Below are positions 1-64,000 of a stretch of 64,000 bases of DNA, piece after piece; position 1 is the stretch's first letter; every line of letters begins with the position of its first letter. A program made the position numbers and the translations under genes. Under the pieces are notes generated by a model. It saw only the letters and a list, made by a program, of their open reading frames with translations. It was not told the origin of the DNA and did no database searches. Origin of the DNA: Anaerolineaceae bacterium (GTDB taxonomy: Bacteria > Chloroflexota > Anaerolineae > Anaerolineales > Anaerolineaceae); assembly GCA_016841365.1 (NCBI GenBank), contig JAENZI010000005.1:62001-126000 (forward strand), given 5' to 3'.

Positions 1-1
1 T

Positions 2-190
2 GGCGAGCAGGATTTGATAAAAGGACGTGAATACGCAGAAATAATCGCAAAAGGAATTCCGGGCAGCGAATTGGTGCTTGTACCTCGATCAGGCCACGCA
101 CTATGCCTGGATAAACCAGCTGAATTAAATACTTTGCTGCTGGGATTTGTTATGAAGTACAGAAACCCCATAATAAAGGAGGTGAGTTAA
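2..190 (+). CDS. Alpha/beta hydrolase, C-terminal fragment
   Basis: An open frame enters from the left edge and stops at 188-190, giving the last 62 residues of a protein. It contains an IPGSELVLVP...GHALCLDKPAE pattern, which matches the end of alpha/beta-hydrolase fold enzymes; the His in SGHA would be the catalytic-triad histidine. It lies 66 bases upstream of the Liv-type lipoprotein gene on the same strand. The true start, nucleophile and substrate are outside the window. Family assignment is fairly secure from the His motif; the specific function is unknown. Confidence 0.6.
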   Translation, partial: GEQDLIKGREYAEIIAKGIPGSELVLVPRSGHALCLDKPAELNTLLLGFVMKYRNPIIKEVS

Positions 191-256
191 TCTCAATAAC
201 AATAACGATTAGCCCCAAATCAAACTAAATTTGGTAACTTTAGAAGGAGTAAAAGA

Positions 257-1702
257 ATGAAAAAGGCACGTTTAATAATTTTGACCATGCTGGTCATCAT
301 CCCGCTGCTTGTGACCTCTTGTGTTCAGCAAGTGACCGAGGTCCCAGAAGTGGAGACAGAAGAACCAGTCGTCGAAGAAACAGAAGAAATTGTTGAAGAG
401 ACCGAAGAGGTCGTCGATGAGACTGAAGAAGTCGAAGAACCTGAAGAGACCGAAGTCGTCGAAAAAGAATTAGGTCCTGTGTTGAAGATCGGTCAGATCG
501 GCCAGATGTCTGGTTTGATGGCGCTTTATGGTCTGCAGCAGCAGCGCGGCTTCTTGATGGGCTTGGAGTATATGTCCGGCGGTGAGATGGATGAAGAAGG
601 CCGCTACATTATTGCCAATCGTCCGGTTGAAGTGATCGTCAAAGACGATGAAGGCGACCCTGAGAAAGCAGTTGCTTTAGCACTCGAACTGATCGAGCGT
701 GATGGCGTTGAACTGATCCAGGGCCCAGTGTCATCAGCGGCAGCGATTGCACTGACCAATGTTGCCCTCGAAAATGAGATCATCCTGATGATCGATCCTG
801 CGGCATCCTATTTTATGACCGGTGCATACTTCAATCCCTACGTTTTCCGCACCTCTCGTACCAGCTTTGATGATACTTTGATCATCGCCAAGTACCTGGT
901 CGAAAATGTCGGACCTACCTTTGCCCATATTGGTATTGATAATGCCTTTGGTCAGGGTTCTGGTGCAGCTCTTAAGTACTCGGTTGAACAGTTTGGTGGT
1001 GAGCTTGTTGCTGATGTTTATGCACCTTTTGAAACAACCGACTTCACGCCATATATTCAGCAGGTAATGGACTCCGGTGCCGAGAATCTTTTCCTGACCT
1101 GGGCTGGAACCGGGTATGTAACCCTGTTCCAAAACCTGGCAGATATGGGCGCCTTGGAAGAAATGACTGTAGGCACTGGCTTTGGTGATAATGCATCTTT
1201 CGCAGCAGTGTTCGGCGAGCAGACCCTCGATTCGATTGGTCTTAATGTCTATCACTACACCGTTCCTGACAATCCAGTCAATGATTGGCTCGTGGAAAAT
1301 CACTTCAATCGCTATAAGGACGAAGCGGATGCCGCGATCAATGCCTATCCTGACCTGTTCACGGCTGGTGGTATGGCTTCCGCAATCGCATTGGCGACCG
1401 CGCTTGAGATGACCGGCGGCGACACCTCTGGTGAAGCGATGATCCCTGCACTTGAAGGCTTGATGTTTGAAGGCCCGAAAGGCACCTACCACATTCGCCC
1501 TGAAGATCATGTTTGTGAGCAGCCAATGAATATTCTGCAGCTTGTGAACCTGAATCCTGATCTGGACGGTGATGGGATCAATGAATACGAGTTCTTTGAG
1601 ACAATTTATGTTTCAGAGTATGACGAATTAGGTGTTCCCTGCACATTAGCAGGCGAATATGCTGACCGTTGTGGTGATTTGCCCACAATTCCGACTGAGT
1701 AA
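257..1702 (+). CDS. Branched-chain amino acid-type ABC transporter substrate-binding lipoprotein
   Basis: A 481-residue extracytoplasmic solute-binding protein of the Leu/Ile/Val-binding (periplasmic-binding type I) family. The start has a good ribosome site (GAAGGAG, 8 bases upstream). A signal peptide ends in a lipobox with Cys22 (LVTSC), so the protein should be lipid-anchored. Residues about 25-75 form a strongly acidic linker of repeated Glu/Val/Thr. The ligand-binding fold begins near residue 78 (VLKIGQIGQMSG) and includes the typical DDEGDPEKAV and GPVSSAAA segments. It is followed by genes for two ATPases and two permeases, so it delivers ligand to that transporter. The ligand could be branched-chain amino acids, other amino acids or urea-like compounds. 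Confidence 0.9.
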   Translation: MKKARLIILTMLVIIPLLVTSCVQQVTEVPEVETEEPVVEETEEIVEETEEVVDETEEVEEPEETEVVEKELGPVLKIGQIGQMSGLMALYGLQQQRGFLMGLEYMSGGEMDEEGRYIIANRPVEVIVKDDEGDPEKAVALALELIERDGVELIQGPVSSAAAIALTNVALENEIILMIDPAASYFMTGAYFNPYVFRTSRTSFDDTLIIAKYLVENVGPTFAHIGIDNAFGQGSGAALKYSVEQFGGELVADVYAPFETTDFTPYIQQVMDSGAENLFLTWAGTGYVTLFQNLADMGALEEMTVGTGFGDNASFAAVFGEQTLDSIGLNVYHYTVPDNPVNDWLVENHFNRYKDEADAAINAYPDLFTAGGMASAIALATALEMTGGDTSGEAMIPALEGLMFEGPKGTYHIRPEDHVCEQPMNILQLVNLNPDLDGDGINEYEFFETIYVSEYDELGVPCTLAGEYADRCGDLPTIPTE

Positions 1703-1717
1703 GCGTATATCAATAGG

Positions 1718-1747
1718 ATGGGGAGAGGAATTTAACCCTCTCCCCAT
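1718..1747 (+). terminator. Strong hairpin between the binding-protein gene and livG
   Basis: Left arm 1718-1728 (ATGGGGAGAGG) pairs perfectly with 1737-1747 across an 8-base loop. It starts 16 bases after the stop of the binding-protein gene. No clear T run follows, so it may act as a partial terminator or as a 3' stability element that raises the binding-protein level relative to the downstream membrane genes. Confidence 0.6.
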
Positions 1748-1841
1748 TTATAAAATCTTAGCGTTTAAGGTTGAATTTTTCCGATTGATTTTTGTCAATA
1801 TGGTATTATATTGAAAAATTTTATTATTAAGGAAGCAAATT

Positions 1842-2612
1842 ATGACAGAGGATATCCTTCTCGAGGCAAGAAACCTGACGAAAGCCTTTGGCGGATTGGT
1901 TGCCGTGGATGATGTCAGCATCAAAATCCGGAAGAAGACCATGCACGCCATTATCGGGCCAAATGGTGCCGGGAAGACAACGCTTTTTAACCTCTTAAGT
2001 GGGGTGCTCCCGCCGACTAAGGGTGAGGTCTATTACAAAGGGGAGGAGATCACAAAGTTGCCGCCTTATAAAAGGGCGCACCTTGGCATCGGACGGACAT
2101 TTCAAATCACCAATATCTTTCCAAACTTGAGCGTGATGGAGAATGTTCGTTTAGCTGCTCAAGCCAAAGGTAAAGATAACTTCAAATTATTGCGTAGAGC
2201 TGACGACTTTCAGCAATATATTGATAAGGCGGAGGAAATTATCGAAGTTGTCAGCCTGAAGGGGAAGGAACTTTTTCTTGCCCGGGATTTGGCACATGGT
2301 GAAAAACGTAAATTAGAGTTGGGCATCATGCTGGCCTGTGATCCTGAGCTGCTTCTCTTTGATGAACCCACGGCAGGCATGTCTTCTGAACAGGTGCCCG
2401 AATTAATTGACATCATTACCAACATCGTTCACAATGGCGACCGGACTGCGATACTGGTTGAGCACAGAATGGATATGGTGATGTCAATCTCGGATATCAT
2501 TACCGTGATGAATCAGGGTAGGATATTGGCGGAAGGTTCACCAGGAGAAATCGCTAGCAACCCACAGGTTCAGATCGCTTACTTGGGCGATCTTTATGGA
2601 GAACTGGCATGA
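1842..2612 (+). CDS. livG: Branched-chain amino acid-type ABC transporter ATPase LivG
   Basis: A 256-residue ATP-binding protein. It has Walker A (GPNGAGKTT, near residue 43), the segment GIGRTFQITNIFPNLSVMENV typical of LivG, an atypical signature region (LAHGEKRKLELG), Walker B (LLLFDEPTAGMS) and a C-terminal extension (VQIAYLGD) typical of the family. ATP hydrolysis on the cytoplasmic face drives import through LivH and LivM. The stop overlaps the livF start by four bases (ATGA), which indicates translational coupling. Confidence 0.92.
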   Translation: MTEDILLEARNLTKAFGGLVAVDDVSIKIRKKTMHAIIGPNGAGKTTLFNLLSGVLPPTKGEVYYKGEEITKLPPYKRAHLGIGRTFQITNIFPNLSVMENVRLAAQAKGKDNFKLLRRADDFQQYIDKAEEIIEVVSLKGKELFLARDLAHGEKRKLELGIMLACDPELLLFDEPTAGMSSEQVPELIDIITNIVHNGDRTAILVEHRMDMVMSISDIITVMNQGRILAEGSPGEIASNPQVQIAYLGDLYGELA

Positions 2613-3376
2613 GCGACCACAATCAAAACGACGACATCCTGATAATTGATAACATTCACACCTTTATTGGTCAATTCCACATCTTAGAAGGCGTATCAGT
2701 CCGGGTTCCAAGAGGATCCATAACCGTGTTGTTAGGCCGCAATGGTGCGGGAAAGACAACCACACTGAAATCCGTTCTGGGTTTGACACCGCCGCGAGAA
2801 GGCAAAGTGATCTTTGACGGCATGGAAATCCAGGGTAAAAGGGCTTTCAATGTGGCTAATTTAGGCATTGGTTATGTGCCAGAGCATCGGGCAATCTTTC
2901 GTGCCTTATCGGTTATGGAAAACTTGAAACTTGCTGAGCGGCAAAAGGGTGACTTCAACCGAAATGCTGATTTTATTTTCCACCTCTTTCCCGATCTCAA
3001 ACGTCTGTATAAACTACCTGGCAACCATCTTTCGGGTGGGCAGCAGCAAATGCTGGCAGTCGCTCGGGCACTGGTGCCGGATAACAAATTGTTGCTGATC
3101 GATGAACCAAGTGAAGGCCTTGCGCCAATCCTGATCCAGCAGATGATGGATGCCATTCGGGAGCTGAGTCAGAAGACAACCATCCTCCTGGTTGAACAGA
3201 ACTTCATTATGGCCAGCCAATTGGCAAAGAGATACACGATCATTGATGATGGGCAAAGCGTGCATGATGGATTGATGCAAGATCTGGTCAACGATCAGGA
3301 TTTGATCCATCAATATTTGGGCGCGAGCATTAAAACACGCAAGGAATTGGAGAAGAACCATGAAACCCGAAAATAA
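2609..3376 (+). CDS. livF: Branched-chain amino acid-type ABC transporter ATPase LivF
   Basis: A 255-residue second ATPase of the Liv-type importer, with Walker A (GRNGAGKTT), a LSGGQQQMLAVARAL signature and Walker B (LLLIDEPSEGLAP). The SEGLAP variant is characteristic of LivF. It overlaps livG by four bases at its start and livH by 17 bases at its end, so all three should be made from one message. It is predicted to pair with LivG as the heterodimeric motor. Confidence 0.92.
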   Translation: MSDHNQNDDILIIDNIHTFIGQFHILEGVSVRVPRGSITVLLGRNGAGKTTTLKSVLGLTPPREGKVIFDGMEIQGKRAFNVANLGIGYVPEHRAIFRALSVMENLKLAERQKGDFNRNADFIFHLFPDLKRLYKLPGNHLSGGQQQMLAVARALVPDNKLLLIDEPSEGLAPILIQQMMDAIRELSQKTTILLVEQNFIMASQLAKRYTIIDDGQSVHDGLMQDLVNDQDLIHQYLGASIKTRKELEKNHETRK

Positions 3377-4853
3377 AAAACGCCTGATGATTTTCATTTG
3401 GTCCCTGGTTGGGGTAGGGGTGGTGGCAGGGCTGTATCTCTATGCAGGCAAAGAGCCCTTTATCCGCACCACGCTCTCTGGTCTGACGTTGGGGTCACTA
3501 TTCTTCATGGTTGCGGCTGGCTTAACCCTGATCTTTGGTTTGATGGATGTGTTAAATTTTGCCCATGGTGCAATGTTTATGTTGGGTGCTTATATGGGCT
3601 GGCAGCTCTACACCAATCCAACTTTTATTTTTGGCATGCTGCCTGCGCTGCTTGCTTTTAGCACCGGTATTATGATGACATCGGTAATCAAGCCTTACTT
3701 GATTAGATGGGAGATTTCCTCCAAATGGCAAAATTTCCTCCCGAAAGCGGCTTATTTTTTAGCCCTCGTAATCGGTGTTGTGGCTTTTTGGGGATTTGAT
3801 ATTTTACAGCTTGCCAACACGGCCATGGTTGCAGCAACCACAACCACAGCAGGTAACCCGCTTGCTGAAATCAGCGCTCAGGAGCCATTTGTTCAGTTTT
3901 GGTATCGCCCGTTACTTTTGCTGCTCTCAGGGCTGTTAGTCGCCTTCGCTTCATCAAAACCAGGCGTCAAGACTGAGTTTGCACCGCTAGATGAGATGAA
4001 AAGCAAACTTGTCCTTCCAATTGTGTTATTTGGACTGACGATATTGTCCATTATTATCAGGGAATCAGCCCCTGTAGCGATCTTGCTGATGAACGGCAAT
4101 TGGCGTTTTGTGATTTCGATTATTGTCGCAATTGCCTTTGGCTTTTTGTTTGGCGCAATTGTTGAAATCACACTTATCCGGCCGCTGTATGTGCGCTCGT
4201 TCTTTATCGTTTTGATGACGCTCGGATTAAGCTTTGTTATCCAGGAATTGGTGCAGCTTTTGTGGGATCCGTTGGCTTATCAGATGGTCAGGCCGCCGCT
4301 TTTTGCTCAACCCGGTAAAGCTGCGAATCTCATGGAGTGGCTCAGGAATGGAAGCTCCACCATAGATGTATTCGGTGTGACTTTTCCAACATATCGTCTG
4401 TTTGTCATCCTGCTGGGTGTTGTGATGTTTGTTTTCATCACTTTATTGATGACCAAAACACGTCTGGGGATGATCATTCGGGCTGGTGTTCAGGATCCTC
4501 AAATGGTAGAAGCCTTAGGGATCAATGTCAAACGTGTTTTCACCTTCGTCTTTGCACTGGGTGTCGCCATGGCCGCCTTAGGCGGGATTGGTGCTGGACC
4601 TTTCTTGCCGATCCAACCAGCCATGGGTGAACAATATCAGATGCAAGGGTTTATCACAGTGGTCATCGGCGGGATGGGCAGCTATGTTGGCGCTTTTGTC
4701 GGTGCATTTCTGCTGGGAATGGGGCGTGCGTTTGGCGATTATTTCGCATTGAAATTATCGCTCTCGCCTGCTATCGCTGAAGCCTCGACGGTGATTATCA
4801 TGATCATCGTACTGCTGATCCGCCCACAAGGGATCTTTGGAAAGAAGGAGTAA
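3360..4853 (+). CDS. livH: Branched-chain amino acid-type ABC transporter permease LivH, extended
   Basis: A 497-residue inner-membrane permease. The N-terminal part has the LivH hallmark (GLTLIFGLMDVLNFAHGA, near residues 55-72). The C-terminal half from about residue 260 continues with IVEITLIRPLY and VVIGGMGSYVGAFVGA. LivH proteins are usually near 290-300 residues. The extra length is a hydrophobic segment at about residues 85-260 with several more predicted membrane spans. The frame overlaps livF by 17 bases and livM follows after 8 bases, so it is part of the operon and not a chance fusion. Confidence 0.88.
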   Translation: MKPENKKRLMIFIWSLVGVGVVAGLYLYAGKEPFIRTTLSGLTLGSLFFMVAAGLTLIFGLMDVLNFAHGAMFMLGAYMGWQLYTNPTFIFGMLPALLAFSTGIMMTSVIKPYLIRWEISSKWQNFLPKAAYFLALVIGVVAFWGFDILQLANTAMVAATTTTAGNPLAEISAQEPFVQFWYRPLLLLLSGLLVAFASSKPGVKTEFAPLDEMKSKLVLPIVLFGLTILSIIIRESAPVAILLMNGNWRFVISIIVAIAFGFLFGAIVEITLIRPLYVRSFFIVLMTLGLSFVIQELVQLLWDPLAYQMVRPPLFAQPGKAANLMEWLRNGSSTIDVFGVTFPTYRLFVILLGVVMFVFITLLMTKTRLGMIIRAGVQDPQMVEALGINVKRVFTFVFALGVAMAALGGIGAGPFLPIQPAMGEQYQMQGFITVVIGGMGSYVGAFVGAFLLGMGRAFGDYFALKLSLSPAIAEASTVIIMIIVLLIRPQGIFGKKE

Positions 4854-4861
4854 AAAGTTCA

Positions 4862-5980
4862 ATGTCACAAACACCATTAAAGACTAAAAAACCGTTTTTT
4901 CTAAGATTCAAAGACGAGCGCATTCTTCTGATACTTTTTGCTCTAATGCTTGCATTTCCATTTGTGATGAACCTGATTACAGGTTCTGGACTGAATGATG
5001 GCATCACAAAATTCTGGCAGGGGCAGTTGATCATCTTCTTTATCATGGCTGTTTTTGCGATGAGCTATGATCTTTTGATAGGTTTCGGCGGGATACTCTC
5101 CTTTGGGCATGCAGCCAGTTTCGGTGGTGGGGCATATACGTTTGCCCTTCTGATGGAACACTGGGCGCCAAATTTCATAGGCAAATACCGCATTCTGATC
5201 GGAAGTCTTGATATCACAGAGGGCATTGTGTTGCTAATTGTGTTCCTTGCTGTTGTCCTCGTTTCGATTTTAATTGGCTTACTGTTCAGCGCCACTTCTA
5301 TCCGCCTGAAAGGGGCGTATTTTGCCATGCTCACCCTGGCATTGGGGACAGCAATGTTCATCCTCGTCAAGGCGACAGATTTTCATGAGTGGACTGGTGC
5401 AGACGAGGGATTGCATGGTGTATATGTTCCCGATTGGATCAATCCGACGCAAAACCGGTTGACCATCTACCTGATTTCACTTGTCTTCCTGGTCGTCTGC
5501 TACCTCGTGATGAAGCGCATGGTCAATTCGCCGACAGGCAGGGTGATCATCGCTAACCGAGAAAACGAAGACCGAATGCGCATGATTGGCTATAACCCGG
5601 TGCTATATCGCACGATTGCTTTTGTCTCTGCCTCATTTTTCGCAGGTTTAGCAGGCGCGCTTTATTCAATCTGGAACACCAGCGCCACACCGACAATGGT
5701 ATCGGCGGTCACCACTGTGAATGCCTTGATCATGACCATCCTGGGTGGGATGGGCACATTGGTTGGACCTATACTTGGTGCTGCGATCATGCAAACGATC
5801 AGCCAATTCTTCTACACCTGGTTTGGCGCGCGCTGGCCGCTTGTTTTTGGCGTGCTGTTTATCCTGATTGTGATGTTCCTGCCTTATGGCATCATCGGCA
5901 CCTGGCGGATGAAACGTAACGATATTAAAGGCGGCTGGCAGAAACTCCTGCGCCTGCTATCCAAGAAGGAAGATCTTTAG
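4862..5980 (+). CDS. livM: Branched-chain amino acid-type ABC transporter permease LivM
   Basis: A 372-residue multi-span permease and partner of LivH. It contains the family segments YDLLIGFGGILSFGHAA (about residues 63-79), RLKGAYFAMLTLALG and TILGGMGTLVGPILGAA near the C-terminus. It begins 8 bases after livH and ends the five-gene transporter operon; a hairpin follows 23 bases downstream. The first 30 or so residues are polar and basic and precede the first membrane span. Confidence 0.9.
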   Translation: MSQTPLKTKKPFFLRFKDERILLILFALMLAFPFVMNLITGSGLNDGITKFWQGQLIIFFIMAVFAMSYDLLIGFGGILSFGHAASFGGGAYTFALLMEHWAPNFIGKYRILIGSLDITEGIVLLIVFLAVVLVSILIGLLFSATSIRLKGAYFAMLTLALGTAMFILVKATDFHEWTGADEGLHGVYVPDWINPTQNRLTIYLISLVFLVVCYLVMKRMVNSPTGRVIIANRENEDRMRMIGYNPVLYRTIAFVSASFFAGLAGALYSIWNTSATPTMVSAVTTVNALIMTILGGMGTLVGPILGAAIMQTISQFFYTWFGARWPLVFGVLFILIVMFLPYGIIGTWRMKRNDIKGGWQKLLRLLSKKEDL

Positions 5981-6001
5981 TAAGTATCATCAACTAATCG
6001 T

Positions 6002-6052
6002 TTATAATTCCCTTTGAAGACAGGTATTCGTTAATTTCAAAGGGAATTATAA
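6002..6052 (+). terminator. Long inverted repeat ending the liv operon
   Basis: A 17-base-pair perfect stem (6002-6018 with 6036-6052; arms TATAATTCCCTTTGAA and complement) encloses a 17-base loop. It is followed by AT-rich sequence. Its position 21 bases after the livM stop supports a transcription terminator, although the T run is interrupted. Confidence 0.65.
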
Positions 6053-6101
6053 TTATATTATAATCAAATTATCCATAACACACTAAAATTTGTTGGCAGT
6101 A

Positions 6102-6131
6102 TTGATAAATTAATTGCCTTTTTCGTATAGA
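6102..6131 (+). promoter_or_regulatory. Predicted sigma-70-type promoter for the orphan gene at 6186
   Basis: TTGATA at 6102-6107 and TATAGA at 6126-6131 are separated by 18 bases, about 55 bases upstream of the ATG at 6186. The -10 lies within TTTCGTATAG, a 10-mer that recurs at 6986 and, inverted, at 11663. Confidence 0.4.
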
Positions 6132-6185
6132 TATTTGTTTCAATAATAGTTTATAGTGGGTGGGGGAGGGAGTTTACGTTATAAC

Positions 6186-6866
6186 ATGAATAATATTGGT
6201 TGCCTCAACGAGCAATCCTTACATGCGCAGCTCAAGTCGTATTATGCGGGAGAAAATGGCCAAACCGAAGTGCTTGTTGGTGGATATGTGGTCGACGTGG
6301 TAAAAGATGGTGCTTTAATTGAGATCCAAACTGGTAATTTCTCCGTAATTAAGAATAAGTTATTGTCTTTAACTGAGAGACACCCGCTAAGATTGGTTTA
6401 TCCGATTGCACAACAAAAATGGCTGGTAAAAAATTCTGAAGGTGGCACGCCGGTAAGGCGGAAATCACCTAAGCGCGGCACGGTCTACGATGTTTTTACT
6501 GAGCTTGTCAGCTTTCCAGATTTAATAATTAGTCCCAACTTTTCATTAGAGTTAGTCCTCATTCATGAAGAAGAAGTTCGGGTCTATACCGGCAAAAAGC
6601 CCTGGGTCAAGCATGGATGGGAGACTGTAGAAAGGCGTCTGATCAGTGTTGTAGAGACGCTACGCCTGGCTAATGTCAGTGATTTTGCGAAATTATTGCC
6701 AGATAACTTACCAGAAAGCTTTACAACTAAGGATTTAGCGGACTGCACAGAGATTCCATCTTGGCTGGCGCAGAAGATGGCTTACTGCCTCGATAAGATG
6801 GGCGCGATTTCCAGGATTGGCAAAAAGGGGCGCTATAACTTATTCCAAATAAAAATTCCAGATTGA
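6186..6866 (+). CDS. Conserved hypothetical protein with PD-(D/E)XK-like core and C-terminal winged helix
   Basis: 226 residues if the ATG at 6186 is used. A GTG at 6156 is in frame, but its GGGGS-type N-terminus is just the translated ribosome-binding purine run (6162-6172), so 6186 is preferred. The N-terminal half carries E28, D37 and E46-I-Q48 in a GYVVDVVKDGALIEIQTGNF context, resembling the PD-(D/E)XK nuclease core with Gln in place of the final Lys. The C-terminal 50 residues (FTTKDLADCTEIPSWLAQKM onward) look like a winged helix. It may belong to a DUF8091-like family; I recall this only loosely. It stands alone, without a methylase or other restriction partner. Nuclease activity is inference. 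Confidence 0.65.
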   Translation: MNNIGCLNEQSLHAQLKSYYAGENGQTEVLVGGYVVDVVKDGALIEIQTGNFSVIKNKLLSLTERHPLRLVYPIAQQKWLVKNSEGGTPVRRKSPKRGTVYDVFTELVSFPDLIISPNFSLELVLIHEEEVRVYTGKKPWVKHGWETVERRLISVVETLRLANVSDFAKLLPDNLPESFTTKDLADCTEIPSWLAQKMAYCLDKMGAISRIGKKGRYNLFQIKIPD

Positions 6867-7512
6867 ACTACGCTACTCATTTTAAGCCATAAGCAGCAAG
6901 AACGACGACCGAAAAGAAGAATAAAAGTTGCATAATAGTTTATGAGAATAATTGTTTTCAAAAACCATATACTATTAATACCTTATTTCGTATAGCATAA
7001 GGCCGTGAGGATACCTTCTGCTGGCTGATGTGGTCAGCGTTCGCATGACCATGTGTCAGATTGTTTTATGAGTCATTGTGCGGTGGCATGATAAAAGATT
7101 TAATTAGCGGACGGACTGCTTCGAGCCTCCTGTATGCCTATTTTTTATTCGATTTAGTGGATTTGATACATGGTAATTGTTGCTGCGCACCAGCTCCCTC
7201 TCTGAGGGCAAAGCCTTACCGTCAGACCCCATCGAATCATATCCATTTCTATGTTGTGAAAATATTCAATATAATAATAATTTCAATATATAAAAACATT
7301 ATAATACTGGAATTATTGGTTTCTCATTGTAATATTGTGTGTTATAAGCTTAAAGTTCATCCACTTGAAAGAAAATATTCCATGTTCGGGTTTGGATTTA
7401 TGGTAAGATTTGAGTGTTCCGTTGGTCAGGTGGTCGCTGGATGCTTAAGAGCCAGTGGCGTTGGGTTTTCCCATCGAAAAGTGCCGCCAAAAATATGTGA
7501 AGGAAGCCACCA
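6867..7512. other. 646-base intergenic stretch upstream of the xanthine dehydrogenase operon
   Basis: Very AT-rich and without a convincing gene. It holds a copy of TTTCGTATAG (6986-6995). The final 110 bases before the ATG at 7513 are richer in G and C, with short complementary segments such as GGCG (about 7457) and CGCC (about 7489). That stretch could be a structured mRNA leader. An open frame at 7061-7516 crosses the whole region but looks non-coding (see rejected items). Confidence 0.5.
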
Positions 7513-8385
7513 ATGACCCTTTGGCAGGAATATTTACAACCCACCTCCCTATCAGAAGCCATTCAAGATCTTAAATCCGCACCTGATCCCGTGTTGTTAG
7601 TGGCTGGTGGAACAGATGTCTTGCTCGAGTTGAAACAAGGGCATCTGTCACCGGTACATACACTTATTGACTTGAGCAATATCCCTGAACTGTGTGCTGT
7701 TGAAGAGCGTGGTGATACCTTTTTTATAGGCGCTGCTGTGCCAATCAACAGGCTCATGTCTCACCCGGGCGTGATCAAACACGCTCAGGCGCTGGTAGAC
7801 GCTTGTCACATGATGGCTGGACCTCAGGTACGCAACACAGCGACGCTTGGTGGGAATGTTGCACATGCCCTACCGGCCGCTGACGGGACTATCACGCTTT
7901 TAGCGTTGGACGCACAGGTTCAAATCGCTTCATCAGCTGGTTTGCGAATGATCCCATTTTCTGAGTTGTTCCTCGGTCCAGGCAAATCAAGCCTTGATAA
8001 AAAGACTGAAATTATTACAGGCTTTTTCCTGCCGTTGAACAAACCCGGACAAGCATCGTGTTTTAAGCGGATCATGCGTCCCCAGGGCGTAGCCCTTCCA
8101 ATTTTAAACTGTGCTGTGTGGATACATAGAGAGGATGATTCCATCCATGATGTACGAATAGCCGTAGGGCCTGGCGGACCGAAACCTTTCAGGGCGACAA
8201 ACGCTGAAAAATTCCTAACCGGCAAACAAAAACAAGGAGAGAACCTCGCAGAAGCGGTTCGTGAATTGATTGCGCAAGCACAATTCCGCACCAGCCCACT
8301 GCGAGCTACAGCAGACTATCGTAAGCATGTCGTTTCTGGTGTTTTTAGCGAAACATTTGAAGAAGCCTGGAAGCGCGCTGCTTGA
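7513..8385 (+). CDS. Xanthine dehydrogenase-family FAD-binding subunit
   Basis: A 290-residue flavoprotein subunit of a molybdenum hydroxylase (CoxM/XdhB type). The N-terminal FAD domain has LLVAGGTDVLLELK (near residue 31) and VRNTATLGGNVAHALPAAD (near residue 112), which are the two FAD-contact motifs of the family. The C-terminal CO-dehydrogenase flavoprotein domain covers about residues 175-285. It passes electrons from the FeS clusters of the partner to NAD+ or another acceptor. The fused FeS/Mo subunit follows 56 bases downstream. The GAAGGAAG ribosome site precedes the ATG. Confidence 0.88.
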   Translation: MTLWQEYLQPTSLSEAIQDLKSAPDPVLLVAGGTDVLLELKQGHLSPVHTLIDLSNIPELCAVEERGDTFFIGAAVPINRLMSHPGVIKHAQALVDACHMMAGPQVRNTATLGGNVAHALPAADGTITLLALDAQVQIASSAGLRMIPFSELFLGPGKSSLDKKTEIITGFFLPLNKPGQASCFKRIMRPQGVALPILNCAVWIHREDDSIHDVRIAVGPGGPKPFRATNAEKFLTGKQKQGENLAEAVRELIAQAQFRTSPLRATADYRKHVVSGVFSETFEEAWKRAA

Positions 8386-8441
8386 GTTTTATTTCCAATT
8401 TCTATTAAACAACCATCCATATTTGTGCCTCTGGTGAATCT

Positions 8442-11225
8442 ATGAAAAAAATGATCAATCTGACTGTAAACAATCGTGACTATTCATTACCTGTGATCCC
8501 AGGTGAAACATTAGCTGCTTTGCTCAGGCAAAGGCTGCACCTGACCGGGACAAAAATCGGATGTGACGAGGCTGAATGCGGTGCGTGCACCGTTCTTGTC
8601 GATGGCGAGGCGATTTTATCGTGTGTCTACCCCGCTGTGCGTGCTGATGGAAAAACCGTCATCACAGTCGAAGGGCTTGCAGAGCAGATCAAAGGTGCTT
8701 ACAAACTTCATCCGATTCAAGAAGCTTTTGTTGAGCATGGCGCAGTCCAGTGTGGTTTCTGCATCCCGGGCCAAATCATGACCGCGTTTGCACTACTAAA
8801 GCGAAATCCTGATCCACTGATAGAAGAAGTGCGCTTCGCACTAAAAGACACACTTTGCCGTTGCGGCAGCTATCCGATGATTGAAAAAGCCGTCTTAGCT
8901 GCTGCCCGCACATTACGCACTGGTGAACCGTTGCGTTTGCCAGAAATTCAAGAATCGATTCATCATAAAGCCATGATTGGGCACAAACACTTACGCCCTG
9001 ATGCAGTTGAAAAAGTCACTGGCAAGGCGATTTTCACAGATGATTTGCATTTTGATGGCATGTTATTCGCCGCTGTTCGCCGTGCAATGATCCCGCATGG
9101 GATCTTAAAGCACCTGGACACATCAGAAGCGCAAAACCTTGAAGGCGTGCATGCCGTGCTTACCGCTGAAGACATCCCGGGTGAACAAAATCACGGATTG
9201 GTCATCTCTGACTGGCCTGCACTCATAGGTGTCGGCCAGCGGGTCCGCTATGTTGGTGATGCGATTGCGATTGTCGCAGCAGAAACTCCAGAAATTGCTA
9301 AACAGGCCGTTTCCTTGATTGAGGCTGAGTTTGAGCTTTTACCGGTGATTAGCAATCCCGTTCATGCGTTGGAGCCTGATGTCCCACAAATTCACGAGAG
9401 TGGAAACCTGCTCAAACACATTAAGGTTCGCAAGGGTGATGTCGAACAGGGATTCGCTGATGCTGATATTGTGTTGGAGGATATCTTTTATACCCAAACC
9501 ACTGATCATGCCTTCATGGAACCTGAATGCAGTATTGCGGTTCCAAAGGATGATGACCGCCTGGAGATCTATGTCGGCTCTCAAATTCCTTATCAGGATC
9601 GCAATCAGGTTGCCCGAGTGCTTGGATGGGATGAAAAACGTGTGCGAATCGTCGGTCAAAAAATGGGTGGTGGGTTTGGCGGTAAAGAGGATATCGCAGG
9701 GCAGATCCACGCAGCGATGTTGGCAAATGTGACGAAACGGCCGGTGAAATTACTTTATGACCGCCATGAGAGCCTTGTGGCTCATCCTAAACGCCATGCC
9801 ACTCAAATAAAAGTGAAAATTGGTGCGAAAAAGGATGGACGAATTGTGGCTGTTGAAACGGAGCTTTTCGGCGACACAGGCGCATATGCTTCTTTGGGCG
9901 AAAAAGTGATGACCCGTGCCACGACACATTCTGCTGGGCCCTATGATGTACCTTTTGTCAAAGGCGACTGCTATGCAATGTACACTAATAATCCCCCAGC
10001 AGGCGCTTTTCGGGGATTCGGCGTAACGCAGTCAGTTTTCGCCATTGAATCGATGATAGACATGCTGGCTGAGAAATTAAAAATGGATCCAATTCATCTC
10101 AGAAAAATGAACGCTTTGCATGTGGGCAGCATCACCAACACGGGACAGGAACTGACGGATTCTGTAGGATTGCTGGAATGCCTTGAGCGCGTTGAGAAAG
10201 AGATCCATAAAAACGCCTCAAACCCATTCACGTCAAAGGTGGATCCTGAAAAACCGCATTTCGTACGCGCCTGGGGGATTGCTGCAGCTTATAAGAACAC
10301 CGGTCTGGGCGGCGGTGCCCCGGATTTCTCCCATGCAGAAATTGAGTTATATAAAGACGGCAGCTTTGAGATACGCAGTTCAGCAGCAGAGTTGGGTCAG
10401 GGTTTGGTGACTGTAATGCAAATGATTGCCTCCGAAGAGCTCTCGGTGCCGGCCGATCAGGTGCGGGTGCGTGTGATGGATACCGATTTAACCCCCGATG
10501 GTGGACCCACTACAGCTTCTCGACAAACCTACATCACCGGCAATGCCTCAAGGCTTGCTACGCTCAAGTTACGCGGCATGATAGAGGAATTTTTGGGCGA
10601 CAAATATGATTTTGCAGCATCGCAAATTGAATTTATCGAAGGAAAGGTGATTGCAAAAGGTCAGAGCTGGACATTTGCTGAAATTGCCAAGGAGATGCTG
10701 GCAGACGGACAGAAACCGATTGCTTTATATCGATACGAAGCACCTCAAACACAGCCTTTAGGAACGGGCGGTAATATGCATTTTGCCTATTCCTACGGCG
10801 TTCAGGCTGCTGAAGTTGAGGTCAACACAAACACAGGTGAGGTTGCTGTGCTCAAAGTCATTTCAGCGAACGATGTAGGTATGGCAATCAACCCATTGGG
10901 CTTGCAGGGACAGGTTGAAGGCGGCGTGATGATGGGATTGGGACACGCTCTCACTGAGGAGTTTATCGTAGAAGAAGGACATGTGATAACAGATCGCTTA
11001 GCACGCTACCGGATACCAGGAATCATGCTAACACCTGAGATCACTTCCATTATCGTTGAGCATCCAGCGGCTGACGGTCCTTATGGGGCTAAAGGCGTGG
11101 GCGAAATCAGCAGCATCCCCACTACCCCGGCCATCACTAATGCCATTTATAATGCAGTTGGCGTGCGGATTCACAAAACACCAGTTGACCAGGAATTGAT
11201 CGCCAAAGCGCTCTGGGAGCACTAA
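8442..11225 (+). CDS. Molybdenum hydroxylase (xanthine dehydrogenase-like), fused 2Fe-2S and molybdopterin subunit
   Basis: A 927-residue fusion. Residues 1-160 hold two [2Fe-2S] sites: C41/C46/C49/C61 (plant-ferredoxin type) and C104/C107/C139/C141. From about residue 185 comes the aldehyde oxidase/xanthine dehydrogenase Mo domain, with GGGFGGKE near residues 408-415, AFRGFG near 521-526 and GAKGVGE near 882-888. In xanthine oxidase these three motifs supply the purine-contacting Glu802 and Arg880 and the catalytic Glu1261, and all three are kept here. CO dehydrogenase-type active-site sequence is absent. Hydroxylation of a purine (hypoxanthine or xanthine) is therefore the best guess; another N-heterocycle is possible. 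FAD is supplied by the preceding gene. Confidence 0.88.
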   Translation: MKKMINLTVNNRDYSLPVIPGETLAALLRQRLHLTGTKIGCDEAECGACTVLVDGEAILSCVYPAVRADGKTVITVEGLAEQIKGAYKLHPIQEAFVEHGAVQCGFCIPGQIMTAFALLKRNPDPLIEEVRFALKDTLCRCGSYPMIEKAVLAAARTLRTGEPLRLPEIQESIHHKAMIGHKHLRPDAVEKVTGKAIFTDDLHFDGMLFAAVRRAMIPHGILKHLDTSEAQNLEGVHAVLTAEDIPGEQNHGLVISDWPALIGVGQRVRYVGDAIAIVAAETPEIAKQAVSLIEAEFELLPVISNPVHALEPDVPQIHESGNLLKHIKVRKGDVEQGFADADIVLEDIFYTQTTDHAFMEPECSIAVPKDDDRLEIYVGSQIPYQDRNQVARVLGWDEKRVRIVGQKMGGGFGGKEDIAGQIHAAMLANVTKRPVKLLYDRHESLVAHPKRHATQIKVKIGAKKDGRIVAVETELFGDTGAYASLGEKVMTRATTHSAGPYDVPFVKGDCYAMYTNNPPAGAFRGFGVTQSVFAIESMIDMLAEKLKMDPIHLRKMNALHVGSITNTGQELTDSVGLLECLERVEKEIHKNASNPFTSKVDPEKPHFVRAWGIAAAYKNTGLGGGAPDFSHAEIELYKDGSFEIRSSAAELGQGLVTVMQMIASEELSVPADQVRVRVMDTDLTPDGGPTTASRQTYITGNASRLATLKLRGMIEEFLGDKYDFAASQIEFIEGKVIAKGQSWTFAEIAKEMLADGQKPIALYRYEAPQTQPLGTGGNMHFAYSYGVQAAEVEVNTNTGEVAVLKVISANDVGMAINPLGLQGQVEGGVMMGLGHALTEEFIVEEGHVITDRLARYRIPGIMLTPEITSIIVEHPAADGPYGAKGVGEISSIPTTPAITNAIYNAVGVRIHKTPVDQELIAKALWEH

Positions 11226-11232
11226 GCCAATA

Positions 11233-11622
11233 ATGAGATCGAGATACCCCTCTACTTCAACCTCTCTTCTTGTCACACGAGATGACGAATTGATCTTTCA
11301 GAGTGACGGCAAGTGGCTTTATCCCCTCTTCGATTTAGAGGATCACCTGAATAACACACAACAGAATCTCAGAAGAACAATCGTTTGGGATAAAGTCATC
11401 GGTAAAGCGTCTGCCCTACTGCTCGTTTATCTAAAAGCTGAGCGTGTGTATGGGGAATTGATCAGCGATTTGGCGTTTGATGTATTTGAGCATTTCCAGA
11501 TCCCCCTCACCTATGATCAACGTGTGCCGCGCATCAAGTGTAAAACAGAATTGCTTTTACTTGATATTGATGACCCGCATCAGGCGTACCAAATCCTCTG
11601 TAAGCGTGCCAAACGCTGTTGA
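11233..11622 (+). CDS. DUF1893-family protein
   Basis: A 129-residue protein starting 7 bases after the Mo-subunit stop, so probably co-transcribed. It has the DUF1893 pattern: an N-terminal strand (DDELIFQSDGKWLYPLFDL), then VIGKASALLLVYLKAERVYGELIS, then a C-terminal cysteine pair. The biochemical role of DUF1893 is unknown to me. Its position suggests a link to the hydroxylase, for example in assembly or purine catabolism. The first 15 residues may not be translated, since the start is not marked by a strong ribosome site. Confidence 0.65.
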   Translation: MRSRYPSTSTSLLVTRDDELIFQSDGKWLYPLFDLEDHLNNTQQNLRRTIVWDKVIGKASALLLVYLKAERVYGELISDLAFDVFEHFQIPLTYDQRVPRIKCKTELLLLDIDDPHQAYQILCKRAKRC

Positions 11623-11717
11623 TTGAAATATGTTACATAATATTGTAATTGTCAAACCAATACTATACGAAATAATTAGTATTTGTATAAACGATATCCG
11701 GGTTGTGATTTTTAGAG

Positions 11718-12695
11718 TTAGAAATAGTTTCGTAATTTGCGTCTAAAGCGCGGTCGCCGCAGCTTCCTCAAGGCACCCTTCTGAATTTGTCGGATCCGTT
11801 CACGCGTAATTCCGAAGATCTCTCCCAATTCTTTTAGGGTGTGCCTGCGCTCACCCGCCAAACCATAGCGCAAGATCAATATTCTTGCCTCTCTCTCGGT
11901 CAATTCATTTAAGGCATCAATCACATCTTCAACCATTAAATTTTGACGCACTTCGTTAAAAGGATCAGGTGCGTCCTTGTTTTCAATGAAACTTTGCAAA
12001 TCCGAATCATCTTCATCACCAACCGGTTGGTCTAAAGAGATTGAGCGCTGTGCATATCCGAGATAACGCTGAACATCCTCTGGCGACATTTCAACTTCTT
12101 TTCCGATCTCTTCCATGGTGGGCTTGCGCGAGAGTTTCGTAGTTAACGATTTTATGACTTTGTGGATTTTACGAATGCGTGTCGAAAGATAATTTGGCAG
12201 ACGAATGGTACGTTCTTTTTGGTTAAGATGGCGCAATACTGACCGTCTAATCCACCATGTGGCATAGGTGCTGAACCGGTTGCCCCGCGTGTAATCAAAT
12301 TTGTCCACTGCTCGAATCAAACCAACATTGCCTGCCTGGATCAGATCCAAAAAAGAAGAGCCATAACGGCGATATCGCTTGGCGATGTTTACTACCAGGC
12401 GGATGTTCGCTTTGATCATGTGATCGCGAGCCTCGCGTCCCTGGTCAATATCGCGCTTTAGAGCCTCAAAATCCTTATCGTTCCCCTCAAAATCCAATAT
12501 TCTTTCTCGTGCAATTCGCCCTGCTTCCATTTTCTTAGCTAAGGCTATCTCTTCCTCATGCGAAAGCAGCGGCACTCGGTCCATTTCATTAAGATACAAG
12601 CTGACCGAGTCATCTGCGACAACGTCAGATTTGTCAGAGATTTTTTCTTCGAGATGAACCTCTTTGTTAATTGATGTCTTATGTTTTGCAGTCAT
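11718..12695 (-). CDS. RNA polymerase sigma factor, RpoD/SigA family
   Basis: A 325-residue sigma-70 protein without a long region 1.1. Region 1.2 is at about 28-58 (SVSLYLNEMDRVPLLSHEEE). Regions 2.1-2.4 run about 88-170 and include LVVNIAKRY, DLIQAGNVGLIRAVDKFDY and FSTYATWWIRR. Region 4.2 has ELGEIFGITRERIRQIQKGAL near 288-308. It directs core RNA polymerase to promoters. From one window I cannot tell whether it is the housekeeping factor or a group 2 paralogue; its compact size and place among regulatory genes fit either. The ATG follows a GGAGCG ribosome site. Confidence 0.9.
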   Translation of the reverse strand: MTAKHKTSINKEVHLEEKISDKSDVVADDSVSLYLNEMDRVPLLSHEEEIALAKKMEAGRIARERILDFEGNDKDFEALKRDIDQGREARDHMIKANIRLVVNIAKRYRRYGSSFLDLIQAGNVGLIRAVDKFDYTRGNRFSTYATWWIRRSVLRHLNQKERTIRLPNYLSTRIRKIHKVIKSLTTKLSRKPTMEEIGKEVEMSPEDVQRYLGYAQRSISLDQPVGDEDDSDLQSFIENKDAPDPFNEVRQNLMVEDVIDALNELTEREARILILRYGLAGERRHTLKELGEIFGITRERIRQIQKGALRKLRRPRFRRKLRNYF

Positions 12696-12740
12696 TCACG
12701 CTCCGTTTATTAGTTTTTTTGTCTTTCAAAGATCCCTTTG

Positions 12741-12768
12741 TTTATATCATTTCTTACCAGAATGTAAA
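12741..12768 (-). promoter_or_regulatory. Predicted promoter of the sigma factor gene
   Basis: On the minus strand TTTACA (12763-12768) and TATAAA (12741-12746) are 16 bases apart, about 46 bases upstream of the sigma-factor ATG. The site lies between the baeRF stop and the sigma gene, so the sigma factor can be transcribed on its own. Confidence 0.4.
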
Positions 12769-12784
12769 AGGCTGGGATGATTTC

Positions 12785-13954
12785 TTAATAGCGTAAAATC
12801 GCCGCTGCAGGTTGTGAGCCTGGAAACTCATCTTTTGGCATCACTAACACGTTGCCCCCATTGATAATCGTGTGCACAACTGCCATATTCAACAAATCAT
12901 TGTTGTGATGTGCCGGCTTCTCCTCAATGTTCACTTCCATTTTTTGGGGGTCAAATGAACCATAGATATTCTCGTCTTCAGCAACGAATAACGTATGAAT
13001 GCGTTTGAAGTACGCAGAGGAGATGATTTCCTCGATGCTAATGGCAATTTCACCTTCATTTTCTCTAAGGCTGCGAAATACGCCTAAAGCCTGTTCTTTG
13101 TCTGCATCGTATTGATGTTTGACGATCTTCCAGGCTTGCTCATGCATCTTTTCAGGAGTCATCTGACTGACATCTTTGGTGATACCAATCTCAAGTAAAT
13201 GAGGATATGAGGCAGCTTCCTTAAACAATGGGTGCAGATATTCTGCACCTGCCAACACTAAAGGTGCATCTTCACCGTTTAGATATTCCATCAATGCATC
13301 ATCGAAACGATGGAAGTAATTTAGAATTTCTGCCTTTTCATCGATATCTTCCCCGCCCTGACCAAAATGCATTCCCTGTCGATCGCCCCCCTCGCCTGGT
13401 GCTTGAGCGCTTGTTTTGGTGTGGAATTGGAGATGGCTGTGGAATTCGTAATATTGGTCAAACATATCCTGCAAGCTGTTCGGAAAATCAACTTCATCAA
13501 CGCGCATCAGCTTAAACTTCGTGCCCACAAATAATTTCGGTCGTTCCTGATCAAGCGAGAGTAAATAAAATAGACCATTTCCCTGGAACAAGGGAACAAG
13601 GGGTTTGATATGAAATGTATCGCCAACCTCAACTGCTTCTTCAAAACGCATCGGGAGTCTAAAAATGCGCAATTGACTCGAGTCAAGAAATAATGCCAGT
13701 CCTTCATTTTGCTCTTGCCAAAACCCTGCATCACTTAGCAAATCACTGAGTGGCGCAAGATATGATGAGCGTTCTCCTTGCGACATGCCTTGTTCAGAAA
13801 GTTGATCTTCTGCCTGACTGATAAGGTTTTTCAACCGGATTGGGTTTTGTTGAGTTTCTCTGCCTGTGACAAATGTAGGCATGTAAATCGATATCGTATC
13901 ACCTTCGGTCGCTTTGACTAAATCTACCAGTAATTCTTTTGTGATTGTTTGCAT
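12785..13954 (-). CDS. baeRF-family protein (bacterial archaeo-eukaryotic release factor-like)
   Basis: 389 residues. The N-terminus (DTISIYMPTFVTGRETQQNP followed by IRLKNLISQAEDQL) is typical of baeRF families. The middle has PLVLAGAEYLHPLFKEA, and the C-terminus an NMAVVHTIINGGNVLVMP segment, matching the eRF1 domain 3-like fold. Proteins of this class are suspected to act on stalled ribosomes or peptidyl-tRNA, but no activity is established for this subfamily as far as I know. It sits between GAPDH and the sigma factor on the same strand. The start has a GGAGTAGT ribosome site. Confidence 0.7.
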   Translation of the reverse strand: MQTITKELLVDLVKATEGDTISIYMPTFVTGRETQQNPIRLKNLISQAEDQLSEQGMSQGERSSYLAPLSDLLSDAGFWQEQNEGLALFLDSSQLRIFRLPMRFEEAVEVGDTFHIKPLVPLFQGNGLFYLLSLDQERPKLFVGTKFKLMRVDEVDFPNSLQDMFDQYYEFHSHLQFHTKTSAQAPGEGGDRQGMHFGQGGEDIDEKAEILNYFHRFDDALMEYLNGEDAPLVLAGAEYLHPLFKEAASYPHLLEIGITKDVSQMTPEKMHEQAWKIVKHQYDADKEQALGVFRSLRENEGEIAISIEEIISSAYFKRIHTLFVAEDENIYGSFDPQKMEVNIEEKPAHHNNDLLNMAVVHTIINGGNVLVMPKDEFPGSQPAAAILRY

Positions 13955-14004
13955 ACTACTCCTTTGTTGTGTTGTTTGTTTTTAAGGGGACAAATTATGG
14001 CAGA

Positions 14005-14043
14005 GAACGGCAGGAATAATTTTTGGTGTTGTTCCTGCCGTTC
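14005..14043 (-). terminator. Hairpin between GAPDH and baeRF genes
   Basis: Perfect 12-base arms (GAACGGCAGGAA at 14005-14016 and its complement at 14032-14043) enclose a 15-base loop, immediately after the GAPDH stop. The T run is weak on the minus strand, so it may attenuate rather than fully stop transcription into the baeRF gene. Confidence 0.6.
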
Positions 14044-14053
14044 GACATGAGTC

Positions 14054-15064
14054 TTATACAGATTTCTTGGCAACATATTCTGCCAAATCAGCACAGCGCA
14101 GGGCATAACCCCATTCGTTGTCATACCATGATAGGACTTTTACAGAGTGTTCACCGATAACCATGGTTGAATTTAGATCAACCAGGCTCGAGTATCTGCT
14201 GCCGATAATATCAATGGACACCAATTCCTCATCTGATGTCCCAAGGATCCCTTTCATCTTCTCCGAAGCAGCAGCATCCTTAAAAGCCTGATTCACACTC
14301 TCAACCGTGACGGGTTTCTCAGTTTCCACCACAAAGTCGATAATCGAACCGGCTGGGATGGGCACACGGATTGCCATACCATCCATCTTCCCCTCAAGCT
14401 GGGGTAACACCTTTGTTGTCGCGATAGCAGCACCAGTTGTTGTGGGGACAATTGACACAGCAGCAGCTCGTCCGCGGCGCCACTTCTTAGACGGGGCATC
14501 AACAATAGCTTGAGAGCTGGTATAGGCATGGATTGTTGTTAAAAGCCCGGATTCAATGCCAAAGGAGTCATCAAGAACTTTTGCGACAGGGGCAAGACAG
14601 TTGGTTGTGCAGGATGCATTTGAGATGATAAAGTGTTCATCCGGGTTAAATTCCTCTTCATTCACACCCATGCAGAATGTCTTATCGACTTCTTTGGCGG
14701 GTGCTGAAATGATTACCCGTTTCGCGCCTGCCTCAAGGTGTTTTGAAGCACCAGCATGAGTTGTGAAGAAACCGGTTGATTCAATCACCAAATCAACGCC
14801 CATTTCTTTCCAGGGTAAATTAGCAGGGTCCTTTTCGCTGGTAAACGCGATTTTTTTACCGCCAAACAGGAAACCGTTCTCGGTTTGTTCTATTTTCTCC
14901 TCAGGAGGTCTTTGAACTGAATCAAATTTAAGCAAGTAAAGCAGGTTATCCAATGGTGCAATATCGTTCACAGCAACCAGTTCTAATGCCTCATTTTCCA
15001 TCAAATGGCGGAAAACCAGCCTGCCAATCCGGCCAAATCCATTTACTGCAACTTTTGTCGTCAT
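14054..15064 (-). CDS. gap: Glyceraldehyde-3-phosphate dehydrogenase, type I
   Basis: 336 residues, the usual length. It oxidatively phosphorylates glyceraldehyde 3-phosphate to 1,3-bisphosphoglycerate in glycolysis. NAD-binding GFGRIGR is at residues 9-15, and N33-D34 fits NAD rather than NADP preference. The catalytic Cys152 is in SNASCTTNCLAP. HAYTSSQ and the C-terminal SWYDNEWGYALR segment are intact. No phosphoglycerate kinase or triose-phosphate isomerase gene is adjacent, unlike many glycolytic operons. Confidence 0.97.
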   Translation of the reverse strand: MTTKVAVNGFGRIGRLVFRHLMENEALELVAVNDIAPLDNLLYLLKFDSVQRPPEEKIEQTENGFLFGGKKIAFTSEKDPANLPWKEMGVDLVIESTGFFTTHAGASKHLEAGAKRVIISAPAKEVDKTFCMGVNEEEFNPDEHFIISNASCTTNCLAPVAKVLDDSFGIESGLLTTIHAYTSSQAIVDAPSKKWRRGRAAAVSIVPTTTGAAIATTKVLPQLEGKMDGMAIRVPIPAGSIIDFVVETEKPVTVESVNQAFKDAAASEKMKGILGTSDEELVSIDIIGSRYSSLVDLNSTMVIGEHSVKVLSWYDNEWGYALRCADLAEYVAKKSV

Positions 15065-15230
15065 CAGAATTCCTTTCTGTTAGTGAATTTTCTTAGTGAC
15101 ACAATTTAATGCTAAAGAATATTTACCTTCTTGAGGACTGTGATCTGTTGCGTATGTTATTGACTTGCGTTAGATGCGTTGGATTTTGGTTGGTTTAATC
15201 CGATTCCCCCAGCATTTGTGTAATAAACTG

Positions 15231-15602
15231 TCAGGTAAGCAGCAAATTAATCACTTGTTTTCTTAATGCTTTTACCTCAAGCGGTTTTTCTACACATTTT
15301 ATATCGCCCAGTATCTCCCGTTCTTTTTGAAAAGCATTGCATCCTAGAACTGTAATCCATACAATTTTTTGATCCGGATTGAGTTCGCGGGCAAAGTGCG
15401 AAATTTCCAAACCATCTAAACCTGCTTTGCTGATCTCAGTGATCAATAAATCAACATCCTGGTTTGAAAGCAACCTCTTAGCATCATTCTTCCAATTCGT
15501 TGCATAAATTTCAACCTGATCTTCATATTTAGAGAGCGATCGCTCAATTACAAAGCGGACGCCATCATACTTTTCAAAAATGACAATATTCTTTTCTTCC
15601 AT
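15231..15602 (-). CDS. Stand-alone receiver-like protein with degenerate phosphorylation site
   Basis: 123 residues from the ATG at 15602; a TTG nine codons earlier is in frame but less likely. The length and pattern fit a CheY-like receiver domain with no output domain. Against a typical receiver, the acidic pair is E10-K11, the phospho-acceptor Asp is Glu56 (DLLITEIS), and the Thr (T84) and Lys (K106, EKPL) are kept. The Glu may mimic a permanently phosphorylated state. It lies 117 bases downstream of an intact response regulator and kinase pair. The role is unknown; a connector or decoy protein is possible. Confidence 0.65.
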   Translation of the reverse strand: MEEKNIVIFEKYDGVRFVIERSLSKYEDQVEIYATNWKNDAKRLLSNQDVDLLITEISKAGLDGLEISHFARELNPDQKIVWITVLGCNAFQKEREILGDIKCVEKPLEVKALRKQVINLLLT

Positions 15603-15745
15603 GCAAAAATATCCAATACATCCTACCAATAGATCAACTAGACATAATCTTAGGCGATTTTAATCCAATCAAGGTTATGATCGTGATGCATATTCGTTTG
15701 GGTTTATGAAATTATGTTTGAAATTCGTTGGATAGGGTTGTTTTA

Positions 15746-16462
15746 TTATTCTGCTTTGATTCGATAACCAACGCCTCTGACATTTAGGATAAATTCAGGA
15801 TTTGAGGAATCGATTTCTACCTTTTGCCTTAGGCGATGTACATACCATTTGATGATTTGCCTTGCTTCGATTACGTCTTCTGGCTGATACCCCCTAACCA
15901 CTTCCACCAGCTCTTCAGGCGAAATGACACGGTCATCGTTTCGCAATAAATGAACAATTAACGTGAACTCACTGGGGGTCAAATCTAATTTTTCCCCATC
16001 TTTTCTGACCTGGTGCAAACTTTCATCAACATCAAATGGACCTTTGCTTAAGGTTTGATGTTGCACATCTTTGGCAACATTTTGACTATTTTTTCGTTCT
16101 TCCAGCACTTCTTCGACAATTTTTCGCAATTCTTTCGGCAAAATAGGCTTTTGGACATATTTATCAATACCGTGGTCAATGGCTTGAACGGCTGTATCAA
16201 GGCTGCCATGTGCTGTTAGGATAATCACGCTTGTTTTCGGCCACCGCCAGCGGATTGCCTCAAGGATTTTTATGCCATCGACCTTTCCACCCAGCTTTAA
16301 ATCTAAGATCACTAAGTCAAAAGGAGTATCTCGCAGGATTGCTAAAGCTTCATCTCCTGTTTTTGCTGTGGAAACATCATGACCACTGCGGTGCAAAGTT
16401 TCCTCAACAAAGAAACGGATGCCCGCCTCATCATCGACAACCAGTGTGTGAATTTTCTCCAT
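15746..16462 (-). CDS. Two-component response regulator, receiver plus winged-helix DNA-binding domain
   Basis: 238 residues. The receiver domain has D10/D11, phospho-acceptor D54 (LVILDLK), T83 and K105. The C-terminal OmpR/PhoB-type winged helix spans about residues 140-236 (KLDLTPSEFTLIVHLLRN ... VHRLRQKVE ... NVRGVGYRI). It is encoded 19 bases after the histidine kinase, so the two form a pair. The start has an AGGAG site. Target promoters are not evident from sequence. Confidence 0.92.
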   Translation of the reverse strand: MEKIHTLVVDDEAGIRFFVEETLHRSGHDVSTAKTGDEALAILRDTPFDLVILDLKLGGKVDGIKILEAIRWRWPKTSVIILTAHGSLDTAVQAIDHGIDKYVQKPILPKELRKIVEEVLEERKNSQNVAKDVQHQTLSKGPFDVDESLHQVRKDGEKLDLTPSEFTLIVHLLRNDDRVISPEELVEVVRGYQPEDVIEARQIIKWYVHRLRQKVEIDSSNPEFILNVRGVGYRIKAE

Positions 16463-16481
16463 TTATTCACTCCTCACATAT

Positions 16482-17552
16482 CTATGATGGAATACCCGGA
16501 AGCCATACTGAGAAAACTGTCCCATGATCTGACTTGCTTTCTACCTTGATTGAACCATTATGATCGTCGACAATTTGTTTGCAAATATACAATCCCAGGC
16601 CTAGACCATCTTCTTTAGATGTAAAGAAGGGGTCAAACAAATGGCTCATCATCTCTGGCTCAATGCCCTTACCACGATCTCGGATATCCAATTGAAATCC
16701 TTCAGGATCTTTTGTGTGAAGTATTTCGAGAATGATGTGGCCTCCATTTGGCTGTGCGTCAATTGCGTTGATGATCAAATTTAAGATAAGCTGCTGGATC
16801 TGATCGCTTGATGCAAGCACATTCGGTGTAGGTCCCTGGTAAATAAAAAATGGGACAATATTTCGGTCTGACATTCGATTTTTTGTCAGAATCAACACGC
16901 CATCGATAATTTTTTTCAGGTTGACGTGTTGTCTCTCTGTGTAATCCGTTTTGCGATTAAGGTCTCGTAGCTTTTTCACAATCCTTGCACTGCGCTGCAA
17001 TTCCTCCATGGCCATTTGTAAATAAACACGCAAGGTTTCATCATCTTCGTCCAAGATTTCTTCTGCCAAGCCTAAACACCCAATAGATGTTTGTAGGGGA
17101 TTGTTGATCTCATGCGCCAGTGATGCTGCCAACTGACCGGTTAATGCCAATTTTTCCGATTGCAGTAGTGCAGCATGGGTGTCTTTTTGATTGGTAATAT
17201 CTTCTGTAAACATCAGAAATTGATCGGATTGGCTATTCTTGCAATCGAATGGAGAGAGTGATATCTCGATAAGCAGATGGTCATGATTGTCAAACTCTAT
17301 CGCAATAACCTCTTTATTCAAGGAGCAGCGATCTTGTTCCACCATCAAAAAAAGCTGATCAATTTTTCCTTTATTCTCATCACCAACGAATTCTGAGTAA
17401 TGTGAAGCTCTAATTTCCTTACCGCAGTTTAAGTGTTCACAGAAAGCCTTATTGGATTCGATAATTTGACCATTGCTATTAAGTAAAGCAATGCCAATGA
17501 TGGCGTTGCGAAAAATGCTCTCATAAATTGTTGCATCTGGATTTTCTTTCAT
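16482..17552 (-). CDS. PAS-domain sensor histidine kinase
   Basis: 356 residues from ATG 17552, preferred because GGAAGA sits just upstream; a TTG six codons earlier is in frame. A PAS domain covers about 8-120 (IIGIALLNSNGQIIESNKAF). The dimerisation helix has LAASLAHEINNPLQ with His147 as phosphorylation site. The ATPase domain has N box LNLIINAIDAQ, G1 RDRGKGIEP, F box LFDPFFTSKEDG and G2 GLGLGLYICKQIV. No membrane span is seen, so it should sense a cytoplasmic cue. Substrate of phosphotransfer is most likely the adjacent response regulator. Confidence 0.92.
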   Translation of the reverse strand: MKENPDATIYESIFRNAIIGIALLNSNGQIIESNKAFCEHLNCGKEIRASHYSEFVGDENKGKIDQLFLMVEQDRCSLNKEVIAIEFDNHDHLLIEISLSPFDCKNSQSDQFLMFTEDITNQKDTHAALLQSEKLALTGQLAASLAHEINNPLQTSIGCLGLAEEILDEDDETLRVYLQMAMEELQRSARIVKKLRDLNRKTDYTERQHVNLKKIIDGVLILTKNRMSDRNIVPFFIYQGPTPNVLASSDQIQQLILNLIINAIDAQPNGGHIILEILHTKDPEGFQLDIRDRGKGIEPEMMSHLFDPFFTSKEDGLGLGLYICKQIVDDHNGSIKVESKSDHGTVFSVWLPGIPS

Positions 17553-17930
17553 ATCATTCTTCCAAATCAAAAATCACAATAATAAATAACGGATTCCCCT
17601 TATCAGAGAACACCTGCAAACCCATTATATATGATTAAATGGCTCTATTTTAACATTTCGACCAAAATATAATAGAATTAAACCAAACCTGATCACAAGG
17701 GGTTGGTTTTTTACAGGTCGAATTTTAATAACCATCATCGCATTATAGCCACCGAATTGTTTAAATCTGTAAATACCATTCCATGCTTCTAAATCGTTCC
17801 TATTGAAATCAGGGATAAATTACTATTGGCTAAAACTTTATGAATTTGATCATCCCTATTACCCATGCCAGTGAGAGATAGATGTTTGTTTTGGGTAATA
17901 AGACAATTATTAGATGAGGAGTAATCCATC
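17553..17930. other. 378-base divergent intergenic region with nested inverted repeats
   Basis: It separates the minus-strand kinase from the plus-strand UspA gene. TTCGACC (17657-17663) pairs with GGTCGAA (17716-17722). Inside this, AACCAAACC (17681-17689) pairs imperfectly with GGTTGGTT (17701-17708), followed by a T run to 17712. This reads as a terminator-like structure on the plus strand with no gene before it, or as an operator. TTACCC (about 17850) and GGGTAA (about 17896) form another loose dyad just upstream of the UspA gene. Confidence 0.4.
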
Positions 17931-18890
17931 ATGCTAGAACATATTTTACTTCCATTGGATGGATCGACGCTGGCAGAAAGTGTCCTGCCCCATGCCATTG
18001 CCTTAACCGCTGCATTCAAATCTAAACTAACCTTATTGCGGGTCGTGTATGCAGAACCACAAAATAATCAACGCGGCATTGTCAACCCCATTGATTGGCA
18101 AATCAGAAAGTCAGAAGCAGAGGCATACCTGCAGTCTGTGCAATCTCGATTGTCCGACATCGAGATTGATTCTGATATCCGCATTCTTGAAGGAAAACCT
18201 GCCGATCAAATCGTTGAGTTTGCCAACAATGAAAAGGTAGACCTTGTGCTGCTTACCAGTCATGGTAAAAGCGGACCATCTGCCTGGAACATCAACAGCA
18301 CAGTGCAGAAAGTCTTGTTGCGGACTTTTTCGCCGGTTATGCTCATCCGGGCTTACATGCAGAAAACAACGGAGTTACAAGGCTTGAGCTATGAGCGTTT
18401 GCTTATCCCGTTGGACGGATCCAAACGGGCTGAATGTATTTTGCCAATGGCAAAAGCAATTTGCAAAGCGCATGGGTCAAAAGTCTTCCTCATTCACATC
18501 ATTGAAGAACCAAAACTCCCACGCCAGACACCGTTAAGTGAAGATGTTATCACACTGGTAGACACACTCAGGATGGTCAATACAGAGGAAGCAGAGAAGT
18601 ACCTTAAAGGTGTTGAGCAACAATTTGAGGATATTCAGGTTGAATCCATCATAGAAAGTTCGGAAAAACCAACGGTAACCATGCATGATATTGTAGACCG
18701 TGAGAATATAGACCTCGTTTTGATGAGTGCACACGGATATTCTGGTGAAAACCGATGGCCGTATGGAAAGTTCGCCCTGAATTTTATTGTATATGGCACG
18801 ACACCACTATTCATCGTGCAAGACTTAAGCAGAGATGAATTGGAAAAATCCATCGCTGAAAAATACGCAGAACAAACGAAGGGACATTAA
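17931..18890 (+). CDS. Tandem-domain universal stress protein (UspA family)
   Basis: 319 residues with two UspA folds, about 1-145 and 158-300. Each starts with the family strand (HILLPLDGS and RLLIPLDGS). Each ends with a nucleotide-binding-like loop (HGKSGPSAW and HGYSGENRW) followed by the final strand. The loops resemble the G-x2-G-x9-G pattern of ATP-binding Usp proteins but are not exact. It is cytoplasmic, with no transmembrane span. The glucan synthase gene starts three bases after its stop, so the two are almost certainly co-transcribed and translationally coupled. A GAGGAG site precedes the ATG. Confidence 0.9.
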   Translation: MLEHILLPLDGSTLAESVLPHAIALTAAFKSKLTLLRVVYAEPQNNQRGIVNPIDWQIRKSEAEAYLQSVQSRLSDIEIDSDIRILEGKPADQIVEFANNEKVDLVLLTSHGKSGPSAWNINSTVQKVLLRTFSPVMLIRAYMQKTTELQGLSYERLLIPLDGSKRAECILPMAKAICKAHGSKVFLIHIIEEPKLPRQTPLSEDVITLVDTLRMVNTEEAEKYLKGVEQQFEDIQVESIIESSEKPTVTMHDIVDRENIDLVLMSAHGYSGENRWPYGKFALNFIVYGTTPLFIVQDLSRDELEKSIAEKYAEQTKGH

Positions 18891-18893
18891 CGC

Positions 18894-21800
18894 ATGGTGG
18901 ATGTTTCATCAAACAACCATTATTCAAAGATGAAACTGGATGAGGTTATAGAAGAAATTTTACATATTAACAAATCCCATCCTGTAAAATCTGCTGGTTA
19001 CAGTATCGTTAGCAATATAAAAAAACATGGCGATAAGCTTGAAACAGCTCATGAATTTCTTGTCAGCCTATCTGGGAAGAAAAAATTGGCTTCCAGTGGT
19101 GTGGAATGGTTTTTAGATAACTATTACGCCATCCAGGAAGCTGTTGAATTAATTCAAGACGACCTACCGCGAGATTATTTTGGAAAACTGCCAGCGATTG
19201 GATCAGATCAGCCTATGCCACGAGCATATCTGATTGCAAGAGCGATCGTTGCGCATTATGAAGTAGAAGTCGTACAAGATGATCTAAACGACTTCCTAAA
19301 TGCCTTACAATCTCAGCTCCCTCTCAAAATGAGCGAACTTTGGGCACTTCCCTTATTTTTACGCTTGGCACTGATTGAAGTTCTGGCCGGCACGATTTTT
19401 GAGCTAATTGATGACAAGGATTCAAAAATTACCACAGATCATGTCAAATTTTCATCAATCGACTCAGATGAGATCGTCGCCCGGTCTCTTCGCACGCTTA
19501 TCTTGTTTGATCGAATTGATTGGAGATCCTTTTTTGAAGATCATTCAATTGTAGAGCAAATCCTGCGAAAAGATCCTGCGAATGTTTATGCAAATATGGA
19601 TTTTGATACTCGCGATGAATTCCGCAAGAAGATCGAGTTTCTTGCCAATCATTCGGAAACTACTGAAGAAGAAATTGCTCAGATTGTCTTAACTTTAGCG
19701 GAGCAAAACAGTGGAAAACATAAAAAAGAAGCGCATGTCGGCTTTTATTTGGTTGATAAGGGTGAGGAACAATTAAAAACTGAAATAAATTTCTCAGGAT
19801 CATATTCTGACAGATTAAAGGATTTATTCTTTTCTCACAATGTTCTGTTCTATTTGGGTGGCATTACATTACTCACATTATTGGTAACTGTGGGATTAAC
19901 ATCCGTCAGCAGCATATTTTTAACGAAAACCTGGCAGAGGATTTTCATTGCCATCATCAGCATTCTCCCCGCCTCAAGTGTTGCCGTCAACCTGCTTAAT
20001 TCAATCCTAACAGCCGCACTCCCGCCTCGGCTTTTGCCAAAAATGGATTTCAGCAAACGCATCCCAAAAGAATTTAGAACCATGCTTGTTGTGCCTGCAT
20101 TGCTGGCAAATGAGGATGATATAAATTTTTTATTGCGCCAACTTGAGCTGCATTATCTCGCCAATAAAGACCGCAACCTTGGTTTTGCATTGCTTTCTGA
20201 TTTTGGCGATGCACCACAAGAGATGATGCCCGAAGATGGAATCCTTTTGGAAAAAATCATCAACGGCATCAACGCATTGAATCAACGCTATCGAGGTGAC
20301 CAGGGAAGACGTCCATTTTACCTGTTCCATCGTCGGCGGCAGTGGAATCCGCAAGAATATTGTTGGCTCGGTTGGGAACGGAAACGCGGTAAACTTGCTG
20401 ACTTTAACCGCTTTATCCTTGAAGGATTTACAGATAGCTTTGACACAATTATTGGGGAAGTTGAATTTGTTAAATCGACAAAATTTGTGATCACTGTGGA
20501 CTCCGATACAATCGTGCCGCGCGATAGTGCCAATGCACTCATCGCAACCTTAGCTCACCCGCTTAACCAAGCAGAATTTGACGAAAATACCGGCAAAGTG
20601 GTCAGCGGTTACACAATTTTGCAGCCCCGCACTGAAGTAAAACCAACCAGTGTGAACAGAACATTTTTTACACACGTTTTCGCTGGGGATTTGGGGCTGG
20701 ATCTTTACACCCGGGCAGTTTCTGATGTCTATCAAGACCTTTTTGCCGAGGGAATCTTCGTCGGCAAAGGGATTTATGATGTCGCCGCTTTCCATCGAAG
20801 CATTGCTGGAAAGGTGCCAAATAACGCCCTTCTCAGTCACGATCTTTTTGAGGGTTTACAAGGTAGAGCAGCCCTGGTGACGGACATCATCTTTTTTGAG
20901 GAGTATCCACCCAACTATGCCAGTCAGATTCAACGGAAACATCGCTGGGTGCGTGGAGATTGGCAATTGTTACCCTGGTTATTCCCTAAAGTGCCGGCGG
21001 CGGCAAATAAAAAGATAAAGAATACATTCGATGCGATTGATTTATGGAAGATATTTGACAATCTTAGGCGCAGCTTGCTTGAGCCAGCTTTCCTTGCTGC
21101 TTTTGTGCTTGGATGGATGATGTTCAAAAAGGACGCCTGGATTTGGACACTTTTGATATTTTTCATTTCCGCGTTTCCACTCTTCTATAACATTGTAGCA
21201 GCTTTGTCCTCGCGGATCATCTTAGGCGCAAAAACATACCTGATATCAAATATCTGGACCGCTTTCTTGCGGTGGTTATTATGGCTGGTCTTTTTGCCAT
21301 ATGAAGCACTTCTGATGTTCGATGCGATTGTTACCACACTCATCCGTGTCTTCATTAGCCATAAACGGTTGCTACAATGGCAAACCGCTGCACATACCAT
21401 TCGATTATTCGGCAAACAGCATAAAATAGGAATTTTTTGGCAAAAGATGATTGGCGCACCACTTATCACGGCTCTGATTGGTGTGGTGCTGGTTTTGATC
21501 GATCCTTCAGCGTATTATTGCTGCATTCCATTATTGTTAATGTGGATAATTTCTCCCCAAATTGCTTACTGGATTAGCTTAGCGCCAGATAAAAAAGCGA
21601 TGAATGACCTGCCCGAGGCAGATTTACAGCGGTTGAGAGGTATTGCTCGGCGAACGTGGCTTTATTTTGAAAGATTTATCGGTCCTGAAGATCACTGGCT
21701 GCCTCCAGATCACTATCAACAGGATCCAAAAGGAACGGTGGCACATCGCACCTCCCCCACTAATATCGGCTTGATGCTTCTTTCAACGGCATCCGCATAT

Positions 21801-24800
21801 GATTTCGGTTATATCGGCATTCTGGACTACATCTATCGGTTGAATTATTCCTTTGAAACCCTTGATGAATTAGAAAAATATCGTGGTCATTTATTGAATT
21901 GGTATGACACCACAACGCTCGGTACCCTCACACCCAGGTATGTTTCAACCGTCGATAGCGGTAATTTTGCCACATCCTTGATTGGTCTATATCAGGCATT
22001 AAAAGATCTTAATAATGATAATATCTGTCCTGACATTTTATTTTCAGGGATCTATGACACATTGTTCGTCTTTTGTGAGGTCATCGGGGAATTGAACAGC
22101 GGGACATTGGTTGAGTTTGTTCAACCCCTAATGGATCACTGCCGTAATGTTCAGGAGGATATCAAAGATAGGCGATTGAAGGACACACCTAAGCTAGAAC
22201 TTCTATCAGGCTTTCAAGAGCGTTTGTCCGAACCGATGAACCTGCTGATCAAAGAGATCTTAAACAAAGATCATGCCGTTGAGAAAGTCAAACTACAAGA
22301 GCTCCGCTATTGGTCTGAGGCAATATTTCAACAATCAGCTAACTTTCAGCGCCAAATAGAAATGCTTACCCCCTGGGCGGATGCCTGGCAGCATCGTCCT
22401 GACTTTTTTGACCAGATTGAAAGTGATGAATGGCGAAATATCTTTGCAAAATGGTATGAAGATGTTTCACTGCAAATGCCCATTTCTCAAATTCCTGACA
22501 TGTGCCAGGAGACGAAGGACAAAATTAAAGAAGTTCGTGACCAAACTGAAATTCCAGGTTTATCCTCATTGACAGAAAAACAGGTGCATGAATTTAATGA
22601 GTGGCTCGACATTTTTGTGAAAGCATTGGAGGAATCAAAAGCAAGTATTGAGAATCTATTAACACAAATTGAACACCTGCTTGAGAAAATTAACTTTTAT
22701 ATTGAACGACATGAATTCGACTTCCTTTACGATCAACAACGAGAGGTGTTCTATTTGGGTTATCAGGTCGGATCAGGACGTCTGGATAAAAATCATTACG
22801 ATTTACTCGCTTCAGAAGCACGGACCGCCAGCCTGTTTGCAATTGCCAAGAATGAGGTCCCAAGATCACATTGGTTGCATATGGGGCGCCCATTTACCAT
22901 TATATCCGGCATTCCTACGCTTATTTCTTGGAACGGCAGCATGTTTGAATACCTCATGCCGAACCTTTTCACCCGCACATACCCTGAAACACTTTTGGAT
23001 GAAACCAGCCAGGGTGTCGTTAAAGCTCAAATTGAATATGCAAAGAAGCAAAATGTTCCTTGGGGGATCTCAGAATCCAGTTATTACCGCTTTGACAACG
23101 CACAAAATTATCAGTACCAGGGGTTCGGTGTGCCTGGCTTAGGCCGGAAACGCGGTTTAGCGGATGATCTTGTGATTGCACCATATGCATCATTGATTGC
23201 TGTAGGTGTAGACCCTTATGCAGTGCTTGAAAATCTTGATTCCCTCAAAGAAGAAGGTGCTTTAGGGCAGTTTGGTTTCTTCGAATCCATCGACTACACC
23301 GCTTCACGGCTGCCAGTTGGCAAGGACAAAGCGGTAATTAAATCCTATATGGCACATCATCAGGGCATGATTATGCTTGCTCTCTCTAACTTCCTCAACC
23401 CACGCACCATTGTCGACCGAGTTCATGCAGATCCGTTGATACAAAGTACCGAACTGCTCCTGCAGGAACAAATTCCACAGGCGGAATCACAAAAACCAAC
23501 CACCGATCAAAAGATCACAACGCGTGGCATTGATGCGGAGCAAGTGAACACAAGCCCCTGGGTCATTGATCAAAACCTACCCAATCATGCTGTTCATGTG
23601 CTATCAAACAGCGATCTGCGTTTGATGATGACGGATACTGGCAGCGGTTATCTAGCTTGGAAGGATATTGCCCTCACACGTTGGCGTGAAGATGCAACAT
23701 TGGATGCTTGGGGAATCTGGTTCTACCTGCAGAATTTGAAGGATGGGCGCACCTGGTCAATCGGTAAACGACCTGTTGACGGGCAGCCACAGGAGTATCG
23801 CGTTGTATTTTCTCCACACATGACTGAAATCAGGCATGTTTCTGACGATATTCGGGTAATCATGCAAACAACAATTTCTTCTAACGATGATGTCTGTTTA
23901 CATAAAATTACATTCACGAACCAATCGAATGAAGAAAAATATTACCGAATTTTGAGCTACGGCGAAGTGGTTTTAGCACCGCTGTCCACCGACCGCCAGC
24001 ATCCAGCCTTCAATAAAATGTTTATTGAGAGCGAGTTCATTGATGAGATAAACATGCTTTATTTTCAGCGGAGAAAGCGATCATCAGAAGAAGAACCGCT
24101 TGCTATGGCGCATTTTATCTATGATGACAATAAGGATGAAATCGAATATGAAGGCGATCGGGAAAAATTTATTGGGCGCGGGCATGACTTTTCCAATCCT
24201 CTTGTCCTTTCCAAGAAAAAATCATTGAGCGGGACGGTTGGGATTACGCTTGATCCAATTTTCTCGATTGGAAAACGATTGAGACTGTTACCAAATCAAT
24301 CAAAAACCATAACTTACATGACATTAGCCGCAGAAAATAAGGAAAAAGCTAAGTCGATTGCCAGAAAATATAGCAATTCCCACAGAATTGATAATGCTTT
24401 TGCTGCCGCTCAATCACAAACCGAAAAACTTTTACGTTCGCTTGATTTAGACAGCCAAAAATTGTCAAAATTCCAGGCGTTGTTATCGCACATCATCTAT
24501 CCAACCCCAAGACTACGCTCAGCACCCGAACTGCTCAGGGATAATGTTCTTAGTCAATCGGGTCTGTGGTCCTTTGGCATTTCCGGTGATTACCCCATCC
24601 TGCTCGCGATGATTGACCGGGAGGATGATGTCTCACCCTTACAAGAACTTTTAATGGCGCATACCTACTGGCGGAAGTTGGGTTTGAAAATTGATTTGGT
24701 GATTTTAAACACAAAAGATACTGGTTATACCAATGAATTGAATGAGCGAATCCACCAGGCGATCAATGTGATGGATAGCCAAAGTTGGGTTAATCAGCGG

Positions 24801-27446
24801 GGCGGTATTTTTGTGGTCACTGCAAATCAAATCAATCAAGAAGCTTTAACCTTGATCAAAACATCTGCCAGGGTGGTGATAGATTTGAGAGATCAGAATA
24901 TTGATCGTCGTTTGAGTCATGCAAAATCCACTGAACCAAGCCTTCCGTTGTTTGTCCCGTCAGAACCTGACAAGGACTTCTCGACTGGCGAGACCGTTTC
25001 GCGCCCTGAGAACCTGATTTTAGATAATGGGATTGGCGGGTTTACGCCTGATGGAAAAGAATATCAGATCTTCATAAAAAATTACCACGCTACACTTAAG
25101 GGTGAGGGTCAGATCACACCTGCACCATGGATCAATGTTATTGCCAATGAGCAGTTTGGCTGTCTGATAAACGAATCGGGCGGTGGGTATACATGGTCAC
25201 AGAATAGCGGTGAAAATCGCCTGACACCCTGGACAAATGATCCTGTGTCCGATCCATCTGGTGAAACGCTTTATCTGAGAGATGAACTGACAGGCAAAAT
25301 TTGGTCACCAACGCCCTACCCATCTGGAGAAAGCGCTAACTACCTCATCCGGCATGGACAAGGTTACAGCATTTTCCAATCCCACAACCAGGGTTTTGAG
25401 CAGAAACTGAGTGTGTTCGTCGACCCAAACTCGCTAGTCAAGATCATTAAATTGACCTTGACGAACAAAACTGAAGAATCACGCCGTATAACTGCCACAT
25501 ACTTTGCAGAGTGGGTTTTAGGACCTGATCGTGAAAACACAAAATTGTACATCCTTCCAACTTTTGATGATCACACTGGCACACTGCTGGCAAGAAATTC
25601 CTACAGTGCAGAATTTTCTGAGCAGGTCGCTTTTCTAACCAGCAACCTTCCAGTGCATGGCCTTACAACTGATCGTCGAGAATTCTTAGGTTTCCCAGGC
25701 AATCGGCATGCGCCTGCTGGATTGAAGCGAATTGGTCTTTCAGGAAAGGTCGAAGCAGGACAAGATCCTTGTGCTGCACTTCAAACACACCTGAATTTCA
25801 GCCCTGGCGAAGAAAAAACGGTTATTTTTGTGCTGGGTCAGGGCGAAAACCATGCAGAAGCCGTCAAGCTTGCAGGGGAGTTTGCTGATGATAATCAGGC
25901 TGAGGAAAGCCTGAATAATGCGATTCAAATGTGGGAGGATCACCTGAGAACCATTGAAGTTGAAACACCTGATCGGGCACTGAACATCGTTTTAAATCGC
26001 TGGCTTCAATACCAGGCATTGAGCTGTAGGATTTGGGGAAGATCGGCTTTTTATCAATCCAGCGGCGCTTATGGGTTTAGAGATCAGTTGCAAGATGTCA
26101 CATCCCTTCTGGCTCATCAACCAGAGATTGCCCGTGAGCACATTCTGAGGGCTGCCCATCATCAGTTTGATGCGGGTGATGTGTTGCACTGGTGGCACCC
26201 GCCCTCTGGAAGAGGTGTCCGCACGCGGATCTCAGATGATCTCTTGTGGCTGGTCTATGTTACAGCGGAATACGTCTTTAAAACCGGCGATATAAGTATC
26301 CTTGATGAACAGGTTCCCTTCAAATTGGGTGAACCGCTCAAAGAAGAAGAGGAAGAGCGCTATGCTCATTATGAAACCAGCAATACAACAAAGACACTGT
26401 TTGAACATTGCCGGCGAGCCTTGGAAAAAGGCGACACACAGGGTCCGCATGGACTCCCCCTGATTGGGAGCGGTGATTGGAACGATGGTATGAACCGTGT
26501 GGGCATTGGCGGAAAGGGAGAGAGCGTCTGGCTAGGATGGTTTGTCTATGAAAACCTTAAACGGTTTGCAAAACTATGCGAAATCCAAGGAAATGATAAA
26601 CTTGCCCAACAGCACATGGATCGGGCAGAAGCACTCAAAGAAAAAATAAACCAGGTTGCATGGGACAACGAGTGGTTCTTACGAGCCTATTATGATGATG
26701 GCACCCTGCTTGGCTCGCATAATAATGATGAATGTCAGATCGATTCTCTGCCGCAATCTTGGGCGGTTCTCACTCAAGGCGCTCCAGAAAACCGCCAGCG
26801 AGAAGCACTTGATGCTATTGAAAAACACCTTGTGCAGCGTGACGCACCATTGATCCGTCTGTTTACGCCCCCATTTGATGAAACAGAAAAGGACCCTGGC
26901 TATATCAAAGGTTACCCCCCTGGCATCCGTGAAAATGGCGGCCAATATACCCATGCAGCCATTTGGGCTGTGTGGGCGCTGACAGAGTTGGGTTTGGGTA
27001 ACAAAGCCTACGAGCAATTCAATATTCTCAACCCAGCAACGCACAGCATGAACATCGAGGAGGCAAACAAGTATAAAGTTGAACCCTATGTCGTTGCTGC
27101 AGATATTTATAGCACCCCGCCATTCATCGGTCGGGGTGGATGGACGTGGTATACAGGCTCATCCGGTTGGCTTTATAGATTAGGGACAGAGGCAATCCTC
27201 GGCTTTAAGCTGCTGGGAGATCATTTCACAATTGATCCTTGCATCCCTCATGCTTGGGATGTATTTCATTTGACCTTCCGTAAAAACGGATGTACCTATG
27301 AAATTGTGGTTAAGAACCCGGAGCATGTTGAAAATGGTGTTAAGCACATTCAACTTGATGGTGAGATCGTAGATAACCATATGATTCCCATCCTTCAGGA
27401 CCAATCCACCCATACTGTCACAGTGTTCATGGGCGCAGATGCGTGA
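18894..27446 (+). CDS. Cyclic beta-1,2-glucan synthase (GT84 plus GH94 modules)
   Basis: 2850 residues, close to Brucella Cgs and rhizobial NdvB. Order of parts: N-terminal cytoplasmic region (1-300); membrane spans near 314-377; GT84 glycosyltransferase with DSDTIVP near 535 and QIQRKHRWVRGDW near 675; more spans at about 727-896; a glucoamylase-like cyclisation module with YMAHHQGMIM near 1485; and C-terminal GH94 phosphorylase-type modules including GSGDWNDGMN near 2525, whose Asp is the general acid of the family. It polymerises UDP-glucose into beta-1,2-glucan, trims it by phosphorolysis and closes the ring. It is coupled to the UspA gene upstream. No glucan exporter (NdvA/Cgt-like ABC ATPase) is adjacent. 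Confidence 0.9.
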   Translation: MVDVSSNNHYSKMKLDEVIEEILHINKSHPVKSAGYSIVSNIKKHGDKLETAHEFLVSLSGKKKLASSGVEWFLDNYYAIQEAVELIQDDLPRDYFGKLPAIGSDQPMPRAYLIARAIVAHYEVEVVQDDLNDFLNALQSQLPLKMSELWALPLFLRLALIEVLAGTIFELIDDKDSKITTDHVKFSSIDSDEIVARSLRTLILFDRIDWRSFFEDHSIVEQILRKDPANVYANMDFDTRDEFRKKIEFLANHSETTEEEIAQIVLTLAEQNSGKHKKEAHVGFYLVDKGEEQLKTEINFSGSYSDRLKDLFFSHNVLFYLGGITLLTLLVTVGLTSVSSIFLTKTWQRIFIAIISILPASSVAVNLLNSILTAALPPRLLPKMDFSKRIPKEFRTMLVVPALLANEDDINFLLRQLELHYLANKDRNLGFALLSDFGDAPQEMMPEDGILLEKIINGINALNQRYRGDQGRRPFYLFHRRRQWNPQEYCWLGWERKRGKLADFNRFILEGFTDSFDTIIGEVEFVKSTKFVITVDSDTIVPRDSANALIATLAHPLNQAEFDENTGKVVSGYTILQPRTEVKPTSVNRTFFTHVFAGDLGLDLYTRAVSDVYQDLFAEGIFVGKGIYDVAAFHRSIAGKVPNNALLSHDLFEGLQGRAALVTDIIFFEEYPPNYASQIQRKHRWVRGDWQLLPWLFPKVPAAANKKIKNTFDAIDLWKIFDNLRRSLLEPAFLAAFVLGWMMFKKDAWIWTLLIFFISAFPLFYNIVAALSSRIILGAKTYLISNIWTAFLRWLLWLVFLPYEALLMFDAIVTTLIRVFISHKRLLQWQTAAHTIRLFGKQHKIGIFWQKMIGAPLITALIGVVLVLIDPSAYYCCIPLLLMWIISPQIAYWISLAPDKKAMNDLPEADLQRLRGIARRTWLYFERFIGPEDHWLPPDHYQQDPKGTVAHRTSPTNIGLMLLSTASAYDFGYIGILDYIYRLNYSFETLDELEKYRGHLLNWYDTTTLGTLTPRYVSTVDSGNFATSLIGLYQALKDLNNDNICPDILFSGIYDTLFVFCEVIGELNSGTLVEFVQPLMDHCRNVQEDIKDRRLKDTPKLELLSGFQERLSEPMNLLIKEILNKDHAVEKVKLQELRYWSEAIFQQSANFQRQIEMLTPWADAWQHRPDFFDQIESDEWRNIFAKWYEDVSLQMPISQIPDMCQETKDKIKEVRDQTEIPGLSSLTEKQVHEFNEWLDIFVKALEESKASIENLLTQIEHLLEKINFYIERHEFDFLYDQQREVFYLGYQVGSGRLDKNHYDLLASEARTASLFAIAKNEVPRSHWLHMGRPFTIISGIPTLISWNGSMFEYLMPNLFTRTYPETLLDETSQGVVKAQIEYAKKQNVPWGISESSYYRFDNAQNYQYQGFGVPGLGRKRGLADDLVIAPYASLIAVGVDPYAVLENLDSLKEEGALGQFGFFESIDYTASRLPVGKDKAVIKSYMAHHQGMIMLALSNFLNPRTIVDRVHADPLIQSTELLLQEQIPQAESQKPTTDQKITTRGIDAEQVNTSPWVIDQNLPNHAVHVLSNSDLRLMMTDTGSGYLAWKDIALTRWREDATLDAWGIWFYLQNLKDGRTWSIGKRPVDGQPQEYRVVFSPHMTEIRHVSDDIRVIMQTTISSNDDVCLHKITFTNQSNEEKYYRILSYGEVVLAPLSTDRQHPAFNKMFIESEFIDEINMLYFQRRKRSSEEEPLAMAHFIYDDNKDEIEYEGDREKFIGRGHDFSNPLVLSKKKSLSGTVGITLDPIFSIGKRLRLLPNQSKTITYMTLAAENKEKAKSIARKYSNSHRIDNAFAAAQSQTEKLLRSLDLDSQKLSKFQALLSHIIYPTPRLRSAPELLRDNVLSQSGLWSFGISGDYPILLAMIDREDDVSPLQELLMAHTYWRKLGLKIDLVILNTKDTGYTNELNERIHQAINVMDSQSWVNQRGGIFVVTANQINQEALTLIKTSARVVIDLRDQNIDRRLSHAKSTEPSLPLFVPSEPDKDFSTGETVSRPENLILDNGIGGFTPDGKEYQIFIKNYHATLKGEGQITPAPWINVIANEQFGCLINESGGGYTWSQNSGENRLTPWTNDPVSDPSGETLYLRDELTGKIWSPTPYPSGESANYLIRHGQGYSIFQSHNQGFEQKLSVFVDPNSLVKIIKLTLTNKTEESRRITATYFAEWVLGPDRENTKLYILPTFDDHTGTLLARNSYSAEFSEQVAFLTSNLPVHGLTTDRREFLGFPGNRHAPAGLKRIGLSGKVEAGQDPCAALQTHLNFSPGEEKTVIFVLGQGENHAEAVKLAGEFADDNQAEESLNNAIQMWEDHLRTIEVETPDRALNIVLNRWLQYQALSCRIWGRSAFYQSSGAYGFRDQLQDVTSLLAHQPEIAREHILRAAHHQFDAGDVLHWWHPPSGRGVRTRISDDLLWLVYVTAEYVFKTGDISILDEQVPFKLGEPLKEEEEERYAHYETSNTTKTLFEHCRRALEKGDTQGPHGLPLIGSGDWNDGMNRVGIGGKGESVWLGWFVYENLKRFAKLCEIQGNDKLAQQHMDRAEALKEKINQVAWDNEWFLRAYYDDGTLLGSHNNDECQIDSLPQSWAVLTQGAPENRQREALDAIEKHLVQRDAPLIRLFTPPFDETEKDPGYIKGYPPGIRENGGQYTHAAIWAVWALTELGLGNKAYEQFNILNPATHSMNIEEANKYKVEPYVVAADIYSTPPFIGRGGWTWYTGSSGWLYRLGTEAILGFKLLGDHFTIDPCIPHAWDVFHLTFRKNGCTYEIVVKNPEHVENGVKHIQLDGEIVDNHMIPILQDQSTHTVTVFMGADA

Positions 27447-27495
27447 TGAGTGTGATCCAATCGCAAAAATCTAAAAATGCTGATAAGATTAGCCC

Positions 27496-29220
27496 GTGAA
27501 ACCGTTAATCGAGATCAATAACCTTCATTACCGACCGGACACTCATCCACCAGAAGCTTCGGACATTCTACAGGGCATCACTCTTAAAATTGATGCTGGT
27601 GCGTTCGTCGCCATTATTGGCGCGAATGGGTCAGGTAAGACAACTCTGATTAAACACATCAACGGATTGCTCCTTCCGACAGAAGGCAGTGTGTGTGTTG
27701 ATGGTCTGGATACCCGGGACCCCGCCAACCTGCGTGAGTTACGCACACTTGTCGGGATGGTGTTTCAAAACCCGGCTGATCAAATTGTTGCCTCAACTGT
27801 GGAAGAGGATATTGCATTCGGGTTAGAAAATCTCAATTTGCCCTCACAAATAATTCGCGAACGTGTCGATGAGCAGTTAGCGCTGATAGGTCTGACTGAG
27901 GAGGCTATCCGCCCTCCTCATTTGCTCTCGGGCGGGCAGATGCAGAAGGTTGCCCTGGCTGGCGTGTTAGCGCGCCAGCCGGAGATCATTGTATTTGATG
28001 AGCCCACAGCCATGTTGGACCCGGTCGCGAGGGATGTGTTTTTGGATCGTGTGCGACAACTACATCGTCAGGGCATAACCGTTATTTATATTACCCATCA
28101 CATGGAAGAAACCGTTTACGCGGATCAGGTCTGTGTTCTCAATCAAGGGAAAATCATCCTGCAAGGGCATCCTGGCGAGGTTTTTTCGCAAAGTAAATTG
28201 ATCAACGATGCTGGACTTGAAAAGCCTGAGGCTTATGCTCTCGGTGAGCGTTTCCGCTCGCTTGGTTGGGAGATTCCGCAAGAAATTTTAACGCCTGACG
28301 CGTTGATAAAATCTCTTCCGGTTTATGATGGCAGTCAAAAAGCGACGATTTATAACCCAAAACCCTTTTCAGGTAAACAAATAATCTCTTTGCAAGATGT
28401 GCACTACACATATCTTTCCGGAACACCTTTTGCAAAATCAGCGCTCAAGGGTGCAAGCGTAAATATTCTCAAAGGTAGCATCCACGCCTTAGCCGGGACC
28501 AATGGCTCAGGTAAATCCACCCTTCTGCAGCATATTAACGGCATTTTCCGCCCAGATAAAGGCTTGGTGAGGGTGGATGACCTTCAGGTTGACGATCCAC
28601 AGACGCCATTGCGAGAAATCATCCGCAAAGTGGGCATGGTCTTTCAAAATCCAGAAAGCCAATTCTTTGAAGTCTTTGTTGGTGATGAAATTGCTTACGG
28701 ACCAAAACAATTTGATTTTGAAAACATTCGAGAACGCGTCAAGGCAGCAATGGAAATGGTCGGCCTTGATTTTGAAGGCTTCAAAGACCGCCGCTTGGAG
28801 ACTTTAAGCGGTGGCGAAAAAAGGAAGGTAGCGATTGCTTCCACACTCGTCTTACAGCAGGATATCCTTTTGTTTGACGAACCAACTGGGGGCATGGATC
28901 CGGGTGCCAGGGATAGCTTGCTGGACTTATTCAAACAGCTCAACCAGCAGGGCAAGACGATCCTCATCGCCAGCCACCGACTTGATGAACTGGCGCAGGT
29001 TTCACATTTTCTGTCGGCGATGAACCGGGGTAAGGTTATTGTCACCCAGCCTTCACAAGATGCATTATCTTCTGCTGATACACTTTATCAGGCGGGCTTG
29101 AAGCCACCGCTTACTGTGCGCGTGACAGAAGCACTAATTGATAATGGATGGCCGCTTAACCAAGAGGAAACAATCACCTCAAGAGGATTGATCGCATCTT
29201 TAGAAAGGCTGAATGAATGA
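27496..29220 (+). CDS. ECF transporter energy-coupling ATPase, fused EcfA-EcfA'
   Basis: 574 residues holding two complete ABC ATPase domains. Domain 1 has GANGSGKTT (42-50), LLSGGQMQKVALAG and VFDEPTAMLD. Domain 2 has GTNGSGKST (about 334-342), TLSGGEKRKVAIAS and LFDEPTGGMDP. Most ECF systems use two separate genes. It starts with GTG and ends in an ATGA overlap with ecfT. The pair, with EcfT, energises uptake by S components, usually for vitamins or metals. A gap of 49 bases separates it from the glucan synthase gene. Confidence 0.9.
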   Translation: MKPLIEINNLHYRPDTHPPEASDILQGITLKIDAGAFVAIIGANGSGKTTLIKHINGLLLPTEGSVCVDGLDTRDPANLRELRTLVGMVFQNPADQIVASTVEEDIAFGLENLNLPSQIIRERVDEQLALIGLTEEAIRPPHLLSGGQMQKVALAGVLARQPEIIVFDEPTAMLDPVARDVFLDRVRQLHRQGITVIYITHHMEETVYADQVCVLNQGKIILQGHPGEVFSQSKLINDAGLEKPEAYALGERFRSLGWEIPQEILTPDALIKSLPVYDGSQKATIYNPKPFSGKQIISLQDVHYTYLSGTPFAKSALKGASVNILKGSIHALAGTNGSGKSTLLQHINGIFRPDKGLVRVDDLQVDDPQTPLREIIRKVGMVFQNPESQFFEVFVGDEIAYGPKQFDFENIRERVKAAMEMVGLDFEGFKDRRLETLSGGEKRKVAIASTLVLQQDILLFDEPTGGMDPGARDSLLDLFKQLNQQGKTILIASHRLDELAQVSHFLSAMNRGKVIVTQPSQDALSSADTLYQAGLKPPLTVRVTEALIDNGWPLNQEETITSRGLIASLERLNE

Positions 29221-30053
29221 GCAGCCGATTTGAGTTTTTAGGCAATACCTCCCTTGGTGAATATATCCCGCGTGATTCGTGGTTTCACATGCGTGACCCG
29301 CGGGCTCGATTATTAGCATTCGTGTTTTTGTTCAGTGCAGCCATATTTACTGGCAATATTTGGGGTCTGCTCATAGGATTCTTGGCAGTCACAGCCATTT
29401 TTTTGATTTCAAACCTGCCCATCAGGTCGACCTGGAAGGGAATCAAAAAAGCGCTACCATTTATTATCATTATTGCAATCATTCAGATCCTGTTTTCTTC
29501 ACCAACGCAGGCTGATAGGCTTCTTTTTGAATTATGGGGGATAAGTGTGTCTTATCAGGCTGCTATTGATGCCGGGTTATTAGTATTCAGGTTCATCATC
29601 CTGATAATGCTGCTCAATGCCCTGGTGATGAGCATATCTACTTCTCAAGTGACCTCAGGGTTGTTCTACCTCCTCAAGCCCTTTGAGAAGCTCGGTTTCC
29701 CTGTTAATGACCTGACCATGGTGGCTCAAATAACCCTGCGTTACATTCCGTTGGTGGCTGAGATGGCAGAAAAAACCGCGAAAGCCCAGGCTGCCCGCGG
29801 CGGGGATTGGGAACAGCGGGGATTTAACCCGATCCGGCAGGCCAAACGTGTGCTGCCATTGATCGTCCCGATATTGGTCAACAGCCTCAAGCGTGCAGAA
29901 ACCATGGCCTTAGCCATGGAATCGCGAGGGTTTAATGCAGCAGAAACACGCAGCAGCCTTCACAGGATGAACATCACCTGGCAGGATTGGATTTTAGTGT
30001 CTGCAGCAATTGCTATTTCTGCGCTGATGATAGTAGTGTGTGTGATCTGCTAA
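29217..30053 (+). CDS. ecfT: ECF transporter transmembrane coupling protein EcfT
   Basis: 278 residues, with hydrophobic spans through the first 130 residues and the last 25. The coupling helices include KTAKAQAARGGDWEQRGF and RAETMALAMESRGFNA; the A-R-G motifs (AARGGD, ESRGF) are the known ATPase-contact signatures of EcfT. The start overlaps the fused EcfA gene by four bases. Its stop codon overlaps the stop of the convergent S-component gene. Confidence 0.9.
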   Translation: MSSRFEFLGNTSLGEYIPRDSWFHMRDPRARLLAFVFLFSAAIFTGNIWGLLIGFLAVTAIFLISNLPIRSTWKGIKKALPFIIIIAIIQILFSSPTQADRLLFELWGISVSYQAAIDAGLLVFRFIILIMLLNALVMSISTSQVTSGLFYLLKPFEKLGFPVNDLTMVAQITLRYIPLVAEMAEKTAKAQAARGGDWEQRGFNPIRQAKRVLPLIVPILVNSLKRAETMALAMESRGFNAAETRSSLHRMNITWQDWILVSAAIAISALMIVVCVIC

Positions 30054-30610
30054 AGATCAGCCCCTTGCTTTTTCCCGCCCCGCTCAATTTGCTGCCAAAT
30101 ACTGACTACAGCCACTACCAGGATGGCAGACACGGCTGCTTCTGGCAGACCGTTGGCAAGAATGATTGCAGGCAATGCTTGCCAGGGCACATAGCCAAGC
30201 AGACCGATCATACCCAGCACTAAAAAGGTATTTGTCAGGCTGCCGCCAATGCCGGCTGCAATCAATGCAGGGATTTTCCACTTCTTTAAACCCTGGTAGA
30301 TCAACCATGCAACAGGCCCAATGAATAAACGCGGTAAAACCGAGAGCAGTGGATTGGTAAACCACACATCCGTGGGGCCTGTTGGCGCTACTGCGGCCTG
30401 GATCAGGCTGAAAACGCCAAAAATTAAGCCGATCACCAGCCCCACGATTGGTCCCTCAAGAATGGCACCAATGATCACGGGCACTTGCATCACGGTCAAC
30501 GAGGCACCTGAAATCCAGGGGATAAATCCAAGCCGAGTCAATCCTAAAAATATCGAAATCGCACTTAATACACCTGTGATAACAATTTTTCGTGTTCTGT
30601 TTTGAATCAT
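30050..30610 (-). CDS. ECF transporter S component (substrate-binding membrane protein)
   Basis: 186 residues with about six membrane spans. The segments SGASLTVMQVPVIIGAILEG and GLIFGVFSLIQAAVAP are typical of pantothenate-like (COG4684-type) S components; this substrate guess is tentative. It captures the substrate and docks on EcfT and EcfA. It is transcribed toward ecfT, and the two genes share CTAA at 30050-30053, each stop lying inside the other. The ATG follows a GGAG site. Confidence 0.8.
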   Translation of the reverse strand: MIQNRTRKIVITGVLSAISIFLGLTRLGFIPWISGASLTVMQVPVIIGAILEGPIVGLVIGLIFGVFSLIQAAVAPTGPTDVWFTNPLLSVLPRLFIGPVAWLIYQGLKKWKIPALIAAGIGGSLTNTFLVLGMIGLLGYVPWQALPAIILANGLPEAAVSAILVVAVVSIWQQIERGGKKQGADL

Positions 30611-30752
30611 AAAACTCCAATTTCATTTCGTTATTTAACTCTGCTAAATTATACTATCACCCCACAGTCGGATGGCAACCTTTTATCAATGGTGTTGTCA
30701 TTTCGACACCAGATCATCTTTCTTGTGCAAAGACACCCTCAAACCAAAGAAA

Positions 30753-30776
30753 TGGTATATTGATGTTATAATACCA
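30753..30776 (+). promoter_or_regulatory. Dyad overlapping a TATAAT box upstream of the NifX-like gene
   Basis: TGGTAT (30753-30758) and ATACCA (30771-30776) are inverted repeats 12 bases apart. A TATAAT box at 30767-30772 overlaps the right arm. No good -35 is visible. The site lies 40 bases before the NifX-like ATG and could bind a dimeric repressor. Confidence 0.35.
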
Positions 30777-30815
30777 ATCTCAATTAACAAATTTAGTCAA
30801 CGTTGGAGGCAACAT

Positions 30816-31211
30816 ATGAAAATTGCATTTATCACAGATGACGGAAAAACAATAAGCCGTCATTTTGGCCGTGCTCCCTACTACCTGGTGATTGAATTGG
30901 CTGAAGGTCAGGAGATCAACCGGGAAATCCGCAACAAATTGGGACATCAGCATTATGTAAAAAGCGAAGAAGAGCCTAACCATAGCCATGGCAGCGGCAT
31001 GGATTCTGCTTCACATAAAAAACATGGTCAAATGTCCGAAGCGATTGAAGACTGTCAGGTTTTGGTTTGCGGCGGTATGGGACGCGGGGCGTATCAAAGC
31101 ATGCAATCGTTTGGAATCAAACCCATCGTCACGGATTTGGTTGACATAGATGAGGCTTTGCAGGCGTATATCGAAGACAAATTGAAAGATCAGACTGAAA
31201 AGCTTCACTAA
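30816..31211 (+). CDS. NifX/NifB-type dinitrogenase iron-molybdenum cofactor family protein
   Basis: 131 residues from ATG 30816, chosen because TTGGAGG lies 8 bases upstream; a longer in-frame ORF would begin at 30672 but has no ribosome site. It has the family start (MKIAFITDDGKTISRHFGRA), a His-rich middle (residues 44-70) and the C-terminal VLVCGGMGRGAYQSM segment. The domain binds FeMo-type or other metal clusters in nitrogen fixers, but stand-alone copies occur widely in anaerobes without nitrogenase. No nif gene is present here. A second family member is at 63054. Confidence 0.85.
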   Translation: MKIAFITDDGKTISRHFGRAPYYLVIELAEGQEINREIRNKLGHQHYVKSEEEPNHSHGSGMDSASHKKHGQMSEAIEDCQVLVCGGMGRGAYQSMQSFGIKPIVTDLVDIDEALQAYIEDKLKDQTEKLH

Positions 31212-31231
31212 TTAACTAACTTATTTCATGA

Positions 31232-31263
31232 AGAACCTGCGTGAAGTTCGGACCAGGTTCTTT
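31232..31263 (+). terminator. Hairpin downstream of the NifX-like gene
   Basis: AAGAACCTG (31232-31240) pairs with CAGGTTCTT (31255-31263) across 14 bases, about 20 bases after the stop, and is followed by T-rich sequence. Confidence 0.6.
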
Positions 31264-31307
31264 CCATTTAAATTTTCCTTTAACAGTTTTATAATCCTAT
31301 TAGGTAT

Positions 31308-31322
31308 TCGTTTATAACGAAA
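31308..31322 (+). promoter_or_regulatory. Perfect palindrome just upstream of the sulfatase-like gene
   Basis: TTCGTT-TAT-AACGAA has perfect six-base arms and ends 8 bases before the ATG at 31331. Its position would let a bound protein block the ribosome site or initiation. A related stretch, GTATTTGTATAAACGA, occurs near 11679. Confidence 0.35.
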
Positions 31323-31330
31323 AGACTTCG

Positions 31331-32881
31331 ATGAGAAACCTAAAAAAAATCACAGCAGATATTCATCCAAGGTTATCCAAATTATTATCTCAGTCACCAT
31401 TATTTGTTTTTTTATTCCCAGCCTTTACGGTTCTGATTCTGGCTGCGAATAACCTCGGTGAAATTGAACTTTTCGTCATCTGGCGTCCTTTGATTTACAG
31501 CCTGATTGGGACAACGATAATTTATTTCTTAAGTTGGTTGATCCTCCGCAACTCAGTTAAGGCGGGGTTGCTTGCTTTTATTTTTTCCGGGTTCTCACTC
31601 ACCTATGGCCACATTTTCAACCTTTTGGAAGACCGGGTTATCGGTGATTGGGTCATTGGGACACACCGCATTCTCTTCCCCTTTTGGTTAATCCTGTGTG
31701 TATTTTTCACCGTCCTGATTATATTCGGGATCAAAGAGGTTACTCCACTCATCACCATTCTAAATCTTGTCATGATAACATTGGTGACATTTCAAATTGC
31801 CAGGATTGGCATCTTCGAAATCAAATCCCCTAACATTCACGGTCAGACGGGCACAAATCAAACTGATACATTACTGCCACCGCAGGACAAGGATGATCTA
31901 CCGGATGTTTACTTCATTACTTTGGATAAATATGCCAGATCGGATGCGCTGAAAGCATTTTACAAATACGATAATTCTGCCTTCATACAATCTCTTGAGG
32001 ATCTCGGCTTTTGGCTAGCAGATTGCAGTCGTTCAAATTATGCCTTCACTGTGATGTCCTTGAGTTCTCAACTTAATATGGATTTTGTAGAGAATTTAAC
32101 AAACAATCCCAGTTTAAAATCCACTACAGCATTGATCCAAAACAACATTGTGCATCAGGCATTTGAGGATTTGGGCTATACAACGATTGCTTTTGACATG
32201 GGCTTTACCTGGGGCAATTTAAAACACTTCGATTATTATTTCGATGAGATGCCCGATAACATCGACACCTGGTCTTTGGATCCCTTTGAGTTAATGTATA
32301 TTCGAAGCACATTGGGGATTTTTCTCTTTGAGGGAGATACTACAATTGGCAAATACGTTTCTGGTTCTGATATCGAAAAGCAAGCTCAAAGAACAACCCT
32401 CATCCTGGAAACTCTACCAGAAATCCCTAAATTAGATGGGGCAAAATTTGTACATGCGCACATCGTTCAACCGCATCCGCCGTATATCTTCAACGCCGAT
32501 GGAAGCCTGAACCGTAATCCTGATGAAGTTGACCCAATACAGGGATACACCGGACAGGCGCAGTTTATCGAATCCAGGATATTGCCTGTTTTAGAACAAA
32601 TTCTACAAGACTCTAAAAATCCCCCTATCATCATTTTGCAGGGTGATCATGGCTTTGGAAGAAAGTATGTCACATCTAACCTTTTGGCGCTCTATCTGCC
32701 GCAAAACGGCGCACACGGATTGAGCGAAAACATGACTCTGATCAACGTCTTTCCCCATATCTTCAACACCTATTTTGATGCCGATATCAATTACTTGCCT
32801 GATCTAAGTTTTTCCCACACGGACGATTGGTACGAATCTGTGCTGATTGAAGAGTGGAACTTAAAATGCAGGTCAGATTAG
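31331..32881 (+). CDS. Membrane-anchored sulfatase/phosphoethanolamine transferase-like protein
   Basis: 516 residues. About five N-terminal membrane spans (to about residue 165) precede an extracytoplasmic alkaline phosphatase/sulfatase-fold domain. That domain starts at DVYFITLDKYARSDAL (about 192) and has NYAFTVMSLSSQLN around T240, the likely nucleophile region, and the metal-binding LQGDHGFG near 436. The architecture resembles lipoteichoic acid synthases and sulfatase-like transferases. It probably modifies a cell-surface polymer or lipid. The usual Asp-Ser metal start is changed to LDKYAR. Substrate unknown. Confidence 0.72.
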   Translation: MRNLKKITADIHPRLSKLLSQSPLFVFLFPAFTVLILAANNLGEIELFVIWRPLIYSLIGTTIIYFLSWLILRNSVKAGLLAFIFSGFSLTYGHIFNLLEDRVIGDWVIGTHRILFPFWLILCVFFTVLIIFGIKEVTPLITILNLVMITLVTFQIARIGIFEIKSPNIHGQTGTNQTDTLLPPQDKDDLPDVYFITLDKYARSDALKAFYKYDNSAFIQSLEDLGFWLADCSRSNYAFTVMSLSSQLNMDFVENLTNNPSLKSTTALIQNNIVHQAFEDLGYTTIAFDMGFTWGNLKHFDYYFDEMPDNIDTWSLDPFELMYIRSTLGIFLFEGDTTIGKYVSGSDIEKQAQRTTLILETLPEIPKLDGAKFVHAHIVQPHPPYIFNADGSLNRNPDEVDPIQGYTGQAQFIESRILPVLEQILQDSKNPPIIILQGDHGFGRKYVTSNLLALYLPQNGAHGLSENMTLINVFPHIFNTYFDADINYLPDLSFSHTDDWYESVLIEEWNLKCRSD

Positions 32882-33036
32882 ACTGAATTCATCGATTAAA
32901 TGTGAGTGTAAGCTATATTTTTTTATATCGAATCCTGAGAAATTATTCTGTAGAATGAGAATGGTAAAATAAGAGAAGCATCATAATCGAATGATCATTA
33001 TTTAATCATTGTTAAGCCAAGTTCACGGTAAGCGAT

Positions 33037-34095
33037 ATGACTCAAGAAATCATCATCCCAGAGGATCGACATCAGCAGAACGCTCTGCAAACACAGGTAA
33101 AACGCGCTCACAACCAGAACCCGGTTGTGTCTTACCTGGCAAGTTTAGGAAGCAAGGACAGCCGGCGCGTTCAAAAAACGGCGTTGGACCAAATTGCATC
33201 AGCGCTTTCGAATGGCGCAATTGAAGATTGCTTGCAGTTCCCCTGGGAACAATTAGATTACGGCACCGTTACTGCGATTAAAGCCTGGTTGGATTCAAAA
33301 TATGCCCCTGCGACTGTCAACCGGTATTTATGCGCTGTGCGCAGGGTCATCAAAGAAGCCTGGCGTCATAACCTGATTTCCGCTGAAGAATACCAGCGTG
33401 CTACAGATGTCAGATCGGTAACTGCCACCCGCCTGCCAACTGGCAGAGAACTTGAAGGTGACGAGATTCGGCGGCTGATTGAAGTCTGCCTTGAAGATAG
33501 CAACAATCCCACTCTCGGCATCCGGGATGCCGCCATCATCAGCTTGATGTATTCATCCGGGTTGAGAAGGGCTGAGGTCGTATCGTTGGATGTAGAGGAT
33601 CTTGATCTTAAAAAAAGTGAATTGCATGTGGTTGGCAAACGCAACAAGGAACGCAAAGCCTATCTCGCAAAAGGCGCAATAAGAGCATTGGATAAATGGC
33701 TTGAATTGCGTGGCACCTCTCCTGGCCCGTTATTCTACTCAGTCAACAAAGGCGGGACCATCGTTAAATTCCGAAAGGAACGCCTATCAGAAGCTGAAAA
33801 ACAAAACGGTGTAGCGCCAGAAAAAATCGTCGGGCGCCTGACAGATCAAACCATTTATCATGTGTTTGATAAGCGCGCGATGGAAGCGGGTTTGGTCAAA
33901 AAAACAACACCTCATGACATGCGGCGCACCTTTGTCAGCGATCTATTAGATGTTGGTGTGGATCTGTCGACAGTCTCAAAAATGGCGGGGCATGAAGACA
34001 CTAACACCACCAAACGTTACGACAGGCGTTCTTCACGGGTGATGCAAGAGGCTGCAGAAAAGCTGGATGTTCCCTATCCATCAGAATCTTCCTAA
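33037..34095 (+). CDS. Tyrosine recombinase (XerC/D-like site-specific integrase)
   Basis: 352 residues with an N-terminal SAM-like core-binding domain (about 30-115). The catalytic domain keeps R177 (SSGLRRAEV), K201 (GKRNKERK), H293 and R296 (PHDMRRTF), H319 (KMAGHEDTNTT) and nucleophile Y328 (KRYDRR). It cuts and rejoins DNA through a 3'-phosphotyrosine. No phage, integron or transposon genes flank it. It could be a chromosome dimer resolvase-like protein or a leftover integrase. A 10-base palindrome AATGATCATT (32990-32999) lies upstream. Confidence 0.88.
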   Translation: MTQEIIIPEDRHQQNALQTQVKRAHNQNPVVSYLASLGSKDSRRVQKTALDQIASALSNGAIEDCLQFPWEQLDYGTVTAIKAWLDSKYAPATVNRYLCAVRRVIKEAWRHNLISAEEYQRATDVRSVTATRLPTGRELEGDEIRRLIEVCLEDSNNPTLGIRDAAIISLMYSSGLRRAEVVSLDVEDLDLKKSELHVVGKRNKERKAYLAKGAIRALDKWLELRGTSPGPLFYSVNKGGTIVKFRKERLSEAEKQNGVAPEKIVGRLTDQTIYHVFDKRAMEAGLVKKTTPHDMRRTFVSDLLDVGVDLSTVSKMAGHEDTNTTKRYDRRSSRVMQEAAEKLDVPYPSESS

Positions 34096-34203
34096 CACCC
34101 AAGAAATAGTTTGTTCTAAAGGGATGATTCCATTTCTAAAAACAATTGAAGATTATTATACGTGAAGTCAAGCACGCAAAATCCTAAACACACTGGAGTA
34201 TCC

Positions 34204-35178
34204 ATGTCATCAAAATTGCCTTCATCACAGAAATCAAGCTCCGGTTTCCTGATCGCATTTCTAAGTGCTGCCGTATTGTCATTTACAGGAATATTGATCA
34301 GGAAAGTCTCCCAAGATTATGGGCTTCCCGCACTGATCCTCGCTTTTTGGCGGGATATTTTTGTTGTGGTATGTGCTTTTCCTTTTTACCTGTTCATCAA
34401 ACCGCAGTTGCTCAAGATCAAAAGATCCGATCTGCCCTTTCTGATCGCATTCGGCTTTGTATTAGCCTTCTTCAATATCTTATGGACCTTGGCTGTCACC
34501 TTGACTGGTGCGTCAATTGCCACAGTTTTAGTGTATTCTTCTGCCGGTTTTACGGCGTTGCTGGGCTACTTCTTGCTGGGTGAGTCTTTAGGATGGGTCA
34601 AACTCTCCGCTGTCGTCTTATCATTGGCTGGATGTGTGCTTGTGTCTGGTGCCACCAATCCCCAAGCCTGGCAAAACAACACCCTGGGAATTATTACGGG
34701 GCTTTTTTCCGGTTTGCTATATGCAATATACAGCCTGATGGGCCGGCATGCTTCCAGGAAAAACCTCAATCCCTGGACCACACTGATCTATACTTTCTTT
34801 TTTGCAGCGATCATCCTGCTATTGCTAAACTTGCTGCCCATGAATTTTCTACCCGCATCCGCAAAATCTCCTTCCGAAATGTTTTTACTTGGGGCACAAT
34901 GGCGCGGTTGGCTGCTACTTATCCTGCTGGCAGGCGGCCCAACACTGATTGGGTTTGGGCTTTATAACATCAGTCTCGGGATGCTGCCATCCAGTACCGC
35001 CAACCTGATTTTGACCTCTGAGCCTGTGATGACAGGAATCGCAGCCTTTTTTCTGCTTGGCGAGCGGTTAACACAATTAGAACTGATCGGAAGTGCCTTA
35101 ATTCTTGCTGCTTTATTATTGCTGCGCCTGCGCAAGCCCAAAAAGATTGAGGATCAAAGCCTACCACCTACCATTTGA
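34204..35178 (+). CDS. EamA/DMT-family permease
   Basis: 324 residues from ATG 34204, preferred over an upstream GTG (34162) because GGAG at 34195 is well placed. Ten hydrophobic spans form two EamA repeats. The first has LSFTGILIRKVSQDYGLP and the second GLYNISLGMLPSSTANLILTSEPV, typical of drug/metabolite exporters of this superfamily. Substrate unknown. No neighbour suggests one. Confidence 0.85.
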   Translation: MSSKLPSSQKSSSGFLIAFLSAAVLSFTGILIRKVSQDYGLPALILAFWRDIFVVVCAFPFYLFIKPQLLKIKRSDLPFLIAFGFVLAFFNILWTLAVTLTGASIATVLVYSSAGFTALLGYFLLGESLGWVKLSAVVLSLAGCVLVSGATNPQAWQNNTLGIITGLFSGLLYAIYSLMGRHASRKNLNPWTTLIYTFFFAAIILLLLNLLPMNFLPASAKSPSEMFLLGAQWRGWLLLILLAGGPTLIGFGLYNISLGMLPSSTANLILTSEPVMTGIAAFFLLGERLTQLELIGSALILAALLLLRLRKPKKIEDQSLPPTI

Positions 35179-35251
35179 TGGCGGTCTAATTACACGTTTT
35201 GCCAAGCCTTGACTTTCTGGTTGTTAACCATTACCATTTCTCCATCTGAAT

Positions 35252-35269
35252 ACCATCCAAATAGATGGT
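35252..35269 (+). promoter_or_regulatory. Candidate operator for the RHH regulator
   Basis: ACCATC-CAAATA-GATGGT is a perfect six-base inverted repeat ending 22 bases before the RHH ATG at 35292. ACCAT half-sites also occur at 35227 and 35233. RHH proteins often repress their own gene through such repeats. Confidence 0.4.
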
Positions 35270-35291
35270 TTATAGCATCCTGGAGGATACA

Positions 35292-35678
35292 ATGACTGAT
35301 ACAGAAAAAATAACCGTGAATCTTGGCATCGTCGACCTTGGACGTATTGACCTGTTGGTGCAAGAGGGATTTTATTCCAGCCGTGCCGATTTCATCCGAA
35401 CCGCAATACGAAATCAGCTTGAAAGACAAAAAACTGCCGTCGATTCCATCACTACGCGGAAAGCGATGGTAATCGGAACATTGAGCTATTCGCGTCGCGA
35501 TCTCGAAGAAAAGCGCGACCAAAATGAAATGATTAACGTTAAAGTGATCGGGATGCTGATCCTAACAGATGATATAACACCCGATCTCGCCCTGGAAACC
35601 ATCAAATCTCTGACCGTTCGGGGTGTATTCAAAGCACCAGATGATGTCAAACAAGCACTGGAAGATAGACTTCATTGA
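35292..35678 (+). CDS. Ribbon-helix-helix (CopG-type) transcriptional regulator
   Basis: 128 residues from ATG 35292, which follows TGGAGGA; an upstream ATG at 35265 lacks a ribosome site. The N-terminus (KITVNLGIVDLGRIDLLV, then FYSSRADFIRTAIRNQLE) is a ribbon-helix-helix DNA-binding domain. Residues 75-128 (INVKVIGMLILTDDITPDLA onward) form a second domain I do not recognise. It is not NikR-like, since metal-binding His residues are absent. It may be an oligomerisation or ligand domain. It lies alone between the EamA gene and pepF. Confidence 0.75.
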   Translation: MTDTEKITVNLGIVDLGRIDLLVQEGFYSSRADFIRTAIRNQLERQKTAVDSITTRKAMVIGTLSYSRRDLEEKRDQNEMINVKVIGMLILTDDITPDLALETIKSLTVRGVFKAPDDVKQALEDRLH

Positions 35679-35776
35679 TCGATCTCGTCTATTGGCATTT
35701 ACTTTTCTGGTAAGATATTCATAATCGTCTTTAGATAAATATCTGTATCATGCCATATCCTTAAGGAGGATAACTC

Positions 35777-37594
35777 ATGCAAAAGAACGTTCTCCCCGCA
35801 CGATCTCAAGTCCCCATCGAAGAAACCTGGAACCTTGAAAATATATTTGCTAATGTAGATGTATGGGAGCAAACAAAGGATGAGGTGCTTTCGACCATCC
35901 CAACATTAGCCGAATTCAAAGGGCGATTATCGGATGGACCGAAAACACTGGCAGATTTCTTAGATCTATACGAAACAACCCTCAGAAAAGCAGCCAAAGT
36001 GATGGTGTATGGCAGTCTTGAAAGCTCTGTAGACACGACTGACCAGCAAGCCCAGGCACGATCTGGACAGGGTCGAAGTGTTTTTGTGCAAATCAGCGCT
36101 GCAACCTCTTTTCTGAATCCGGAATTAATGGCAATTGGATTCGATACCTTGCGTTCATGGGTAAAGCAAGAAGAACGGCTTGCCCACCTGGATCACTTCA
36201 TTGATGAGCTTGAGCGTGAAAAAGATCATGTCCGGTCAGACGAGGTAGAAAATATTTTAGCCCTATCCGGCGAACCGTTGAGTGATTTTTACCGTGCATA
36301 CAATGTGATCACCAATGCAGACCTCCAATTTACCGATGCAGAGTCACAATCAGGTGATAAGATCGAGGTGGGTCAAAGCAGCATTGGTTCACTGCTGACC
36401 CACACAGACCGGCGGGTGAGAAAAACGGCTTTTGAAAGTTACGCTGATGGGTACCTGGCTTTCAAAAATACCCTCGGCGCAATTCAATTGGGTGGCATTC
36501 ATCGAGATACATTTGTTGCACGGGCGCGAAATTACACATCATCTCTTGAAGCGTCACTCGGTGCAAGCAATATCCCTCCCGAAGTTTTCCACGCACTGAT
36601 CGAAACTTTCAAAAACAACTTGCCAACCTGGCATCGCTACTGGCGCGTACGTAAGAAAGCATTAGGCCTGAATGAAATGCGGCCATATGACATTAAAGCC
36701 CCGCTTTCAACTGAAAACCCAACCGTTTCGTTTGAGCAGGCAATAGAATGGATCTGCGAGGGCATGGCACCACTTGGCAAGGATTATGTCGAAACATTGC
36801 GCAAAGGCGCCTTAGAAGACCGCTGGGTTGATCGCGCACGCAACCGCGGCAAACGGCAGGGTGCTTTTTCAAGCGGCGTTTACGACACAAATCCCTTCAT
36901 CATGATGAGCTACGCTGACGATGTTTTCAGTATGAGCACACTTGCCCATGAGTTAGGGCACTCGATGCATTCCTATTACAGCAAGATGAACCAGCCCTTT
37001 ATCTACAGCCGATACACGCTTTTTGTTGCCGAGGTGGCCAGCAACTTCAATCAGGCGATGGTGAGAGACTATTTATTCCAAACCCAGCAAGATCCCCTAT
37101 TCCAGCTCGCTCTGATTGAAGAAGCCATGTCCAATTTCCATCGTTACTTCTTCATCATGCCGACCTTAGCCCGTTGGGAACTTGAAATGCATGAGCGCGC
37201 AGAAGCAGGCAAACCGCTCACTGCAGATATCATGAGCGAGGTCTGCGGAGATTATTTTGGCGAAGGTTATGGCGATGACCTCGTGTTTGACCGCGACCGC
37301 ACCGGCATCACTTGGGCGCAATTCCAGCATATGTACATGAATTTTTATGTTTATCAATATGCCACAGGTATTTCAGCTGCAAATGCACTTGCCCAGGGCG
37401 TGCTCAATGGTGGACAAAATGAGGTTGATAAGTATATCGAATTTCTGAGCGCGGGCAGTTCACTTTACCCGATCGATGCACTCAAAGCTGCTGGCGTTGA
37501 TATGACCAGCTCCGACCCGGTTGATCGAGCCTTTGATGTAATGGCAAAATATGTCGACCGCCTTGAAGGTTTGGTCGAATCTGGCGAGATCTAA
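35777..37594 (+). CDS. pepF: Oligoendopeptidase F (M3 family metallopeptidase)
   Basis: 605 residues, the normal length. The N-terminal M3 domain is followed by the catalytic domain with zinc motif HELGH at 391-395 (TLAHELGHSMHSYY). The third zinc ligand Glu is in LFVAEVASNFNQAM about 25 residues further on. It cleaves oligopeptides in the cytoplasm. A TAAGGAGGA ribosome site precedes the ATG and a clear terminator follows. It fits an amino acid-fermenting lifestyle together with the Liv transporter. Confidence 0.95.
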   Translation: MQKNVLPARSQVPIEETWNLENIFANVDVWEQTKDEVLSTIPTLAEFKGRLSDGPKTLADFLDLYETTLRKAAKVMVYGSLESSVDTTDQQAQARSGQGRSVFVQISAATSFLNPELMAIGFDTLRSWVKQEERLAHLDHFIDELEREKDHVRSDEVENILALSGEPLSDFYRAYNVITNADLQFTDAESQSGDKIEVGQSSIGSLLTHTDRRVRKTAFESYADGYLAFKNTLGAIQLGGIHRDTFVARARNYTSSLEASLGASNIPPEVFHALIETFKNNLPTWHRYWRVRKKALGLNEMRPYDIKAPLSTENPTVSFEQAIEWICEGMAPLGKDYVETLRKGALEDRWVDRARNRGKRQGAFSSGVYDTNPFIMMSYADDVFSMSTLAHELGHSMHSYYSKMNQPFIYSRYTLFVAEVASNFNQAMVRDYLFQTQQDPLFQLALIEEAMSNFHRYFFIMPTLARWELEMHERAEAGKPLTADIMSEVCGDYFGEGYGDDLVFDRDRTGITWAQFQHMYMNFYVYQYATGISAANALAQGVLNGGQNEVDKYIEFLSAGSSLYPIDALKAAGVDMTSSDPVDRAFDVMAKYVDRLEGLVESGEI

Positions 37595-37616
37595 ACAAAA
37601 TATAATTTAAACAACA

Positions 37617-37648
37617 AAAAAAGAGCGGTCAACAAACCGCTCTTTTTT
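37617..37648. terminator. Bidirectional intrinsic terminator
   Basis: AAAAAAGAGCGGT (37617-37629) pairs with ACCGCTCTTTTTT (37636-37648) over a six-base loop. The A and T runs on both sides let it serve pepF on the plus strand and the convergent SDR gene on the minus strand. Confidence 0.9.
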
Positions 37649-37673
37649 ATTTAATTTTCGGTAATATTCCTTC

Positions 37674-38537
37674 TTACCAGTTTACACCAGTCAACTTGCT
37701 TGATAGTCGCCAGAGCTTATCCCCTAATTTCGCATTTTGTGCATTTCTGCTGGGTTCCAAAGACTGACAATCTCTTACATAGTAACCTTGTGGCAATTCG
37801 GCTTTCTCACCAGCAAGATATAAGAGCGTACGCACAGGGACTTCTGGATCGGTACCCTTCTCCCGCCGCCAACGCCAAACCCAGTCAGAGATCCCTTTAC
37901 CGCCTTTGGATGCAATCCCAGTATTGACTAAACCCGGGTCCACCGCATATGCTTTGAGTCGTTTTTCTCTTCGATTGAGCTCGTAAGTAAATAAAACATT
38001 ACATAATTTTGAGCGTTTATAGGCCAACAAACCGATATAAGGCCAGGGATCTGCAATCCGGTCAAGACATAAGGGAGTCGTGTAATGTGCATAGGAACTC
38101 ACCGTCAACACACGCCCGTCTTCGGAAACCTGTAAAAGAGGTTCCAGGTCATGGGTTAACACAAATGGCGCAAGATGGTTTACCGCAAATGTCATTTCGA
38201 TACCATCGACTGTTTTATGTTTCCTTTCCTGATATACCCCGGCGTTGTTGACCAAAACATCCAGCTTGTTTATTTGTTGCGCCTTCAGAACTTCTTTAAT
38301 AGTATTTGCCAATTGATGCACCTGGTCTTGAACGGCGAGATCTGCCAGTAAGTATCTAACATGGCCGTCTGGAACTTCGTTGAACACGCTTTCTAAAGCT
38401 TTTTGGTTTCGCTGGGCATTCCGACCCACGCCAATCACAAATGCCCCTGCTGTCACAAAAGCCTTTACAGCCGCCAGCCCTATCCCCGATGTCGCCCCTG
38501 TGATGACAACCGATTTCCCTGACAAATCACCTTTCAT
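37674..38537 (-). CDS. Short-chain dehydrogenase/reductase (retinol dehydrogenase/protochlorophyllide reductase-like)
   Basis: 287 residues. Cofactor loop TGATSGIG is at 13-20, NNAG at 97-100, catalytic S148, Y173 and K177 (LAYKRSKLCN). The long spacer before the active site and the YKRSKLCN motif resemble retinol dehydrogenase-like SDRs. GRN after the second strand (38-40) suggests NADP(H) preference. It converges on pepF and shares the terminator with it. Substrate unknown. Confidence 0.87.
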   Translation of the reverse strand: MKGDLSGKSVVITGATSGIGLAAVKAFVTAGAFVIGVGRNAQRNQKALESVFNEVPDGHVRYLLADLAVQDQVHQLANTIKEVLKAQQINKLDVLVNNAGVYQERKHKTVDGIEMTFAVNHLAPFVLTHDLEPLLQVSEDGRVLTVSSYAHYTTPLCLDRIADPWPYIGLLAYKRSKLCNVLFTYELNRREKRLKAYAVDPGLVNTGIASKGGKGISDWVWRWRREKGTDPEVPVRTLLYLAGEKAELPQGYYVRDCQSLEPSRNAQNAKLGDKLWRLSSKLTGVNW

Positions 38538-38587
38538 AACTGTTCCTGTTCTTGCTGAATTACCAACGAATGTTTGAAATCATTTTG

Positions 38588-38617
38588 TACTAAAATAATT
38601 TAATTACTTGTTTAGTA
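38588..38617. promoter_or_regulatory. Inverted repeat in the SDR/thioesterase divergent promoter region
   Basis: TACTAAA (38588-38594) and TTTAGTA (38611-38617) are perfect inverted repeats 16 bases apart, in an AT-rich stretch 50 bases upstream of the SDR start. It could be an operator for either divergent gene. Confidence 0.25.
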
Positions 38618-38747
38618 TAGTACGATAACCAGCATAATAAAACCGAATTATCGATTGCCTCTGCTTCTTAACAAGATTGCTTTCATTCCGATTATTAAAA
38701 TTCAAGGTAAAATTTTGTGTGCGTGCTCAAATCTAGAAAGGGAGTAA

Positions 38748-39167
38748 ATGAAACCCGAAACCTTTTCATACGTCAGATTGGTCAAAAGTGAAGATCTTAA
38801 TCATCACCAAACCTTATTTGCCGGCAGATGCGCAGAATGGTTTGTCGAAGCCGGGTTCATTGCAGCAGCCAGTGTCCTTCCGCCGAGCAAAATTGTCTGT
38901 CTAAAGCTGCATGGGCTTCAATTTACACGACCGATGCAATCAGGTGATATTGCTCATTTTGAAAGCAAAATCATTCACACTGGCCGGACGTCATTAAAGG
39001 TTTACGTTGCCTTAGGTTCTCGAGATACCAAAAAACCGGCTGTTTCTGGTTTCATCACGTTTGTGCATGTCGATGAGAATGGTGCAGCCATCCTCCATGG
39101 ACTCGTATTAGAATTAACCGAACCTGAGGATATTGAACTGAACGAGCGCGCTGCAAATTTGACCTGA
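38748..39167 (+). CDS. Acyl-CoA thioesterase, hotdog fold (YciA/BACH-like)
   Basis: 139 residues. The pattern HHQTLFAGRCAEWFVEAGFIAAAS places a central hot-dog helix after the strand, followed by LHGLQFTRPMQSGDIAHFE and HTGRTSLKVYVAL, which are family hallmarks. It should hydrolyse acyl-CoA thioesters in the cytoplasm. It has a GGGAG ribosome site and its own transcription unit. Acyl chain specificity cannot be read from sequence. Confidence 0.82.
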   Translation: MKPETFSYVRLVKSEDLNHHQTLFAGRCAEWFVEAGFIAAASVLPPSKIVCLKLHGLQFTRPMQSGDIAHFESKIIHTGRTSLKVYVALGSRDTKKPAVSGFITFVHVDENGAAILHGLVLELTEPEDIELNERAANLT

Positions 39168-39285
39168 AATATCCTCCTGGATGATGATTAAAGATTGCAC
39201 ACGAACCAGTATAATCTGATTATGCAAGACATAATTTGCATGTAATCCGTCCGCATGATTTATCAGGAAAGACTGATCTATTAGT

Positions 39286-40053
39286 ATGAATAAAAAACAT
39301 ATACGAACCATAGGAATTGTTTTAATCATCCTCGGATGTTCAATTTTCATCTTCCTTGGTGCCGCTTCCATCTGGGGAGAAATCGAAGCAAGCTTTTTCA
39401 ATTCGGCATTGAGGTCCGATGAACCACTGGATGCATTAAGTTGCCCAACATTCATCAATCAGGATGAAGTTGGCACTGTTACTGGCCAGTTTTATAATCC
39501 AGCCGAAAAAACAGCGGAGATGGATATTCGCACTTATGTCACAGCTGGTTTTGTGACCTTGATGGACGAATTCATTACGACCTTCACGCTTGAACCCGGA
39601 GAAACGAAGGTGGTTGAGGTTCCTATTACAGCGGAAAACGCAGCATACAATCGGTTGGTTCTGGTGCGCATGCACCAGATGAAGCGCAATCCCTTTCCCT
39701 ATCAAAATGCCTCCTGCGGCATTGTCGTCGTCAATACATCCTTGTTGACAGGCTCACAATTCCTCACCCTGATGATTGTTTTAGCGGTTGTGTTCTCCTC
39801 CGGCGGACTGATACTTTGGGCACAATTTTCAAAACCGATCATAAAAGAACGTCTCTTGGTTTTTTCGGCGATGATATTTTTGACCGTGGTAGCAGTCAGC
39901 GTGGCAATCGCAGGTCTCCTCAACTTGTGGCTATTAGGGATTGGTCTGCTGGTCATTTGGATCTTGATGGGAACTGGGATGATCTGGCAATTTTCAACCA
40001 GGGTCGCTGGCATTGAGTCCGTTACTCCAACAAAAATAAAGCGGCAATTGTAA
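39286..40053 (+). CDS. Hypothetical membrane protein with extracytoplasmic beta-rich domain
   Basis: 255 residues, not recognised. One membrane span at about 8-30 is followed by a soluble region (31-155) that looks beta-rich and has a conserved-looking Cys pair (C53 and C144). Three further hydrophobic segments follow (about 158-182, 190-212 and 215-235). The domain has a TVTGQFYNPAEKTAEMDIRT pattern like Ig-type surface domains. No operon partner is evident. It might be a surface sensor or scaffold; this is only a guess. Confidence 0.6.
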   Translation: MNKKHIRTIGIVLIILGCSIFIFLGAASIWGEIEASFFNSALRSDEPLDALSCPTFINQDEVGTVTGQFYNPAEKTAEMDIRTYVTAGFVTLMDEFITTFTLEPGETKVVEVPITAENAAYNRLVLVRMHQMKRNPFPYQNASCGIVVVNTSLLTGSQFLTLMIVLAVVFSSGGLILWAQFSKPIIKERLLVFSAMIFLTVVAVSVAIAGLLNLWLLGIGLLVIWILMGTGMIWQFSTRVAGIESVTPTKIKRQL

Positions 40054-40210
40054 ACCTAAACCCATTAAAGTCAGGCAGACACAATAAGAAATATCTTCAA
40101 AACCAGTTTACAAATTTGGCAAAATATTATTTGTATGAATCTTGGATTTCGACTATACTTATATCTGGATTTACCAAATTCAATCCTTATCTCTACAAGA
40201 AGGAGTAGAC

Positions 40211-41116
40211 ATGAAACGAGTATTTTATATTTTGATCGCCCTCTTCATTGTCGCCAGCCTTGGTTTAACAGGCTGCAAAGGCGAAGCTGAATTGGGCACC
40301 GAGGAAAACCCGCTCATCTGGGCGCTGGTTCCCTCTGGCGAGTCCGACACGGTTTTGGCCGGGTTTGATGCTGTCACAGATATCATTTTTGAAGAAACTG
40401 GCATCGTGATTGAACCCTTTGTGGCGACCGAATATGCAGGCGTGATCGAAGCCCTCTCGGCAGATCCACCCAAGGCGCATATTGCCTCCCTGGCAACATT
40501 TGCCTATCTGGTGGCTGCAGAACGCGGTGCGGCTGAAGCCGAATTGGTGGCGGTCCGCTATGGCAGCCCCTCCTACACCGGTCAGATTTTCGTCCGTGCG
40601 GATAGCGGTCTTGAAACACTTGCCGACCTTGCTGGCAAGACCTTCTGCCGCCCTGACCCACTCAGCACCTCTGGCTGGATCATCCCCTCCATCGAACTCC
40701 AGGCTGCTGGCGTCAACCCAGAGACCGACCTGGCTGAAGTTGTGGATGCTGGCTCCCATGACGCAGCAGTTGCAGGCGTCTACAATGGTGACTGTGATGC
40801 AGGCTCATCCTTCGTTGATGCACGCGCCAACCTCGAAGAGGATTACGCAGACATCATGGATGTTTTGAAGGTCATCAATATCTCCGTAGAAATCCCCAAC
40901 GATGGTGTTCAGTACCATCCTTCGGTTTCTCGGGAATTGCGCGACCAGATCAATGCTGCACTGATTGCCATGCCAGAGACTGAAGCAGGCGCTGAAGCGC
41001 TTGACACAGCCTATGAGTGGAGCGAACTTACCCCCAAGGGTGATGATTTCTATGATCCCTTCCGCCAGGTGCTTGATGCCGCAGGTGTTGACATTGAGCA
41101 ATTCATGGGTGAGTAA
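40211..41116 (+). CDS. Phosphate/phosphonate-type ABC transporter substrate-binding lipoprotein (PhnD-like)
   Basis: 301 residues from ATG 40211, which follows AAGGAG; an upstream in-frame ATG at 40142 is unlikely. A signal peptide ends at lipobox LTGC with Cys22. The mature part starts with WALVPSGE and has EALSADPPKAHIASLATFAY and GKTFCRPDPLSTSGWIIPS, the PhnD/PtxB/type 2 binding-protein pattern. It feeds the ATPase and permease that follow. No C-P lyase genes are present in the window, so phosphate, phosphite or another oxyanion is as likely as phosphonate. Confidence 0.88.
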   Translation: MKRVFYILIALFIVASLGLTGCKGEAELGTEENPLIWALVPSGESDTVLAGFDAVTDIIFEETGIVIEPFVATEYAGVIEALSADPPKAHIASLATFAYLVAAERGAAEAELVAVRYGSPSYTGQIFVRADSGLETLADLAGKTFCRPDPLSTSGWIIPSIELQAAGVNPETDLAEVVDAGSHDAAVAGVYNGDCDAGSSFVDARANLEEDYADIMDVLKVINISVEIPNDGVQYHPSVSRELRDQINAALIAMPETEAGAEALDTAYEWSELTPKGDDFYDPFRQVLDAAGVDIEQFMGE

Positions 41117-41141
41117 ACCAAACACAATCTAAGTTTAATAG

Positions 41142-41166
41142 TGGGGGCTGGTGTTACCAGCCCCCA
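41142..41166 (+). terminator. Tight GC-rich hairpin between phnD-like and phnC-like genes
   Basis: GGGGGCTGGT (41143-41152) pairs perfectly with ACCAGCCCCC (41156-41165) over a three-base loop; one extra T-A pair closes the base. It lies 26 bases after the binding-protein stop. No T run follows, so it is more likely an mRNA-stabilising or attenuating element than a full terminator. Confidence 0.65.
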
Positions 41167-41211
41167 TTCCGCATAATAAAGGGGTTTATCCCATAATAGG
41201 AAGAGAACCTT

Positions 41212-42015
41212 ATGCTTGAAGTCCGGAATTTAACAAAAATTTATGAAGATGGAACCTTGGCTGTCGATAACGTCTCATTCACCGTACCAGATGGTGAATT
41301 TTTGGTTGTTATTGGACTCTCGGGTTCTGGCAAGTCCACACTGTTGCGATGCATCAATCGGCTGATTGACCCAACAGAAGGCGAAATTATATGGAACGGT
41401 GTGGATCTGGCAAAACTTGAAGGTGACGAACTCCGCATGGCCAGGAGAAAGATCGGCATGGTTTTTCAGCACTTTAACCTTGTGGACCGATCAACCGTGC
41501 TTGTGAATATATTAACCGGGCGCCTTGGGTATACAAAAACCTGGCCCTCCTTATTACATCGTTTCTCAAAAGCAGATCGTGATAAAGCCTGGGGAACCCT
41601 CAAACGGTTGGGAATCGAAGACCAAGCACACAAGCTTGCCAGAGAACTCTCTGGCGGGCAGCAACAACGCGTTGGTATTGCAAGAGCACTTATGCAGGAT
41701 CCAGAGCTGATGCTTGCTGATGAGCCAGTCGCCAGCCTTGACCCAGTATTGGCTCACTCGATCTTACAGCATCTTGAGGATCTCAATCAAGAAGATGAAT
41801 TAACTATCATTTGCAGTCTGCATTATCTTGACCTTGTTCAGCGTTATTCAACATCAGTGATTGGCCTGAAGGACGGCAAACTGGTCTATCAAGGCAGTAA
41901 AGAAGACATCCGCAATATGACAGACGAAGAGTTCAAGACCATTTATGGTGAAGAAGCCGTTCGCATCAGTGACACCTCACTTGAGGGTAGTCTTGGAGAG
42001 GTGGTGGAAGCATGA
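41212..42015 (+). CDS. Phosphonate-type ABC transporter ATPase (PhnC-like)
   Basis: 267 residues. Walker A GLSGSGKST (35-43), MVFQHFNLVDRSTVLVNILTGRLG (typical of PhnC), signature ELSGGQQQRVGIARAL and Walker B LMLADEPVASLDP are all intact. It energises the permease that follows, whose start overlaps its stop by four bases. A GGAAGAG site precedes the ATG. Confidence 0.92.
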   Translation: MLEVRNLTKIYEDGTLAVDNVSFTVPDGEFLVVIGLSGSGKSTLLRCINRLIDPTEGEIIWNGVDLAKLEGDELRMARRKIGMVFQHFNLVDRSTVLVNILTGRLGYTKTWPSLLHRFSKADRDKAWGTLKRLGIEDQAHKLARELSGGQQQRVGIARALMQDPELMLADEPVASLDPVLAHSILQHLEDLNQEDELTIICSLHYLDLVQRYSTSVIGLKDGKLVYQGSKEDIRNMTDEEFKTIYGEEAVRISDTSLEGSLGEVVEA

Positions 42016-43562
42016 AAACTAAGAGTAAAGTCTTCAAAGAAGAACCAAATCTCCCCAGCCTGGTACCGCCGTGGTTGGCTGCGTTGTTATCAGCGATTGT
42101 GCCTGGCCTTGGACAGGCATTGGCAAGAGCGGTTCAGCGTGGTTTAGTTATCTTCTTTAGCTTTGTCTCAATCGTTGGGTTGCTTATTTGGCGATTCCGG
42201 CTTGCAGCACCCAGGGACGAAGGATTTTTTAATATTTTCAAAAAAGCTCTTTATCTCGAGCCAATTTTTTACTTTATTACGGCACTTGTAATCCTTCTTT
42301 ATATCTGGATCATCATTGACGCTTATCAGATAGCAAAAAGAGCTGGCGGGCCGAAACGATCAAAACCAATCATGGTTTTCGTTTTCCTGCTCCTGGTGTT
42401 CTTTATCATTGGCTGGCAGATTGGACAAATTGACCTGTATGCTTTTTTCTCACAAGTGGATGATGCTTTACCAGCAATATCTCGAGTGCTCTGGCCATGG
42501 GAACGGGCGATTACCTATCCTGAAGAAATGTGGATGGGTTTGGCAACACTTGAAACACCCTGTGATGGGAATCCGCCACCCCCAACGGAGCCGCTTGAAG
42601 ACCGGCCCTATCTGGTTGTTGATCCTACTTGCGGCATACCCTCAACGCAAGACGAGGCAGAGGATGGTTCAGTCATTGTAGTTCCTGGAACAAAGCTACA
42701 AGTCGAAGGTTATAATTTTGCACCAAACCAGGAGGTTGAATTGTGGTGGCGAGACCCAGCCACCTCCCAATTCCGTCACCGTGAAGCCGGTGAAATCACA
42801 CGGGTCATCCCAGATGATGATGGTTATTTCGAGGTAGATATCACCTGGCCTTATCGCCTGATCCCGGATTCCTATCTTGATGAAACGGTCAACTGGGAAT
42901 TGCAGGGACGCCAAGTAACCAATGTTGGTGATTGGGAATTCAGTGAAGAATTGAAACTGGCCATTGAGAAGATGATAGAAACCATTTTTATCGGCATGAT
43001 GGCGACTTTCTTTGGCATCATTCTTTCTGTGCCATTTAGCTTCTTGGCTGCGAAAAACCTGATGCGCGGCAACCCCTTCACACTTGGTATTTATTACCTG
43101 GTTCGGACTGTTCTCAATATCATCCGTTCAATTGAACCGCTGATCTGGGCGATTATCGCCATTATCATTGTCGGCTTAGGCCCATTTGCAGGCATCCTGG
43201 CGCTGGTGCTTCACTCTATCGCAGCTTTGGGTAAGCTTTACTCAGAGGCGATCGAATCGATTGATCCAGGCCCAATTGAAGCGGTGCAGGCTACCGGCGC
43301 TAACTGGTTCCAAACCGTGATGTATGGGGTCGTCCCTCAAATCATCCCGCCGTTTGTGTCATTTACCATCTATCGTTGGGATATCAACATCCGCATGTCA
43401 ACCGTCATCGGTCTGGTCGGCGGTGGTGGTATCGGCTACCTGCTGACCCAATGGATCAGGATGCTCGATTACAGTGCAGCGGGTATCGCTGTCTGGTTCA
43501 TCGCCATTACAGTAGCCATTCTGGATTACCTCAGTGCTGCAATCAGAGAGCGGTTCGTGTAA
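42012..43562 (+). CDS. Phosphonate-type ABC transporter permease (PhnE-like) with N-terminal membrane and Ig-like extension
   Basis: 516 residues, about twice the usual PhnE length. The C-terminal 200 residues are a standard PhnE permease (ETIFIGMMATFFGIILSVPFSF onward, with EAIESIDPGPIEAVQATGA as the ATPase-coupling loop). The N-terminus has a WLAALLSAIVPGLGQ segment and three or four spans to about residue 138. An exported 180-residue region follows, with an Ig/IPT-like stretch at about 219-280 (VPGTKLQVEGYNFAPNQEVEL). The extension could contact the binding protein or the wall. The stop is followed by a strong terminator. Confidence 0.85.
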   Translation: MKTKSKVFKEEPNLPSLVPPWLAALLSAIVPGLGQALARAVQRGLVIFFSFVSIVGLLIWRFRLAAPRDEGFFNIFKKALYLEPIFYFITALVILLYIWIIIDAYQIAKRAGGPKRSKPIMVFVFLLLVFFIIGWQIGQIDLYAFFSQVDDALPAISRVLWPWERAITYPEEMWMGLATLETPCDGNPPPPTEPLEDRPYLVVDPTCGIPSTQDEAEDGSVIVVPGTKLQVEGYNFAPNQEVELWWRDPATSQFRHREAGEITRVIPDDDGYFEVDITWPYRLIPDSYLDETVNWELQGRQVTNVGDWEFSEELKLAIEKMIETIFIGMMATFFGIILSVPFSFLAAKNLMRGNPFTLGIYYLVRTVLNIIRSIEPLIWAIIAIIIVGLGPFAGILALVLHSIAALGKLYSEAIESIDPGPIEAVQATGANWFQTVMYGVVPQIIPPFVSFTIYRWDINIRMSTVIGLVGGGGIGYLLTQWIRMLDYSAAGIAVWFIAITVAILDYLSAAIRERFV

Positions 43563-43584
43563 GGCAATCCTATTGATCAAACGA

Positions 43585-43612
43585 AAGGCTCCCTCACGCG
43601 GGAGCCTTTTTG
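43585..43612 (+). terminator. Intrinsic terminator of the phn-type operon
   Basis: AAAGGCTCCC (43585-43594) pairs with GGGAGCCTTT (43601-43610) over a six-base loop, followed by TTGTTTT. It lies 22 bases after the permease stop. Confidence 0.9.
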
Positions 43613-43706
43613 TTTTACATGATCTCCACCAGTCAAACCATCAGGCACGGAGTTCATTTCTGATATAATAAGGCCATTATTTAGCCATTTATTCTATGAG
43701 GTCTTT

Positions 43707-44537
43707 ATGCTTAACATTTTAACAGATAGTTGTGCTGATCTCAGTCAGCAACTGCTCACCGCGCACGATGTCAAGATGATCCCCTTGCATGTTTTGGTCA
43801 ACGGAAAAGATTACCACGATAACGATCTTACACTGGAACAACTCTTTATGAGCGTGGAACAGACAGGTGAGCTTCCAAAAACGGCAGGGCCTTCCATCCA
43901 AGAATTTGTTGATTTTTTTGATATTGAAGATCCATCGATTTATATCGGATTGTCCTCCCAGCTTTCAGCCACAATGCAAAATGCGAATCTCGCTGCAGAA
44001 CATGTTCAAACGATGGATTTACACCTCATCGATTCGCTTAACCTTTCGACTGGCATCGGACTTCTGGTGCTTAAGGCTGTTGACCTGAAACAGCAGGGTA
44101 AATCACCGGCAGAAATCGTCCAGTTGATCTCAGAATTGCGACCAAAAGTCAGAACTGCCTTTGTGGTCGATACGATGGACTATCTCTATAAGGGCGGTAG
44201 ATGCACCGGACTGCAAGCTTTCGTCGGCAGCGTCCTGAAAATCAGGCCGGTGATCCACGTGTTACCAGATGGCACCTTGGGTGTCTTGGATAAAGTCAGA
44301 GGCTCACGCAAGAAAGCCCTGGATCGGCTCATTGCCAGATTTAAATCTGACCTGCCAAAGGTTGATCTGAAGCGCGTGTTTGTGACCCACTCTGGTTGTG
44401 AAGCGGACGCCGAGTATTTAGTTGGAAAACTTCAGGAATTAGCGCCTATCGAAAACCTGATCACAACTGTTGCCGGTGCGACCATTGGCAGTCATTGTGG
44501 TCCAAACACCATCGGGGTTTTATATATTGCCAAATAA
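43707..44537 (+). CDS. DegV family fatty acid-binding protein
   Basis: 276 residues. The N-terminus ILTDSCADLS and the GLSSQLSATMQNA and DSLNLSTGIGLLVLKA segments are DegV signatures. The C-terminal domain has KGGRCTGLQAFVGSVLKIRPV and a final GAGTxGxHCGPNT-like stretch (TIGSHCGPNTIGV). Members such as FakB bind a fatty acid for phosphorylation by FakA. No fakA gene is next to it. A GAGG site precedes the ATG. Confidence 0.93.
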   Translation: MLNILTDSCADLSQQLLTAHDVKMIPLHVLVNGKDYHDNDLTLEQLFMSVEQTGELPKTAGPSIQEFVDFFDIEDPSIYIGLSSQLSATMQNANLAAEHVQTMDLHLIDSLNLSTGIGLLVLKAVDLKQQGKSPAEIVQLISELRPKVRTAFVVDTMDYLYKGGRCTGLQAFVGSVLKIRPVIHVLPDGTLGVLDKVRGSRKKALDRLIARFKSDLPKVDLKRVFVTHSGCEADAEYLVGKLQELAPIENLITTVAGATIGSHCGPNTIGVLYIAK

Positions 44538-44560
44538 ACAGGAAACCGGTTGTGAATCAC

Positions 44561-44594
44561 AAAGCGAGGTTAAATTTCTTGACTTCGCTTTTTT
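44561..44594 (+). terminator. Terminator after the DegV gene
   Basis: AAAGCGA (44561-44567) pairs with TCGCTTT (44585-44591) across 17 bases, followed by TTT. It overlaps the last codon of the convergent methyltransferase gene. Confidence 0.6.
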
Positions 44595-45381
44595 ATGTTG
44601 ATATAGCTGTGATTACCAGGTTCTCTGATTCTTCGGTCTCATACTCAGCACCCGATAAATCCCCAAACAGCCTGATCTCTGTAAATCCAGAATCTTGCAG
44701 ATAGTTGACCAGAATATCCTTTTTCATCGGCCATAAACGTGTGCTGATGACCTGTTGTTGAAAATTTTCCCCATCCCCACTAACCAAAACGATCAGGTTA
44801 AATGTGAGTAGTCCATCTGCATCAAAGTCATAAAATCGGATGAAAATATTGGTATATTCTTCATCCTTGTAGGTCTGCGGCGACATCCAACGGTCATTTT
44901 TTGACATAATCATGTCAAAATTCCGGTTTTGGATGATCAGTTTCCCGCCTGGCTTTATAATCTCCCTAAAATCATTCAGCGTTTGCGCCAAACCGTCTTC
45001 ATTGAGCACATGCGGCAAAGAATTTCCGAGGCAAAGTACTACATCAAATTGCGCTTCGCTAAATGAATTAGACAGTTCACCAAATCCGGCTTTTTTGACG
45101 ACAAGATCAGACTTTGCAAGTTCAGCATTCTTCTTAGTAGCTGCAACCATTTCAGTGCTGAAATCTGCGGCAGAGACCTCGTATCCCAACTTAGAAAACG
45201 CGATAGCATGCTGACCCGTTCCACAAGCCGTATCGAGAACTTTGATTGGCTGATCCACTTTTGTTGGAATCGCGTTTATCTCTTGACCCAGAAAGGGCAT
45301 TTCATAAGCCAATCTTGCTTCCCAATTCATGAAACGGTCATAATATTGGCTGAACTGATCATACATATTTTCGTTATTCAT
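44593..45381 (-). CDS. Class I SAM-dependent methyltransferase
   Basis: 262 residues. Motif I is VLDTACGTGQHAIAF (48-62), followed by the acidic end of strand 2 (SAADFSTEMV) and motif IV VVLCLGNSLPHVLN. The fold is a Rossmann-type methyltransferase, but the substrate is unknown; the first 25 residues (MYDQFSQYYDRFMNW) resemble methyltransferases acting on small molecules. It overlaps the YibE/F gene upstream by 8 bases, so the two are co-expressed. Confidence 0.87.
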   Translation of the reverse strand: MNNENMYDQFSQYYDRFMNWEARLAYEMPFLGQEINAIPTKVDQPIKVLDTACGTGQHAIAFSKLGYEVSAADFSTEMVAATKKNAELAKSDLVVKKAGFGELSNSFSEAQFDVVLCLGNSLPHVLNEDGLAQTLNDFREIIKPGGKLIIQNRNFDMIMSKNDRWMSPQTYKDEEYTNIFIRFYDFDADGLLTFNLIVLVSGDGENFQQQVISTRLWPMKKDILVNYLQDSGFTEIRLFGDLSGAEYETEESENLVITAIST

Positions 45382-46555
45382 TGAGCGGTCCCAGATAAGT
45401 TCTTAATTTACCTAAATCACGATACTTGATTGCAATCACAGCCGCCAATAATGTTGTGATCGGCACTGCAGCAAACAAGCCTAACGATCCAACCATCGTG
45501 CGCACAATTTCCTCGGTGATAAATTCAAGGTTAATCGCCATCCCATAATCAATGTTGTTGAAAGAAAACAGCAGCAGCATTGGCAGCGATGCCCCAGCAT
45601 AGGCTAACACCAGGGTGTTTACCGTTGCGGCAATATGATCCTGCCCAATGTTCATCGCAGATCTATAGAGTGATTTCAGTGAGTGAGTCGGGTTGTTGCG
45701 ATAAAGCTCAAATACCGCAGAGGCTTGTGAAATAACCAGGTCATCGAGCACACCCAGCGTTCCAATTAAAATACCTGCCAGCAGCAGGCTGCGTACATTC
45801 AATGTGTTTTGGGTTAGTTGCGTGATGTAAAACATATTCTCGTCACCATAGCCGGTCAATTTTGCATGATTTACAAAGATATAGGCCAGCACGCCTGTAA
45901 TCGCCAGCGAAATAAATGAACCGAGTACTGCGGCATGGGTTTTTACGTTCCACCCATAGATGATGTAGAGGCTGAACCCCACAAAGAAAATTGACCCCAA
46001 AATGCCGACAAGGAGAGGATCGTTACCTTCTCTGATGCCAGGCAGGATGATTAAAACGATCACCGCCAGGCTGAGCAAAATACCTATCAGCGAGCGAACA
46101 CCTTTAAAACCGCTGATGAGAATACTAACCAAAACGAATATCCCAAAAAGCAAAAGAATTGAATCCCGGCGATAAAAATCGGTAAAAAATGCGGTTAATG
46201 TACCGTCAGGTGCTGATGAGACGGTTACCATGATCCTGTCACCAACCCCCAACATGATCAGATCCCGTCGTAATTGGCGTGTGCCATGTTCAATTTCAAA
46301 AGGAACACCTGCGTACTCTCCCTCCAACACTGTCACATCCAAAATTTGATAAGGTTGGCTTGCTTCACCAAGCGTGACCTCACCCTCTTCAACGATTTTA
46401 TCCACTTTTGCTAATACTGTGCCTGTACTATAACCGATTAATGCCTCCTCTTGTTCAGGCGCAGAGACAAAGTCTATCACCTTTGGCACCATAACAAGCA
46501 TCAGGATCACAAAGGCAGTGATTCGAAGCAGGATCAGAAATGTTTTTCTTTTCAT
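45374..46555 (-). CDS. YibE/F family membrane protein
   Basis: 393 residues from ATG 46555, preceded by TTGGAG; a TTG five codons earlier is in frame but weaker. One N-terminal span, an extracytoplasmic domain (about 35-135) with GTVLAKVDKIVEEGEV and VLEGEYAGVPFEIEHG, then seven or so spans with GVLDDLVISQASAVFEL near residue 285. These are YibE/F hallmarks. The biochemical role of the family is unknown to me; a transport or export role has been suggested. It is translationally coupled to the downstream methyltransferase. Confidence 0.85.
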   Translation of the reverse strand: MKRKTFLILLRITAFVILMLVMVPKVIDFVSAPEQEEALIGYSTGTVLAKVDKIVEEGEVTLGEASQPYQILDVTVLEGEYAGVPFEIEHGTRQLRRDLIMLGVGDRIMVTVSSAPDGTLTAFFTDFYRRDSILLLFGIFVLVSILISGFKGVRSLIGILLSLAVIVLIILPGIREGNDPLLVGILGSIFFVGFSLYIIYGWNVKTHAAVLGSFISLAITGVLAYIFVNHAKLTGYGDENMFYITQLTQNTLNVRSLLLAGILIGTLGVLDDLVISQASAVFELYRNNPTHSLKSLYRSAMNIGQDHIAATVNTLVLAYAGASLPMLLLFSFNNIDYGMAINLEFITEEIVRTMVGSLGLFAAVPITTLLAAVIAIKYRDLGKLRTYLGPLNE

Positions 46556-46700
46556 GTATTGCTCCAACAAATGGTTGACAGATGATGATTGCTGTTTTCT
46601 TAACCCATTATCCTAAATATTATTTCAAGGACTCTATCCGATACAAAGAATGGTGTCAACCTAAGCGATTAATCAATAAATCTATACGAAGAGGTCGATA

Positions 46701-48023
46701 TTATAGAGGCGAATCAATGGCGGGTGCTTCCCTCACGCCAAACAAAAATGCCAGGTCAATCACCGAAAATAATATTGCAACCCAAAACATGTTCTGGTAC
46801 CCCACCCATGTTGCCAATGCGCCGCCAATAAGTGGCGCAACAAGGATAAAGAGTCCGGGAATGCTGCGTGCCAACCCAAGATAAATCGGACGTTGTGATT
46901 CTTTCCCAATCACTAGACCCAACATCAATTCACCGATCATGTACCCGGATTGCGAAAAACCTAAGAGTAGAAAAACCAAATAATATATCCAAACGACAGG
47001 GGCAAAGATCGCAATCACCAGGACGATCAATTGGATCAAATCTGAAACTAGGAGCATCTTGCGGGGTCCCATCCGATCGCCATACACGCCCCAAAATGAG
47101 AATCCCATCACACCACTAATGAATAAAAAGATTGAGAACACCGCCGCTTGTTCATCGGGAAGACTGAAGCGTTGAATGCCATAAACGGCCAAAAAGACCG
47201 TTGCCATACTGCCTAATTGGAAAAAGATCCTGCTTCCCAGGTATAGCCGCATGTTATTATCCGACTTAATGATCCGCCAGTAAGCTGAAAGATCGATTGA
47301 CAACCTGGGTCTTTGGTTTCCTGCTGTTTCACTAGAAACGACATTGTCCACTGGTTCGATGGTTCGGCAGAAAAACAGGTAAGATAGCCAAACAAAAACC
47401 GCTCCAATTGTAAAACTGAGTGCGTAATTATACGGATAAGCCAGCGTTGCAAGGATCACCCCTGCTGCCGCAGAGCCCAACACGGCTAAAACCCTCCCAA
47501 ATGTCCGTGAAACGCCTAAAAATCGACTCCTGACAGTGCTTGGGATCACTGTCGCAATAAGTTCCTGCCAGGGTAAAGCGACCATCCCGCTGGCAAGTCC
47601 CCGCCAGGCAACGACAACCAGAAAAATCACAAGGGCAAGTTCTCTTGGCACCCAAATTAACATCAACGCTGTTAGCGGGAGGACGACAAATGGAATGCGT
47701 TCGATAGCCGCCATCAGCTTAGTAAATGGCAGTTTTCTTGGCAGACTTTGAACATAGGATGCCATCAGAAATTGCGGGATAAACCAACCCGCGTTGATCA
47801 GCGCAGGGACAAGGCCAATCAATAAGGCTGAATCAGTGATGGTGCTCGCGAAAACCGGTAGGATTGTGCTGACAGAGACAAAACTCTCGCCTAATACCCA
47901 AAATGCAGAGTCCAGGCCATTTGCCAGAAAATTGCGCTTGAAATGCTTTCTGACCTGTGGGTTAACAGATAAATCAGCTGGAAGGCGGACAAAGTTTCTC
48001 AATTGCTGGATGATGTGCATCAT
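46701..48023 (-). CDS. Major facilitator superfamily transporter
   Basis: 440 residues with about twelve hydrophobic segments. The loop WGVYGDRMGPRKMLL (around residue 305) is the MFS cytoplasmic loop signature. The first half has the SRFLGVSRTFGRVLAVLGS segment seen in a subgroup of Chloroflexota MFS proteins. Substrate unknown. It is followed 30 bases upstream by the P-loop gene in the same direction, possibly one operon. Confidence 0.82.
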   Translation of the reverse strand: MMHIIQQLRNFVRLPADLSVNPQVRKHFKRNFLANGLDSAFWVLGESFVSVSTILPVFASTITDSALLIGLVPALINAGWFIPQFLMASYVQSLPRKLPFTKLMAAIERIPFVVLPLTALMLIWVPRELALVIFLVVVAWRGLASGMVALPWQELIATVIPSTVRSRFLGVSRTFGRVLAVLGSAAAGVILATLAYPYNYALSFTIGAVFVWLSYLFFCRTIEPVDNVVSSETAGNQRPRLSIDLSAYWRIIKSDNNMRLYLGSRIFFQLGSMATVFLAVYGIQRFSLPDEQAAVFSIFLFISGVMGFSFWGVYGDRMGPRKMLLVSDLIQLIVLVIAIFAPVVWIYYLVFLLLGFSQSGYMIGELMLGLVIGKESQRPIYLGLARSIPGLFILVAPLIGGALATWVGYQNMFWVAILFSVIDLAFLFGVREAPAIDSPL

Positions 48024-48053
48024 TGTTCTCTTTAAAACCCAGACATGGATATT

Positions 48054-48764
48054 TTACTGAGTTTTTTGATATCGCTTCCAAAGCCTTGCCAATGTGGTTT
48101 CCAACCGCTGACCCAATGCCGCGCCTTGAGGTGTCGTGACATCATCAGCATTGTCGAATACAGCGTAAGGGACATGATACCCCTGGATGGGCAAATATTC
48201 AGGGTTGCCTGCTATGATCTCGGGCCAATCGGTTTCTTTATAGAGCCGTTCCAATTTTGCATCTGGTAAACCGTGCTCAAGAATACTATCCGGTCGGTCA
48301 GGGTTGAAACGCCTTCTGTTTTTCCGCAGAGACTCTTCCCAGGGGACCTCAATATACAGAATGGCTAAGTGTTCCAATATCTGATCTGAGAGATGATCGA
48401 AAGCCCGTTGAAAACCGCCATGTTCGGAACCGCGGGAAAATTCGATGATGACTGTGTCACCCTCAAAATCGCGCATGAATTTCTGATACTCCAAGCCGAT
48501 GCGTTCGATTAAAACATCCCAAAAATAAATATGCGTGAAATATCCGTCTGGTGTGGAGTGCAGGCGGGGATGGCCCGACTGCTCAAGGATTGCATCTTCT
48601 TCAAACCAGGCCCACAACATTGGAAAATCATCAATTTCTGTAAAATCACCGATATGGAATCTCGTAACTCGCTCTTCCTCAGGTGTGTTTTTAAGATAAT
48701 TGATGATCTCGCTTTTGCCTGCACCTGGTCTTGCAATCAATAAGAGTGTCTTGAAGCTGTCCAT
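48054..48764 (-). CDS. P-loop NTPase, nucleoside/adenylate kinase-like
   Basis: 236 residues. A P-loop is near the N-terminus ([13 protein letters not shown]); the first Gly of the classical motif is replaced by Ala11. Later segments include [21 protein letters not shown] and [19 protein letters not shown], consistent with a kinase-like lid and Walker B-type strand. I do not know the substrate. The gene is divergent from a DUF6485 gene and precedes the MFS gene on the same strand. Confidence 0.65.
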
Positions 48765-48933
48765 GCGTAAATCCTTTGATTCTTTGGGTTTGTTGAATAA
48801 CTATACCTTAATTTTACGTCACAAAAACGATGAGAAGTCCATCATAACTGACGTAATCCACTGCATTTTTAAACATGTTAGAATGATAATCGCAATCCGC
48901 CATTATCTGATCACACAATCTTTAGGAGTTAAT

Positions 48934-49137
48934 ATGGAATGTAAACAAGACCGTAATTTACAAAACTGCAATTGTTCCTATTCACCTTGTCCCCGTAAAG
49001 GCATCTGTTGCGATTACATTGCTTATCACCTGCGAATGCGTGAATTACCAGCATGCGCCTTCCCAGATGATGCAGAGGCAACATTTGATCGCTCCTTTGA
49101 ACATTTCGCCCGCCTGGTGAGTGCTGGCAAAGCGTAA
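48934..49137 (+). CDS. DUF6485-family small Cys-rich protein
   Basis: 67 residues from ATG 48934, which follows TAGGAG; a longer in-frame ORF has no ribosome site. It carries C3, C12, C14, C19, C24 and C25 ([15 protein letters not shown]), then [14 protein letters not shown], typical of DUF6485. The cysteines suggest metal or FeS binding. Function unknown. It stands divergent from the P-loop gene. Confidence 0.75.
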
Positions 49138-49200
49138 AGAAATCATTGGCCTTTTTTCTCTCTATTGGATGAAAAATATTTACAAGGATTTGAACCAATC

Positions 49201-50037
49201 ATGTTGCTATTAACACATCAACAATACCATCTTGTAGAGCCTCAATTGCAGCATATGGAACACCATTCCGTGCTCAAGACCATCCTGTCAGAAGAAACAC
49301 CTGGATATATTTATGTTGACAGCAAGAAAAATCCTGCTGTTGTTTTTGTTCAATTTAAACACCGTGCTTTTATCAGTGGTGATCCAGACGCATTGGATCC
49401 AAACGATCTTATAAATTTCATTCAAAATACTGTCTCTACAAATTGCTTAAATGCGGGTGTCCCTCTTATTCGATTATCCTCAGATGACCCAAAATGGCTT
49501 GATTGGATAGAAACCAAATTACAGCCGTTTAATCCGATCCGCACCGGGTACCGCTGCTTTCGCTACCAGATTGACGAGATTATTGAGGACATACACATCC
49601 CGCAAGGTTTCTTGATCAAGCCGGTTGACCATGCCCTCATCCAAACCGATTTTATTGGAAAAGATGGCCTTCTGGAAGAAATGTGTTCAGAAAGGGAATC
49701 GGTGATTGCATTTTTAGCAAAGAGTTTTGGCGTGGTCGCATTTGCAGAGGGTCAATTGGCTGGCTGGTGTCTTTCGGAATATAACACTAAGCAGCAATGC
49801 GAGGTCGGGATAGCGAGTTTGCCCCCTTTTCAGCAGCAGGGATTAGCTACCGCCATGACCCAGGTATTTTTAAATGACGCTCACCATCATGGGATCCGAA
49901 CCGTCTACTGGCATTGTTACGAATCTAATGTGGCATCACAAAAAACAGCCCTTAAGGCGGGTTTTTCCTTGATCAGCAAAGAGGATGTACTTATCCTTTA
50001 TGTGAACCAAGCTCATGAGGCTGGTGATAAAGGCTGA
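49201..50037 (+). CDS. GNAT family N-acetyltransferase
   Basis: 278 residues from ATG 49201 (a TTG at 49165 is also in frame; neither has a strong ribosome site). The C-terminal half has the acetyl-CoA loop SLPPFQQQGLATAMTQVFL, followed by WHCYESNVASQKTALKAGF. This fits the GNAT_acetyltran (PF12746-like) group, in which an N-terminal domain precedes the GNAT fold. It ends two bases before the convergent Cys-rich protein gene. Substrate unknown. Confidence 0.8.
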   Translation: MLLLTHQQYHLVEPQLQHMEHHSVLKTILSEETPGYIYVDSKKNPAVVFVQFKHRAFISGDPDALDPNDLINFIQNTVSTNCLNAGVPLIRLSSDDPKWLDWIETKLQPFNPIRTGYRCFRYQIDEIIEDIHIPQGFLIKPVDHALIQTDFIGKDGLLEEMCSERESVIAFLAKSFGVVAFAEGQLAGWCLSEYNTKQQCEVGIASLPPFQQQGLATAMTQVFLNDAHHHGIRTVYWHCYESNVASQKTALKAGFSLISKEDVLILYVNQAHEAGDKG

Positions 50038-50038
50038 C

Positions 50039-51022
50039 TTACTCAGGCAGGTGAATAGCAAATTGGCAAACCATATCACCGCGCAACACGCTCTGGATAA
50101 CCTCAGCTTTTAGTGGTTGTTCATAAATGAGCTCATACCTTTTTTTATGAAAACCAGCGGAACATTGGCAAAAGCATGCGGGTACAAGTAAAGCGCCTGT
50201 TTTTAGCGATTCCTTTGCCCAGGGGCAATGACAGTAATGGTATCGTTTTTCATCACAATCAGACGACAGTAAATATTCTTGCGTGTTATATGGGATTTTC
50301 GTCTCAAAAATAATGCTGCCCTCTCTCACCCCCTGTCCGATTTGAGGATTTTCCTTGACAAATTTGATGACTTCATCGGTTATGACCTGACCGAAAAATG
50401 TTTTTCCTTCCAGTTTGCAATTAACCAGGTTTTGCAGAAACCTTTCACCCTTCAAAATAAGGTAACGATCGATATCACCATCGCACAGGTCATAATAATC
50501 TTTATTCACATCGCCATAAAGAGAATCGGGGAGGTCCCGCAGACAATCCTTCAGGAGATCTTTGATCGTTGTTTCTTCAAAAATTAATTTCATCCGGTGC
50601 ATAATTCGATAGGTATAGCGTGATTTTTCCCTGCGGGAGAGTCCAAGCGGTGGAAGCGGCATTTCTTCAAAAATAATGTCACGCAAATCCTCCCCTGCAT
50701 AATCCCCCAACTTTTTATTCAGATTGTCCATCGCTTCACAACCATCCAGCATCTCAAATAAGGCATTATACATGTCCTGATTATTTATTGCCCAGGCGTA
50801 ACGCGCCAAATATTGCAGATTTTCGATGCTGTTTTCGCCCTGATCAATGAGATCATTAACCAAATCCTGTGTAGAAGCTTGGTTCAGATCTTCCAACGAG
50901 CAGGAGGGCATTTTATATTGGAGATTTCCCTCTATACGCTGAACAAACGCAACCTGTGAGTCAATTTCTGCTGATTGAAACTGACGTGCGGTGAGATATT
51001 CTCTGAATGCTTGTGTTTGCAT
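50039..51022 (-). CDS. Hypothetical Cys-rich protein (possibly DUF6144 family)
   Basis: 327 residues from ATG 51022, preceded by TTGGAGG; fourteen extra in-frame codons upstream are unlikely. The N-terminal 200 residues appear helical. The C-terminal 80 hold a Cys/His cluster (YHYCHCPWAKESLKTG, then VPACFCQCSAGFHKK) followed by SVLRGDMVCQFAIHLP. The end resembles the ligand domain of V4R and ATC hydrolase-like proteins. I tentatively recall DUF6144. Metal binding is plausible; function is unknown. The convergent GNAT gene ends one base away from its stop. Confidence 0.6.
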   Translation of the reverse strand: MQTQAFREYLTARQFQSAEIDSQVAFVQRIEGNLQYKMPSCSLEDLNQASTQDLVNDLIDQGENSIENLQYLARYAWAINNQDMYNALFEMLDGCEAMDNLNKKLGDYAGEDLRDIIFEEMPLPPLGLSRREKSRYTYRIMHRMKLIFEETTIKDLLKDCLRDLPDSLYGDVNKDYYDLCDGDIDRYLILKGERFLQNLVNCKLEGKTFFGQVITDEVIKFVKENPQIGQGVREGSIIFETKIPYNTQEYLLSSDCDEKRYHYCHCPWAKESLKTGALLVPACFCQCSAGFHKKRYELIYEQPLKAEVIQSVLRGDMVCQFAIHLPE

Positions 51023-51185
51023 GTCAACCTCCAATGAAACCAGCTTTATTCTTCTAGAATACACGATTTCATATTAAATTTCATCAATCTTCAGGATGGA
51101 TTTGTTGACATGGTGCTCAAATTAAAGCAAAACAAAATCCCCCCTAAGTTTGGATTTACGAATTCAATAGGTAAATTCAATCAAA

Positions 51186-52583
51186 TTACACCTGTGCCCG
51201 TTTAAGAATTTCAGGCACAATATCGGGGAATAATCCCAACTCCCAAAACAAATCGAGAATTGTATATCGAGGACGATAATGCGAACCGTAGAGTAAAGCC
51301 TGGATGACCTCTTCCTCAGTACGGTGTATATCAACCAATTTTGTGGCTCCGCCAGCCTCTTCTAATGCCCTTCTGATCGTTTCTGAAGGCAGCAGATAAG
51401 GTGAAATGTCATCTAAAATCCGGTTCCAATTATTCAATATGCCTACAATATATTTACGGAATTCAACATCCGGGATTCTCTTTTGGTTGACAACCTTATC
51501 AAATAAAACCCCATGTTCACCAAATACCCTGCGGTGATCAAACTTGATCGCCACCTCAGAAAGCCTGCGCTGCTCAATTTCATCAATATCCAGTTGAGTG
51601 ATGTCCAGCTCCCGCAACAATTCATAAGCAGCGCTGGTAATGATGGATGCCAAACCCACCTGTGTGCCGTGCAGGTTTTTGGGCAAACCGAAAATGTGAT
51701 GTTGAAAATCAAAAAAATGAGAAAGGATGTGCTCTGCACCGGATGAAGGCGACGTTTCGCCATTTAACACGGTCATCGAATATCCCGATACCAAAATAGC
51801 ATCAGCTAGGTTCTTCATTTGTCTCGGGTCATGACTGCCGAGCGCGCTTGCGCCTGATAACAGTGATTGCTGGTAAGGCGCCATCATCTGATATGGGACG
51901 GAGCAAAAATACACGCCCCTGATCAATGACGCTAGTTTCCAATCGGCATTAGCCACATTCCTGGCGAGCAAATCCCCTATTCCAGCGCATGTCATTTGTG
52001 GAGGCGCTGATACTAACAAATCTGTATCCAAAAGAACTGCAGAGGCCGGGTCGAGCCATTTGCTGGTTTTTACATCGCCTACACTCATAGACCCGGTGAT
52101 GGAAGTATAAGCATTCATTGAGGCAGCAGTGCCGAGTAATATATATGGGATTTTACGCTGGGTCGCGATCCACTTGGTAAGGTCGCTGATCACGCCTGAG
52201 CCAGCACTGATCAGAAGGGGCACACTATCTGGTAAGGAAGCTGCCGCCTCATCTCCAATCGCGGTTGATGCATCTAATATTTCACCTTTTTGACCAAGGG
52301 GAACCCTAACGAGTGACAAACCCAGTTCGTGCAACGGCTGAATAACCCGTCTTTTGATCTTGTCTTCGATCTGGCGGTCATAAACAACCCCAACCACTTC
52401 AGTAATATTCTCTGATATATCTTTGATCAGGCTTGGGAACAATTGCAATAAACCCGATCCTGATATCACATTTTTAATCGGGATATTGTGATCACGTCCA
52501 CATTCCGGACAGTGTAAGACGCTATCAGCTAATTGTGATGGATCGAGCGATAAATAAGTATCAAGATCGAAAAATTCCTGCAT
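51186..52583 (-). CDS. sn-Glycerol-1-phosphate dehydrogenase-like (AraM/EgsA) oxidoreductase
   Basis: 465 residues. The Fe-ADH/dehydroquinate synthase fold has SAGSGVISDLTKW (126-138) for cofactor binding. Metal ligands are expected at D204 (GIGDLL), H289 (SGAEHILSHFFD) and H305 (LHGTQVGLA). This matches AraM-type glycerol-1-phosphate dehydrogenases, which reduce dihydroxyacetone phosphate with NAD(P)H. C25 and C28 (HCPECGRDH) form an extra N-terminal metal-like knuckle. About 60-70 residues longer than typical AraM. Substrate assignment is by family only. Confidence 0.75.
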   Translation of the reverse strand: MQEFFDLDTYLSLDPSQLADSVLHCPECGRDHNIPIKNVISGSGLLQLFPSLIKDISENITEVVGVVYDRQIEDKIKRRVIQPLHELGLSLVRVPLGQKGEILDASTAIGDEAAASLPDSVPLLISAGSGVISDLTKWIATQRKIPYILLGTAASMNAYTSITGSMSVGDVKTSKWLDPASAVLLDTDLLVSAPPQMTCAGIGDLLARNVANADWKLASLIRGVYFCSVPYQMMAPYQQSLLSGASALGSHDPRQMKNLADAILVSGYSMTVLNGETSPSSGAEHILSHFFDFQHHIFGLPKNLHGTQVGLASIITSAAYELLRELDITQLDIDEIEQRRLSEVAIKFDHRRVFGEHGVLFDKVVNQKRIPDVEFRKYIVGILNNWNRILDDISPYLLPSETIRRALEEAGGATKLVDIHRTEEEVIQALLYGSHYRPRYTILDLFWELGLFPDIVPEILKRAQV

Positions 52584-52706
52584 AAATGCCTTTCAAAAAG
52601 GGCGGATAATTCAATGCCAATCATAACACAAGGCAATTATTTGTTTTTTCTAGTGCCTAAAAGAGGGAGATATTGAGAAATCTGATGGAATTGGTTCATA
52701 TATTGT

Positions 52707-53816
52707 TCAGACACTTTGCGGTGAGCCTTTCAACCCGTTGCCCGTGAGGGTGAGCACCACAGTATCATTTTCGTCAATTTCACTTTTGATTTTCTGATAC
52801 CCGGCATAAACCAGGGCACTGGTTGGCTCAACATAATAACCAAGATGTGCGAGCGCTATTTGAGCTTGACGAATTTCATCCTCAGAGATGGCCGCTACCC
52901 GGCCATCTGTTTCTTTAATTGCTTGAAGCAGGCGTTTCGCCCTGACAGGTTTTGAAATTGCGACCCCTTCTGCCAACGTTGGTCCATCTGCCTCAACAGC
53001 CGGGATATTTGTGAGCTCTTTCACCCACGCATGGTAAATCGGGGCAATCTGTACCGCCTGCACAGCGACTAAATGCGGCATTTCTAATATCAAGCCCTTC
53101 TCGTAAAGCTGCCTGAACCCGAACCAGCAGCCTAAGAATAACCCGCCCTGTGCGACCGGAAATATCAACCAGTTTGGCGCTTTTCTTCCTAACTGCTCCC
53201 AAATTTCATAGGCGGCAGTCATTTGCCCCACCAAATAAGCCGGGTTATACGCGTGAGAAGCATATGCCTTGCCGGGGCCAACGGCTCTCTGCGCAGCTTC
53301 TTCAGCAGCCTTGCGTTGGCCAGGGATGGGGATGACATCTGCACCATAGACCTTGATTTGGTGTTGTTTTGCTAAAGACGCATACGCAGGCACGTAAATT
53401 TCTGCTTCAATGCCAAAACGGGCAGCATGTGCTGCTAATGACGCGCCAGCATTGCCTGATGAATCCTCGATTACCATTCTGACCCCCATGTTCACCAACT
53501 GATTTACCATGACATTCACCCCGCGGTCCTTAAAGGATCCGGAGGGGGAAAGATACTCCAGCTTTAGATGCACAATGCGATCATTAATCGCAATCCGAAC
53601 CAGCGGTGTCCATCCAACGCCCATCTGAATTTCTTCAGTATGGATATCTACATCCAGCAGGTCACCATAGCGCCAGATGGAATAATCTTGCATTCTGATT
53701 TTATCGGGATCAAAGGGTGAAAGTGAAGCCGGTTCCCATGCCCCGCCACAAGTACATCTCCAAAGGTCGAGTGAAAATTCTGTTTCATTGCAGCATTCAG
53801 CACAGCGTACGCGCAT
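52707..53816 (-). CDS. thrC: Threonine synthase-like PLP-dependent enzyme
   Basis: 369 residues. An N-terminal zinc-ribbon-like stretch holds C5, C8, C21 and C23 (CAECC ... CTCGG). The PLP lysine is K96 in SPSGSFKDRG. The phosphate-binding and SSGNAGASLAAHAARF segments follow, and the C-terminus has TLTGNGLKG. It converts O-phosphohomoserine to threonine, or is a related PLP beta-family enzyme; the ribbon and SFKDRG favour threonine synthase. An AGGAAG site precedes the ATG. DeoB lies 17 bases upstream in the same direction. Confidence 0.85.
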   Translation of the reverse strand: MRVRCAECCNETEFSLDLWRCTCGGAWEPASLSPFDPDKIRMQDYSIWRYGDLLDVDIHTEEIQMGVGWTPLVRIAINDRIVHLKLEYLSPSGSFKDRGVNVMVNQLVNMGVRMVIEDSSGNAGASLAAHAARFGIEAEIYVPAYASLAKQHQIKVYGADVIPIPGQRKAAEEAAQRAVGPGKAYASHAYNPAYLVGQMTAAYEIWEQLGRKAPNWLIFPVAQGGLFLGCWFGFRQLYEKGLILEMPHLVAVQAVQIAPIYHAWVKELTNIPAVEADGPTLAEGVAISKPVRAKRLLQAIKETDGRVAAISEDEIRQAQIALAHLGYYVEPTSALVYAGYQKIKSEIDENDTVVLTLTGNGLKGSPQSV

Positions 53817-53833
53817 TGTTCTTCCTTATTCGG

Positions 53834-55003
53834 TTAAGTCAGCTCATGCAAGAAACTGGCGCCAATATCTGGGGGCTCAAGTTTGAAGTTCTCAGTGATC
53901 GTCGCACCGACATCAGCAAATGAATTTCGTATCCCCAGGTCAACACCTCGTACGCGGGGGCCAAACACCAGTAACGGCACAAACTCTCGGGAATGGTCGG
54001 TGCTCTCAGTCGTTGGGTCCACCCCATGATCGGCTGAAACGATCACCAAATCGTCAGCAGAAAGCCGCTTCATCATCTCAGGGATCGCGTCATCGAATGT
54101 CTTTAATGCACCATAATACCCCTGTGGGTCATTGCGGTGACCATAGATCATGTCAAATTCGATTAAATTCACAAACAAAAGCCCATTGAATGGCTCTTCG
54201 AGATGATTGAGCGTCGCTTTGATGCTCTCAATATTCCCCAGCGTGTGATTTTTATGCGTGATGCCGCGGTGGACAAAAATATCATCAATCTTCCCGACGG
54301 ACCACACGTCCAACCCAGCAGCGTAGGCTTTATCCAATATGGTGTCAGATTCTGGCGCACGCGAAAAATCCCGGCGGTTATCCGTTCGCTTGAAATTTTC
54401 AGCGTTTTCACCCACAAACGGTCTGGCGATCACCCGCCCAACGGCATGTTTTCCTTTAAGGATTCGGCGCGCAATTTTACATATCTCGTAAAGCTCATCT
54501 ACCGGGATCACTTCTTCATGAGCTGCAATCTGAAAAACACTGTCAGCAGAAGTGTAAACGATCGGTTTGCCTGTGCGCACGTGTTCTTCACCCAGGTCTT
54601 TAATGATCTCTGTTCCAGAGGCAGGCCGGTTCGCCAGAGTGCCACGCCCGATCTTCTCTTCAAATTCATCCATGATTTCGTCCGGAAATCCATCAGGGTA
54701 GGTAGGCGCTGGGTCAGGGAGGTAAATACCCATCATTTCCCAGTGGCCAGACATGGTGTCTTTCCCGGCAGACAGGGGTTGCATCTTGCCAAATCCGCCT
54801 TCTGCAGCATCGGTTGGGGGCACGCCAATGATGCCCGTGATGTTCCCCAACCCTAACTTCTGCATGTTGGGCAGATCCATGCCGCCCAGAACCTTGGCAA
54901 CGTTACCGATGGAGTTTGAGCCGACATCTCCATAATCTGCTGCATCCGGGGCCTCACCCACACCTACCCCATCTAAAACGATGACTGCTATTCGTTTGAA
55001 CAC
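53834..55003 (-). CDS. deoB: Phosphopentomutase
   Basis: 389 residues with a GTG start and a GAGGGA site. It interconverts ribose 1-phosphate and ribose 5-phosphate (and the deoxy forms) in nucleoside salvage. The metal-binding N-terminus [15 protein letters not shown] and the phosphorylated T83 ([12 protein letters not shown]) are present, as is the C-terminal [21 protein letters not shown] metal site. It is followed by threonine synthase, an arrangement without an obvious pathway link. Confidence 0.95.
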
Positions 55004-55162
55004 ATTCCCTCACAATCTACAATCAAGTGTTTTTAATAATTAATTCTACCGAAAAATTGAGCTGTCTGATAACAGCCAAAAGGGTATTGAAAAATGGCAA
55101 AACAACACTCTAAAGCCAATTATAATTAGTTTGACACACATAATCAAAAAGTGAGGAAAGCG

Positions 55163-56455
55163 ATGCTAAAAGTATGCGTGATTGGTGCTGGTTCAACATA
55201 TACTCCTGAGCTGCTTTCAGGTTTTATTGACCGGCAGGATGAATTCCCTTTGGATGAGTTGTGGCTCATGGACATCGACAAAGAAAGACTGCAGATTGTC
55301 GGCGGTTTTGCAGAGAGAATGGCACATGCACACGGTGCCCGATTCAAAGTCATTCTCAGTACCGACCAAAAAGCATCAATTCAAGACTCTTCATACGTCA
55401 TCACCCAAATTCGGGTTGGTAAGATGGAGGCTCGCCGAGAAGATGAATATTTGGGCAAGCGGCATGGTTTAATCGGACAGGAAACGACCGGCGTAGGTGG
55501 GATGGCTAAGGCGCTCCGTACAATCCCGGTGATCATGGAAATAGCAGAAGACATTCAAGAGTATTCACCGCATGCCCTGCTGGTCAATTTTGCCAATCCC
55601 TCTGGCTTAATTACCGAAGCCCTTGCCAGGTACGCACCTCAGGTTTCAGCCGTAGGGTTATGCAATGCCACACTGACAACCAAGATGGAAATTTTGAAGG
55701 AACTCAACGAATTATTGGGCACCGACTTTGCCCCAGAAGAGACACATATCAAAACGCTTGGCTTGAATCACCTCACCTGGTTTTATGGTTTCGAGGTCAA
55801 CGGGCAGGATTATTGGCCTCAAATCATGGAAAATATGATTGAAAATATGAAACATGAAGAGGACCCATTTTTCGACCCGGATACACTCAAAGCGTTGGGG
55901 ATGCTGCCGAATTATTACCTTCGATATTATTACTACACCCAAAAATTAATAGCGCAACAGAATAATTGGCCGCCTTCACGAGCCGAAGAGGTCATCAAAA
56001 TTGAAACGGAACTGCTTAAGAAGTATGCAGATCCAAAATTAAACACCCCGCCTGATGAATTGATGCAACGCGGCGGTGCATATTATTCAACGGTGGCCAC
56101 ACAACTGCTGAATGCCCATTACAACAATTTGAATGAAATTCATGTCGTGAATACCCGCCAAAATGGTGCCGTTCCTTCATGGGACAATGAATGGGTGCTG
56201 GAAATGCCCTGCCATGTCAATGCCAGCGGAATTATGCCAATCCCTGCAGAAGCCCTGCCCTTGGTGTGTGAAGGCTTGATCACCCAGGTAAAAGCGTATG
56301 AGATCCTGACTGCAAAGGCGGCAGTGACAGGCGATCGAAAAGCTGCCTACCAGGCATTGCTCGCCCATCCATTAGGTCCTTCAGCAGATAAGGTGAGTTT
56401 TGTGCTACATGACATGCTGAAAACCAACCGCGAATATTTACCCAAGTTTTTCTAA
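55163..56455 (+). CDS. Family GH4 glycosidase (6-phospho-beta-glucosidase type)
   Basis: 430 residues from ATG 55163, chosen because GAGG lies six bases upstream; an in-frame GTG at 55151 is possible. GH4 enzymes use NAD and a divalent metal to break glycosidic bonds by oxidation and elimination. GAGSTYTPEL (8-17) binds NAD. NFANPSG precedes C167-N168 (GLCNATLT) and H203 (LNHLTWFYG), the Mn-binding pair. The TYTPELL motif is common in 6-phospho-beta-glucosidases. A BadF-type sugar kinase and an aminotransferase follow on the same strand. Confidence 0.9.
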   Translation: MLKVCVIGAGSTYTPELLSGFIDRQDEFPLDELWLMDIDKERLQIVGGFAERMAHAHGARFKVILSTDQKASIQDSSYVITQIRVGKMEARREDEYLGKRHGLIGQETTGVGGMAKALRTIPVIMEIAEDIQEYSPHALLVNFANPSGLITEALARYAPQVSAVGLCNATLTTKMEILKELNELLGTDFAPEETHIKTLGLNHLTWFYGFEVNGQDYWPQIMENMIENMKHEEDPFFDPDTLKALGMLPNYYLRYYYYTQKLIAQQNNWPPSRAEEVIKIETELLKKYADPKLNTPPDELMQRGGAYYSTVATQLLNAHYNNLNEIHVVNTRQNGAVPSWDNEWVLEMPCHVNASGIMPIPAEALPLVCEGLITQVKAYEILTAKAAVTGDRKAAYQALLAHPLGPSADKVSFVLHDMLKTNREYLPKFF

Positions 56456-56472
56456 TATACCTGGAGCGAGAT

Positions 56473-57480
56473 GTGACACAACCTGTTCAACATGGTTATT
56501 TGTTAGGGATTGATACCGGGTCTAGTAAAACGCATGCGATTATTTCTGACTTTGCAGGCAATGTATTGGGGTTTGGCGAGGCAGGAAGCGGGAATTATGA
56601 AGTCGTGGGGTTGCCCGGTTTGAAATCAGCCCTTAGCCATGCTGTAAATTTAGCCACAGCGCAATCAGGCATTAATAAAGAGGAAATCGTATCTATGGGT
56701 TTAGGCCTTGCCGGATATGATTGGCCTTCTGAAGAACCGCTGATGACCGAGGCCATCGAAGCGTTGCCGCTGGATGTCAAGTATCAATTTGTCAATGATG
56801 TGGTGCTTGGCCTGATTGCAGGCTCGACACACGGTTGGGGTATTGCAGTTGATGCGGGCACAGGCAACAACGTACGCGGACTGGATGAACACGGCAATAT
56901 GGGGCGCATTACGGGCAATGGCATTCGCTTTGGTGAAATTGGCGGCGCCAGTGAGCTGGTGTGGAAAGCGATGGTCGCCGTCACTTATGCCTGGTCTCAA
57001 CGGGGTCCAAAGACAAAACTGAGCCACTTATTTATGGATTATGCTGATGTGCAGACTGAAGCAGCCCTAATTGAAACTTTGGCAATGGACAATGTTCAAC
57101 TTGACTCAATGCTGGCGCGTGCTATTTTTTCGATCGCCGAAGAAGGAGACCTGGTCGCCAGCCAGCTTGTGTCGGAATCTGCCATTGAGTTGGCTCGCAA
57201 CACCAATGCCGTCATCCGGCAATTAAATATGCAGAATGAAGACTTCGAAGTGGTCCTAATCGGCAGTGTCTTCAACGCAGGGGATATTTACCTTTCCCCA
57301 TTCAAAGAGATGGTCTTAAAATTTGCGCCAAAGGCGAAATTTCTCAAGCTTTCCGTTCCACCGGTCGTCGGCGGTGTGTTGCTGGCTGCAAAGACGATCG
57401 GGCTTTCTGCTGATGACTTGCGAGATAATCTCATCCAATCAACCCTGGACTTACTCACACATAATCAACGAGCAACATGA
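56473..57480 (+). CDS. BadF/BadG/BcrA/BcrD-type sugar kinase (N-acetylglucosamine kinase-like)
   Basis: 335 residues with a GTG start and GGAGCG site, 17 bases after the GH4 gene. The actin-fold ATPase phosphate-1 motif is GIDTGSSKTHAIISD, and phosphate-2 is GIAVDAGTGNNVRG with GNGIRFGEIGGASELV. This matches N-acetylglucosamine kinases of the BadF group. It should phosphorylate a sugar or amino sugar released by or feeding the GH4 enzyme. Benzoyl-CoA reductase activators share the fold but carry a CxC cluster motif that is absent here. Confidence 0.82.
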   Translation: MTQPVQHGYLLGIDTGSSKTHAIISDFAGNVLGFGEAGSGNYEVVGLPGLKSALSHAVNLATAQSGINKEEIVSMGLGLAGYDWPSEEPLMTEAIEALPLDVKYQFVNDVVLGLIAGSTHGWGIAVDAGTGNNVRGLDEHGNMGRITGNGIRFGEIGGASELVWKAMVAVTYAWSQRGPKTKLSHLFMDYADVQTEAALIETLAMDNVQLDSMLARAIFSIAEEGDLVASQLVSESAIELARNTNAVIRQLNMQNEDFEVVLIGSVFNAGDIYLSPFKEMVLKFAPKAKFLKLSVPPVVGGVLLAAKTIGLSADDLRDNLIQSTLDLLTHNQRAT

Positions 57481-57597
57481 TTATATTTTTATATTTCACA
57501 CGACATTTTCTAATCTAATGTATACTTCTTCCAACCAAAACATCTATGGGCTTATGGATGTGATGGAATATAAATTTATACTTTTCAGGAGAGATGT

Positions 57598-58896
57598 ATG
57601 ACACAACTGGCAGTTTTTGGAGGGCAACCGATTCGGACAGAAAAATATCCACGATGGCCGGTGTTTGACTATCGAGATATTGAAGCCGTCACAAACACTA
57701 TCAAATCAGGACGTTGGGGCGGTTTTCCCTATCCTGGCCCAAATACGGCAGCGTTCGCAGAACGGTTTGCTGAAATGCAAGGCGGCGGCTATGCAGTACC
57801 GATGCTAAATGGCACCATCACCATGGAAGTTGCATTACGGGCAGCCGACATCGGCTGGGGCGACGAAGTCATCGTGCCTGCCTATACCTTCCAGGCGACG
57901 GCTTATGCGCCCATGGTCGTGGGTGCTTGCCCGGTGATCGTTGATATCAGCCCTGACAATTACTGCATCGATCCACAAAGGGTGAAAGAAGCCATCACAT
58001 CAAAGACAAAAGCCATCATCGTCGTTCACATCGCCAACCAAATGACCGACATGGATGCCATCATGGAAATTGCCAAAACACATGGGTTGGTCGTGATTGA
58101 AGATAGTGCCCATGCGCACGGCGCCCGATGGCGTGGGATGGGATCCGGTACAATCGGTGATTTCGGCTCCTTCAGTCTGCAATCCGCAAAGATCCTGACC
58201 ACAGGCGAAGGCGGTGTTTTATTGTGCAAAGATGAAAAGATGGCTGAAAGAGCAGCCAGCATCATCGATTGCGGTCGTCCTAAAGATGCAGACGGCAAGA
58301 ACTACACCATGGGTGTGAATTACCGCTGGTCAGAAATTCACGCTGCTTTAGGATTAGTTGCGCTTGAACGCTTTCCGGAACAAATGCAGGAACGTGAATC
58401 AAATGCAGATTATTTAGAGGAGAGCTTAAGCGAGATCGAAGGCATCTCCCTGCTCAAGCGCGACCTCCGGCACACTCGAAGAAGTTTTTACCGTTATATT
58501 ATTAACATCAATCCTGATTATTTCAATTGTGAACATCAGGTCTTTTGTTATGCACTCTCAAAAGAAGGCATCCCGGTTGATACCGGATACCCGGCTATGA
58601 ACCGCTATGACCTGTTTCAACCTCAGCTCTCAAAGCTGCCTGTGCCGAGCGCTTTCCCCGAGTATTTTGACTTCGAAAACATGTCACTACCTATCACGGA
58701 ACGTGCCAGCCAGGTTGAGGCTGTTTGGATGGGTGAATCAATCTTCCGTGCTGGAAAACAAGGTGTGGATGACCTTGTAGCTGGCATTAACAAGTTAGCT
58801 CAAAACAGAGGTCAATTATCCAAACTGGCAGAAAACCGGCAGCGAATGCTTGACCAGCATGGATCTGTAGATCTCAGTCGCTTGGCAGAATTCTAA
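57598..58896 (+). CDS. DegT/DnrJ/EryC1/StrS-family PLP aminotransferase
   Basis: 432 residues. PLP is held by K198 (SLQSAKILTTGEGG), D169 (IEDSAHAHG) and the VPAYTFQATA segment. These enzymes transaminate sugar ketones, inositol ketones or AHBA-type cyclic ketones. The order GH4, sugar kinase, DegT suggests a keto or amino sugar pathway. A GGAGAG ribosome site precedes the ATG and a terminator follows. It is slightly longer than most family members. Confidence 0.9.
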   Translation: MTQLAVFGGQPIRTEKYPRWPVFDYRDIEAVTNTIKSGRWGGFPYPGPNTAAFAERFAEMQGGGYAVPMLNGTITMEVALRAADIGWGDEVIVPAYTFQATAYAPMVVGACPVIVDISPDNYCIDPQRVKEAITSKTKAIIVVHIANQMTDMDAIMEIAKTHGLVVIEDSAHAHGARWRGMGSGTIGDFGSFSLQSAKILTTGEGGVLLCKDEKMAERAASIIDCGRPKDADGKNYTMGVNYRWSEIHAALGLVALERFPEQMQERESNADYLEESLSEIEGISLLKRDLRHTRRSFYRYIININPDYFNCEHQVFCYALSKEGIPVDTGYPAMNRYDLFQPQLSKLPVPSAFPEYFDFENMSLPITERASQVEAVWMGESIFRAGKQGVDDLVAGINKLAQNRGQLSKLAENRQRMLDQHGSVDLSRLAEF

Positions 58897-58915
58897 AATT
58901 GCCTTTAAATTAATG

Positions 58916-58950
58916 AGCGCTGCCAGGAATGTCTCTGACAGCGCTTTTTT
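58916..58950 (+). terminator. Terminator after the DegT gene
   Basis: AGCGCTGCCAG (58916-58926) pairs with CTGACAGCGCT (58935-58945) with one mismatch and an eight-base loop, followed by TTTTT. It also lies just beyond the stop of the convergent GGT gene. Confidence 0.85.
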
Positions 58951-58962
58951 GTAAGCAAAAAC

Positions 58963-60648
58963 TCAGTAACCCATTGCACAACCATCTTTACGTGGATCCG
59001 AACCTGCTGTCAACACGCCGGTTGCTGGATCACGCAGAATAATTTGACCAATACCAAACACCCGACGCTGAACACCGCTGATTGGTGAAATGTGGTGACC
59101 TTTTCGCCGCAATGCTGCTGCTTCTTCAAACGTAAACCCCTCTTCGAGATAAACTTCTCCACCAGGTTCATCTGCGCCGACTCCTTCGCAAAGGTCAATA
59201 TTCAAACGGAATCTCGGCATATCCAAAGCCTGCTGCGGGTTATGTCGGCAGTCAATCATGTTCGATAAGACCTGTAGATGACCCTGTGGCTGCATAAACC
59301 CGCCTTTTACCCCAAAGCTGGCGTATAGTTCACCATCTTGTGTCAGCATCGCAGGAATAATCGTGTGATATGGGCGTTTCCCTCCTACAAGCGCATTTGG
59401 ATGCTCCGGGTCAAGGCTGAATAACGCAGCGCGATTGTGCAATAATACACCAGCACCAGGGACAATCAGCCCCGTTCCCCCAATCATGTAAATACTGTTT
59501 ATGAAAGAACACGCGTTTCCCTGTTCATCAATCACACTTAAATAAACCGTGTCATCACCGATAGGCTGTATTCCGGATTTCAGATGTTTGATGGATGTTT
59601 CGCGATTAATCATATTTCGGCGTTCCCTGGTGTAATCATCAGAAAGCAATTGCTCTAAAGGAATATCAGAGAACTTCGGATCCGAAACCCATTGCAAAGC
59701 TTCAGCAAAGCCCAGCCGCATGCACTCAATCAGAGTATGGGTGCGCTCAATATGATCCATCCCGGCCAGATCGAAACCATTGGCAATCTTAACCGCCATG
59801 ATCGCAGCCAAACCCTGCCCGTTGGGCGGACACTCATAGAGCCGAAAATCACGGTAGTCTGCATAAATAGGCTCGACCCATTCTGCCTCAAAATCCATCA
59901 TATCTGAAGGTTCGAGCCATCCCCCGTATTTTTGAACGTAATCACAAAGCTGTTGGGCGAATTCACCTTGATAGAAATGATCTTTCCCATGGTTGGCGAT
60001 GTTCAATAATGTTTCGCCCAATGTACGCAAGCGGATAATTTCACCAACTGCAGGTGCGCGTCCGTCAATTAGAAATTCTTTGGCACTCGTTTGCTGTGGT
60101 CCAATTCGCTGCTGATGTTGAGGAAGTGAATCATCAACCTCATCACGCTGTAATTGGCCTGCAATCATTTGCCAGTCAGCGCCAATCCACTCTGTGACCG
60201 GATAGCCTTCGAGCGCATAATTGATGGCTGGGGCTAAAACATCTGTAAATTGCATCTTGCCAAAGCGTGACAGCAATGCGGACCAACCACCCACAGTGCC
60301 CGGAACACTTACGGCATGACCTGTAAACAAAGGATAGCGTTGATAGCCCGCTTGCTTGATTTCATCGATCGAGGACGCTGCAGCGGCTGGACCGCTGCCG
60401 TTCAGGGCATAAACCCGCTTATCTGCTGCATGCCAGTATAGGGCAAAACAATCACCTCCGACCCCGGTTGAGAACGGCTCAACCACATTTAAAGCCGCGG
60501 CAACAGCCACAGCAGCATCTGCTGCAGTCCCGCCAGAACGCAGAATATCCAACCCGGCCAGAGTTGCTAAAGGCTGGCTGGATGCCACCATCCCATGGGT
60601 TGAGATCACGTTGCTTCTGCGCGATCGAAATTTAAAATCATATTGCAT
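58963..60648 (-). CDS. Gamma-glutamyltransferase family protein
   Basis: 561 residues of the Ntn-hydrolase GGT family, self-cleaved before a catalytic Thr. T367 (DDTVYLSVIDEQGNA) aligns with the catalytic Thr of E. coli GGT; the following Thr is Val and the His is Tyr, a variant common in GGT-like proteins that may be acylases. TGVGGDCFALYW near residue 61 and PNGQGLAAI are present, as is the C-terminal GSDPRKDGCAMGY. No signal peptide is visible, so it may be cytoplasmic, unlike classical GGT. Confidence 0.87.
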   Translation of the reverse strand: MQYDFKFRSRRSNVISTHGMVASSQPLATLAGLDILRSGGTAADAAVAVAAALNVVEPFSTGVGGDCFALYWHAADKRVYALNGSGPAAAASSIDEIKQAGYQRYPLFTGHAVSVPGTVGGWSALLSRFGKMQFTDVLAPAINYALEGYPVTEWIGADWQMIAGQLQRDEVDDSLPQHQQRIGPQQTSAKEFLIDGRAPAVGEIIRLRTLGETLLNIANHGKDHFYQGEFAQQLCDYVQKYGGWLEPSDMMDFEAEWVEPIYADYRDFRLYECPPNGQGLAAIMAVKIANGFDLAGMDHIERTHTLIECMRLGFAEALQWVSDPKFSDIPLEQLLSDDYTRERRNMINRETSIKHLKSGIQPIGDDTVYLSVIDEQGNACSFINSIYMIGGTGLIVPGAGVLLHNRAALFSLDPEHPNALVGGKRPYHTIIPAMLTQDGELYASFGVKGGFMQPQGHLQVLSNMIDCRHNPQQALDMPRFRLNIDLCEGVGADEPGGEVYLEEGFTFEEAAALRRKGHHISPISGVQRRVFGIGQIILRDPATGVLTAGSDPRKDGCAMGY

Positions 60649-61180
60649 ATTATTGCCTGCCTTTGCGAAATTGATCTATCGACCTTACATTATACTTGAC
60701 TGCCGAACGACTTTAGGTGAAAAATTTAGAAGTAATCCATGAGAAAGATACTTGGATGAATTTGTGTTGGTTTACTTACCCTTTTAAGTGCAGATTGCTT
60801 CTAGTAGCGTACGACTGCCGACTAGATTGTGATCTCAAACCAGCTGTAACCACAGCTTTAGGCATCAGATCAACATATATATATTATTGGACGACAGAAC
60901 CCGTAAATAAATAATGATGCTTTATATTTACGTTACACTGCCTGGCCACCCCAATCCAATAATTGGATCAGTCCGCGTATTGATCATCCTTATGGCAAAG
61001 ATTTGTGAGATATATTCATTTTTCTCAATATCTACACGAAACTTATCTGATTTACTGATATTTCTACTGCTTACCCGAAGTGTAATTATGTAATTCCTTT
61101 GGCTATAAGATTTTGAGTTGTCCTCTCGTTAATCTTATAATGAAATACACAGAATGGTCACCAGATATGATGGAGGCACG
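60649..61180. other. 532-base intergenic stretch upstream of the Pfk-2-like kinase
   Basis: No convincing gene. It holds two short dyads: GTAAATA/TATTTAC (60903-60931) and ATCCAA-TAA-TTGGAT (60954-60968). A 65-codon frame at 60717 lacks a ribosome site and any recognisable motif. I see no tRNA or riboswitch. Confidence 0.5.
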
Positions 61181-62125
61181 ATGGAAAAGAACATTGTTAC
61201 TTTAACCCTTAACCCCGCACTGGATAAAATATCCGGCGTCACTCAAGTTGTTCCCAATCATAAGTTGCGCTGTGATTACCCAAAACACGAAGCAGGCGGT
61301 GGAGGCATTAATGTATCCAGGGCAATTCGCCGCTTAGGTGGTGATAGCCTTGCGCTGTTTCCGTGTGGTGGCCCAAACGGGGAGATTATCAAATCTAAGT
61401 TAGAAGAAGAGCACGTCAAATACAAAATCATGCCCATCATCGGAGATACCCGTGAAAATATCACGATTTTTGAAGGCAATTCACACCAGCAATTTCGTTT
61501 TATCATGCCGGGTCCGGATCTAACCGATGACGAATGGGAGAATACTCTAAAGTTTATCAAGAATCTTGATCCAACACCTAATTACCTTGTGGTAAGCGGC
61601 AGTAACCCTGGTGGGATGCCTGATGAATTTTATGGAGAGCTCTCAAAACTTGCCAAAAGGATTGATTGCAAGCTGATTGTGGACACCTCTGGTGAGGGGC
61701 TGAAAGATGCCGCAGACGCCGGTGTCTATCTTTTGAAACCAAACATGCGGGAATTAGGTCAATTAGCGGGTGGTGACATTAAAAGCGAAACCCATCAGCG
61801 TGAAGCTGCACGTGCCCTTGTCGACTCTGGAAACGCAGAAGTTGTTATTGTCTCCCTGGGCGCTGGTGGTGCATTATTAGTGACATCAGAAATTAATGAG
61901 CAACTGCGCTCACCTACTGTGCCTATTCGCAGCAAATTAGGCGCAGGGGATAGTATGGTTGCAGGAATCGTCCTGAAACTCGCACAGGGCGCCGATATCC
62001 GTGAGGCGACGCAATACGGAATCGCAGCGGGTGCCGCCACAGTGATGACAGAGGGTACTGAGCTGAGTAACAAGACAGATACCGATAACCTATTTGCGAA
62101 AATTGCTGATAGCGATATGAAGTAA
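61181..62125 (+). CDS. pfkB: PfkB-family 6-phosphofructokinase (Pfk-2-like)
   Basis: 314 residues from ATG 61181, preceded by TGGAGG; an upstream ATG at 61154 is less likely. Sugar-binding GGGGINVSRAIRRLGG (39-54), VVSGSNPGGMP, LLKPNMRELGQL and the catalytic base D257 in SKLGAGDSMVAG match E. coli Pfk-2 closely, more than 1-phosphofructokinase. It phosphorylates fructose 6-phosphate, or possibly tagatose 6-phosphate, with ATP. It is transcribed alone. With GAPDH elsewhere in the window it supports glycolysis. Confidence 0.85.
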   Translation: MEKNIVTLTLNPALDKISGVTQVVPNHKLRCDYPKHEAGGGGINVSRAIRRLGGDSLALFPCGGPNGEIIKSKLEEEHVKYKIMPIIGDTRENITIFEGNSHQQFRFIMPGPDLTDDEWENTLKFIKNLDPTPNYLVVSGSNPGGMPDEFYGELSKLAKRIDCKLIVDTSGEGLKDAADAGVYLLKPNMRELGQLAGGDIKSETHQREAARALVDSGNAEVVIVSLGAGGALLVTSEINEQLRSPTVPIRSKLGAGDSMVAGIVLKLAQGADIREATQYGIAAGAATVMTEGTELSNKTDTDNLFAKIADSDMK

Positions 62126-62169
62126 CCCCCATCCTATGTGAGTTGATTTTTTCCAGTATTAAACAAAAT

Positions 62170-62199
62170 GACCCAGCAATCAATGTCCATTTCCGGGTC
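62170..62199. terminator. Weak bidirectional hairpin between pfkB and DUF5320 genes
   Basis: GACCC (62170-62174) pairs with GGGTC (62195-62199) across 20 bases, with T-rich sequence following on the plus strand. It sits between two convergent genes. Confidence 0.3.
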
Positions 62200-62205
62200 T
62201 TATTT

Positions 62206-62463
62206 CTATTTTTCTTCCAAATCTGACAATCTCTGGTTGATCGCCTCTAACTGGCTTGTCAACCGCTGCTTTTCAGAATCAAGTTGTGTCTTTTCATCCA
62301 CGTTTGCTTGACCCCACCAAGCGAAACCAGGTCCCCAACCTCGAAAGCCACGTCCGAAGCCCAAAAAACCTCGTCCCCCTCGCGCTGCGCCTCCTCCGCA
62401 CGGTCCTAAACCTCGCCCTGTCGGGCCAGTGCTACGTGGACCAGTCCCATCATATCCAGGCAT
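62206..62463 (-). CDS. DUF5320-family Gly/Arg-rich protein
   Basis: 85 residues with a very strong AAAGGAGGTGG ribosome site. The N-terminus MPGYDGTGPRSTGPTGRGLG and a long Gly/Arg/Phe/Trp-rich segment to residue 50 are diagnostic of DUF5320. The C-terminal 30 residues (DEKTQLDSEKQRLTSQLEAI onward) should form a coiled coil. These proteins typically neighbour NifX-like and MinD-ferredoxin genes, as here. Function unknown. It is 46 bases downstream of the padR-type gene on the same strand. Confidence 0.82.
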   Translation of the reverse strand: MPGYDGTGPRSTGPTGRGLGPCGGGAARGGRGFLGFGRGFRGWGPGFAWWGQANVDEKTQLDSEKQRLTSQLEAINQRLSDLEEK

Positions 62464-62509
62464 TTTTCCACCTCCTTTCTAAAGTTTTATATATCTATTA
62501 TTTGATTTA

Positions 62510-62947
62510 TTACGCCTGCTCTTCGATAAGATCTAAAATTTTCCTAATTCTTTCAGCCGTTTCAATCAATGACAAAGATGCACGCTGTAGTGAAGCTTTG
62601 CCGCTATCTGTCAATTTATAAACCCGTCTCGGTGGTCCATGCGTTTCTTTAGTATCCCAGTCGGACTCTACCAGACCAACCTCTTCATATTCACGTAGAA
62701 TTCGGTAAATCACGCTCGGATTGATTGTCCCTAAACCAATCGATTCTAGTTTCTCAAGTAATGCATAACCATGTAGGTTATCATCCTGTAAGAACGCTAA
62801 AAGCGCTGGCTCTACCAGTCGGACATCCATCAGCGAGTATTCTCCCATCCAGCGCATTCCCCTTCCTCTACCCCTACCACGAGGCTGTCCTCTTCCCCTG
62901 CCCCGGCCAAATCCACCGCCCAAATCAGAATCTTGTTCGTTATACAT
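62510..62947 (-). CDS. PadR-family transcriptional regulator
   Basis: 145 residues. An Arg/Gly-rich N-terminal tail (about 9-30) is followed by a PadR winged helix (about 40-115: PALLAFLQDDNLHGYALLEKLE, then INPSVIYRILREYEEVGLVESDW). PadR proteins repress promoters and respond to small ligands. The tail resembles the Gly/Arg-rich part of the adjacent DUF5320 protein. It is divergent from the NifX/MinD-ferredoxin genes and probably controls the shared intergenic region. An AAGGAG site precedes the ATG. Confidence 0.9.
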   Translation of the reverse strand: MYNEQDSDLGGGFGRGRGRGQPRGRGRGRGMRWMGEYSLMDVRLVEPALLAFLQDDNLHGYALLEKLESIGLGTINPSVIYRILREYEEVGLVESDWDTKETHGPPRRVYKLTDSGKASLQRASLSLIETAERIRKILDLIEEQA

Positions 62948-62965
62948 TTGTTTCTCCTTGTGCCT

Positions 62966-63021
62966 ATATACTAATATACTATTTGCATTATGTCAATAGA
63001 CGGATATAATTATGATATACT
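62966..63021. promoter_or_regulatory. Back-to-back promoters with ATATACT repeats (candidate PadR operator)
   Basis: Minus strand: TTGACA (62991-62996) and TAGTAT (62968-62973), 17 bases apart, for padR. Plus strand: TTGCAT (62983-62988) and TATAAT (63005-63010), 16 bases apart, for the NifX-like gene. ATATACTA occurs twice in tandem (62966-62981), covering the padR -10, and ATATACT again at 63015-63021, near the plus-strand start point. Confidence 0.55.
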
Positions 63022-63053
63022 CTCAAAACAACAATAACTACTAAGGAGACAGT

Positions 63054-63395
63054 ATGATATTGATGATTTCAAGCCAGGGCGATACCCTGCAAAGCGAACC
63101 CAGCCTCAGGTTTGGAAGGGCACCATATTTTATTGAGTTCAATTTGGAAGATGATTCCTGGAAAGCGCATGAAAATCCTGCTGTTTCTGAAGCGGGAGGC
63201 GCAGGTGTGGCAGCCTCACAATTTTTAATTGATAAGAAGGCATCTGCTGCTTTGAGTGGCAGGTTCGGCCCTAATGCCCATTACGCACTAACGCACGCAA
63301 ATATTCGCATGGTCACATTCGATGGAGATTATCGTTCTGTGCAGTCTGTGATTGATGCTTATAAAGACGAAAAATTACAAGAGGCTAAGCATTAA
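63054..63395 (+). CDS. NifX/NifB-type iron-molybdenum cofactor family protein
   Basis: 113 residues with an AAGGAG site. It has the family pattern: PSLRFGRAPYFIEFNLED, a GGAGVAASQFLIDKKASAAL segment and VTFDGDYRSVQSVIDAY. It is shorter than the paralogue at 30816 and lacks its His-rich insert. It precedes a MinD/ferredoxin ATPase by two bases, so they form an operon. Such pairs occur in many anaerobes without nitrogenase; their metal or cluster cargo is unknown. Confidence 0.85.
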   Translation: MILMISSQGDTLQSEPSLRFGRAPYFIEFNLEDDSWKAHENPAVSEAGGAGVAASQFLIDKKASAALSGRFGPNAHYALTHANIRMVTFDGDYRSVQSVIDAYKDEKLQEAKH

Positions 63396-63397
63396 AC

Positions 63398-64000
63398 ATG
63401 ACGCCCATAAAAATTGCTGTTGCCAGCGGCAAAGGCGGGACAGGCAAAACGATGGTCGCCACCAGTCTGGCGTCTGTTCTCGTTTCAGAACACAGGGTTC
63501 AACTGATTGACTGTGATGTGGAAGCGCCGAATGCGCATCTTTTTTTGAAGCCAAGCATCAATTGGTCATCACCAGCCGTGATCATGATCCCTGAAATCAA
63601 CGAGGAACGCTGCACAGCTTGCGGAAAATGCGTGGAAGTGTGTGAGTTTCATGCCCTGGCCCAAATCGGGACGCGCATCCTTGTCTTCCCTCAACTTTGT
63701 CATGGATGCGGCACCTGTTCCCTTTATTGTCCTGAGGATGCGATATCAGAAATTCCCCACCAAATCGGTGAAATGAGCCGAGGTTTAACAACAAATGGTG
63801 TTGATTTTTTAATGGGTGAGTTAACCATCAGTGAACCCATGGCTACCCCCATCATCCGCCAGCTAAAAGGCTTAGTCAACGAGAAAGGCGAGATCATTAT
63901 TTTCGATTCCCCTCCAGGCGCATCTTGTGCCGTCGTGGCAACTGTCCATGATGCAGATTATGTTTTACTGGTAACTGAACCAACGCCCTTTGGGTTACAC
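63398..64000 (+). CDS. MinD/Mrp-type P-loop ATPase with inserted 2x[4Fe-4S] ferredoxin domain (partial)
   Basis: The frame starts at ATG 63398 and is open to the window edge (201 codons, no stop). The deviant Walker A is ASGKGGTGKTMVAT (9-22), followed by LIDCDVEAPN. Two ferredoxin motifs lie at about 72-84 (CTACGKCVEVCEF) and 102-114 (CHGCGTCSLYCPE). The IIFDSPPGASC strand near 167 is the Walker B/switch II region. This is the MinD-superfamily ATPase with ferredoxin insert found beside NifX-like genes. It may load or move metal clusters. The C-terminus is missing. Confidence 0.92.
   Translation, partial: MTPIKIAVASGKGGTGKTMVATSLASVLVSEHRVQLIDCDVEAPNAHLFLKPSINWSSPAVIMIPEINEERCTACGKCVEVCEFHALAQIGTRILVFPQLCHGCGTCSLYCPEDAISEIPHQIGEMSRGLTTNGVDFLMGELTISEPMATPIIRQLKGLVNEKGEIIIFDSPPGASCAVVATVHDADYVLLVTEPTPFGLH

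Follow-up and report, generated by a model that had tools for sequence, protein, structure and literature searches.

A predicted exported beta-sandwich domain, probably within the first outer loop, of PhnE-type permeases from Chloroflexota and Spirochaetota, and its possible docking role

Most type I importers lack a large outer insert such as that of MalF, and what this insert is for is, in our own framing, a natural question that a permease gene of an Anaerolineaceae bacterium raises again. Within the window, the stretch of 64,000 nucleotides analysed here, phnE encodes a permease with a long upstream part and a predicted exported domain. A preliminary description of the gene, made from the sequence alone, proposed that the last 200 or so residues were a normal PhnE permease and that everything before them was an addition, consisting of three to four membrane spans and an exported region with an IPT/Ig-like stretch. 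The questions are where in the permease this domain lies, how widely it occurs and what it may do.

The gene order at the locus is phnD-phnC-phnE, with phnD and phnC directly upstream of phnE (Table 1), and the neighbour downstream of phnE encodes a DegV protein. PhnD carries an LTGC lipobox, recognised by eye, and its start codon was read from the sequence. The start of phnE lies within phnC in an ATGA overlap of 4 bp, and phnE is one frame. The TIGR01097 match covered PhnE residues 302-515 and profile positions 43-251 of 252, with 260.3 bits against a cut-off of 216.7, in agreement with the view of the last ~200 residues as PhnE permease. The insert-bearing PhnE is a variant of a known importer permease. 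A similar gene order was found on the Chloroflexota plasmid CP069395 (SDR, NUDIX, thioesterase, phnD-type, phnC, phnE, DegV), where the long protein is annotated as plain PhnE; in the window, whose SDR and thioesterase genes were named by eye, the NUDIX gene is missing and one extra membrane ORF lies ahead of phnD.

Table 1. Features of the phnDCE locus, in window coordinates; codons are those of phnE
Feature	Codons	Position	Strand	Description or basis
phnD		40211..41116	+	PhnD-type substrate-binding lipoprotein; Pfam Phosphonate-bd 182.5 bits, TIGR01098 176.8 bits
phnC		41212..42015	+	ATP-binding subunit; TIGR02315 316.3 bits, cut-off 266.1
phnE with insert		42012..43562	+	516 aa; TIGR01097 260.3 bits; full length conserved
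Short PGLGQ helix pair	20-37	42069..42122	+	AlphaFold2 helices 20-29 and 33-37
Two extra membrane spans, 41-65 and 85-110	41-110	42132..42341	+	AlphaFold2, hydropathy
Probable first span of canonical PhnE, amphipathic helices on the outer side, WPW motif	121-163	42372..42500	+	
Exported beta-sandwich insert with C184 and C207	166-311	42507..42944	+	AlphaFold2, HMM census
PhnE permease core	319-516	42966..43559	+	TIGR01097, BPD_transp_1

A long ORF of this kind might arise when two genes are joined by an assembly or frame error, and a frame break does occur in one relative: in one genome of the same genus (G009), the long phnE is present as two overlapping frames split near codon 112 (L037, positions 3972-5680, and L116), which reflects a frame error or, alternatively, a broken gene. 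However, the same continuous ORF was found in 12 other genomes of a set of 61 Chloroflexota relatives, and the complete genome of Pelolinea submarina also encodes it. An artefactual join is thereby ruled out, with negligible residual probability. The 516-aa ORF is confirmed as real and conserved, and the single-frame gene previously argued for from the overlap with phnC stands, since the relatives keep the continuous long form.

The whole-protein AlphaFold2 model (27 sequences, mean pLDDT 82.6, pTM 0.58) showed short helices at 20-29 and 33-37, spans at 41-65, 85-110 and 121-137, helices at 142-147 and 149-160, strands from 171 to 305, and the permease core from 312. The core aligned with MetI (3tuj_B) at a Z of 19.4 and an rmsd of 2.7 over 205 residues. 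Residues P31, G32 and G34 were invariant in 27 of 27 sequences of alignment A2, which contains the window protein and 26 of 32 GTDB loci (L100, L111, L116, L121, L124 and L125 were omitted as near-duplicates, split or cut). The helix pair 20-37 is perhaps re-entrant, and a DUF5683 match to this front hairpin was below the cut-off. Since the N-terminus is basic and the stretch 103-120 is K/R-rich, both should be cytoplasmic; from the cytoplasmic side of 103-120, residues 138-311 would lie outside, provided that 20-37 forms a re-entrant hairpin instead of crossing the membrane.

Several pieces of evidence, each modest, indicate that the helix 121-137 is probably the native first span of PhnE. 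In intact PhnE, the match to the start of the TIGR01097 profile is interrupted by the insert and is aligned from position 43. When residues 112-168 were joined straight to 302-516, the score rose by 8.2 bits and the match reached profile position 7; with two relatives the gains were 6.0 and 3.8 bits, and positions 4 and 10 were reached. Control pieces from 34-90 changed the score by +0.1, -2.0 and -2.1 bits and a shuffled piece by +1.0, with matches starting at positions 28-54. A profile of 32 canonical Spirochaetota N-termini fitted best, and weakly, to 118-162 (P 0.012). Offered 100-175 alone, the same profile gave P 0.0021, against 0.075 for a reversed control; on segments 1-70, 36-112 and 75-150 it gave P 0.17, 0.088 and 0.022 over 1, 1 and 9 columns, and the profile-profile probabilities for the fit were low (3.5% and 13.3%). 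Among 50 structure alignments with solved importers, judged by end points only, 6 begin at 117-125, with an rmsd of 4.4-7.2 (8wm7_A, 8hpr_A, 8ja7_A, 8y5f_C, 3d31_C and 4tqu_M). On the deletion test, the profile fit and the structure alignments, the most likely site of the exported domain is the first outer loop, after the first helix and directly behind the WPW motif, as an insert and not as a block ahead of PhnE.

This placement revises the first account of the gene in two ways. The exported part would lie in a permease loop, so that the sequence ahead of the last 200 residues would be only in part an addition. Extra spans are indeed present, but only two full spans and a short hairpin are probably extra, 121-137 being the probable first span of PhnE itself. 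With PhnE proteins of TIGR01097, the window protein shares a core over the cut-off, the phnD-phnC-phnE operon and probably also the first span and a WPP-like motif; unlike ordinary Spirochaetota PhnE, it has extra front spans and the exported domain.

The arrangement recalls E. coli MalF, which passages of PMC2246101 describe as having eight spans and an outer domain of 180 residues between spans 3 and 4, with a function called unknown there in 2008. In both proteins, extra spans and then an outer domain of ~150-180 residues precede the main type I core (PMC2246101). The insert of PhnE, of ~145 residues (166-311), probably lies in the first outer loop between the first conserved span, for which support is moderate, and the type I core, as in MalF. 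We take span 3 of MalF to be the counterpart of the first conserved permease helix. Unlike PhnE, MalF pairs with MalG, giving one insert per transporter, whereas two outer domains per transporter are expected here because PhnE is encoded by a single gene. MalG1 and MalG2 of Thermotogales likewise carry a big insert between the first two type I permease spans, but theirs is a hydrophilic region of ~500 residues, far larger and of another family (passages of PMC2246101). MalF was not found by the A3 profile against the PDB at E values up to 10 and was not among the matches listed in the fold searches with the isolated insert; the whole model aligned with MalF (4jbw_F) at Foldseek rank 12 over 550 columns with an rmsd of 19.5, which is uninformative on the insert.

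By analogy with MalF, the following mechanism can be proposed. The PhnD lipoprotein, the PhnC ATPase and a PhnE homodimer would form a type I ABC importer in which each permease subunit carries a short hairpin and two spans added in front and an Ig-like domain, probably disulfide-locked, in the loop between its first and second conserved helices. The two domains would flank the outer mouth as a docking collar, which would keep the lipoprotein PhnD positioned above the entrance and link its closure to the permease. MalF P2 reportedly interacts with MalE throughout the catalytic cycle, if the title of a later paper is a guide. The chance that the insert holds PhnD at the permease in such a MalF-like docking role is put at roughly one in two; the role is plausible because of the MalF-like position and a link to the core that is short in most copies. 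That link, the gap between insert and core, was 9 residues in 52 of 78 copies of the domain and 9-12 residues in 69 of 78. The orientation of the insert is not fixed by the whole-protein model, given its pTM of 0.58.

The fold of the insert was assessed separately. An AlphaFold2 model of 166-312 alone (147 residues, 27 sequences) had a pLDDT of 91.7 and a pTM of 0.83 and contained almost only strands; the exported Ig-like domain claimed at first is thus upheld as a predicted beta-sandwich, and the predicted fold is good, not poor. The best PDB fold matches (VIA) were also beta-sandwiches and were weak (4jw3_A, Z 7.0, rmsd 2.4, 78 aligned; 2cbm, Z 6.9, rmsd 2.7, 83 aligned; 1nco_A, Z 6.9, rmsd 2.2, 78 aligned), with MATH domains at a Z of around 5. 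Foldseek with the isolated insert gave no match at E <= 0.001, and Pfam gave no family over its cut-off for the insert of the window member. As modelled, the insert is a generic Ig-like or beta-sandwich domain of no assigned family. Membership in IPT/TIG (PF01833), which had been suggested, was rejected, with a match in one of 27 members at E 0.03 and none for the window member. Dioxygenase_C matched 4 of 27 members (best E 3.9e-5), with 15.6 bits for the window member, below the cut-off of 27.3, and these matches are taken as a generic beta-sandwich resemblance. Whole-protein phmmer matches to MMS21 chains over 141-230 (E about 0.005) were set aside as chance, and weak PDB matches of the A3 profile, such as CD276 (E 0.015) and the IPT/TIG protein 5e7g (E 0.039), were not accepted as homology.

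The 78 copies come from 77 proteins, with 8 more domain matches left out that lie in ORFs cut before the core. Exactly two cysteines were present in 74 copies, none in two (L129 and L209) and four in one; the remaining copy, truncated at a contig end, has one. Since two cysteines are kept, are lost jointly and occur in even numbers, a disulfide between C184 and C207 is likely, as a prediction from these sequences. Both copies without cysteines are from Spirochaetota, and that of L129 is basic, most others being acidic.

A domain of this kind might instead be regulatory or offer a second binding site, sensing substrate, an ion or, through the cysteine pair, redox state, and gating transport. 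The near-constant cysteine pair and its joint loss in two copies would fit such a role, as would the acidic character of most copies and four nearly invariant charged residues (D83, R92, D103 and R117 in the numbering of the insert fragment). The invariant residues of the insert, however, are P, G, W, F and Q and appear structural. Two copies, moreover, lack the cysteines altogether, and no known binding family scored over its cut-off for the window member. We therefore regard a sensing or gating role as quite improbable and keep docking as the preferred reading.

The domain proved to be far from peculiar to this protein. Long relatives were found in 14 of the 61 genomes (own genome included; one of them, G009, split by the frame break); those in the 13 genomes other than the own one showed 62-81% identity, and the upstream 318 residues are conserved. 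The GTDB collection, which overlaps with the 61-genome set, holds 32 loci encoding a relative of the upstream part, some of them cut by contig ends; 31 are labelled Chloroflexota or groups within it and one is a Spirochaetales MAG. Of 79 distinct PhnE-like ORFs in the collected loci, 72 were positive with an iterated HMM of the insert, a proportion that is no natural frequency because the long protein served as query in finding these loci. Of the seven ORFs without it, three are fragments or broken copies (L065-L067), one is an ordinary short PhnE (L068), and three are fused double PhnE proteins (L049, L050 and L078). A strong PhnE was detected in 107 of 400 Chloroflexota genomes, in short as well as long frames.

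In Spirochaetota, a strong PhnE (E <= 1e-30) was detected in 22 of 296 genomes, and six of these have the long insert-bearing form (G450, G453, G466, G504, G653 and G706); in G489, the PhnE is cut at a contig end. Scored row by row, 52 Spirochaetota PhnE ORFs gave 4 with the insert, 1 truncated and 47 without, where some genes are counted twice and a fused double PhnE accounts for two rows. None of the 32 distinct ordinary Spirochaetota PhnE proteins used for comparison (255-312 aa; chosen at up to 320 aa) had an insert. On plasmids, 1021 records match PhnE; one, CP069395, covers at least 80% of the protein, and the other 24 matches listed start at 312-352. The survey of homologues thus found the extension in many PhnE proteins of two phyla, Chloroflexota and, in six genomes, Spirochaetota, and among those found none has a known function. 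Among the open-access PMC papers listed for PhnE, extensions or inserts, and Chloroflexota, none described such an insert in its title or abstract opening. Many "phosphonate permease PhnE" annotations in Chloroflexota, and some in Spirochaetota, denote a distinct subfamily whose cargo is putative.

Ig-like folds often mediate adhesion, and the domain might bind the cell wall or surface layer and so place or space the transporter, contact with PhnD being incidental. The N-terminal PGLGQ membrane module points the same way, as it is like the front of Chloroflexota LytR-CpsA-Psr wall proteins in 8 of 8 scanned (L074, L077, L082, L083, L087, L090, L092 and L096), as though the phylum used it as a general anchor; yet the likeness concerns mainly the membrane part and not the exported domain. 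In its own genome, moreover, the domain was found in PhnE alone, and in most copies it is tied closely to the core by the 9-12-residue link. It also occurs in Spirochaetota, whose envelope differs from that of Chloroflexota. An envelope-binding role thus appears unlikely, and the docking role remains our preferred account.

The insert is retained through a series of gene architectures. Besides the single long gene (type A), two adjacent phnE genes with an insert in each were found in L043-L046. The proteins of L051-L062 (type D), of ~600 aa, have one insert, followed by some 215 residues of divergent membrane sequence and an almost complete core; they may be fused pairs whose first half has degenerated or, alternatively, one core with a membrane insert, and scoring with the insert HMM fits the former better. 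The proteins of L047 and L048 reach 721-775 aa by the first start codon, and an 899-aa frame in L073 has two inserts in the 739 residues covered. By hhalign, tandem and fused forms carry the same domain (probability 96.6-99.6 for four groups), and no domain match was obtained for group C, which comprises two fused proteins. In loci whose sequence extends upstream, phnD and/or phnC lie beside the long phnE; in L208, phnD was detected and phnC was not. Given that the insert seems to have arisen independently at a comparable loop and that natural forms carry two, one or no copies, the family would offer a clean system for testing insert function.

These forms also bear on a plainer alternative, that the insert merely stabilises the permease or its dimer with no part in docking. 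The domain is less conserved than its carrier, with a mean column identity of 53% against 65% for the whole protein, and no copy was detectable in the fused proteins L049, L050 and L078. Against a mere ornament stand its retention in single, tandem and most fused forms across two phyla, the mostly constant linker and the similarly constant cysteine number, and we consider this alternative rather unlikely. Docking has to face facts of the same kind, as the ordinary PhnE proteins that were scored have no domain and the three fused double PhnE proteins, from the same phylum, no detectable copy.

Co-variation between the domain and PhnD was examined by distance-matrix comparison. A first set of 35 operons of mixed architectures gave a domain-PhnD value of 0.33 (p 0.0005). 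When the 10 operons of L043-L068 were dropped, the partial correlation over 25 operons was 0.246 (permutation p 0.035), and with the four Spirochaetota operons dropped as well, leaving Chloroflexota only, it was 0.155 (p 0.11). In each of the three sets, the domain-PhnC partial correlation exceeded that with PhnD (0.401, 0.479 and 0.553). PhnC is cytoplasmic and its values cannot reflect contact; the analysis does not single out PhnD and was judged uninformative. No charge complementarity between the domain and PhnD was found over 35 operons (r = 0.28, same sign).

As regards the cargo, PhnJ was found in one of the 61 genomes, which is not the own genome; in that genome (G046), it lies on the contig of an ordinary short PhnE (C447, L068) and not on that of the insert-bearing pair (C293). 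PhnX exceeded its cut-off in 6 of the 61 genomes, the own genome not among them, and in 0 of 14 control genomes. The 14 genomes with a long single gene had no PhnJ, and one (G043) had PhnX over the cut-off. PstC is present in the own genome. Since neither PhnJ nor a PhnX over its cut-off was found there, the cargo may be something other than phosphonate, as far as these two markers can tell. Phosphate is the probable cargo of some known PhnDCE systems (passages of PMC10284923 and PMC6469041). The picocyanobacterial PhnDCE (PhnD1) offers a comparison for the window set: passages of PMC10284923 describe genomes mostly without known phosphite or C-P lyase pathways and propose a phosphate importer, and the abstract says nothing on PhnE architecture. 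Solved relatives of the window PhnD are distant, the best being ArrX (6x6b, E 7.9e-18). An S-T-S stretch of PhnD aligns with S-T-S of two PtxB entries and with S-F-S of ArrX, and S-H-D follows; both stretches presumably line the binding pocket.

Taken jointly, the parts would describe a convergent collar like MalF P2, with two disulfide-locked domains per homodimeric importer serving a tethered binding protein, in a family that spans two phyla, has no Pfam match over the cut-off for this member and is kept into tandem and fused genes (some fused forms with a single copy), and with a phosphorus compound other than classic phosphonates as cargo. As a whole, this combined picture is tentative and somewhat less probable than not.

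Several further observations were made around these loci. The pSymB replicon of Sinorhizobium meliloti (L138) has a 501-aa PhnE-like frame with ~200 residues of different sequence before the core, perhaps another independent insert. In four Spirochaetota regions (L206, L207, L208 and L211), the gene immediately after the long phnE encodes a protein of 442-446 aa with an ATP-cone and a uridine-kinase-like part; for the 61 Chloroflexota relatives, the ATP-cone/uridine-kinase-like matches were listed on other contigs or far from phnE. The window also encodes, at 48054-48764 on the minus strand, a P-loop protein of 236 aa, with a motif of 23 residues, for which Pfam gave no match at E values up to 0.01. 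This cross-phylum neighbour has relatives encoded two genes behind the long phnE in the same four Spirochaetota regions, and 19 of the 61 genomes have the P-loop gene, with a phnE within ~13 kb on the same contig in 8 of them, own genome included.
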